Of a stretch of 58,719 bases of DNA, positions 1 to 58,719 are shown one piece after another. Both the position numbers and the translations under genes were made by a program. The DNA is from Monosiga brevicollis MX1 (lineage: Eukaryota; Opisthokonta; Choanoflagellata; Craspedida; Salpingoecidae): contig NW_001865075.1 in NCBI RefSeq assembly GCF_000002865.3, forward strand, positions 107,611 to 166,329, read 5' to 3'. Under the pieces are notes generated by a model. The model ran no database searches. It was not told the DNA's origin and worked only from the letters and a program-made list of their open reading frames with translations. Numbering within the stretch: position 1 is the first letter of the stretch; each line of letters opens with the position of its first letter.

Positions 1-810
1 TACAACTCGCGGGCAGCCTGGTCGATGACTCTTTCTCCTTACACAGCTTGGGAACCGTCCGCAGCGGACCGGGTGCTTCGTCTGAGGTGCCGATCATGCC
101 CACGCATGACGACGACCATCTGAGCCCCCGTGGCCCCACCTCCACAACGTCGATGCAACAACCCCCAATCATGCCTACCGCTGCCTCGCCCGACACCACC
201 GCCAGTGCTCCCCCCGCCTTGGGTAAGCCATCTTCCCGCTCGCACCTCGTCCTCTTCGACTCTGCCGTTGATCGGCTTGGTCCAGATCACAATTATACCC
301 ACCGCCACTCGCTGAACAACATTTTCTCGTGCCTGCAGCGACTGCACCAAAGGACATGCCTGCACCGGCTGCCAGCAAGGCGCCAGGTGCCTCAGCTGAC
401 GAGGAGAAGCGTCAGCGAGAGTTGCTGGAACAGCGCGAGCGGGAGATGCTGGAGCAGGCTCGCCAAGAGAAGGAAGCACGTGAAGCCGAAGAGAAGCGCC
501 AACAGGAGAGCCAAGCCAAAAAGGACGAACTGACGGTGCGGATTTTTACACCAGCAATCGCCATGTCCCTGGATCATTCTATTTGCGTCTCGCAAACCAC
601 CTTTGCTATCTCACATCGGGATGTGGATGTCTTTGCCCGCTGATGTCGTAGAACAACCTGGAGACGCTTCGCAAAGAGGCGGCCGGGATCGAGTCCCAAA
701 TTGCCTCGGCACCAAACCCCATTCTCAAAAAACGTTTTCAAGCCTCGCTTACCAAAAAGCAGGATGAGATTGTTGCTGCCCAGGCCAAGCTCGATGCGCT
801 GTCCTCGTAA
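1..810 (+). CDS. 3' end of an unrecognised coiled-coil protein gene (partial, 5' end outside window)
   Basis: Three exons can be joined in one frame: about 47-222, 339-535 and 652-810, with GT...AG introns whose phases match and a TAA stop at 808-810. The visible protein begins with a Pro/Ser/Thr-rich stretch of low complexity. It continues into a highly charged Glu/Arg/Gln segment (EEKRQRELLEQREREMLEQA), which should form a single helix or coiled coil. It ends with a second helical stretch rich in Lys/Gln/Ala (final residues AKLDALSS). The start lies before the window, because the first visible exon follows a CAG acceptor. I do not recognise a family: the charged helix is compositional and gives no function. 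The gene is convergent with the XRCC1 gene, with about 270 bases between the two stops that show nothing I can name. Confidence 0.6.
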
Positions 811-1078
811 ACGTGGATGCTTGTGGCAAAGGTCTTTATGCGAGCAAGCGTTGAAACGGAGCAATCTTACCCTAAACAAGCACATTTGGATACAGATAGA
901 TAGAGAGCGCTACCCATGCCTGTGATGGGTAATTTGAGACTGGGGCGATCCATGGCATTGGTCGCAGGAAAAAAAAATCGAGTAGACCAGTTTGATGAAT
1001 TTTCAAGAAGAGCTAGATACCGCACCAACACGAGAAAGGACTAGCCAATACCATTCTGAAAAGGCAAGGCAGAGGCGC

Positions 1079-4000
1079 CTACTCATCCATGCTGTCAAGT
1101 TGGAATCCCGACTCAGGTACCCGTTGCTGCGATGCAGATTCAAAAGTGAGTTGTTGCTTTTCCAACGGAGACATGTAATAACACTCCGTGCACTCCGTAC
1201 CTGCTGCTTCATGCACGCTTGCAACCATGCCGGAGTGACAAAGACCAAGTTTGCGTTGTCTTGCCGTGCCGCGTCAAAATCGGCATTCCTATCATGGCCG
1301 AGCCAGGTGTTGACGTCAATGGGCCGGTCGGCTACCACCTCCCCCCTCCACCCAACAGAACAAACACCCAAGCCGTGCCTTACCAGCTCTGCGGCGATAC
1401 CACGTGCGTGACGTTGTCAGACATGTAATCTTCCACAGTGGCGTTGAGGGCGTACACCAGGCGCTTTGCTGCGCGAAAGGATTGGTTATCGTCAAACCCA
1501 TAGAGCAAGATGCGCAGTCCCGTCAAGGCATCCGGCAGAGTCTCCATGACTGATTTAGAGACGGAAGTTGTCGTAGCTGATCGCGGTAAGCTTGGAGCCG
1601 GCGCTGCAGCCGCCGTGTTCGCACGCGCAGGCGGGGCAGCTGTGGCGGAGGCACTCGTGCTTGCTTCGGGCTCGGACTCTGGCTCCGTGTCCGCCTCAAA
1701 AGCATCCACTTGAGCCGTGACATCCATCGCGCCTTTGGGGGCTTTGCTTTGAGGAGGCGCCACCGATGCCCCGGCTTGACCGGGAGGTTGTGCTACGGCC
1801 GACGCACCACTGATCCCTGCACCAGGATCAAAATCTACAACAATTGCAATCATTTGCTTGAGGGAGCGCGCAATCTAAAACAAACCCTTGGCATTCTAGG
1901 CTTGGGAGTCTTCTTCAAGTCCTGTGATTTACCGTCATCTGAAGCGTCATCATCGCCATGAACCGCGTCTTCTTCTTCTTCGGCAGAGTCATCGGGGTCC
2001 CCACCCTGAAGGGCTTGATCAGAGGGATACATAAAACTACAGGGAGCCAGGCAGCACATGCCTGTCAGCCATGGAAGACCAGAACAGGAGCTTCCGTCGA
2101 TGCCTTAAGCAACGCACCGATACTCTTGAACGCGTCGCTTGGCTCGATCACAACTTTCAAGCCAATCTTTGGACACGATAATACCACCATCACCTAAACA
2201 GGTAGATCACCATAATTGCCAAAAGCGACCCATACAACACCATCACGCAACAATCAAAAGCGCGTGAGACCGCGCACGTTGGAATATAAACACTAACATG
2301 GATTAAAAACACCAAAAAAAAATAAAAAATAAAAAAATCAGGAACATACGACGGGCTTGTGTGTTTTTGGGGGTCTGCTCAAAAGCCGATATGGAATGGG
2401 TGCAGCGTGAATCCCACTGCGCGGCATACTGTGCACCCATCCCCAGGGCCAAGTCTCGTAATTGGCCACGCCGTGGGTTTTGGTAGCCGCTCAGCGTGAA
2501 GCGCACACCCTTGAGAATGTCGCGGTATGGGGGTGGCGCAGTAGGAGCCGGCTTGCTTCGCTTGGGTGGTGGTGCGGCCGCTGAAGGCTTGGGCGCAGTA
2601 CGTTGCGGTGTGGAGGCAGCAGGGGGTGTCCTTGAGACAGCCGTGGAGACCTGTGGCGCAGAGCGTGCGCCAGGTGATGACGAGGTGCTGGCAGGCGGAG
2701 CAGCTGCGGGCCGATTTCTAGATGCATTGGACGTGGATGCGGTTGGCGTGCTTGCGCCAGTACCGGTTACTGGCAGTGAAGCGCGCGAAGGTGCGGTCGA
2801 GGTGGTCACCCAACTGCTGGTTGTTGGTTGCTGAGGGATGGTTGTCGGCAGGCTGTGAGCTGCATGTTCAGCAGCCTCGCGCACTCGACGTTCCTCAGCC
2901 GCCTGTTGCCGCGCCTCCGCGGCCAAGCGGGCATTCTCCGCCGCCTCACTCAGTGCACGGTCCGCCCTGGTGCACACAAAGACACACCATGAGATTATGA
3001 TGATGATGATGAGCCAAAAATAAAAAAGAAGGACAGGCATCTGAATGGTCAACATCTGCGATGGATGAATATTCTTTCTTACTTGCTTGAGGAAGCAGTC
3101 AAGCTGCGCATGCGCTGAACAAAGGCAAGACATGGGGTGTGCAATGCAAAAGCCAGTGAAGCGATGCCGGCTCATTTGTTTTAACGAAACGAGAAGTGCC
3201 AAGGAATGAGATGAATGCAAAAGCGCTCAAAGGTACCTCAATCGAGTTGGGAGGTGAAGTGGTGGATGGCTGGGACTTGAGCTTGAACATGCCAAAGGTG
3301 CCCTCACGCTTCAGGGTTGGTTTGGTGGGGGTGGTTGTGGCAGAGGCGGGCTTGCTGGGTGCCTTGGGCGAAGCGCTTGCGGCAGGAGAAGCGGCCGTGG
3401 CGGCAGAGGCACCAGCCTCATGTACCCGCACAAAAGTCAGACCAAAAGGTTCTGTCTGTGTCACAAGGCAAGGACATGGCAAGGGGCGGGATCAGACCGG
3501 TAACAGTTGCGAGGAGCAAGAGACGCGGGCGCGGGGGAGGGTGAGGGGAACGGGCAGAGCAAACCCAGGGGCAATGCGTCCAACCAACCTTGTTGTAAGG
3601 TTGCTTGCAGACCAGGCGTAGCTGGTCCCAGCGCTGCTGGCGCGCCTGCTGGTTGATTTTAGATTGACCTGTCCAAAGGGGGTAATTGGGAAACAAGTGC
3701 AATCACAATCATCGGCAGGTTTTCAAAGCGAGGAGGAACAAGCAAGGTCAAGGGATCGCACCAAAAAAGAGAACATTTTGTAATTGGGATGCATCCCAGC
3801 TTTTAGAAGCACTGGGTGGCAACACGAGTTCTACGGGACACAAATTCTATCCAAAAGGCACGACAACGGTTTGGATGACGTGCCAAAGGGTCAGACAAGA
3901 GGCGAGGCTTTGAGGAAGCGAGGGGTTTCAAGAAAAGAGGTTTCAAGAGGAGGGGTTTCAACAGGCGGCGGCTCACCGCCCACGTCGAGTCGGAGGCTCC

Positions 4001-4423
4001 AGAGTTGCGCACTTTGACCTCCAACATGGCTAGCCACACAGACACGATGCCACATGCTGGGTTGAGCAGAGACCATCACGCAGAACCTCTGACACAAGCA
4101 GCGGCCGTGAAGTCTTCGAGTACCGACCAGAGCCATAGTTGCCCACGTCCAAGGTTTCGATAACAACAGCTCGGTCCAATTGAAGCTCAACCCAATTGGT
4201 GACCCCAGCCAACCCCTTCCATACCCGACCGGGATCGCTATCCAGGACATGTTCGGGCGGGAATCCCTACATGTGCACACATCGTCAGCTGACTCGTCCC
4301 TCCACACTGTGAACAACAGGTCACCGCCGCTTTGCACACACGCACACACACGCACACACACGCACACACCTGTGCCGAGGGACTGGCGTTGATGACATGC
4401 TGCACCTTGACGCCCCCTGCCAT
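1079..4423 (-). CDS. XRCC1: XRCC1, single-strand-break repair scaffold
   Basis: Non-catalytic scaffold of base-excision and single-strand-break repair, acting in the nucleus. Thirteen exons join with matching phases: 4370-4423, 4128-4266, 3977-4029, 3762-3846, 3589-3668, 3237-3455, 3083-3114, 2350-2966, 2118-2193, 1933-2036, 1384-1834, 1201-1288, 1079-1126, giving 681 residues (human protein 633). The N-terminal domain is clear: LQLDRAVVIETLDVGNYGS, then RWDQLRLVCKQPYNK, then EPFGLTFVRVH. A Ser/Ala/Pro-rich linker carries a basic PPPKRSKPAP patch, a possible nuclear signal. BRCT1 (about residues 375-470) has LSGYQNPRRGQLRDLALGMG. An acidic linker follows (SAEEEEDAVHGDDD). The last 100 residues are BRCT2, with LLYGFDDN, VEDYMSDNVTHVV and FVTPAWLQACM; in animals BRCT2 binds DNA ligase III. 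Exon 7 is only 32 bases. The ATG at 4423 is chosen because it opens the conserved first strand (KVQHVINAS). Confidence 0.95.
4334..4369. repeat. (CA)n-rich microsatellite at the start of XRCC1 intron 1
   Basis: Imperfect CACACA/CGCACACA tract placed directly after the exon 1 splice donor of XRCC1, so on the minus strand the intron begins GTGTGTGCGTGTGTG. The repeat supplies the donor GT itself, which makes the exact splice position tolerant of repeat-length change. Confidence 0.8.
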
Positions 4424-5980
4424 GCCAACGATCACGCGTAGCACAGATCACGACGTCGCAATCTCCAGTGTGTGGCACAGTCTCCAGCAGCTGCATCAGC
4501 ACACCAGCACAGCACAGGTATCCGCACAACTGGTTCTGTGACCGGCTGCAGTCGATCTCGCGACCCGACAGACGGCGCTCGGCTCGGGCTCGTGTGTGTG
4601 CTTGCGAGACACGCTCGCTGGAGCCTAATGTAGAAAACGAAGATAAGTCAGTAACGGTCTACACAGTCCATCTCTCATTTTACTAACAGTTCTTCAATAA
4701 CTAGAATTTTGTCTGCAAAAGCTCATATTCATGTATCTTGTTCCAACACGTTCGAGTGCTTAAGTTGGACCCATAATGCTGACAATCATTCTCGTTTCGA
4801 ACATATGTTGCATATTACTGTTCACCGACTTTGCTTGTATCCGGATGATGCAATTATGTCGTAATGGAGCTTGCCCCTTGTTGGTGCCGCACCGCGCGAC
4901 GTTGAGGCGCCAGCAGTGGGTTGTCCTTCATAGAGGTCTTAAGCGTGCTTGAATGGGGTGGGACCTTTGGGTTTTTCGCATTCCTGTAGCAGCGTACATA
5001 TGTCGCTCTGTGTTTGATCGTTGTGTCAAACGTCTCGCTCGATTAGATTCGCTTGACAAGCAGAGGCTAGATTTGCTTCCGCACCCGCCACGCGTCGCCC
5101 CTGTGCCACGTTACACCGTATTCGTCATACAAAGTATGGTAAATAGCCCAACTAAACAACGAAGAAACGTGTCCATCTCGTTCCGTTCAAGGTTCCGGTA
5201 TTGACATCTGTACGCCAAAACCAGATGCAAACCCACCCCACTGCGACACTCAGCCCCACTGCAGTTGGTTTGCGGTCGTCGTCAACTTCAATAGAGCGAG
5301 ACGGTTGGGATGGGTTTGCGTGTAGACGGCGTGTCTATCCATTGTCCTTAGATAACAGATGTGATTGCCTGCACCAACCCGACCCTGTGAAGAGACTCTC
5401 AATTTCGACATGAGCCGAAACTGGCGGATGCTGACTTTGCACTGGCAGCCGCATAACCTTGTGGAAGGGCCTCACGCCAGCAAGAACGGGTCTGATACCA
5501 ACAAATGAAAGCAAGGGCGTTCCTTCTCGCGAAGTAGCTTACTCGAGCCGCCCACTTGGTCGCAGAATGCAAGCAAAAGTCTTCCAACCCCGATACTTAC
5601 CTACTTTGCTTTGCACAATGACTCATTTGGACAAATCCATCGCAACTGTCCCCGGCTGTCTCAGCCCCTTCCATTCACTTGCCTCGAGCCATGCGTGGTT
5701 CAAGAGTCATACGGATAAGAGGACACAACACTTGTAACCTTCCACCCAAAATCTGCAATGAATAGGCACATGCAACATGGGGCCTGTGGGTCTTGCCCTG
5801 ACCACCCTCACCACCCGAAATATCTTTTATTCACCCTGCAGCCGACGCCGCGGACAGACATTTTCTTTTATTCACCGTGAACACAACTTACTTGCGTTCT
5901 CCCTCGCAGCTCAAGTCTAGCCATCACTGCCTTCATACATCTTGACACAAGCCTCCGACCGTCTACCATCACACGCCAGT
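4424..5980. other. Divergent intergenic spacer between XRCC1 and the HMG-like gene
   Basis: About 1.55 kb separate the two divergent start codons. I see no reading frame with conserved-looking protein, no RNA gene and no clear repeat. Short open stretches of 60-90 codons occur on both strands but look like chance. The spacer is the likely home of both promoters; no TATA-like element stands out. Confidence 0.5.
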
Positions 5981-7027
5981 ATGTGGCCGCAACCCGGCAA
6001 CCCTCTAGTACGAGGCATGTCAGCATCCCACAAAACCTCTTCCCCAAAGTCATGGAGCATTCGAATCAAGCAGCCGCGGCGCGCATCCTCCATGCTGGCG
6101 CGTGGAATAGAGCGTCGTCTCTTGAACCTCGACCCAAACAGCCCCTCGGGGGGTCAACAGCACCAAGCAACAGCTTTTGATCTGTTTGTTGAACTCAAGT
6201 ACAATGCTGATGCTCGCAAGGTTTGTACCGCCACTTCCAATAATCACTCCTCGCCGACCTCTGCAGACAAATTGCACACGTGCTCATATCAAAATTGTAT
6301 ACGCTAATTGCTACGCATGCAGCACCCGGGCATTGAGCCACCTTACCTGCGCTGGCAGCAGATGCTCAAGGCAGAACGCCGACCTTATGAACACTTAGCC
6401 GAACAGCTTGCACATGGCCACAGCGTTTTGCGTCCCTCGACAACACGCAGCTCCATCGGCGGCTCGTCCTACGACTTGGTCAAACACTTGCTGCCAAGCC
6501 CAGCCTGCTCACATCCAAGCAATATGATGCAAATGTCGCTTGCAGTCCCGGTCACCCCATCATGTGGGCCCGATGCTGGTCAATTGTCCCCAAACCACAC
6601 AGCATCAGAAGCACCTTGTCTCAACAATGATGGACTTACAACTCAGAGCCTGGCCAATTCCAACCTCAATGATGCCATGAAATGGTGCCCACCCGCAAAA
6701 CTTGCCGGGCCAGATATCGAATCCTCTTCCAGCATTGGCTCGCCTGAATTGGACATGGAGCCATTTTGGTTAACACCGCTATGCGAGGAATCAATTGACC
6801 TCTTCTGGTCGGAGCGATGCTCAACCCCATCTTCACCGACTTCATCTGAGATGCTTTCCCTGTCAGCCACCATCGCCACACAGCCAGCCACATGTCAGGA
6901 GGTTCCAGCGCCATGGTCAGGATTCGCCCGACGAGTTCAGGCTGCTGCATCACCGCGTCCTGCCATTACTTGCCTGCCCCACTTGACTGCCACTGAGGTT
7001 CAACGCTGCCTCTTACATCTTTATTAA
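5981..7027 (+). CDS. HMG-box-like protein with long Ser/Pro-rich tail
   Basis: Two exons, 5981-6220 and 6323-7027, joined in phase 0 to give 314 residues. The first ATG in frame is at 5981. Across the splice the protein reads TAFDLFVELKYNADARK and then HPGIEPPYLRWQQMLKAER, RPYEHLAEQL. This matches the HMG-box pattern (small residue then F..F, a basic patch, hP, W..m, eR.pY...A). HMG boxes bend DNA and are found in chromatin proteins and SOX/TCF-type transcription factors; which class this belongs to cannot be told. Before the box lies a short basic segment (SIRIKQPRRASSMLARGIERR) that could help bind DNA or act as a nuclear signal. The remaining 190 residues are rich in Ser, Pro and Thr with acidic patches, typical of an activation or interaction region. 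The intron sits inside the box. The family call is moderate because the third helix is weak. Confidence 0.55.
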
Positions 7028-7134
7028 TTTACAACCTACTGCAGCAATGAGCACATTGCGCCCCTTTGCCCATAGTCTCAGTACCCCTGCTGGCTGCGCC
7101 AAGCATTGTTGTGTGTATGTTTATTGCCATTTTT

Positions 7135-7165
<31 letters not shown>

Positions 7166-7356
7166 TTCTCGCGTGTGACTCTGGGTTGCCCATTTTATGC
7201 CGATTCCCACGGGAAGAATCGAATCGCCGTCAACGATTCAAAGCCTAATCCTACAAATTTGATTGTGGGGACAAGCAGTAAGAAGAGAGCTTGGGTTGAG
7301 ACCGCAAATATCAATTTGAATGTGTTGAATTCGGCATTGGGCCGTCAGGTCCGTTA
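7028..7356. other. Spacer between two convergent gene ends
   Basis: 329 bases between the stop of the HMG-like gene and the stop of the secreted EGF gene. It contains a T run of about 18 at 7129-7146 followed by a short (GT)n tract. Nothing else is seen; both 3' untranslated regions should lie here. Confidence 0.6.
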
Positions 7357-10300
7357 GGCAGCCACGTAACCAATAACCGCAATGGTGATGTAGTGAGCGG
7401 TACCGGGGGTAGATTCGCTGTCACAAAATACGGCATCAAACGTGCCGTCGTCCTTGAGCGGGATAATCTGCGTGCCGTGCCAATGGCCATAATACCACCG
7501 AGAGCCGGCAGTACCACCCTAAAACGGAACAAACAAATGGTAAGAATGGTGAGCCAACTCATAGAAGAGCCGTGCGTGGCGGCGCCATTGCACGCCACAA
7601 CTGACATCGTGAGAGATTTGCACGTCATTAAAATACACGTTGGAGTCGTGAATGCCATTTCGAATGATGGAGGCGGTGTGCGTAGCCTACGCAAGGCATG
7701 AACGAAGCCCAAAGGTCAGGAGTAACCAAGCGTTTTCCAGCCACAATTTGATCTTCAGGCAAACATGTATTCTTCTTAGTTCTGGCTGCAAAGCAGTACG
7801 CACGTCACGTCCAAATGTGTGGACAACATGATCTGAGCTACTCGTATGCTCATGCGTGTAAATGGTTGTGATCAAGGCCTTGGCATTTGTAGGCACGCCT
7901 GCATGCCATACCCAAAAAAGGCAGCATCCGAGGGATGAACAGTGAGAAGCGAGCGAGTAACGAAAGAATTTCGGCCAGCTTGAAGGAGATGGAACGCACC
8001 AGAGCCAGCCGGTGGCGAAATGCCGGTCGTGACCGTGCGGGCTGTGGGGGCAAACTTCATGGTGCGTGCCGCAGAGGTAGGAAGATAAATGATGTTGGTA
8101 AACGGGGCAGAGGGGATGTAGCCAAACACCTGGAGTGTCAAATACACGGTCGGATTGTCACTGTTGGCGCCCATACCAGCATCCACCTTGATAGTACCAT
8201 CTCCCAGTGAGCCCGTCATCTACAGCGTTTTTGTGGCCAAATGTCCGCAATAAGCCGACTTGTCAGACTCTGATGACAGGAGAAACAGATGCAAGGTTCA
8301 AGCACGCACCAAAAATGTACTCCAGCCGTAGTGGGCGCTGGCGACAGATGAATCACCTTCGTTGGTGGTGACAGCGTCGCCCCAATACTGCAAGGCACTC
8401 GTGTAAGGGGCATTATCCCAGTTGTTGGGCATATTGCTCGTGTCACGGCCAAATGCCATATTAAAGTGATCATCGCGATTTGAAACAAACATGGAGGAGG
8501 CAGTCAAGACGCCGGCGACGCCGGTGGCTGGGATGTGACTAGGCTTGAGGTCATACTTCGAAAAGCCGCGATTGGACGTCTGCCGCAGATTGTGCACTTG
8601 ATTGACGCTTAGCAGCGTAGACTCGCCGGCGCCCGTCAAATAGCCGTAGATGTACACTGTGAGAGAATTCACGCCTCGCGTCAACCCACTCACGCCACCC
8701 TTGATGGTGCGTCCGGCGAGTGGGATGATTGTGGTTCCCACAGCCATGCCATCGCCCTGGGCACCTAAAAGCATCGAAAATCGGCAACCCATCAGCGCCA
8801 TCCCGCCCAACTCGCAAAAACTTAGAGACGGTCAAATAAAAGCAAAGAACCGGCGCCGAGCACTGCATTTCCCAAAGAGCAAGCCTGAACAGGGCACAAG
8901 TATCTACAAAAACTTCACATGGTGTGACTCACCTCCATTATCGCCGTTCTGTGTTTGCAAAATGTCGTTGAGATAAGTGTTGGCGTTGTACACGTCGTTG
9001 TCATAGTTGGAACAAGGAACGTCGTTGTCACGACCCAGGGAATAGACACAATGATCATTGCCCAAGGAATTGTACATGGAGAGCGAGGCCAAAACGGCCA
9101 CGGCATCGGTCGGAATGACCGTCGGTACATCCTGCTCGAGCTTCTCGCAGTTGGACTCAAAGTCAAACAGCATCCGCTCAGGACGATCCAAAAAGCGCAC
9201 AAAGAGGCCGTAGCAGGAGTCGGCGTTGGGATCGATCGTAAAATTACCCGAGGGGCAACGACATTCATAAGAGCCTTCCAAGTTAACGCATGTGGCCATG
9301 TCTGGACAGGGGGCACCGGCAGCACATTCATCCGAGTCTGCGCAAACCAGGGCATCACCGCTCACTGGCACCCATTCTGCAAACTCGTTGCAAACATAAG
9401 TGGCGGAACGCTCTGGCGAGTAGTTCTCTGCGCATGTCACCTATGGGCAAGCACCAATGAAATGTTCATCCGCTCATGTGTAGTGCGAGTGTGAAGCAAG
9501 GGCATCGCCCTGATGGCCGCATGATGGCAGGACAGAGGATGGCCAGGACGAACCAGACAAGTCCCGTCAAAGCTCCTGTTGGTACAGGTGCTCGCTGCAA
9601 GGTGTGCGATGACAGGGCCACTAGCCGAGCACCCGCCGTGAACGAAAGTGGGCACGCAACGGTTCAAGTCGGCATCAAAGACGAGTCCTTGCGAAAAACA
9701 GCTAGAACGGGGAGGCAGTTGGTAAGTATGAGTGAATGAGAAGCATGTCAAACCTGACTTGCGCTTCGTACTTCCAGCTATCAGCAGACATCCTTACTTG
9801 AGAATACTGTCAGCGTTGGCATTGAAGGTGGCGCTGGAAATTGTGCCGTTGAGAAGAGACATGTTGCCATAAACGTATGTGAGCTCGTGGTCAAGAAGCA
9901 GGGCCATTTCCTCGAGAATATCATCCAAGTTGTCGGCCAGGGCAGCCTTGGTAACAAGCGTAGCAACTAGGTCAGCAATTTCGCTCCTGTAAGCGGCGAA
10001 TGCCGTCGTGTTGACCAGGATCTGGCGTGCCTCGGCTGCGGCTTGTGCCGTGGCTGACCGCCCAGATTCATCGCGGCGAACGGTGGAAAAACGCAGGTGA
10101 AGTCGAGATTGAGCCGTGCTGCTCGAGGGAACGTAAATCAAGCGGCATCAATACTTGCAACGAGGCACCAATAATACCTGTGCCAACCTCGTTGGCGTAG
10201 TCGCGCATGGAATCCACGGCACTAGCCAGGGCCAGGCTGACCTCGTCCGCATCCGCCTATGGGCCGGCAGAGAATGACGATCAGACACGGACCAGGCATG

Positions 10301-10974
10301 GTTCATGCCAGCATCCAGGCAGCGAGGTGCCACGCGACCTCAAGTGGGCGCAGTGAAGAGTTGGGCATGTACCTTTTGATTGAGCTGCAGGTCTGTCGCG
10401 TTGGCGAGCTGGCTCACGTCTTGGGCCACGGCAGAAATGCTGGCGTTGAGTGTCGCACGCGTGGCACCAAGCTCCTATGTGAGACCAAAGGTCAGAGTTG
10501 GGTCATGAGAACCAAAGACAAAGCGGGATCGGCACCTTTGCAAAAGAATTGAACCTGTTGCAGATCTGCGCAGGTCTGGTTGAGAGCGGCGATGGTCGCA
10601 TGGGCATCAGAGAGAGATGCTTGCATGCTGGCGATGACGGTCAGAAGATCCAGCGTGTTTGTGCCTTGTTCGATGAGAACGCTCTACGAGAGGACATGTT
10701 GATGCCAGGTTGCCAGGTAAAAACAAGCACAACGAGGGAATGAGAAAAGCGGCGAGACAGCCAAGGAAAGGTCCAGCACGACACGGGCGGGTTCGCCGGG
10801 CCACTAATAATGAACCTTGGAAGAATTAAGCACAAAGATGAGGTTGCCATTCTCAACTGTGACGGAAGGAGCTTCATCAGCTGCGGCAGCCAACGGCACC
10901 ATGCCAACCCCTGAAAGCGCTAGAAGAAGCAAGCATGCTAGTCCAACGCCACGCCAACTCGTGACGCATCTCAT
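7357..10974 (-). CDS. Secreted EGF-domain protein with three copies of an unrecognised beta-type domain
   Basis: Starts at the ATG at 10974 with a clear signal peptide (GVGLACLLLLALSGVG, cleavage probably after LAAA). Exon 1 is 10816-10974; the next exons give a helical stalk (SVLIEQGTNTLDLLTVIASM; ELGATRATLNASISAVAQDV; RSEIADLVATLVTKAALADN) with several N-glycosylation sequons. A Cys-rich part follows (SSCFSQGLVFDADLNRC), then a calcium-binding EGF domain, DSDECAAGAPCPDMATCVNL, with the usual six cysteines. The rest, about 9.1-7.36 kb, contains three similar units, each closing with a hydrophobic strand and a Gly-Tyr: SLTVYIYGYLTG, VYLTLQVFGYIPSA and YITIAVIGYVAA (C-terminus). No transmembrane segment is seen, so the product should be secreted or matrix-bound. 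The family of the repeated unit is unknown to me. Later exon borders are not all resolved, so total length is uncertain. Confidence 0.7.
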
Positions 10975-11960
10975 CGCTGTTGTAGCACCGCTGCCGGCGG
11001 TGACGGCGCCAGCAGCGGTGGCCCTCGCGGCTCGCGACCTCATCACACAGGTGAAAATGGGAAAAACACGCAACCCCGACGAAACAACATAAACTGACGT
11101 TTATCTGCATTAACTATGCTATTGTATGTTAATGTATCTACATCTTCTCGACGTTCTAGTGCATCTTTCTTCTAGAGTGGTTTTCAAGGCTGAAGCAGGT
11201 CGCGTTTTTGTAGCACTTATACAGGCTTTTGCAGTTTTCTTGTATTTTGTTAATATAACATGCTTGAACAAATGCATACATGTTTGACCTTTTTGATTTT
11301 TGCACTCTGACCAAGGCGTGGGTGTCGTGTGATGTATTTTACTTTTTGCGGAAACAGGATGCTTGGTGTTTCAAAAAGAAGTATTTTACTTTGTAAAGCT
11401 TTGATGGTAGTTGCGGATGCTGGAGCCCTTCGGCGCTCTCGGGCCACGGCCCATGCCCAGGTAGCTGCAGGCTGCTTTCGCTGTGCCTCTCTTCTGCACC
11501 AGTCTCTGTCTCTGTCTCTGTCGTACCTCGCTCATTCAGTTTCTGACTTTGCTTTGGGGTAATATCGCTTGGACGATCACAAAGTTTATTTTTGCCTTTA
11601 CCACCACTCTTGCTTCTGGATATTGATGATCAAGATCCGTCATTGGGGAGCTGCGCAACGTGATCAAGGCCTGTTGGGTCTGTGTCCTGGTGCTGAGCAA
11701 CGACGTGGACGTGCAGGTCCCGACTGGTGATTGAAATCTGTTTTCACTGTATTTTTCGGACTGAACCCTAGCCCTTTCCATCGGCTCTCTCCGCTCTGCC
11801 GCCCTATATCCTCGTCGGCCCTGGCCTGCCAATAGTTCAACGCTTGGCGGTCGCACGATTCTCAAGTTCTGTTCCCGGAACCGGGAACACGATCAGCAAA
11901 ATTGCTCAATCTTCATCCCGCTGGGCACCCGCCGCGGCGGCCTGGCATCACATCAACGCC
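10975..11960. other. Divergent spacer between the secreted EGF gene and the PTPDC1-like gene
   Basis: About 1 kb between two divergent start codons. Part near 11100-11450 is AT-rich. A short (TCTCTG)n run lies near 11503-11522. No coding stretch is convincing. It presumably carries both promoters and 5' untranslated exons. Confidence 0.5.
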
Positions 11961-14564
11961 ATGACCGAGTATGCCCAAGTGCAGTTTGACAACCTACGCT
12001 TAAACGCTTCCGCTGACAAGGGATCCACCGCTCGCTATGGCGCCATTGTGGAGACCGTTCGCGGCCTGATTCCCGAATCGCGCGTCGTATGTACTTTCAA
12101 TATCCCACACCGGCACTGCAAACAACCCGAGCTTTGCCCACCGCTCTGCGAACCATCATTCACGACCGTTCTTGTCTCGCAGTGCAAGTTGTTCTGCAAG
12201 GGCAGCAAATGCAAGCACTGCGACTACCATGCCCACGCCCACAACCCTCTCAACGCCTTTCGAGGCGTCAACTCCACCTGGTATCTCTTGCGCCTGGCCT
12301 CTAGCCCTCTACTCTTCTGCCGTCGGCTGATGTCCTCGCAACAATGTCTAAAGCACGACCATCGCATTGAATCCATAGGGTCACCGAGAATCTTCTGGCC
12401 ATGTCGCGCCCGCTGCAGGGGGCCATTGACGCATATCACTTGCCCAAAAAGTTTGCCGAGTAAGCGCACGCGCACGTAAATATGACTATCCGTCTTCTCT
12501 GTCCGTCTTGTCGGCATATCTTATCTGCCAATCCATGCCAGTGTCAGTGTCGGTGATCCGCTCCTTGAGGGGGTGTTCAGCAAACACCTCTGTGTATCCA
12601 CACCTCACTGCCCTTTTGGTGCATGATAGGGCTGGCATCACCATGGTTTTGAATCTACAGGAACCCTTTGAACATTCACACTGTGGCGCGGGGGTCAACC
12701 GCCATGGCTTCAGCTACAGCTTTGAGTCTTTCCAACAGCAAGGCGGTACGTGGCGCCACATTGCGCGCCAGTTGGGCCTCAAAAGCCCTCACCCTAAAGC
12801 ATGTCTGAATCAATCTCCCTCCGCTTCGTCTTGCAGTTACCGTCTGCAACTGTGCTTGGGTCGATTTCGGCTCGCCTCCCATGGAACGGGCCCTCGATAT
12901 CGTCAAGGTCGGCTCTTTAAAGTGCCTACTTAACCTCACTTTCACCCGCGTTTGCCCTGGCCCAACCATCCCATCTACGCTCATCAACGCTTGCTCCGGT
13001 CTCGGCTTTTGGCAGATTATGGCATCAGTCATCCAGGAGGGTGGCAAGATTGCAGTGCACTGCCATGCTGGCCGAGGCCGCACGGGCTTGATCATTGCTG
13101 CCTATCTCATTTTCCACAACGGTCAGCCCACACTACCAAGCATCATTTGATGCCTTTGGCGTTGCCATTTTGACCGGTCCCAACCGTGGACCCGCTTTGC
13201 CATAGACTACACCGCTGCCAAAGCAATTCGCCTTGTTCGCTCTCAGAGACCCAAGACCATTCAGACCCGCAAGTGAGCATAGGCGACCTTCATATGCTGC
13301 ATTGGCCCGGCTTGCCAAGCGCTCGACTTGATCCACCCTGTCACCGCTTGAGTCACCTTGCACCTGCTCTCGCGCGATAGCCAAGTCAAGTTTCTTGAAG
13401 AATTTGACATGTATCTCCATCCTCGCCGCGCTGTTTATCACCACGTGCCGGATGAAACGGAGCAACTCACGCTGCGCGAGGCTTTGGAACGCGAGCGCAC
13501 TTGGCTCGTGGGGCAAAACGTGGATATTTACCGCTATCGCAGCTTGGTGCGTTGCCCTTGCCTTCTCCTTCGTCCGTTGTCTCGCTCGTCAAGATTCCCC
13601 GCTCCGCCTGACAATATGTGCAACAGATGGTAGACAAGGTTTGCACACTACTTCAGCAACATGCTTTGGTCAAGCCACAGGATGTTTGTGACGCTCTCAT
13701 GCTCACACCTCGACATGGAAATGAGGGCTTGAACGAAGTGTTGGCAGACATGACGTAAGTTTTGGTCACTGATTGACCTTGGTTGGCTTCCAAATTCCCA
13801 CTCAAACAGCCCCCGTCTTGTACTAGATCAAAGGTCAACAAACACGAGTGGGATGAATTGGAGCAATTTGATGCTCTTGCTCTCGCCGCCTTGCTGCTCG
13901 GCTGGCTGCGCCAACTTCGCGAGCCCGCCATGACTCCGCTTGAAGTGCAAAGCGTTGTGCGTGGCGAGCCCTTGGACCCAGGTCAGAGAACCACCCATCG
14001 AGCTTTTGCCCTCCCGATTGCTAGGCGACAAGGGTCAGCCGACACACTCATTTTTATTTGGTTGTGATAGCCGTACTGGAGCTCCTGGTCTGCTTTAAAC
14101 CTCTACTCTCGCAGGTACGATGGTTGGCCAACAAGACTCGACCTCACTTGCCTGCCCAAACCCTGCGCGCTTTCTGATTGCGTGGCCTGGTATTTTGTTG
14201 CAACAGCTTCGTGCCAGTGGTAGCCAAGAAGAGGACTTGCTTGCTGCCACGACCATGTTGGCGTTTGCATTGATTCGGGTCAGTATGCACTCCTTTTTGG
14301 CATTGCCGGGGCGTCAACCATTGAGTGTCACTAGCTTGACCGTACCTTCCTATGGTTTTGCAGCCGGATGGCCACCAGGCACCACCTCCAGCTCCTGCCG
14401 AATTGCAGACAGAGGGCTCGGCATCCCCGCAAGCTGAGGCGAAGCGGACTGAGGGGGAAGATGCAGTTGGTCAACTCGTGACCTGGCTGCTCGATGCTCA
14501 ACCCTGCACCCTTGCCAGCCTACGGCTCGAGCATAAGCCAGAGCAGAGCCAGCCTCAAGTATAA
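11961..14564 (+). CDS. PTPDC1: PTPDC1-type dual-specificity protein phosphatase
   Basis: Cysteine phosphatase related to animal PTPDC1, a cilium-linked member of the dual-specificity class. Twelve exons join with matching phases: 11961-12086, 12183-12280, 12379-12459, 12630-12745, 12837-12907, 13016-13121, 13206-13272, 13381-13546, 13627-13754, 13827-13981, 14115-14278, 14364-14564, giving 492 residues. The family's N-terminal Cys-rich motif is present (CKLFCKGSKCKHCDYH), then VTENLLAMSRPLQGAIDAYH and GITMVLNLQEPFEHSHCG. The catalytic loop HCHAGRGRTG is at about residues 179-188, with Cys180 as nucleophile and the Arg of the C-x5-R loop in place. RSQRPKTIQTR follows, as in PTPDC1. The C-terminal half is helical and poorly conserved; exon 11 has a second open frame at its start, so its exact sequence is the least certain. 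It converges on the SECISBP2 gene. Confidence 0.9.
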
Positions 14565-14865
14565 GCTCAAATCGTAATTGCAGGACGATCTCAAGTCTAA
14601 AATACGCTCCCCCGCGATTACAGCAAAGGACGGCCTTGTAACAGTCGCACATCCCACGAGTGTGGGCAACAACATTGGAGAGAATAAAAGTCTCATCTTT
14701 TAATTCGAATTTGAAACAGACAAAAGTTATATCTGTCAAGCTGGCTGCGTCACAGGCTTTTCTGTGCGCACAAGGCTGTCCGATTGCGTTCTGACAAAAC
14801 AATCAAGCAAGAACAGACTAGAGTACACTGTGAGGGATTTGTCCAGATCTTGTGCTCAGCAGTGC
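14565..14865. other. Spacer between convergent PTPDC1-like and SECISBP2 ends
   Basis: 301 bases between two stop codons. AATAAA occurs on the plus strand near 14684-14689 and would suit polyadenylation of the phosphatase transcript. No gene or repeat is seen. Confidence 0.5.
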
Positions 14866-17142
14866 TCATGAACGCTCAGCGTTACTCTCTCGCACTCGTT
14901 GCTCAAGGCGGTGAACTAGCGTGGGGCGAAGCTCCATGAGCTTCCGGTTCAGACCCTCTATGCCATCAAGTGACAACACTGCACACATTGTAACCCGACC
15001 TCGCCGGCTCAGTACGCGGGCCAGCTTTATTCGACTAGGGGACCAACGCCGATCGCACAGGCAACCATCAGTGAATATTTAACGGAAGCAGACGACTGCA
15101 AGCACAAAGTCAGCAGCGCAAACACAAACAACTTGTGTCAGGCCGAGTATCCTCTAACTTTAATGTGAAGAACACAGGTGTGCCCGTCTCCGAGGCAATC
15201 TGTAAAATCTGATGAAGATTATCATCCAGTGCCCCTGCCAATCACGCTCGAAATGAAAAAATGATGAAAGACAACTGCACCACAACTCGACATGCGTGCA
15301 CTGCCCGCACAAACAGACCTGGAACGTTGGTTCGCTGCTGGTCGGGTGCAACCAGAAGCAGCTTGACTTTTCCCAACGCCAACTTGCGATGGCACTCGTT
15401 GGCCCCAAGTACCAAGCGTCTTCGCGCCTTGGCCTGCATTCAAGCAACAGCGTGCGCCTGGTGAATGAGCAGAGTGGTATGGGTGCCCTATGTTTGAGGC
15501 CATGATGCAAAAATTGGGAATGCTCACATTCATCGGATTCTTCTCAACAGCACGATTATAGAACCGCATGCTGTCTTTGAGCAACTGTTTGACGGTCTCA
15601 TCGACCTCGGGGTCTAAAGCATGATCACAATATCTAGTTTGCAGAGGATTGAGAGATGAAAAGAAACCAAACCACAGCGCGATGCGAAGGCACGACAGGC
15701 AACGGCCATGATGTGAACAAACGCGTTTGCAGAGGAGAGCAGACACGCACTCTCGGAAGTTATTACTAAATAGGCGGGGTGCACGGTTAGGAAAGAAGTT
15801 GGACTCAAGGGCAGGCATCGTTCTTGCAGACGTTGGCGATGTGAGCTTCCGTTGAGGTGGCTCTGATTTGCTCTCGTCCAAGGTCAATGAGGTGGACACT
15901 GCGGCCGTTAATGAAGATAAGGCCTCTGGGTCGTCCACACCTTTGACCGTGGATGGTTCAGAGCTGTGCGACTTGCCTTCCCCCTCGGGACTCGGCGATG
16001 ACGGCGGATCGGCTGGTATCTGTGCTCTTGACTCGGGCATAATACTACCGCTTGAAGATGCGCCCGTAACGTTTTCGTCGTGAGCTCGACGGCGGGCCGT
16101 CTGCTCCTCCTTCATGAGTTGGCGCATTTGACTGGGCTTCTTCTCCTTGCGCACGGCACGCTCCTGTGGTGCGTGTCCAATGAGAGCCGTGGATGCCCGT
16201 AGTTGTAGAAGCACGTTCAAACACAGACATACCTTGCCACGACGTCGGGTTGGTGCGGTGGCATCCAGCTGATTGACCCTGGACGCGATTGCAAATGACG
16301 TGAGTTCGCGAAGCGTTGTTTCACAGAGTGTGTGTGTGTGTGTGTGTGTGTTTGGATTGCCCGACGCACCTCGCGCCCAGTGGGCTTTGCTGGTTGGCTG
16401 GATTGCCATTGGCACCGGGACGCTTCTTGCCGCCTGTGATACCTCGCTGAGATGATGTCTTTTTGCCACTCTGCTCGAGCGCTTTGCTGCGCTGCGCCTG
16501 ATCAATGAGCAGACCAAAATCGAGCATAGTCGAAGGGCCCGGTGCTTCAGCATCGTCGGACGCCGAAGTGTCAGACGCATCGAGCCTTGAGAGATGTGAT
16601 GCAGCGGCTGGAGACGGCGTCAGGGCAGCTGAAGCTGCCAAGTTGGCCCGCTCTTTGGCCCGTTGTTTGGCCCCCTCCAATTTTGCCGCCTTCTTGCGTC
16701 GACGATTTGCCTTGATCGCTGCAGGCACAGCATGAGCTAGGTCTGACACAGACAGACATAGAACAAGGCGACATCGCAGCAGCACGTACCAGAGGCAGTT
16801 TTGGGCGCATCCTCTGCGCGTGGCTGGCGGCCTGGACGCCCTGGAGGACGCTTGGCATGCTCATCTCGTTTCACCCTTGCTGGCTGTTGGAGAACCTTTG
16901 ACCAGGAGAGGCCTGATGCCAGTCGGGGCTCGCCTGCTTCTGGAGCCGGCTTGATCCCCCGCGACGGCTGAGGTTGAGGTACTGCTTCATGCCGCTGCGA
17001 CCAGTGCAAGCATTGTCGACCCAAATCAGATGCGCCCTCTCGACATGCATTCAACACCAAGACAGCCAGCCAGTCAACCCGCTCCACACACGCCACAGAC
17101 CTGCAAGATCCGCCGCGGCTGCGCCCAGCCTTGCGTGGCCAT
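14866..17142 (-). CDS. SECISBP2: SECIS-binding protein 2 (selenocysteine incorporation factor)
   Basis: Binds the SECIS stem-loop in selenoprotein mRNAs and recruits the Sec elongation factor so that UGA is read as selenocysteine. Nine exons join with matching phases: 17101-17142, 16790-16994, 16370-16736, 16233-16278, 15751-16163, 15528-15633, 15319-15433, 15159-15234, 14866-15034, giving 512 residues (human SBP2 is 854, mostly a longer N-terminus). The Sec-incorporation region is seen as LDFGLLIDQAQRSKALEQ and KKPSQMRQLMKEEQTARRR. The RNA-binding region begins FREYCDHALDPEVDETVKQL, RFYNRAVEKNP, then the L7Ae-type fold KARRRLVLGANECHRKL, KVKLLLVAPD, ALDDNLHQILQIA, TPVFFTLN and VTMCAVLSLDGIEG. 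The ATG at 17142 opens a 14-residue first exon; a Lys-rich open stretch farther upstream comes from a poly-A run and was not used. Confidence 0.92.
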
Positions 17143-17234
17143 GATGGCTCTCTCGTTTCGTTCTCTTCTTGATGACAATGAATGGTATGCAGACAATTTC
17201 TTGTCTTGTGTCTTGATTTTTCGTGTTTTTTTTT

Positions 17235-17271
<37 letters not shown>

Positions 17272-17834
17272 CTTCTCTGTCCGTCGTTCCTCCTTTTTCT
17301 CCTTCTGCTCCTGCTTCTTGTTCTTCTTGTTCTTTTTCGGATCCAATCACAATACGAAGATGATAATATTATGGGCGAATTTCCTCCTTTGGGTGCTGCA
17401 ATGGGCTGACGCGACAGTTGGAGAGAAAAAAAGATATCCTGATATCCTCAAGAGGAGATGATGTTTACACATGACCTCACAATACTTCAAATTGTACAGC
17501 AAGCTGTGACTTTCGCTCGCGCTGAATTTCGTTTGTTGGAGGGGTCGCGTCACGGCTCCTATGCATCAACTAGGTATTTTCGATTCACAATGATTATCAT
17601 CCTCTCAGGGCCAGATAAGAAGAACGAGCAGGCAGCCGATTGTGTGTTTCACGCCAAGGAGGCCATCGACACTCTGACGTCTTTCGGAACTCGCGCTGCG
17701 CAATTCCGCAATCGCGCACGGTCCATACTCATATCACAGGCATTCTATACACGGAACAAGAAGGTCTGCCAAGGGCACACATATTCTAACGCGGGCCTTT
17801 GATTCGGGGGATCTGGGTATCAACGAAGGCGCTT
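17143..17834. other. Spacer upstream of SECISBP2, with long T tract
   Basis: About 690 bases between the SECISBP2 start and the trehalase stop, both on the minus strand. A T run of about 35 lies at 17237-17271, followed by a T/C-rich tract to 17340. A 115-codon open stretch on the plus strand (17458-17802) has no recognisable domain or neighbouring exons and is not called. Confidence 0.5.
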
Positions 17835-20794
17835 TCAAAGCGGGCCGGCACAAGCAGCATCAAAATTCGATCGCAAGCGATGCGCGAGCACCAGCATCAC
17901 ACCGTTGGTCCAGCCAAACCCTGCGTGTGTTGACACAAAATGAAGGTGATACAGCTACAGTGGTTTGTCCAGCCGACCGCGGGCGGACAAGGTGCTGGAT
18001 AATGGTGCAACAACGCACCTGCTTGAGGAACATATTCACCGCCAGATCCTGATTGTCCTGGATGGAAGGCATTGTACTTTTCGAACATGGCAGTCGAGGA
18101 GACCCAACCTTGATAATTGGAGCGCAGCCATCGACAGGCTAGCGTGGTGGCCAGCGACTTTGCAAAAGGCGTATTTACCCGATCCAGTCCTTCAATCAGC
18201 ATGAGCTGCACAGGCGCCCACGCTGATGGAGAATCCCACTGCTCAGGCAAAAACATCAGCTGTGAGGCGGGGAAAACGTCAGATGGACGGCAAGCACGAT
18301 GGTGTCGGACGTGACCAACCTGCTGCGATGTGTTCAAGGGCGTAGTGACGACACCCCCGATTTCAACCAGCGAGCTTGCCAGCGCGGTGGCTGATGCGTT
18401 CAGGATCGTCTATGCGTGTTGTCCAAACGGCAATTCAAGAGTGGGTTTGGGCAGCCAAAGGCTTGGTGGTGCGAGCCTGCCAGATGGCTACCAGAAGAGC
18501 AGCACGCAAATACTCGAGGGCATACTCGAGGGCATACGAGCAAACGCACCGTGTTGCCGGTGATGTTAGCCCACAGAGGAATAAAGGCGGCAGCTGAGAG
18601 TCGATCGGAAATTTGAGTGCCCTTTGGCAACAACAAATCATGCCAGCAGCCACACGTGGCGTTGTACATGGTATCCATCATGCCCGCAGCCCGTGCGTCA
18701 GCTGCCGATCGATACACGGAAGCATTTGTCCAGCCCACTACCAAACGGTGGTGCAATTACCAGAGGGTCGGTGTCCGACGTCAATACATAACCTGGACAC
18801 AACGGACGGGAAGAAAAACACAGGGCGCGGCTGCAACCTACCGCGATCAGCAATGGTGGCCAGGTGCCGATCCACGATGACCATGATGGCGTTGAGGTCG
18901 GCCGGCACGACGTGACTCGTACGAATGGTTTCCATGCGCATCGGGTCGGCAAACCACCGAGACGAAAAGTCCCAGCCTGCAACAAACAACATGGTCATGC
19001 AACAACGGCGGTCCAAAGCAGGGGGTTGAACAAGACGCGATTCGCCATGTTATCTGCAGCTACAATCAGCCACAATGGGGACACGAACCGGTCTCAGCGC
19101 CTGTGGCAACGTCGCGGTAAAGTTGTTCGCGGGTCGCCTTGTCAGATGCGTTCTGAGCGAGATTGACGTCCTCAAGGTAAGATTCGGGACGCGGCAGGGT
19201 GGTGTTGGCAAAATAGCGGGTCAGAAAATGGGTTTGGCCGCTGGCGCCCGATACTGAAACTGTGTGACTGTAGTTGGAGCAAGCCGCCACTGTGGACAAG
19301 GTTGAGCAGGCCGGCAGGGTCCAAAAATCTCGTTCCATCGCAAGCAAAGGTGCGGCAAGACGCAAAAAATCGGTGTCGGGATTCGCTTCATCCAGAAGCA
19401 TGACCATGGGGGTGAGCAGCGGGGGCTGGCTTCGTGTATGATAGTACACTCGCATGCCGTTGGGGACAAAGCCAAATTGCTGAAGGACAGTCAAGAAATT
19501 GCGCACGACATTCTGAGCGCTCTGATACATGCCCGAGAGGACAAGGCCACGGAGAATAAAGTAGGTGTCCCAGTAGTATTGCTCACGAAAGCGGCCACCG
19601 GGCACGATAAAGGGGTAGGGCAATGCTAAGAGCGTGTGTCGTTCCTGAGTAGCATTGATGCTGGGGTCTGTCTTGCGGCCCAGCTTGTTCCAGATGGCAT
19701 GGACGCCTGACGCCCAGTTGGCAAGTCTAAAATACGTCATGGAGTGGGGTGCAAAGGTTCAATCAACGAAACGGCTCAGGAAAAAGGTGATGGGTGAGCA
19801 GACCGGAGGATTGTCAAACGGCAGGACTGACTTGGCGTCTCTAATCTGGCCATAAAACGGCAATGTTTCCGGCCAGTCGGCAGGCGAATGTGGCAAGAGG
19901 TCGATGCCTGCTTGGTCAAAGTTGTCGTCAACAAACTGCTTCAACTCGGCCATGGAATAACCTGGGAGGGTAGCATGCACATCAGCAGACGACGGATGGG
20001 GCCTCGTGCAACCTGAGGCTGGCGGGCGCACGCACCGTCGCCAAGTTCTTGAAAGGCCTTGAGGACGTCTTCTGGACTACACCACCCAATCAAAGCAATA
20101 TGAACGCGGGCTAGTTTGGGCTGCTCAAAGCCTGAACACACCAGGGCAAGCCGGTAAGGATTGCGGGCCAAACGATCAAGGGTGACATACTCGCGCAGCA
20201 AAGGTCGGTCAACAAAGGTCTTGCTGTCGTTGTAGAGCCCATTCATTTGAACAGCATTGAGCAAGGGACCCTGACAAAAGACTGTGCATGCGCGACCATA
20301 TCTAAATAGCGTCAAAGCTCGAATCCCAGCGGGCAGAGAGAGCGAGTGGTCAGCAAGGTCCAAGCCCAATAAAGTGTCGGTCCTCCATGAGGAGGGGGCT
20401 TGCTCGTCAGAGGGATACGCACGGGTTGCCCTGGTGGTCACGATGGCGACGCCAATGGTCGCGGTTGGGCACAACGATGGCCACGACCAGAGCTAGCATG
20501 CTGATGAATATCAGGCCCGTTGTGACCGGGTTGGCCTTGACCAACAGGACAAACTATTGATCCGGTCCGGTCCGGTCCCGCAGCCAATGAGGTCGATGAT
20601 GAGCAAGGCAAACAAACCGCAACCGTGAGGGCCTGATCCACTCGAGACACCAAAACACGCACCCGTTTCAGCAATGACTGTCGATGGCGCAGCTGGTGCA
20701 GATGGGTCTCGTGCACGGCATCCTCAACCTCCTCCGCATCCTGCTGGATCAGCGCCCGCGCCTCAACCCGGCGTTCCTCCGCCTCGGTGGCCAT
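17835..20794 (-). CDS. TREH: Trehalase (GH37) with N-terminal membrane anchor
   Basis: Splits trehalose into two glucose units. Ten exons join with matching phases: 20663-20794, 20423-20553, 20036-20301, 19832-19961, 19089-19726, 18842-18976, 18550-18737, 18320-18409, 18019-18259, 17835-17920, giving 678 residues. The first exon encodes a charged helical segment (MATEAEERRVEARALIQQDA). The second encodes a membrane span, TTGLIFISMLALVVAIVVP, so the enzyme is probably a type II protein with its catalytic part outside. The family motifs are intact: CQGPLLNAVQMNGLYNDSKT; signature 1 PGGRFREQYYWDTYFILRGL; RVYYHTRSQPPLLTPM; GWDFSSRWF; signature 2 QWDSPSAWAP; and GGEYVPQAGFGWTNGV at the end. Animal trehalases are normally GPI-anchored through the C-terminus; here the C-terminus is polar, so the anchor is at the other end. 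A (CA)n tract sits directly before the start codon. Confidence 0.95.
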
Positions 20795-20862
<68 letters not shown>

Positions 20863-21126
20863 TGATGTAAACTATTGCGCATGTTAAGCAATCTGCCTTC
20901 TCTTTCTCTCTGTTTTTTTTTTTTGTGTGTTTCCTCTGTCTCTGTCTCTGTCTCTCTCTCCGCGCCCTCCCTTCTCATGCTTTCTGACTCACTGTGCTCT
21001 AGTGTGGGCCTTGTAGTCATGCCATCAGCCTTCGGTGCTTCTGGCTTAATTGGGAAATCATCCTTTTTGGGGGGTTGTTGACCAACACATCAAAAACGAA
21101 CATCAAAACCGACTGCAAACATTTTC
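20795..21126. other. Spacer between trehalase start and Ku80 end, with (GT)n microsatellite
   Basis: 332 bases. A near-perfect (TG)n tract fills about 20797-20860, reading (CA)n in the trehalase direction and ending three bases from its start codon. A second short T run and (CTCTGT)n lie near 20911-20960. The Ku80 3' end and the trehalase promoter must share this small space. Confidence 0.75.
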
Positions 21127-21378
21127 TTAGAGGTCATCGAGATCGTCCTCATCGGCGTTGTCGTCCTCTGGTGGGGCGTCGTCCATGGCCTCGTGACTCG
21201 GCTCGGGTTGAGATAAGAAGGACGAGGCCTGATCTTGGCTAACTCCGCCCGTGTTGGTCTCTTCCACAGTAATCAAACCAAGGTTGTGCTGCAAGAGCGC
21301 CGTGGTAAAGTGTTGCGCCTTACCAGTCTCGCACTGTGAATCCAGCCGATCTTTGAGCTCCATCACTACATTCCAGCG

Positions 21379-21414
<36 letters not shown>

Positions 21415-24400
21415 AGCACAGCGCCATCAGCGGCCAGCGCGTGACATCAGCCAAAGCCCATAGGCCGATGGTGCCCACCACGTACAAAAGGCATTGTAGA
21501 CGGTGGCATCGTGATCCTTGCTGGCTCGGCGCATGGCCTCGACCATGGCCACAAATTTGCTCAAATCTCCATCCATGTAGAGATCGACAAATCGGAAGAT
21601 CTGATCGGCCAGCTGGCTTGATACAGCTTCGAGGTTGGCAAAATTCTGCAAGCAGACGTACCTCGTTGAGCATACACGATAGGGCCACAGAATATAGAGA
21701 GGAGATAAAACACAAGCCTCGGCAAAAAGCACGGGATGCTCTTTGAGCAGAGAGCACAGACCTGGCTCTGCAACAACTCTTCATAGTCCTCCACGGGCCG
21801 CGATGAGCCCACTTGCGTCACACCCGCCAGGATATTGGCCTACAAAAAACCACGTCATGAGCTTTCAAGCTATGTTGCATGCGCCAAAGACGCCGTGTAC
21901 ACACCGCGGCGTTGGTGTCGAGCATCTTCGCATCCTTGACGGCACTGCCATCGTCATCGCCAAATAAATCGTTGGCATTCCGTTTGCCGGATGTTTTGAC
22001 CTCCTAACATAAGATATGGCCGTCAGCATGCTCATGGAGCAACCCCAAGCGCTGGACAAAGGACTCATGAGACAGTCACTTACATTGATCTTGAGCGGGA
22101 AGAGCTGGGTCAGCTTGGGAGTCATAGCCGCCATCTTTTTTGCCAGATATGGGTGTGGTTCAATGAATCTAGCCAAGCGCCAAAGTTGAGGCTCAGCAAG
22201 TAGAGTAAACACCCAGGACCCTGGTCCAACAAGGGTTGTCCCAGCAGCATTCATGAAACTCACTTGACAATTTCTGGGTCAATCGCAGGAAGCTGATCAC
22301 CAGGGTGCAGCACTCGGTGGGGCACGGCCAAGTTGTACATCTGGATGGCAGGATTGAAGGTGTCCTCCGGCTCGAGTGCCTCAACTGGATCCCCATCCTC
22401 ATCCTAGCGGCCCAGTGGATCGGAGCAGCAAACCAAGAGCCAGGCCCAGCAGGAGTGAGCAGATGATACGTGGGCCTTGATGATGCAGAGGGTAGATGGC
22501 GTCTGATCATCCTGACCATCCACGCCCACATCGAACAGTCCCAGTATGCATTTTCGGCCGACGTACCGGCACATTCATCAAGTCTAGAGCTGAGACAAAT
22601 GCGTCCATGGCGGCTTGAGGTGTGTCGGGCAGGTCGTTGGGGTTCGAGGCCCCAGTGGACGCTGTGGCAGGCGTGGCCTGCTCCTGGCAATGAAGTTCAT
22701 TTATCAGCGACTTGAGCGAGGGGAAGCCGAAATGGCGGGCGTCTTCTTGAAATGGCAAGAGGACAAAGTGCAGGGCGCGTTGGCGTCGGCTCTTGCCATC
22801 CAAGACGGCTGATGCGCCTACAGAGCTTCCGAGGCTGCTGCCAGTGGCTGGCCCATGCCCATCAGAACCCTCATGCTGGTCCTCTCCATCCTCCTCCTCC
22901 TCCTCCTCATCTTCATCTTCATCCGCCACCAACTGACGCTACAGTCCATACGATTCCTTACGGTAAGCATCAACCAAATCGCGCATCGCCAAAGCACCGG
23001 TGCAAGCGCATGTCTCTGAGCAATGCACAAACGGGAAAGAGCATGCCCAGCTTTGGGCTTGAACGCTTGTTGTAAACATAGGCGACAATGGCCACAACGC
23101 GACGTTTCTCCATGCCAGCCACAAGGGCTGCAAGATTCGAGGGCGAGGGGCAGTTGGTGGTGATGAGCACGGCTCTAGGCATGTGCAGGAGGTCGCGGGG
23201 CGTGGGGACAAACCATCAAGAGCAATGGCCACGGCTGGCTCGCTGCCAGGTTTGGGAATGAAAAGTTTGACGGAATCTCCCATGTAAACATGGCGAGGAA
23301 TCTGCCATGCCAAGCAACAAGGTCAGATGTGAAACACAGGGAAGGTCACAGAAGCCACCCACCCACCACCACAACAGCAGCAACAACAACATCACCACAC
23401 ATCAACACATAAGAAAAACAAAGTCAACAATGAACACACTCTTCGAGGGGAAGGGTGTGTACTGTTAGTGGAGCTTACACTGGCGGCAGGGGCAAAGTAG
23501 AGCGTGGTAAGCTGTTTTTCCATTTCCACCTTGTATTCGGGGTTGGACTCGGCCTCTTCAGGCCATGGAATTAACGTGGAACCGTAGCGATACGCGCGCT
23601 GCCGATCGTCCTTTTGGATCTAGCTCCAGGCGGTCGGTGGCACCATCCCACAAATCGGTGAGCCTGTGCTGCTGATAGTGCATGTGTGCGTGCATTTTGC
23701 GAGGGCTCACGGCCATTCTGGGGCGCGAACCTCGGTTGCCATTTCGTCATCCAGGTGATAGGTAACTTCACGTTGGACCTTGCCGCTGTCACCGTCGCTT
23801 GGGTCCTAATGGCAAGAGTGCAGATCCCAAATTTGGACGTGAGCGTTGTGCAGTCACAGCCTGCGAGAAACCTGCGAGAAACGTCGAGCCGTACAATCTC
23901 CACTTGATTGGAGAGCTTTTTAAATGTGCTGACGGTCGCTCGCTTGACGATATCATAGCCCGAAACGGGAATCTATGAGGACTCGCAAACAAGAGTAGCG
24001 TTAGCATGCGGCTCACGTTTGCCAGCTGGAGCAATACACAAAATAGATGCGTGCGTGAAACGCACCTCGACATTGGCAACACGCAGATTGACATTGAAGG
24101 CTGCGGGCTTGACGACACGCTTGCGAAAGAGTTTGAGCATGTCGCTAATTTCTCCAAAGTTATAAAGCTGGACGAGAGGCATGGTCACAGCGCCACAAGT
24201 GAGCTGCCGGTGGCGCGTGGAGAGGTGGAGCGAGCCGACGCAAGGCGGCTCGGGCCAACCTGGGCTCCCAAGCGTGAACCAAAGTCTTGAAGCGTTGTCT
24301 GTGGTCAGAGGCAGAATAGATGAGTTCTCAGGACAGGAGCGCTGAACCACTCAGAGGGCTCTGTTTTGCTAGAGCTAGCATCTCCCGAGACATACGTGGG

Positions 24401-25507
24401 AAGGCGTGGCTTTGCTGGCATCCGCGAGCGAGGCATCGTCACTGAGCTGGATACCGCTGCTCGTGTGATAGGCATACATGACACAAACCAGAATGAGATT
24501 GGCAGAAGAGCAAAGAGCACGGCAAGCAGTGAAGCGGAACGCACTACACGAAGGACTCAAGTTTCAGGTCTTGGGCCACGTTGATGAGCGCTGAAGCGTG
24601 GTCTGAGCCGTCGTCCTCACCCGCGGTGGACACGATTGTCTGGTCTATTTGGGGTCGCATACATGATCAAACCCGTAGCGGGCTTGTGAGATGACCCCAA
24701 GAAAGGGTGCGGTGGATGTCATGATTGTCAAGATAGCCTTGCAAACGCGGGCGTACTGGTAAAGAGGTGGAGACGCATCTGCATCTTGCTCGCTTTGGTT
24801 TTGGACTCTGACCGCAGCGCTTCTTGGCGTTGTTGCAGCAAAGCCAGACCCGCCGCAAAACCAACGAGAACTAAGGGTCGAAGATGATGAGGGTGAGAAT
24901 CAGCTCTGCGAAATGAGACCCGCAGCAAACGAGGGATGGACAGAGAGGTGGCTGGACACACAGTCGGAACTGGCGTCAGAGTGTTCGATCGAGGTTTCCA
25001 AGAAGCGCAACAGTTCAGGCGATGCCTATGAGGAAAAGACAGAAACAGTAAATGCCAAAGGAGGGCAAGGTCGGAGGTCGCGAGTGCTGGGCGAGCTGTT
25101 GTGATTCCAACAGAGTTTTTGGGCCGGGTGCGAGGAAGGCATGGCCTACAGGTTGCAAGGTGGACACGACGTGAACGCCTTCGAAAAAACCAGATTCGTC
25201 CTCCAAGTCGTGCTCGGTTGTGGCCGCCCCAAACAGGACCAGCGCCACCTCATGCTTGGGCGTCAGCAGCACCTGCGCTCCAAGGCCAAGGGTGGTAGAC
25301 AGATCGCGGGCTCATGAGTGCAGCCCCTTTTTCCAAAGTTTACACAAACGGGGATTCGACCAGAAGCCAAAGACGTACGCGATTGCGAATCGAGTAGGAG
25401 AGAGCCGCCACCGCCGCTTCAAGATGAGATCCAAACCCGCGCAACTTGGGCTGGGGCAACGCCATGGCGTGCCCCACATCCAAGCAGTAGACGTGATACT
25501 CGGTCAT
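21127..25507 (-). CDS. XRCC5: Ku80 (XRCC5), DNA end-binding subunit for non-homologous end joining
   Basis: With Ku70 it forms the ring that threads onto broken DNA ends. The first exons are clear: 25379-25507 (MTEYHVYCLDVGHAMALPQP), 25150-25272 (VLLTPKHEVALVLFGAATTE) and 24962-25025, followed by FLVGFAAGLALLQQRQEAL and MRLHLFTSTPAFAR. Together these make the N-terminal von Willebrand A-like domain. The central beta-barrel contains YMGDSVKLFIPKPGSEPAVA and RRVVAIVAYVYNKRSSPKLG, the counterpart of the human segment around MVAIVRYAYDKRANPQVG. The C-terminal helical domain includes VGSSRPVEDYEELLQSQ, FANLEAVSSQLADQIFRFV and LGLITVEETNTGG. The protein ends in an acidic tail, NADEDDLDDL, comparable to the DNA-PKcs-binding tail of animal Ku80. 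Not every exon border was settled. One intron carries an A/T run of 31. Confidence 0.92.
21381..21411. repeat. Poly(A)/poly(T) run in a Ku80 intron
   Basis: About 31 A on the plus strand, lying between two Ku80 exons. On the coding strand it is a T tract just upstream of the TAG acceptor that opens the exon MELKDRLDSQ, so it may serve as an extended polypyrimidine tract. Confidence 0.85.
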
Positions 25508-26737
25508 GTCGTCGTGTTCACTGGCGCCGCCGCCTCCTCCTCCGCCCCAAAAACACGCTCAAACAAGTTTTTCTTGTTTTGCGCGAAAATCCTCCGATCC
25601 CGCAAATGTCAGAAAAAAGAACACCCATCGCCTAATTATAGAACGGATGAAGAGAAGTAATTTACTTCCATAGTTTGCAAGCAGCATGTTGTGCTATCCT
25701 GTGCTCTTGCCTCCCACCGCCCTTATCGCCGGTGCATCTGCCATGGTCAAGTTGCCGGCGGCTATTCACGATGCATAATACATGTAGCAATGATCAACGG
25801 GATGGACTCGTCGCGCTTTCCAGCAGGCAAAGGCCAGGACAGTATGTGAGGCAAAGGACCACTCGCTCTGTCCCTATAGTAAGACTTTTTCCCTCCTCAC
25901 GTATTTTGTCTGACAATGATGATCGTGTTGTTGTGTTGTGGGTGCCAGTTGGAATCCCTGGCCCTCTGCTTCTTCCTCTATTATAGATCCATCTTCATTA
26001 CTTGAATCTACATATACTTCTAGATATAATACTGAAACTTGAACTGTATACATGAACAACACTTCATAAAGGCAAAAATATGCTTCAATAACTCTATAGT
26101 AAAACTACAATAACCTCAAGATCAGCAGCATTAACTCCCACTTACACACACACACACACGAGCGGCTTTTCCCAAAAAAAAAAAAATCTCGGCAGCGCGC
26201 GCTGGCTGGGAGTGTGTGTCAGTGTGCGTGTGAGTGTGTGGTCTGCCAGTCGTCGTAGGGCAGCGATCTCGGCTGCTGAAGCCTTGTTGACCTTTGCCTT
26301 TTGCCGTGGTGTCCCGTTTGCAACTGCGGAGCTTGAAGTGGAATTAAAGAGTTGATACCATCAGGTTTGTGGCACTTCAAGGCGCGCGAGCTCCCCCGTT
26401 CTCCAAAGGAGAGCCTGATCATCCTTCTCCCCTCCCATTCCCTCCCCTGCCTTCCCCTCCCCTCCTCTCCCCTCTTCTCTCCCCTCTTCTCTCCCCTCTT
26501 CTCTCCCTGCCTCTTCTTCTCATGCTCCGAGCCGGCTCTTAAACTTTTTTTTCCCCTCTTCTGACCTCTCTATTCTGCCCAGAATCTGTCTTTTGCACCC
26601 CGCATGTCTTGACGTGCTTGTGCCTGCGTTCCGCTCACCTTATTCCCAACGTCTTGCTTGCTCCGCGGTTCCTCCCACGTGCTCATCTTGTAGGGGTCAG
26701 ACAAGCGTTATTCCACCTTGCCACGCCAACCACAGTC
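25508..26737. other. Divergent spacer between Ku80 and the SH2-phosphatase gene
   Basis: About 1.2 kb. It holds a short (CA)n tract at 26146-26159, an A run near 26175 and a C/T-only tract at about 26425-26520 made of CCCCTCTTCTCT units. The part near 25970-26110 is AT-rich. No coding region is seen; both promoters should lie here. Confidence 0.6.
26425..26520 (+). repeat. Polypyrimidine tract of CCCCTCTTCTCT-type units
   Basis: Almost pure C/T on the plus strand, with the unit CTCCCCTCTTCT repeated several times. It lies 220-310 bases before the start codon of the SH2-phosphatase gene, so it is in the promoter or 5' untranslated region. Confidence 0.8.
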
Positions 26738-31371
<4,634 letters not shown>

Positions 31372-31820
31372 TTTGTGACTTGTGTTGTTGTTTTTTTCTG
31401 TTGTGTGTTGTCTGCCTGTGAGTTCTTCTCTTCTTCCGCCTCGGCATTATTTTCCTGATCGGAAGTAGCTCGGTGCCTTTCGTGGCTTGCACGTTTGCGA
31501 TCGCATCAACGTATCTGTCCAAAACGCCGTACACCCATCCATTGCCATCCAACGCTTCCATCATCATCAACAATTGAGAAGAGGAAGTGGAAAAGGAAAA
31601 GAAAACTTTACGTTTGAAGTTTAAACATGTCAACCAAAGAAAAACCAAAATTTTAAAAATTTTGGATTTCAACGGTTTTGGGGTTTTTTTTTATCATTTT
31701 TTAGTGTGTGCGCGTGTGTGTGTCTGTGAAAGCCCGGGTCGTCGGGACGGCGGGACCCACGATTTGGGGCGTGCGAGCTTGCCTTGGAGGTCCGCAGAGT
31801 CATTCATCTGGGGGCTCAGG
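31372..31820. other. Spacer between the SH2-phosphatase gene and CEP135
   Basis: 449 bases between a stop and a start on the same strand. It includes an AT-rich patch near 31640-31700 and a short GTGTGT tract at 31704-31722. No gene is seen. Confidence 0.55.
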
Positions 31821-36318
<4,498 letters not shown>

Positions 36319-36848
36319 CACAAGTCCACCCTCTTTGCCTTTTGGAGGAGCAGTCAGCTTTCGATGAAGCCTCTTAAATATTCCGCCAAGCGCGCGCTCT
36401 ACTCTCTTATCTCTTGTCAGACGATGTTTGATGATTTTTTTGAACTGCTTGATTTTCAAAGAGTTGAAATCATATTTTTCCCATCACGTTGATACGAAAG
36501 TCGGCAAAAGTGCCTGAAAACTAGCCGTTACGGTTCAAAAGGAAAAAGCGCGCTGCGACTTGTTGATCGCGCGCAAACGCGCTCATTTTTTTTTTTTTTT
36601 TTTGGTTTCGCTGCTCTGCGCCTCTATCCTCGTGCTTCGGCCGACAGCTTTGCTCCGCTTCGCCGCGTTGTTTGGCTTGAGCAGCGCTGTCGGATTTTGG
36701 CTCTGTTTCAGCGCTGTTGGACTTGGCCGCATCTCTGGTGTTGAACAAGGCTTGCTTTTGACACTCAAGAAACGTGCTCGCCTCGGCCTGAGAAAGCCAG
36801 CTTCGTTTGGCCTGTTCCGCATAGGATCGTACTCCGCCACCGTTCACA
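36319..36848. other. Spacer between CEP135 and PRIM1
   Basis: 530 bases on the same strand as both genes. A T run of about 19 lies near 36586-36604. Open stretches exist on both strands but none looks like conserved protein. Confidence 0.55.
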
Positions 36849-39431
36849 ATGGATGTTGAAGCCGACGGGGGCAAGAACGTGACGAGCGTTCATCACAGTT
36901 CCGTGGACCCCACTCAGTTCCCACTTCTTCTGCAACAGGTGAGCCGATACCTGCTCTTTGAGGCGCTGTCGTGGCGTGGCAGTTCCACCCTGCCTCTCAT
37001 TCATTCTGATGGAAACCCCAACAGTATTACCTGCGACTTTTCCCATACGGCAAATACTTCAAATGGCTTTCGTATGGCGGCGTGGACAAGAAGGAGTTTG
37101 AAAATCGCGAGTTCTCCTTCACCCTCAAGGATGATGTCTACGTGCGCTACCAGAGTTTTGCCGACATGTCCGAACTCAAAGAAGGTCGGGTCGTGCTGAT
37201 TTCCACCCTTGCGGGCATTGTGCCTGAACAAGAAAAGGTGCCTTTACTCGATCGCCAATCTCAAGGTGTCTCCCAACCTGTCTTGCCGCTATTGTAGCCA
37301 TTATCAAGCGGTGCCCATACAAGATTGACATTGGTGCCATCTTCACAGCTCGGGTACCAGCTCTTTTCGCCTCCGCTCGTTCGATTTTTTTTTTCCAATT
37401 TTTAAAAGTTGATTGCTCGAGTCGCATTGCTGACCAGCAACTCGACCCCGTTTCCTCCGCTTTGCTTTGTAGCCCAAAGACCACAAAAAGATCAAGAGCA
37501 GTGAATTTTACCCCGTGGCCAAAGAACTGGTTTTCGATATCGATATGACCGATTACGACGAAATTCGCACCTGCTGCAGGTGGGACCTGTTGTTGACATC
37601 TCACGCAGCCTGCCCGCATTTCTTTTGGCCTTGCTTGACTCGCACACCGATATGTCTCGTGTAGTGGCGCGGCCATCTGCCACAAATGTTGGGGCTTCAT
37701 GACTGCAGCCGTCAAAGTGCTGGATGCGGCGCTGCGCGAGGACTTTGGCTTTCAGCATCTGCTTTGGGTGTACTCCGGTCGCCGTGGTATCCATTGCTGG
37801 GTTTGTGATAAGAGGGCACGACTTCTTTCGCAAGAGGCTCGCGGAGCCGTTGCTGAGTATCTGCAGCTTGTTCGCGTACGTCTGCCTTTGTGCTGCTTGT
37901 GGTCCAGCCATCAGCACCGCCAGTGCCAGCCTTGCACCATGAACGGGGCACCCCTCATGTGGTTTTGTGTTGCAGGGTGGCGATCAAACGGCCAAAAAGG
38001 TGTCCCTGACGAGTCCTTTGCACCCGTGTGCAGAACGGGCGTGCAGAATTCTCGAGCCTTACTTCCGTGAGGTTGTGCTCTCCTCCGACTCGCAGGTCCG
38101 GCAAGCTGTTTCCTTGCACCCCATTCCCCGGCAACTGCATCTGTTTGTTGATGCTCGTATGAGCGTCAAGCTCACGTGCCTTGGTTCGGCATCATCTGCT
38201 CAGGCGTTGCTGGCCCACAGCGAGCATTGCAACACCATGCTTAGTATACTCGGCATGGACGCGATCGAAGCCGACATCAAAGTAAATCGCAGCGTCACCA
38301 TGTCTTTTGAGCCAAGTTCGTTGCAGCTCATCGTCCGGTGCCGCTGCACTACAGGCTGCCTGGGCTCAGAATGGGCGCAGCGAAGACAAGTGGGAACAAC
38401 TGATTTCAATCGTGAAGGTGCGCGCGCAAGTTTGGATCTGGTGCATATGTTCTTGCGCATTCAACTCACACACTCTTGTCCACGTTTTTCTCTGAAACAC
38501 TCAGGGCCAAAAGTCCAAGAAGGTGTCACGAACGCAAGAACTCATGCTGCAGTACATCTACCCACGGCTGGACATCAATGTATCCAAGGGTGTAAGTCCC
38601 AAGCCATCTCTTCCTCGCGGCTGCATCTGTCATCTCCGAACGTGACAAGTCCATTTAGGGGGTTTTGTTTCCTTGATCCGATCACGCCCAACCTTTCTGG
38701 TCATCTGCTGATTTCTCTGTCAACTCATCTTGGGATGGTATCGAACCCGCAATCCGCTTTTTTGGGTGGCCCGTGACAAAACAGCTCAATCACTTGCTCA
38801 AGTCACCCTTTGTGGTACATCCAAAGACGGGACGTGTGTGCGTGCCCATTGACCCCAGCAAGGCCGATGAGTTTGATCCTTTCGCGGTCCCCACCATTGA
38901 TCGTCTGTGTCGGTATGTTCTGCAGGTCCACATGTCGCATATGCATCACGGCAAATCTGGCCCTGCGCACTCATGCACGCGCTGACTCTTGCAACCTTTA
39001 GCGAACTGGACGAGTTTGAAGAAGAGCAACAGCTCAATGCATACACAGAAGCGGGCGAGCCCTCGCCAAAGCGCAAGATTCAAAGTACGCCTACTTCGGA
39101 GTTTTGTCAACAATGATTCACGTCCATGTTTCTGCTTTCTGGCTCAACTCGACCCGCTCTGTGCTTCACCTGCCGCAGACTTTAACAAAACATCGTTGTC
39201 CGGTGCCATGAAGATTTTTACCGACTTTCTGCAAGGTCTTGATGAGGAAAACGCTGAGCTTGCCGAAGGTGCGCCCTTGTCGCCACTTTTTTTCCTGCTG
39301 AACTACACTTGTCTCCCCCTTTTACCTTCAGGCTTTCGGTCTTGTGCATCATTTCGTACGGCTGCCCTTACTGTGTTCTGCTTCTTCTGTGAATAGATGC
39401 TGGTGTCAAATCCGAGGCCATGGAGTGGTAG
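36849..39431 (+). CDS. PRIM1: DNA primase small (catalytic) subunit
   Basis: Makes the RNA primer for DNA polymerase alpha at replication origins and Okazaki fragments. Exon 1 is 36849-36938 ([20 protein letters not shown]); exon 2 starts at 37025 and reads [19 protein letters not shown] and [18 protein letters not shown]. Later exons give [13 protein letters not shown], then the catalytic metal-binding motif [17 protein letters not shown], then ICHKCW completing the zinc site, [37 protein letters not shown], and [20 protein letters not shown] with [19 protein letters not shown]. The last exon ends [11 protein letters not shown] with TAG at 39429-39431. All active-site motifs of the archaeal/eukaryotic primase family are intact. 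Borders of the middle exons (38.0-38.6 kb) were not fully settled. It converges on the STT3-like gene. Confidence 0.94.
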
Positions 39432-39610
39432 GCCGCAATCAAGTTCGGCCTCCAGCTTTGCGTCGTGTGAAGCAGTTGTGCGTTACCCTTTGCCAAGAGG
39501 TCGTTCAGGGCCTTCATGGGTGCAACAATCATCTTTTTTCGCACTTGCTATTACGTGTCTCCAAATCGACGGGTCAATTGATATGTGAATTATAGTGGAC
39601 AGCAAAAAGC

Positions 39611-42600
39611 CTATGCTTGAAGAAAGCGCAGATCGCGGTTGGTTGCTGGCAGCACGCGATATATCCGCACCAGCCAGTTTGAGCTCGTAAAGACATGCTC
39701 CAACTCCTCCAGCTCAGTAAATTTGTGACCAATCTCCGCCCGGCGTGCCCGATCGTAACCTCGACCCTTGCCTGCAATGCGGCATCCGAAGATGAGCGAT
39801 GAGAAAGAACATCTACATGTCCACCCCATTGCGCAATGCCACGCACCTAATTTAGTCTGATGGAAGGCAAAGTCATGATAGGATAGTTTGTAGAGCAAAC
39901 TCTCAGCCAGTCGTTCGGGCGCCGCTGTTGTGACCCGAAACGTCCCGGCCTTGGTCAAAAAGTCACCCACTGATATGGAATCATCAACATGAGCTGCAAG
40001 GCGAACCATGGTGGTAAGCTGCCCAATATCATCGGCAGTCAGACCAATGGCACCACCAAATTTGACGGCGATGTAATCCACACCCAGCTTGCGCAGCTCA
40101 TGCACGGCTTCCTGCTCTGTCAAGGTCCATAGCTGTCCAGCAGGCAGAGAAAAGAAAAATAAATGCCAGTAAAAGCATTGCATGCGGAGTGAGATTACTG
40201 GAAGCGATCACCAACGAGGTTAAGGGAGTGAGAGCATCGCCAGCCTGGAACTTACACGAGCAGCATGAGCCAGAGCGCTGCCATTCGTGGACTGGCCAGA
40301 GCCAGGCTCGGCGGCGGACAAGGTTGTGTGGGCAGTCAAGACGGGACCGAGGTCACGCCACGCCAGGACCTATTCGATGCAAAAATGTTGCAGCCACCGA
40401 TGAGCCTTGAATGCAACCCACGGGTTACGGTGAGGGAACTCGCAGTGGTGGCAGATGAATAGACCTTGGAATCGGGGGGCAGATGCTGATGCACAAAGTC
40501 AACAGCTTCCTCAACATCCCAATAGATGAGACGGGTCTCATTTTGCAGCGTGACGCTAGGGAAAAGGTCGCTGCCTGCATATGTTGTAGTAGCAGTCCAG
40601 TAGGCGTGACGAATGAAGAGCACCCCCAGAACCACGAGAGCAGCTGAGGTCAAGAATCCGCGCTATTGGAGCCATGGCAGTCAAAAGCAGGGCGCGCATG
40701 CACAGAGATATAATGAAAATTGCGCCAAGAGAAAGGGCACTGCGACGCAGCAAGGCTACACACCAGCAGATCGGCATCACCGCGAGCCGTGCGCATGTCC
40801 TTGTTCTTCTTCTCTTTTTTTGAATCCTTTTTTTGGCGCCGAGCAGCTTCGAGATGGGCTCGTGTACCGCGGTCCACGGATTCCGCCCCCGCCACAATCA
40901 GCGCAGCGCAAACCCCTGCAGCCAGAAGCGAGGCAAACAACCCCACTAGAGGGATGTGCATCCGAGCCCGTCCGGCCATCCAGAGACTAGAATCGCTCGC
41001 GCAAAAAGTTTGGCAACAGCATCAGACAAACATGGGGGCCAAGTGCAAGGGAACCGCCCGAACGCTTTGTAGCTACGGCGTAGCAAACCGACCTGATGAG
41101 GTAGCCTAGAGCAAGCATCCGCGCGCCCACAGGATCACACGGCAACTTTGGCAGCATGTTCAGCCAGAGCACGTCAGCGACTCCGACCAGCGCAACCATG
41201 TTGAGCGCGTGCAAGTCGAGAAACAAGCTGGCCCAGGAGGGCGGCAAGGCATCTGCCATTGGAGCCTCAACGGTCAGCGACCCTGTATTCCACCAGGTGT
41301 TGGCATTGCCAGAGCCCGCATGCGCAAAGGGCACGATTGAGGTGACGGGGTCGAGGTGTAAGAGCTCAAGCAGCAGCAACAGCGCAGGGAGCCATAGGCC
41401 ATAGCGCAGATGGTTGGCCCATCGGGCCAACATGACGGGCCCAGAGTCGGCCGTGGCAGACTGTGTGGCCACGTGCAGAACAAGGACTGCAAGCCATAGC
41501 AGGGAGAGCAAGGAAAGGAACCGATCCCAAAGCAAGACCAAGGTGAGATCAATCTGCAAGCTAACAGTAGGCAAAGAATTGCCAACAGAAACAAACAGCC
41601 TGGAACGCACCGTTGGACAGGAGCAGAAGGAACAGAGACGGGAGGCGCAAAGACGGGGTAGAACTGACAGCATCCCCCAATAGTGCTGCGGCGGTCAGCT
41701 GGTTTAAAAAAAAAAAAGAGGCCGGACGAAAAGGTGTGAGCGTAAGCCATGATCTCGATGGCATTGTACAAGGCTCTGACCACTGGCATATATTTGCGGC
41801 CGGGTCAACGGACCAAAAAGTGGCGACTCAGGCTAAAGTTTTGCAGTTTGGTATGGGTCGGGACAAAAGCCAGTGCCAAGGGCGGGATTAGCAAGAGGCA
41901 GTCTCGGAGCATGGGCACGTGAGGGACCTGATGTTCAGAGTGGGGGAAGTGTCATTCATGAGAAGTGACCTGGACACGACTTTTGGTAGCGCCGGCGGAA
42001 AATCGCGTGCGTCGACGCACCGCGAGAAACACGGTCGCGATGTGCCAGAGCACGTTGCTGTTGAATGTTGAAGTGCGAATGCCCCGCAGCCAGGCAGTCA
42101 AGATGATGGCAAAGCCACACAAGCCCAAAACTGTGGGATGAAGTCGCCCGTAGCTGGTCACCCTACACCAGCCGAAAGCCACGAGACGCGATAAGAGGGA
42201 CACGAGGTCGTGAACCCTGGGCAAACGACGGACAAGGCACAGACTTGAAAATGGCTGGGGTAGTGGCCACTAGGGCGCAGCTCAGGCCCGTTGCGACAAA
42301 GTCCTAATGCACCCAGACAGCGAGAGCAAATGTGGGTGCGGGGTTACACTGCATCTCGCACCCAGGACGACAGGTGACACCCGCCACTCGCAAAGGCACG
42401 CGCACTTTACCAACCTGGCCATATATCGCATGAGCTAGACTGCCCACGGCGACGAGCACAAGGCCAAAGAGTACGATGGGAAGATTTGCAAGGACTTGAA
42501 TCAAGTCAATGGATGACCAGAAGCTCAAGGCCGCGTGCATCATCTGACCGAGAACCGCAAGATCGGCGCTGCCATCGCGCGGGGCGACAGCCATTCCCTC

Positions 42601-42777
42601 GGACGACTGCGCGGCACGCAAAACGACATGCGAAGGCACATCATGCAGCTGAGGCCCATAAACCCACCACGGCATCCATCTCATCAAGAAGGCCACCGCC
42701 ACCACGGCCGCCACTGCACCCCAGAGCGCCCCGGCGTTGGGTCGCGACCTCGCGCCCGCTGACTCGGCGCCCGCCAT
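39611..42777 (-). CDS. STT3-like membrane protein with degenerate catalytic motifs
   Basis: Related along its length to STT3, the catalytic subunit of oligosaccharyltransferase in the ER membrane. The N-terminus (ATG at 42777) has a membrane span and the helix IDLIQVLANLPIVLFGLVLV. Further spans include VLGLCGFAIILTAWLRG and LWLPALLLLLELLHL. The C-terminal lumenal domain is strongly STT3-like: VDYIAVKFGGAIGLTADDIG, GTFRVTTAAPERLAESLLYK, RARRAEIGHKFTELEELEHV and NWLVRIYRV. The key sites differ. HEFDPYFNYR becomes HDVPSHVVLR, SYDNE becomes SYGRL, SVSEHQPTTW becomes PMADALPPSW, and the sequon-reading WWDYGY becomes WRDLGP. Family knowledge says these bind metal, lipid-linked glycan and acceptor. 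I infer a non-catalytic or changed function. It is not a normal pseudogene, since the frame stays open over many exons. Middle exon borders are partly unresolved. Confidence 0.75.
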
Positions 42778-43336
42778 CTGTTCGTGTACGTGTGGAGCAA
42801 ATGCATTACATGTGTGGCGCTTTGACGCTACATCCTTAGCACTTTCATCTCGATCGTGTGAGAACTTTGAATGCTTGGTGTGACTGCTGCCTCAAAGAAG
42901 TTCCGAGAAGAAAAAAACACAAACGTCTGACAATCTGACATTCCGAATAGAATTGTCTGACAATTCTTCTGCTGCTGGTACCTCAAAGGTGAGAGATGGA
43001 GCGGACAAGGTGACGGCAACGCAGAGATACACCAGAAGGCCCTGTATACGTCATGGAAGAAATAGAGGGAGATGCAGAGATTCAAGGCCTGATCTGCTCC
43101 ACAGAAGAGAGTCGTGCTTTTGAGTGTTTGATCGCGCCGAGACGACGACACACGGGGCGTTGTCTGGCATCATGCCGCTCTTTCGGCAGCAGCTTCGGCC
43201 CTGTGCGCATGCTGCGCATGGCAAGGGTGCTCATACCTTTTACCTCATCTCTGACCTTTATGGCCAACCAGGTAGTCGCGTGGCTTGCCCTGCCCCCAAG
43301 CCCGTGTTCATCCACGAGTGGACACCACCCTCAATC
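42778..43336. other. Divergent spacer between the STT3-like and TIR genes
   Basis: About 560 bases between the STT3-like start and my chosen TIR gene start. An earlier in-frame ATG near 43172 could extend the TIR protein into this stretch. No other gene is seen. Confidence 0.4.
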
Positions 43337-45585
43337 ATGGCGGTCATTCGTTCTGCGTGCATCCTCATTCCTTTAGAGGAGCAGTCGTTGTTGGTTCCGC
43401 TGGCAGAGCAACTGGAAGCTCGCTCCTACGGCGAGGCGTTGAAGTTGCAAATGCGGCAGGTCAGGTCCTGGCCGCCCGCTGTGCACAGGCAAGATCACAG
43501 TCAACATCGCGTCCCTCATCTTGCGGCTTGCGGCTCGCGGCAGGGCAAGGGTGGCCCACAGCGCGTCCACATCAAGACGTTGTGCCAGCCAGGATTGGTC
43601 ACGGCCATCGGCCCATTGGACGAGCAGCTCTTGGACCAGTGTCTTTTCAGCCTTGAACACCTGGCCAGCGCACCCGTGGTTTGTCTACATTCTCGCCATC
43701 CTGAGCTTTCCTGCCGAGAGCAAGCGACCTCCCGCCGACCAAAGTGTTCCTTGCATTGCCTGGCCCCTGTGCGCACCTCATGGGCTCGCTCGCCAGATTG
43801 TCATTGTCTTGAGCCATGTCGGCTTTGCAGCGCTGCAGTCAGCCCATCTAGAGCCCAGTCCGCTGGCGGCCGAGCTGGCGCTTGCCGTCCAGCTCTTTCG
43901 GGACAAGGTTGGTCCGCTGTTGTAGGAGCAGCCAACGACCACCTCCATTCCACGCACTGCCTCACCATCAGACCGGAACAAACTCTATTTTAGGCGGCAC
44001 TGTTGTTGCCATTTTCAGTTGCGCTAGATTCGTCAGAGATACCCCCTCTTCCCTCCGACTTTGTGTACAGCGAGGACTGCACCCCACTTGAGGGGGTGCA
44101 GCTCGGGGTGCTGGAAACCATGAGCGAGTTTCAACAAGTGCTCTTCGATCGCAAGTGTGGAGTCCTGACTGACCGCCCCTCATCCTCCACAGCGGACGAT
44201 GCCCCCAAACAAGATGATCGTGCCGAAGCCATTGCCACTGAAGTGGAGCGCGTTGTGCGCAAGATGCATGCGCAGTTGCGCGACGTGGGCGTCAAGGCCC
44301 ACCAACAGATTCTGAAGCGTTTACGGCGCGTCAAGCGTGGCATACGCCCGCGCACTTTTATCAACTACCTCCCCTCTTTGGACCCCTCTTTCAAGTGCAA
44401 GAGCCGGGCTCGGCTGCATCACGACTTTTTCCTCTCCTATCGGCAACAAGCCCATGGTTAGTCTTGACTGGGACCAGCGACAAGCACGCCTGGTTGCTCT
44501 TGTTTTTGCCGTGTGTACACGTTGCCCGCTTTTTCACCGCGAAGCGAGGGCCCGCGATCCATAGGTGACTTTGCGCCCGAGGTAGCAGCTTGCATCGATA
44601 ATATGCGACGGGACGATGGCGTGCTCAAGGGGGATTTTCATTGTTTCCTCGATCAGCGATGCTTGGAGACGGGCCAGCCCTGGCGCAGCGGCTTTCTCAA
44701 TGTGATTCGCGCCTGTAACATTGTATGTGGATTGCCTGTGCCAATCGGCATTGTTGCTTCTCCCGAGTTTTGGAACTTGAGGTTCTATGTTTGAGCCCAG
44801 CAGACAACGGCTCAACTCCTTGCCTATCACCTTAGATTGCTATTTTGGTGTCGCCGTTGACCCTGGATCGGATGCGCACGGCCGATGAGTTTACCGACAA
44901 CGTGCTGCTGGAGTGGGAAACGGCGCTTGATATGCTGGGCAACAAGTTGTGTAAGCTGATGGTCTTTTGCCTCGACGACCCGGGACGGCCTTTTATAATG
45001 CCCGCCTTTGACGCCTTTCCCGATCAGCCCACCCCACTGCCCGACGACCTTGTCATGAAAGGAGACAGGCATAGTGTCGTGCCCCGCCGCACCATCCGCC
45101 AGGTGGTGCGGGGCGTGTTGTCCGTTGCCCAGCGTCACGTTGTCCGCCCGGACCCCGCCAGCGACATGCCACAAGTGGAGGCGGCAGCATTGGCGGCGCC
45201 CGCGGATACCCAACCGACGACGCTGGACCGCAAGCGCACCGAGTTGCGGCGATATACCCAGACCGACAAGGCGGCGCATGACATTGCCTCACTCATGTAT
45301 GAACAGTTTCAGACACACTATGCCACCACGGCCCATCTCAAGGCCATGACGTCGGCCTTTGAACAAGTCTGGGATGGGGCGCGCGAGGCTGCCCGGCAAA
45401 GCTTGGAGGCCATGGTTGATGCCTCCACGCGAGGCACAAATGTTGTTCAGCAAGTCAAAACAAAGGCCTCCAACCTGGCACGGGGCCTGGCTCGTCCTCA
45501 CCCCTCACGCGGGTCGCAAGGCGATAGTGTGACTGCAGCTGCCGCCGATCCTTCCGTGACAGATACCACAGCAGCCACAGAATAG
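43337..45585 (+). CDS. TIR-domain protein with SARM1-like catalytic glutamate
   Basis: The first exon, 43337-43459, reads MAVIRSACILIPLEEQSLLV; the start is tentative because an in-frame ATG near 43172 is also possible. A second region, about 43490-43912, is open in one frame (ARQIVIVLSHVGFAALQ), but its borders are uncertain. Well-supported exons follow: from about 43994 (AALLLPFSVALDSSEIPPL) to 44458, from about 44564 to 44720, and 44836-45585. Across these lies a TIR domain: FFLSYRQQAHG, then DFAPEVAACIDN, FHCFLDQRCLETGQPWRSGF, IAILVSPLTLDRMRTADEF and DNVLLEWETALD. The glutamate in LLEWETAL lines up with the catalytic Glu of SARM1 (HKEIVTAL), so NAD-cleaving activity is possible. The 200-residue tail is helical with an Ala/Thr-rich end. 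The partner and pathway are unknown. Confidence 0.75.
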
Positions 45586-46264
45586 CTCCCCAGTCCCTTT
45601 CCCCTGCACGCATCCGATGGGTGCCCCACCCCGACGCTCCTGATTGCCACCCAATACCAACCTCCGAATTCATTCATACGGGAGATATGGGAGAGCGACC
45701 CCCAAGTTTTTGGCACCTTTTGTTCAAACAGTTTTGGTCACCGTTTTTCTCAAGCGGATCACACGTTGTTGTGTTCTCTTCAATATTCATCGTTCACGCC
45801 CATATCTCTGATACACCTTTATTCCGCCTTACAAAACGATCCGATTTATAAACCCCTCTCTGAATGATACTACCAGTCCACTAAGTTCTCTTCTCTGTCT
45901 GTGTGCCCCTCCTTTGAAAGAGAGAAAGAGAGAGAGAGAGAGAAGAATGTCGCGGTTCGCATTTCTCTCTCTCTCACACTCACACACACACACTCTCTCG
46001 TGTGTGTGTGACGGTGACTCGTGTGCCGGAGTGCCACTGGCGCCGGCTCGTTGTTTGGTCTTCTTAAGCTGATCAACCCCTTGCTATTGAGCCCCCCTTG
46101 ACCCTGCGTGACCCTGCTTCACGTGTTCGCGTCAGCGCCTCGATTTTCGATTGCGGTGAGAGATGACACCGCGTGTGCGGTGTAGTGGGAAGACCATCGC
46201 CAAAGTACAGGGCCTCACCTCGCTGATGCAAGTCGTAGGTGCTGTGTCCTGACGAGCCATCACA
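45586..46264. other. Spacer with GA and CA repeats before the Golgi-protein gene
   Basis: About 680 bases. Mixed purine (GA)n at about 45919-45943 is followed by (CT)n and (CA)n tracts at about 45962-46013. No coding region is convincing. Confidence 0.6.
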
Positions 46265-48469
46265 ATGGTTGGGCGTCGTGGAGGCTCGTTGCCCGGGGGT
46301 CGGCGCGGTGGTAGCCAGTATCAGATCAACTTTGCGCGCATGGCCTTGCTTGGCGCTCTCTGCTTGATCGGGTACCTGGGCTATTCTTCCATGTCCTACT
46401 CGAGCAGCCTGTCCGAGGCCGAGGCCGAGAACCGCGTCCTCCAGCAACGCTTGGAAGTTCTCAGCCAAGAAAAGGATCGTCTCACCACTGATCTCGAGCA
46501 CAGCCGGTCAGAGCCCTAGTCCCGCGCCCTGCTTGCCATGCATCTACGGCGCTGCTCCGCTCATCCCCAAGCACATCTCATGCCTTCTTAGGAGTCAAAA
46601 CGGTGTCCTTCAGAACCGAATCAATCAGGTTGACGGGGAGCTACAAAGCAAAAGTAGCTCTCTGCAAAATATGGAGCAAAGAATCAAAGAACAATCGGCT
46701 GAACTGGCCCAGCGTACACACCAACTAACAGGTGGGTGGTTCTGCTTGCTCTTCTCTCGTCATGGCAGCGGGTTGACGTGCGCATGCCTGCCTCTCTCTG
46801 TGTCACGGGCTCAACCCGATAGCTTTAAAGGAAGCTGAGCAAGATATGGAACAAGCTCAACAGCAAGCCAGCCGTGAACGTAAGGACCTGCAAGCAGAGC
46901 TCGAGACTGTGCGTAGTGAAAAGGAGCGCGAAAGTAGTCGAGCACGCGATGCCGAAGGTAGGCCTTTCTGCTGGGAAGAGGGGCCCTTGTGCATTTAGTA
47001 ACGTCGATTCCCGGACCTGCTTTGCTTGTCCACGAGCGTTCTCATGAAACTCATTTTTGAGCGCAGCGGAGAAGGAGCGACTGGAGCAGCGTATTCGAGC
47101 GCTTGACGAGCGCGTTCGCAACGCAGAGACAGATGGGCAGAGCGCAAAACAGAGCGGCGAGGCGCTGCATCAAGAGTTGGAGCAGCTCAAGTTGGACAAC
47201 ACAAAGCTAACCCAAGAGCTTGAAGCTGCTCGTGAGGCTGCCCGTGCAGCGGCCCAGGCCGCCCAAGCTCATGCTCAGGACGAGCCGAAACCCCCCGCGC
47301 CCCCGGCACCCGCAGCGCCCGGTCAGGCCGCATTGCCGAATGCGGACGCTGAAGACGCGGGCAAGGCGGCCCCGCCTGCCCCGCCTGCCCCACACCACAA
47401 TGAGAATGCGGCCGAAGAGGAGGAATCCTTTGCCGATCCAGGACCTGCAGACGACGACTTTGAAGGCGAAATGAATAAACGTGACGCCCACGTTGAGGAC
47501 AACGCTGGTAACGCGGTCCAAGTCGATGGCGACGTGGCGCAACCAGAGGCGGAACTTCTTGCTGATGAGAAGAAAGAGGTTGAATCCATGGGCGATGTCG
47601 AAGCACCCGATGCCAACGGTGAAGACTTGAAGGATTTGATTGATGATGACGACGATGCCAGAGCGCATGACGAAGTGGCCGAGGTGGATGCAGAACCTGC
47701 CGAAGGTGAAGGTCAACAGCAGGAAGAGCAGCAGGAAGAGCAGCAGGAAGAGCAGCAGGAAGAGCAGCAGGAACAACAGCAGGAACAACAGCAGGAACAA
47801 CAGCAGGAACAACAGCAGGAACAGCAGCAGGAACAACCCCAGGAACAACCCCAGGAACAGCAGCAGGAACAGCAACAGGAACAACCCCAGGAACAGGAAC
47901 AACAACAACTTGACAGGGAGGGTGTGCCTGCTGACCATGAGGTTGTCGCTCGCCGCGAAGTTGTGGGCGATCACTTTGATGCCCAGGCTGACAACGCCCA
48001 GTTTGGGGCTGTTGCGGATGTTCCAGCCGGAGAGGGTCGGCCTGAATCGCATGTGGCTGATCAGATTGAGCCCGCTCCAGTCGAAGGTGCGGCCACCTGA
48101 GTCTTGTCGTCCCGCAATCAGACACTGACCACTCGTGCGCCCCTCTCGCTCTTCTTTCCCGTTTGTATTTTTGTTTTTGTTTTTTGTTCTTTTTTTTTTT
48201 CCAACTCAACCGTTCCATGTGGTGTTACATTCTTGGTGGCAGAGCAAGGCGGAGAAGCAGCAGCTCAGGATGCCGAGGCTGATTTGAGTCAAGATGATCA
48301 TGAGGAGGAGGGTGATGACGCGCCAAGCTTCAAGGAGGACGACGATGAAATCAATGAAGAAGAGGAAGAATCCTTTGTGGCCGAGCTGCAAGAGAACCCG
48401 GTGCCAGCTGAAGGGGATCAAGCCCAGCCTGACCAGGAAAATGAAGCCATGCTGGAGGCACTGCCATAG
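46265..48469 (+). CDS. GOLM1/CASC4-like type II Golgi membrane protein with Gln/Glu repeat
   Basis: Five exons join with matching phases: 46265-46506, 46592-46731, 46823-46957, 47067-48086, 48243-48469, giving 587 residues. A basic N-terminus (MVGRRGGSLPGGRRGG) precedes one membrane span, MALLGALCLIGYLGYSSM. A coiled coil follows to about residue 230 (AEAENRVLQQRLEVLSQEKD and NRVLQ-type heptads), then a long acidic, Pro/Ala- and Gln/Glu-rich tail. This order (short basic cytosolic end, single span, lumenal coiled coil, acidic tail) is that of animal GOLM1 and CASC4; the match is architectural, with little identity outside the MVG-basic start. The fourth exon could also end at its own TGA near 48100, but the donor at 48087 (phase 1) joins cleanly to the last exon, which continues the same acidic composition, so splicing is preferred. 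Residues encoded at 47713-47910 are almost only Gln, Glu and Pro. Confidence 0.7.
47713..47910 (+). repeat. In-frame CAG/GAA-type 12- to 15-base coding repeat
   Basis: Units such as CAGCAGGAAGAG and CAACAGCAGGAA repeat about 15 times inside exon 4 of the GOLM1-like gene. They encode QQEE, QQQE and PQEQ units. Length keeps the frame, so copy number can change without breaking the protein. Confidence 0.9.
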
Positions 48470-49120
48470 AGGCTTGTTTCAGATGCATTTTGCTGCGATG
48501 CAATGCCGTAGTGAGTGGCGTCATGAGTGTCTCTAGTCGCCAGTCGAATTGAGCGGATGGGAGTTGAACGCCGTTGGGTGGCCTGATACAAAGTTTTTGG
48601 ATAAACCTGGGCGTTGACCTGTCTTCATTGTATGTGAACGACGCGGTGATGGCCCCCAATTGACAGGGTTTCGAGCCGAACGGTATCAATTTTTGATTGC
48701 CTCTTTGCTGGGAAAAGAAAGCATTGACATGCGAGCAGCATAGGCGCAGAGCACACCAAATCAAAGCAAAGAAGACTTGACAAGTTATCGAACGAGGGCC
48801 AAGTGCCTGCCTCCCGCAGACCAGCTTGCCCCCAACATGGAGTGCCGTTCAAACAGCACGAATTGTTTCATTAGAACGAACGAAGAGATGATAACATGTA
48901 CACGTTGCACGATTCGAGAAGTTTGACAAAGGCAGCATCAGGAACAACTCCAACAAGCCTTGCAGAGCACATGGCAAAGCCACACCCACGGATTGAAAGT
49001 GCCGACCAGCGGCCAGGGCGCGATGGTGCACGCTATCCGCCAAACGAGATGGGTTTGCACATCTGACAAGCAGAGCAAGCGCTTCCCGCGGGTCACAAGG
49101 TGGCTTGCCAAGACAAGGGA
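48470..49120. other. Stretch downstream of the GOLM1-like gene with no called gene
   Basis: About 650 bases. Open stretches on the minus strand exist but show no recognisable domain. It may include the 3' end of the unresolved minus-strand gene that follows. Confidence 0.4.
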
Positions 49121-49137
49121 CAGATGAATGGTCCATC

Positions 49138-50010
49138 AGAGGCCAGCCGGACGGGTGATACTAGCAGGGCCACGATATGGAGCAACATCAGTGCGGATCA
49201 ATACCGCTGGAGATGAGGTCTTGTGCAGTGCAAAGCAACAGCGGGGAGTCTGGATGAATGCCCGCATGCTCCTGTGGCTGCATCCATGTTTTCTATGGTG
49301 CAACATTTCACATTGGGGTGAGGCAGGTTGCACTTGAAAGGAGAGGGTACCATGCATGTGCGTACCCTTTCCCAGGGATCGTGCCAGACAGGGATAAGGC
49401 GGGTGCCGTTTGATGATTCACGGTAGACTTCATCTGCGCAGAGACCAAAAGGGTCGACCAGCAAATTGCTGCCACCAAAAGAACGGTGAGACGAGACAGA
49501 AGTGGTGGGATCACAGCCAGGGCAAACAACAGGGTGTCGATGAGTCTGAAAACAGGGAACCAACCAGGTCTCTTGCCAGACAACAAGGGTGGCCCGTGCA
49601 CGTTTAGCAGCACTGCGGGGCATAGCAAGTCAAGTGAGACTTTGGCGCGGCCAACCCGAATGCTTTGCATTGAGCCCGATTCACTTTGCTACAACCATCA
49701 ACTCACAGCTCGGCTTCAGCGGCAGCCTGCGCCGCAGCACCATCATCGGTATCAGCGCCTTCCTCGCCCTCCACCAGGGTATTCCACAGGTTTTTGGCCC
49801 AGTTCATAAAACCCATGGCGTAAAGTTGGGCCAAAGGCGTGCACTCAAGAGGCTGCTCTGTCGAGCGAAAAAAAAAAAAAAAAAAAAAAAAATGAACGCA
49901 ACGACACACCAGCTCTCCAAGCCGTACGGGAAAAGGTCTAGGCCCATCTCGGCAGAGCAGCCAGACTTGATTGACGTACCAGTTCAGCGTACGTGATTCG
50001 GCGTTGATGG
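49138..50010 (-). CDS. Unresolved minus-strand gene, product not recognised
   Basis: An exon at about 49713-49872 on the minus strand reads PLECTPLAQLYAMGFMNWAK and NTLVEGEEGADTDDG, preceded by an acceptor after a T run and followed by a strong GTGAGT donor. A possible upstream exon near 49980-50030 reads CFPWRIVAINAES and joins in phase. Downstream, 49380-49620 is open in two frames. One gives two hydrophobic segments (TLLFALAVIPPLLSRL and VLLVAAICWSTLLVS); the other gives a polar segment ending PFGLCADEVYRESSNGTRLI and VWHDPWERVR. I cannot decide which is used. No start codon is clear. The coordinates are therefore approximate. The splice signals and non-random protein make a real gene likely, but I can give no function. 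Confidence 0.35.
49870..49892. repeat. Poly(A)/poly(T) run in an intron of the unresolved gene
   Basis: About 23 A on the plus strand. On the minus strand it is a T tract ending a dozen bases before the CAG acceptor of the exon PLECTPLAQL. Confidence 0.8.
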
Positions 50011-50039
50011 CGACGATGCGCCACGGAAAACAGGCGTGA

Positions 50040-50483
50040 GTTGTGGACTGGCGTCACCGCCAGACAAACTGCTGCTCCTCCTCTCTTGCACGCCACGCAT
50101 ACATCAACACTCAAAACCCAAGCTGTGTTGTAGAATCTTCACCTCTGAGCCACACACGCCCAACGCGCGCTAAAGACCCCAAACCTGATATACCACAACC
50201 CTCCCGTCTCCTCCGTCGTTCCAGACCAGACCCGCCGTCCTCGGCTGCCACTTGTCGCCGTCGCCGTCGCCGTCGCCGTCTCTCTCTCTCTCTCTCTCTC
50301 TCTTTCGTTCGATGTTGACGTGTATGCTTAAAATGAATCTGACCTCTCGATGATAACTTTGTTGGTTCTCACTCTCCTATTATTGATTTACACCCTCGAT
50401 TTTATAGCGTCGTATACTTGATTCAACCCCTCGGTTCTTCCATAACCCTGGACAGATAATTTCGTCTGACAATTCCGTTTGCG

Positions 50484-50538
<55 letters not shown>

Positions 50539-50784
50539 AGAGAGCGAAACGGCAGAGCCACTTGGTCGTCGTTGTCGTCGTCGCTGAGACGTGCGCGTGC
50601 GGGGCTTTGGGTGGCTCGGATTGGAACGGGCTCAAGGACTTGGCGTGCGGATTTGTAGTTTGTGCTTTTTGGGATTTGGTGAGGATCTTGGGCTGGCTTG
50701 GTTCGCTGTTGTGTCTTGAGCCGACGGCTCACGCGTGGCGCCGCCCCGCCCCTCCTGCAGCGCGCAGCCGGACGACCGGTCAGC
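50040..50784. other. Spacer upstream of DNAJC21 with three simple repeats
   Basis: About 745 bases. It holds (CGTCGC)n at about 50256-50280, (CT)n at 50279-50303 and a (CA)n run of about 25 units at 50486-50535. No coding region is convincing. The DNAJC21 promoter should lie in the last 200 bases. Confidence 0.6.
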
Positions 50785-53700
50785 ATGAGGTGCCACTACG
50801 AGGTCAGTTGGTGACAGGGGGTCCATTGATGTGCCATGTGCTAGTTGTGCAGGTGATTGCTTGGGGTTGTGATTCGACTCGACTGAGAGCCTCTGCTGAC
50901 CCTGCTCCGCCCCAACTTTGAATAGGTGCTCAACATCGAGCGCGATGCGGATGATGGGACCATCAAGAAGGCTTATCGCCGCATGGCGCTGAAGCTCCAC
51001 CCTGGTACTGCGGCTTTGCACGCCTCTTGCTGGAACGCCGTCCCTCCTCGCGTCAACCCCATTCGCGCGACAGCTCATGTTATGCTGTGTAGACAAAAAC
51101 AAGGACAACGAGGCTGAGGCAACGGCTCAGTTTCAGGTTGGAGCCCAAGCTCGGGCATGCGTGCCCTCTGCTCCCAGCCACCGATCATTCTCACTGACTG
51201 CATCTTGGATGATGACGCAGCTGGTTCAAGCCGCCTATGCCGTCTTGAGCGATGCCCAGGAGCGTGCATGGTATGACTCGCATCGTGAAGCTATCTTGCG
51301 CGGCGGTACGTCCCAATCTTGCACCCAGCCCCCAGCCGCCCGTGACCCAGCCGATGTCGCGCTGCGACGACAACGTAACGTCCGATGTATTTTCCCATCC
51401 ATTTCTCTCGCCAGGCTCGGGCGCCGACGGTGATTACGAGGAAGGTGTGGACGTCATGCCGTACTTCTCAAGCAGCGCCTACAGCTCCTACGATGACGAT
51501 GACGATGAGGTGGCCCATCCCAACGTCATCTCCTTTGCTTGCTCTCCCAGTCGACTCAGCCAAAGCACATGTTAACGAGTCTTTCAATGCTTACATCGTT
51601 TCTGCCTTAGAGCTTCTGGGCCGTTTACAACGATATTTTTAGCCAAGTCCACGAGGAAGACGTCAAGTTTGGAGCGACCTCTACGTTTATCCCCTTTGGT
51701 TAGATCCTCTTGGCATCCATCATCCTTGCGGCCTAAAGCGGCATGGCTCATCCACCCGACCCTGCTGTTTTGAAAATGCTCCGCAGGCAACTCTAGCACG
51801 CCGTTTAGTGAAGTCTCAGCCTTTTACGCACACTGGGAGGCCTACGTGACAACCATTCCATTCCACTCCAAAGACAAGTGGGACATTCGGGAGGCGCCCA
51901 ATCGCCGCGTACGTCGACTCATGGAAAAGGACAACGAAAAGGAACGCCGCGCCGCTCGCCGCGAGTACAATGCCAACATCAAGGCCCTCGTGCGCTACGT
52001 GAAGAAACGCGACAAGCGCGTCATTCGCCATGCTGTTAGTTGCGGAGCCCACTCAACACACACCCTTCTTTCCTTTACCGTCGTCATGAGCATCAGCTAT
52101 CTAGCAACTCAACACCGCACCGCCTGCTCCCGTTTGGTCCCGCTATCTGTGCAACCCCGCAGCATCAGCAACGCGAGGCCAAGGCTGCCGCCGAAGCCGA
52201 GCGCGAAGAGCAGAGAAAGCAGCAGGAAGAGCAACGTCGCATTGCGCGCGAAGCTGCCGCAGCTGCTGTCACGGAGCAACTCAATGCCGAGGGACTGCAG
52301 GAAAAGATTGCGGCCATCGAATCGATGGCGGACGACATCTATGGTATCCTCTGCTCGCCGACTCAAGCCGTCTGCTCCTGGTGTGCTTTCCTGCTCTCAC
52401 TGCTGCTGCTGAGTTAGGCGCCGATTCGAGCGACGAAGAGGAGCAGGGCATGTATTGTGTCGCCTGCAACAAATCGTTTCGCACCCAACCAGCGTGAGTA
52501 TGCCTGCGGCCATGGCACGCTGCCCTGGTCGCGCCCAATCACCTCGCCGTTGGTGTTTGGATGACGTGTGGTTCCTTGCCTTGCTCTTGTTTGTGATGTA
52601 GCTGGGAAAATCACCAACGCTCAAAGAAGCACCTCAAGCAGGTCGAGTACCTCAAAGCTCAGCTGCAAGAAGAAGACGAACAATTTGAGGATGTGGACGA
52701 AGCCGCTGCCAATGGCAGCTTGGGTAAGTTTTTGAGCTGCTGGTCTGTCTGTTTGCTTTTTGCTTTTTTCTCCGCACATTATCCTGCGAGTGCGCATATC
52801 TCATGCTCTCTGCTTTTTTTGCTAGAATTTGATGATATGACAGAAGAAGAGCTGCTGGCAACCATGGGCGATTTGGATGACCTTGAGTTGATGGATTTGC
52901 AGGACCTCGACGCCGGTGACGACGACGCTGATGATGGAGCCGACATGGATACGGAAGCGGGTCCTCGACACGAAGCAGACGAGGCAGAAGACGTTGATGA
53001 CGACGAAGATGATGATGACAATGATGAAGTGACAGAGGATGACCTCTTGTATCTGGCCAATCTTCGCCGCACTCAGCAACCAGTACCCCCTGCAGCGGAC
53101 ATTCCCGAGGCCGCTGGACCAGAAACAACTGCACCTGTGGATGCAGCAGACCCTAACAATTCTGCCGATGACAACGAGGAAGACAAGGCTGAGGCTAGCC
53201 TCAAAGAAGCCGAAGAAACGGACCAGACGACAGGTTCGTTCCTTGACATGCTTTGCGATTCTCCAACCCTCTTCTCTTTTTTCTTTTCCCTTTTCTTCTT
53301 CTTTGTTCACCCCGCAATGTGTTTCCGTAGACTCGAGTCAACCAAAGCAGAAACGCAAGGGTCGTCGACGAGCTAAAAAGGTCAGCCAAGCCACGTACAT
53401 GTCTTGCAACTTTGCCTCGAGCCTTTTATACATTGTCTCATGAACAATTATGTGTTTGTCTGTTGCAGCAGCCCGCAAGTTCAGAGACGGCACCTGAAGA
53501 ACGAGTAAGTCAATGTTGTTCGCAAAGTCTGACACATGCCTTGCCAAAGCCGAGCTTCAGGCAGCACTTCAAATTCACTTCTTTGTTGCGCTGGCGCGCT
53601 TCGCTGTGGGGACCATAGCACCTCTGCAACGTATGCGAGGAAGAATTTGAAACGCGCAACAAGCTGTTTTCGCACATCAAGGCGACGGGCCACGCCCTCC

Positions 53701-53977
53701 ATGTCGGTGCGTGCGAAACAGCTCGGCCTGTCATGCAGCAAATGTAGTCTTGTTCCATGGCCCTGTCACTGATTGCACTGGATTTGCACCTCCTGGCGTT
53801 GTCGATGTCATAGCAAACACGGCTTCGGCTGCCCCCGGTGCAAGCTCGGCTGGCGCCAATGAGAGTGGCTCTGCGCCACCTGCCGCATCAAGGCCACTCA
53901 AAGTTATTGACGACGAAGATCCCTGGGCTGACGATGGCCCACGTCGCGGCCGCAAGGGCAAGAAGAAGAAAAAATAG
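50785..53977 (+). CDS. DNAJC21: DNAJC21, J-protein of 60S ribosome biogenesis
   Basis: Homologue of DNAJC21/yeast Jjj1, which stimulates Hsp70 to recycle export factors from the late cytosolic pre-60S ribosome. Fifteen exons join with matching phases: 50785-50802, 50926-51004, 51093-51136, 51221-51305, 51415-51509, 51611-51698, 51787-52034, 52163-52343, 52418-52493, 52602-52723, 52826-53233, 53331-53380, 53469-53504, 53619-53706, 53739-53977, giving 618 residues. The first exon has only six codons (MRCHYE). The J domain follows, with [19 protein letters not shown]; the HPD motif is split by an intron. [19 protein letters not shown] and [13 protein letters not shown] are family segments. The first C2H2 zinc finger is [20 protein letters not shown]; the second is [20 protein letters not shown]. 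Between them lies a long acidic stretch. The protein ends [17 protein letters not shown]. Confidence 0.96.
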
Positions 53978-54174
53978 AAAACGTGTGCCTTGCTCTGCAC
54001 ATGCTATTAAACACGACGTCAATTACAATTGGGATGAACGAGACTCGAATTTTTATTCCCATTCCAATGCGGGTGTTGACTACAAGGCAAGATGCGGCTA
54101 CAATTCTGCCGTGTCTCAGGGGCCCGCACCCCTGAAGCAGCATAACCTGGAAAAAGAACTTGAGCGGTGGCTTT

Positions 54175-55797
54175 TCAAGCCATGGAGCGTTTGAGTGCTT
54201 CAAGCTCCGCTTGGTGAGTGGCGTGGACGTAGTTACATTGGGAATCCTGCGCCAACACGACCGAGTCAGTCCACGATACACGGTACGAGAGTGTGAAGAG
54301 CAATACAGCAGAGCATGCTAGGGGGAACGTACGGGTAGACCCATGTAGGTGTCGTGGTTGGAGGCGCTCCAGTCCCAGAAAGGTACCGAGTCGGAGCAGC
54401 CAGGGTCTTCACCGCTCCCATCACAAAGAACATATTTTTGCGGGATACCTGCGGTGTTGTTGCTCAAGTTCCACACCTACCAGATCAAGGGCATCCCCGT
54501 GAAAGGACTCAAACCGCCCACATATCGATATCAAACATCAGTAGAAACATGAGCTAAGGGCTGTGCCATACCTCAGCAGGCAGGTGGGCAAAGCCAAACT
54601 CTTGGGGAGGAAGGTGAGGTACAATGTCAGCTTGATGAACCATGCGGGTGATGTTGGAGAGCATGCGGCGTGCCATGGCGACATAGTTGACGTCGCCCGT
54701 GCGGGGCATGCCAAAGGTATGCAATTCCGACTGCCAAGCGGGAACGGGTCAAGTGAGCATGTTTATTCAGAGGAGGTCCAGGTTTCAGATCCCAAGCCCA
54801 AGGTGGAGTCATCTTGATGGGCGCAAGAAGGAACGGCCGAGAAGCGATGGGAAATAAAAGTGCACGATACCTGACAGTGTGGAAGTGCCACGGCAAGCTC
54901 CAGCGAGGAGAGACCTGAGACGAGCAGCAAGCAATCAGAAAACGCTGGCAGGACCGTGTTTGGGGATCACCAGATGCCTTGTGCTATCTAAACACTCGGA
55001 GTACGGGGCCATGCATACCAGCCACTGCAGCGCCTAGGGAGTGTCCGACGTTTATAATGCGATTGCAAGTGGGGCAGAGAGTCATGACCACGTGAGCCAC
55101 CATGGAATTGACTTGACCACGAACGCCCGTCCAGGCTGCATAAAATCCTGCGTGCAAATGAACATCCGTGTCGTTCAAAGTCACCTGTGACATTTGAAAG
55201 GCAGCGCCGTGAGCGATGGCACGTGTCATCTTTCAAACCAACAAGCAATCAAAACAACACAGCATCAAGCGATCTTGGGAGGAAAAAGCATGGCCACGCA
55301 ACGGGGCTGCAACACATTGAACAACAGACGGCAACCATCGTACGCGAATCGTGTCAAAATCGTAGAGCCAGTTGGCCACGTTGGAGCTACCGCGGAAGCT
55401 AACGATAATGGTGGAATTGATGGGATTGTATGCCACATAGCCGTAGAGTCGACTCCGGTTGTCATACACAGTATCCACGAGTCTACTCGGAACATAACAC
55501 AAGAAGTAAGAACCACCTGTTCTAGCGATGCGATCAGTCCCCAATGGCTACGCATGAGACCTGCCGCACGCTTGGCTGCCCTTCCACTTCCAGTCGTCGT
55601 CCCGGCCTGCCGTACCTTGTGCCGTTGTCTTGGCACCAGTAGCAGGACCAGTTGGCCAGCTGTTCTGGCGGACAGTAGGCTGCCCAGCTATGTGCCAGAT
55701 AACCCCGATGCACCTGCTCGCTAAAGCCCACGACTGAACCGCTCAGTGCCAACAGTGCCAGCAGCGCTGCCGCCAGACCAACTTGAGCCCGCGTCAT
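54175..55797 (-). CDS. Secreted class 3 lipase
   Basis: Alpha/beta-hydrolase of the fungal-type triacylglycerol lipase family. The ATG at 55797 opens a signal peptide (AALLALLALSGSVVGF). A Cys-rich start follows (YCPPEQLANWSCYWCQDNGT). The fold is seen as LYGYVAYNPINSTIIVSFRG, SNVANWLYDFDTI, VHLHAGFYAAW, then the nucleophile elbow NVGHSLGAAVAG. The acid is in HQADIVPHLPPQEFGF and the base in SASNHDTYMGLP, after YVLCDGSGEDPGCSDS. So the Ser-Asp-His triad is intact and the order matches the family. The last exon ends ALKRSMA. It is followed by DNAJC21 in a convergent pair about 200 bases apart, and it lies just downstream of PIH1D1 on the same strand. As a secreted enzyme it probably digests lipid from prey or the medium. 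Not all exon borders were fixed. Confidence 0.9.
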
Positions 55798-55993
55798 GAT
55801 CGCAGTGTTGGATCGCTCCAGAAAAATGAAAAAAAAAATGAGAAAAAAAAGTAAAAAACATAAAAATGAACAAATCCGATTTAATTTTTCTATTTTTTTG
55901 TTTTTCCATTTTTTTGGAGATGGCCGTGATGTCGAATTCCGGGACTCTTTGGAGGCTTTTGGAGAAAGATGCAACAAAGGTGTGGATGGGGGG

Positions 55994-58032
55994 TTAGGAA
56001 TTGCTCTTTGCAACGGGCATCACGACGGTGAGGGTGGCCGTCCGCCTGGAGGAGGCGAGGTGAGATGGCAAGCGCATGAGTGTTCGTGGAGGCCTTGTTC
56101 ACAACCCCCCTTGTCCCTTTGGAGAGCTGGACCTTGAGATTTGGTTGTAAATGGCAACAGAAAAAAAAGGAGCAGGCAAAGCCAACCTGTTAAACTGTGC
56201 CGAGACTTCGGTAGCAATGACGGGCGTTGGTAAGTCCAGATGCAAGAAATAGACGTTGGGCCGAGCATGCAGACGCAGCTGTGCGTCGCACACATCGAGC
56301 GCCAGGGTTGCGGACGACGTCTTGACAGATTGTAAATAAAACCAAAAGAAGATGACGCAGCACGTATTTGGGTGAGTTTGAAACCAACAGAGAACAAGGG
56401 AGCATTAACAAGCTCGAATGGCGCGGCAGGCACCCACCAGTCCGGGTGTCTCGACCTCGAGAATCAAGAATTCGGGATTCTCCTCTGGCTCCTGCCAGCC
56501 CAGCGACGAGAGCAAGGGATGGCGGATTGTCAAGGGACAGGCAAGTGTGCGAGGCCAGGGGCGGTGTCCATCGCACCTTGGTCAGACGGTGCCGAGGCGT
56601 TTCTCCCGCCAATTCGGGTTGATCGCTGCCGGCCTCGGCTTCGGCTTCGAGCTCTTCCATGAGCTTCATGGGCCGCCTAAACAAGAAGCCAGGTCAGCTG
56701 GATGACTGCGGAAGCCAAAGCACGACCGCGATAAGTGACAATCTCCAAGGCGGCACATACCCAACTTCAGCCACCTTGCGCTTTTTAACGCGGCAATACT
56801 GCGGTTGGAGCGAGCCCATGTTCTTGCGACGCTTCATCAACTTGTACTCTGGTGGAGCAAAAAGAGGTGAGTGGGTGGGTGAACTGCCTGTATTTGCAAG
56901 TGGTCTTGAACAGAAGCAGCTTCAATGGCTGTGGCGCGCGAAAGCGTACCGCGATTAAGGGAAAGGCCGTGTTTGGCTTCAAGTAGCGAAAGAACTAGCT
57001 CAAGCAAGAAGTCACGCATGCCCAGTCGGTTCTGCAGGGCACCACAACCACCACCGTGAGACCATAGTCAGCCGGTGGGACACGGATATGTCAGGTACCC
57101 CAGGCACCCCAGGCACGCACTTCAAGCTGAGTCAGTACGTCCGAGTTGATAATCACATCATAGACACTGCATGGTTTTCCCGCTACAGAACCGACATCAT
57201 GGTGCACCATGACGAAAAGCGGGGTGAGAGCGGGTCATGAGGAGATGAAGCAGAGGAGCCGGCCTGGAGGAAGAACGGCTCACCATTGTCCACCTCAATG
57301 TGTTCGCCGCCTGCCGACATGGGGATGCTAAATTTCGAGTTGTCGAGGTTGGCAATGGCCATGCTGATCTCTTCGTCAGAGACGGACGGTGGACTCGGCA
57401 CCTGGAGGGTCCAAGCACGAGTGCCCATCAACAGCGGCATGCCAGCAGGCGTGCCAGCAAAGGATGCAGCATACAAGCCGTTAAGAGCCAACCTGGGCTG
57501 AATGGCAAACGTTGATAAAGACCTTGCCACCATGCTCCATGTCTGTTTTGACGCAAAAGCCTGGCAATGGCAAGGACATGGGCATGAGGCTCAAGACTTG
57601 GGCTGGTCACAAAACGGGCCAGTCTGGCTGAGGGTACCTGGTTCGGGGGAGACGAGAGCAAAGTCTTTGGAGGCTTGCTGTTCAGAGGAGGTTGAGGCCT
57701 GTACCTCCTGCACCGAATCGAGAAAGAGCAAGGTGGGTGTGAGCAAGGAGGACACGTTTGAGCGCAACGCCCTCTGGGATGTGGCCGAAGCCAACTGACC
57801 TGGAGCAGCTTTTGGAATGCTTCAGAGGAAAGCGCCTCGGCGGCTTCCGGGCCGAGGTCTAACAAAATGGGAGCTCCGTGATGAGCACGCGTTTTGCAAA
57901 GCGGGGCTATTCTTTGTCCCAGAAAAACGTGCGTGCGTGCGCGGTTGTACCCGAGCTCAGATCGGCGCCCTGTGAGCTGCCATCTGCAGTTGCCGCAAGT
58001 GGCTCATCATCGACAATGCGCAGCATATCCAT
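55994..58032 (-). CDS. PIH1D1: PIH1D1 (NOP17), R2TP co-chaperone subunit
   Basis: Adaptor of the R2TP complex with RUVBL1/2 and RPAP3, which works with Hsp90 to assemble snoRNPs, RNA polymerase II and PIKK kinases. The ATG at 58032 gives MDMLRIVDDEPLATAADGSS. The family order is then seen over about ten exons: DLGPEAAEALSSEAFQKLLQ; the PIH1 domain GFCVKTDMEHGGKVFINVCH, PPSVSDEEISMAIANLDNSK, FSIPMSAGGEHIEVDNG, KPCSVYDVIINSDVL, MRDFLLELVLSLLEAKHGL; then EYKLMKRRKNMGSLQPQYCR; an acidic stretch; and a C-terminal CS-like domain with NPEFLILEVETPGL, ATLALDVCDAQLRLHARPNV, YFLHLDLPTPVIATEVSAQF and TLTVVMPVAKSNS at the end. Several animal PIH1 relatives act in dynein assembly; PIH1D1 is preferred because of the KNMGSLQPQ segment (human NRPFMGSISQQ). 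Exon borders were judged from motifs and not all were fixed. Confidence 0.9.

Positions 58033-58719
<687 letters not shown>

Follow-up and report, generated by a model that had tools for sequence, protein, structure and literature searches.

The window analysed here, a stretch of 58,719 nucleotides from Monosiga brevicollis MX1, carries on its minus strand a gene related to STT3, a secretory-pathway enzyme that is highly conserved. The gene begins with an ATG at 42777 and its stop codon ends at 39611, as the first-pass annotation of this DNA had placed it, and its 11 exons, separated by GT-AG introns of 75–123 bases, encode a product of about 716 amino acids in which two middle exons are uncertain. 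The exons and the neighbouring genes are as follows.

Exon 1, 42415..42777, minus strand: start ATG at 42777, carries HDVPSHVVLR; open frame with donor GTTGGTAA; alone, no significant homology to STT3
Exon 2, 42245..42303, minus strand: GT-AG, in phase
Exon 3, 42021..42162, minus strand: carries SYGRL; GT-AG, in phase
Exon 4, 41814..41927, minus strand: from an enumeration of stop-free structures; its 3' end is one among several open options
Exon 5, 41669..41698, minus strand: uncertain; from the same enumeration of stop-free structures
Exon 6, 41093..41553, minus strand: EL5 region, SVSEHQPTTW changed to PMADALPPSW; the profile match to STT3 starts here, at residue 329
Exon 7, 40764..40986, minus strand: within the profile match to STT3
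Exon 8, 40465..40662, minus strand: final hydrophobic segment and beginning of the lumenal domain
Exon 9, 40256..40369, minus strand: WWDYGY changed to WRDLGP; sequon NGS at the column of the second NNTWNNT sequon
Exon 10, 39847..40132, minus strand: DK motif DDINKFLWM changed to DDIGQLTTM
Exon 11, 39611..39771, minus strand: best conserved piece (GYDRARRAEIGHKF...NWLVRIYRV) and the stop; 59% identical to residues 627–675 of the relative P0004
DNA primase small subunit, 37639..38067, plus strand: PF01896 at 97.3 bits in the first ORF; by our own reading of further exons the gene probably extends to about 39430, which would place it and the STT3-like gene tail to tail
Two long ORFs, 27407..31368, plus strand: both with SH2 domains, the second also holding the end of a tyrosine phosphatase domain

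The six 3' exons of the STT3-like gene join in frame. In the middle of the gene the splice sites are ambiguous: between 41927 and 41553 there are 471 possible stop-free structures with one to three introns, and exons 4 and 5 as chosen rank fourth on splice score (among structures with two or three introns) and are not the best on alignment score.

Homology to STT3 differs sharply along the protein. With hhalign, the 716-residue product matched a five-STT3 alignment (A2, with P0004 first) over residues 329–711 at a probability of 100 and an E-value of 2.1e-39, and with phmmer an earlier version of 701 residues matched human STT3A and STT3B (E about 3e-37; 131.8 bits for STT3A), yeast Stt3 (7e-30; 107.2 bits) and 6s7o_A (2.6e-37). 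Judged by its sequence, the C-terminal half of about 380 residues is certainly an STT3 homologue, and the kinship claimed by the first-pass annotation is unmistakable for exons 6–11. Residues 1–236 gave no significant STT3 match (hhalign probability 4%); Pfam had no match to the protein at E ≤ 1, so that the N-terminal membrane domain PF02516 was not recognised, and a genome search with PF02516 overlooked the gene. NCBIfam returned two sub-cut-off matches only, both meaningless, and a protein search using a two-sequence alignment of the STT3-like protein and P0004 yielded nothing at E ≤ 0.001. The hydrophobic segments resemble those of STT3 in hydropathy, and the N-terminal half would count as STT3-like by position and hydropathy only; the earlier statement that helix order follows STT3 thus finds no profile match behind it over residues 1–236. 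This missing match, together with the 471 possible structures, would suit a gene-model artefact in which exons 1–5 are foreign and the real product comprises the C-terminal STT3 domain, perhaps lacking the catalytic membrane part. We consider such an artefact quite improbable, as exons 1–3 keep their phase across GT-AG introns and show hydrophobicity at the places where STT3 does, and as P0004 carries the same changes in milder form.

P0004 is one of eight proteins found with the C-terminal part as query (scoring was limited to the 7996 candidates with the most words in common). It is a EukProt transcript (m.128857) with a complete frame of 679 amino acids, presumably from a choanoflagellate to judge from the format of its name, and is 29% identical to the STT3-like protein. 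It reads NDVEPYFNLR, NFLGE and SLSEQQPTAW at three of the motifs, with WWDYG and the DK motif intact, and is thus a transcribed relative that is degenerate in part. Trees were built from 57 of 128 proteins, of our choosing, plus the STT3-like protein and a second STT3 of this genome (59 rows). In the C-terminal trees the STT3-like protein takes its place among the opisthokont-type rows at 100/100, whether or not P0004 is included; a tree with canonical STT3s had been called for at first pass, and here it groups the protein with the type of human, yeast-like and other opisthokont STT3s. Its branch is very long, at 4–10 changes per column. It clusters with P0004 at 99/98 in the full-length tree, in which each of the two sits on a long branch and the join may be false, and at 97/79 in the C-terminal tree; when it is left out, P0004 joins P0001 at 90/84.

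Three changes in the active-site motifs are secure: WWDYGY to WRDLGP and SVSEHQPTTW to PMADALPPSW, both read correctly at first pass, and DDINKFLWM to DDIGQLTTM. The second Trp of WWDYGY has become Arg and its two Tyr have become Leu and Pro, the Lys of the DK motif is Gln, and the Glu of EL5 is Asp. WWDYG is otherwise present in 57 of the 59 alignment rows, the exceptions being the STT3-like protein (WRDLG) and the fragment P0091 (526 aa). WWD keeps its Asp, the DK motif its Asp and Met, and EL5 an acid, and the earlier claim that every known motif was lost is therefore overstated. Less secure are the readings of HEFDPYFNYR as HDVPSHVVLR and of SYDNE as SYGRL, which the first pass had treated as given: they fall in the part with no significant match, and one MAFFT alignment sets the DNE column at HPT. 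Both equivalences are plausible and rest on collinearity and on P0004. A retained Arg for binding the lipid-linked oligosaccharide (yeast R404) was considered and dropped; reading by hand keeps it, but the MAFFT alignment does not.

Six motif patterns were sought in all three minus-strand frames of 38900–44000 and not one was intact, so alternative exons restoring the motifs are not possible within that interval. Counterparts of yeast D47 and D166/E168 were not found in the alignments, in which the columns concerned are uncertain, or in the same frames. In yeast Stt3, D47 and D166/E168 serve the acceptor Asn and the metal, WWD and K586 the +2 Ser/Thr, and Y521 binds the first GlcNAc (PMC7226087); human STT3A carrying W526A/D527A is inactive (PMC5516256). 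From the broken WWDYGY and DK motifs and the known roles of their residues, we conclude that the STT3-like protein should lack ordinary oligosaccharyltransferase activity. A glycosyltransferase that has diverged yet still works, through a new active site or on a new substrate (another acceptor or lipid donor), would agree with the STT3-like hydrophobic segments and with the WWD Asp, DK Asp and EL5 acid still in place. The substitutions in WWDYGY and of the DK Lys, the part played by Y521 in yeast and the fact that the N-terminal motifs are nowhere intact nearby nevertheless make this very doubtful in our judgement.

If the protein is not an ordinary enzyme, is it retained at all? Conservation was measured against seven opisthokont-type STT3s (P0001–P0003 and P0005–P0008), a label that draws on their matches to human and yeast and on sequence. 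Of the columns invariant among these seven, the STT3-like protein keeps 11/80, 12/71, 0/4, 23/68 and 17/21 in five successive segments. The last segment, about 100 residues following the DK motif, stands out from the rest (17/21 versus 46/223; Fisher p 4e-8, with segment borders that we chose and columns that are not independent), and P0004 shows a milder contrast in the same test (19/21 versus 125/223, p 0.002). A relic in slow decay, an ancestral STT3 made redundant once another STT3 took over and simply not yet broken, would account for the few invariant columns left in the first two segments, for the mid-gene splice ambiguity and for a codon bias weaker than that of the genome's intact STT3 (GC3 0.64 versus 0.79). 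We think it unlikely. Decay spread evenly along the gene would not have spared the tail, and the well-kept tail therefore speaks for selection; the 11 exons need no stop or frameshift, although 716 random codons with the same composition would be expected to hold 22.6 stops (a guide only, since the exons were chosen open); and the less degenerate P0004 is a complete, transcribed frame. The GC content at the three codon positions (0.64/0.46/0.64) shows a spread matched in 0 of 5000 shuffles. The pattern of conservation suggests that selection on the C-terminal lumenal tail keeps the protein, and the first-pass view of a gene retained rather than decaying fits the open exons, the codon-position GC, the conserved tail and the transcribed relative.

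The genome also holds an intact STT3, on C48, the one further copy that was detected. Searched against the genome at E ≤ 10, P0004 matched at two loci only, the STT3-like gene and this one. Whereas the STT3-like gene has 11 exons, the C48 gene is one open frame of 746 amino acids from its ATG (L008:3407–5758), flanked by an Exo_endo_phos2 gene and a DUF1674 gene, and its motifs read HEFDPWFNFR, FDNE, SVAEHQ and WWDYG. Whether a separate intact STT3 existed had been posed as a question at first pass, where the lack of one would have told against a non-catalytic copy; finding the C48 gene removes that objection. Among the best 120 of 3370 matches (7996 candidates scored), the protein of the cryptophyte Guillardia theta is 55% identical to it; among the same matches, Chrysotila, Pyramimonas, Micromonas, Triparma, Hondaea and Cafeteria are 49–52% identical to it, and the EukProt fragment P0091 is 68% identical. 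The trees set it apart from the opisthokont type at 100/100, and it is an STT3 of algal/protist type.

The 59-row tree nests the C48 protein near cryptophytes at 97/89. In a 41-row tree, for which we dropped 18 rows, the first group above its pair to gain good support spans 20 rows, and in an AU test on these 41 of the 59 rows a basal place for it is unrejected (p-AU 0.161). Because of this tree and this p-value we make no claim of a lateral origin; the gene is perhaps laterally acquired and perhaps an ancient paralog.

Table 1 of PMC4973528, as we read its row for the species, gives M. brevicollis two Stt3 and leaves Ost1, Ost2, Ost3/6, Ost4, Ost5, Wbp1, Swp1, Alg6, Alg8 and Alg10 blank, and the same source records Ost1, Ost2, Ost3/6, Wbp1, Swp1, Alg6, Alg8 and Alg10 for Salpingoeca rosetta. 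Pfam models run on the genome did not detect Ost1, DAD1 or Alg6/8; these empty answers are weak because ALG3, listed as present in PMC4973528, was missed too. Human DAD1, RPN1, OST48 and MAGT1 queries against the genome were likewise empty at E ≤ 10, and a control query, human Munc18, gave five matches at one locus. On C47, two Munc18 exons match PDB 2xhe_A at 57/57 and 46/48 residues, with both mismatches at the ends of a joined piece; 2XHE is the M. brevicollis Munc18 (PMC3693963). The human queries exclude only normally conserved genes, because the OST48 query missed a diverged OST48.

This OST48 (Wbp1) gene, blank in the table of PMC4973528, is strongly diverged and apparently intron-containing and lies at about 310.1–312.3 kb of C36 (L007:3097–5287). 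The OST48 Pfam model scored 24.8 bits on the genome, below its cut-off and with one stop inside; pieces joined by hand scored 39.5 bits against PF03345 (cut-off 36), over residues 178–249 only, and a PDB search with a 107-residue piece was empty. WBP1 and OST2 form the pocket for the terminal glucoses and correlate in evolution with the longer glycan branch, according to PMC9701220. Loss of DAD1 alongside Alg6/8/10 would fit that account, which does not explain why OST48 survives. As DAD1, RPN1 and MAGT1 went undetected, much of the complex for scaffolding may be gone.

We favour, with somewhat better than even confidence, the reading that the gene in the window is an animal/fungal-type STT3 turned pseudoenzyme, most likely kept as a non-catalytic scaffold of the oligosaccharyltransferase (OST) kind. 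The ancestral STT3 of M. brevicollis would have lost its active site, including, as the alignment suggests, the N-terminal acids that bind Asn and metal; glycan transfer would be done by the intact STT3 on C48; and the STT3-like protein would stay on in the lumen as a scaffold, most likely alongside the diverged OST48, where it would hold nascent chains or other factors of the ER like the old OST complex. Because the C48 protein is of the other type and the OST subunits searched for, OST48 apart, went undetected, the likely story is one of an ancestral subunit left behind once catalysis had moved to another STT3, and not of a new regulator as the first pass had suggested.

Several hints bear on such a scaffold. 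Within the kept tail, about 20 columns of the alignment are missing from seven algal-type rows, the C48 protein among them (the alignment was used here, tail-loop lengths taken by regular expression being unreliable, with algal values of 8 to 45, differing anchors and failures). The NGS sequon falls on the second NNTWNNT sequon in two alignments and is displaced by two residues in another; we take this column to be that of yeast N539, and the C48 protein reads NHE there. The N539 glycan is a property of multi-subunit OSTs, set in a groove of Stt3, Wbp1 and Swp1 (PMC8191290), and in human cells MAGT1 expression is still rescued by a dead STT3B (PMC5516256). The tail, the sequon, the dead-STT3B precedent and the surviving OST48 together would favour a non-catalytic complex. 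A bolder version, that the Monosiga OST has been taken apart, with catalysis passed to the algal-type STT3, most subunits lost, and the ancestral STT3 and OST48 surviving as an ER complex that lacks catalysis but has a function of its own, is one we entertain only tentatively.

If the pseudoenzyme reading is true, the catalytic and structural roles of OST would have been separated in nature, an ancestral copy being kept without its active site beside an intact STT3 of another type, and the case would illustrate the shrinking of a multi-subunit OST in a relative of animals. Searches of open-licence PMC literature turned up no report of this degenerate STT3 in M. brevicollis, and the consulted sections of PMC4973528 count two STT3s for the species with no remark on their motifs.

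Among known systems, the STT3-like protein is closest in type to STT3A, STT3B and Stt3 (PF02516/PF21436), with which it shares the C-terminal 380 or so residues, including the opisthokont-type tail, and, by hydropathy, a multi-span membrane half. It differs from them in WWDYGY, in the DK Lys and, by alignment, in the lost catalytic and metal-binding acids, and has no Pfam match. The algal/protist-type STT3s (Guillardia, Chrysotila, Pyramimonas, Micromonas, Triparma and the C48 protein) belong to the same family, but the motifs of the C48 protein are intact, the tail of this type is shorter and the sequon is absent at the N539 column. P0004 is like the STT3-like protein in its opisthokont type, its complete frame and its altered HEFDP and SYDNE positions; unlike it, P0004 keeps WWDYG, the DK motif and the EL5 Glu intact.
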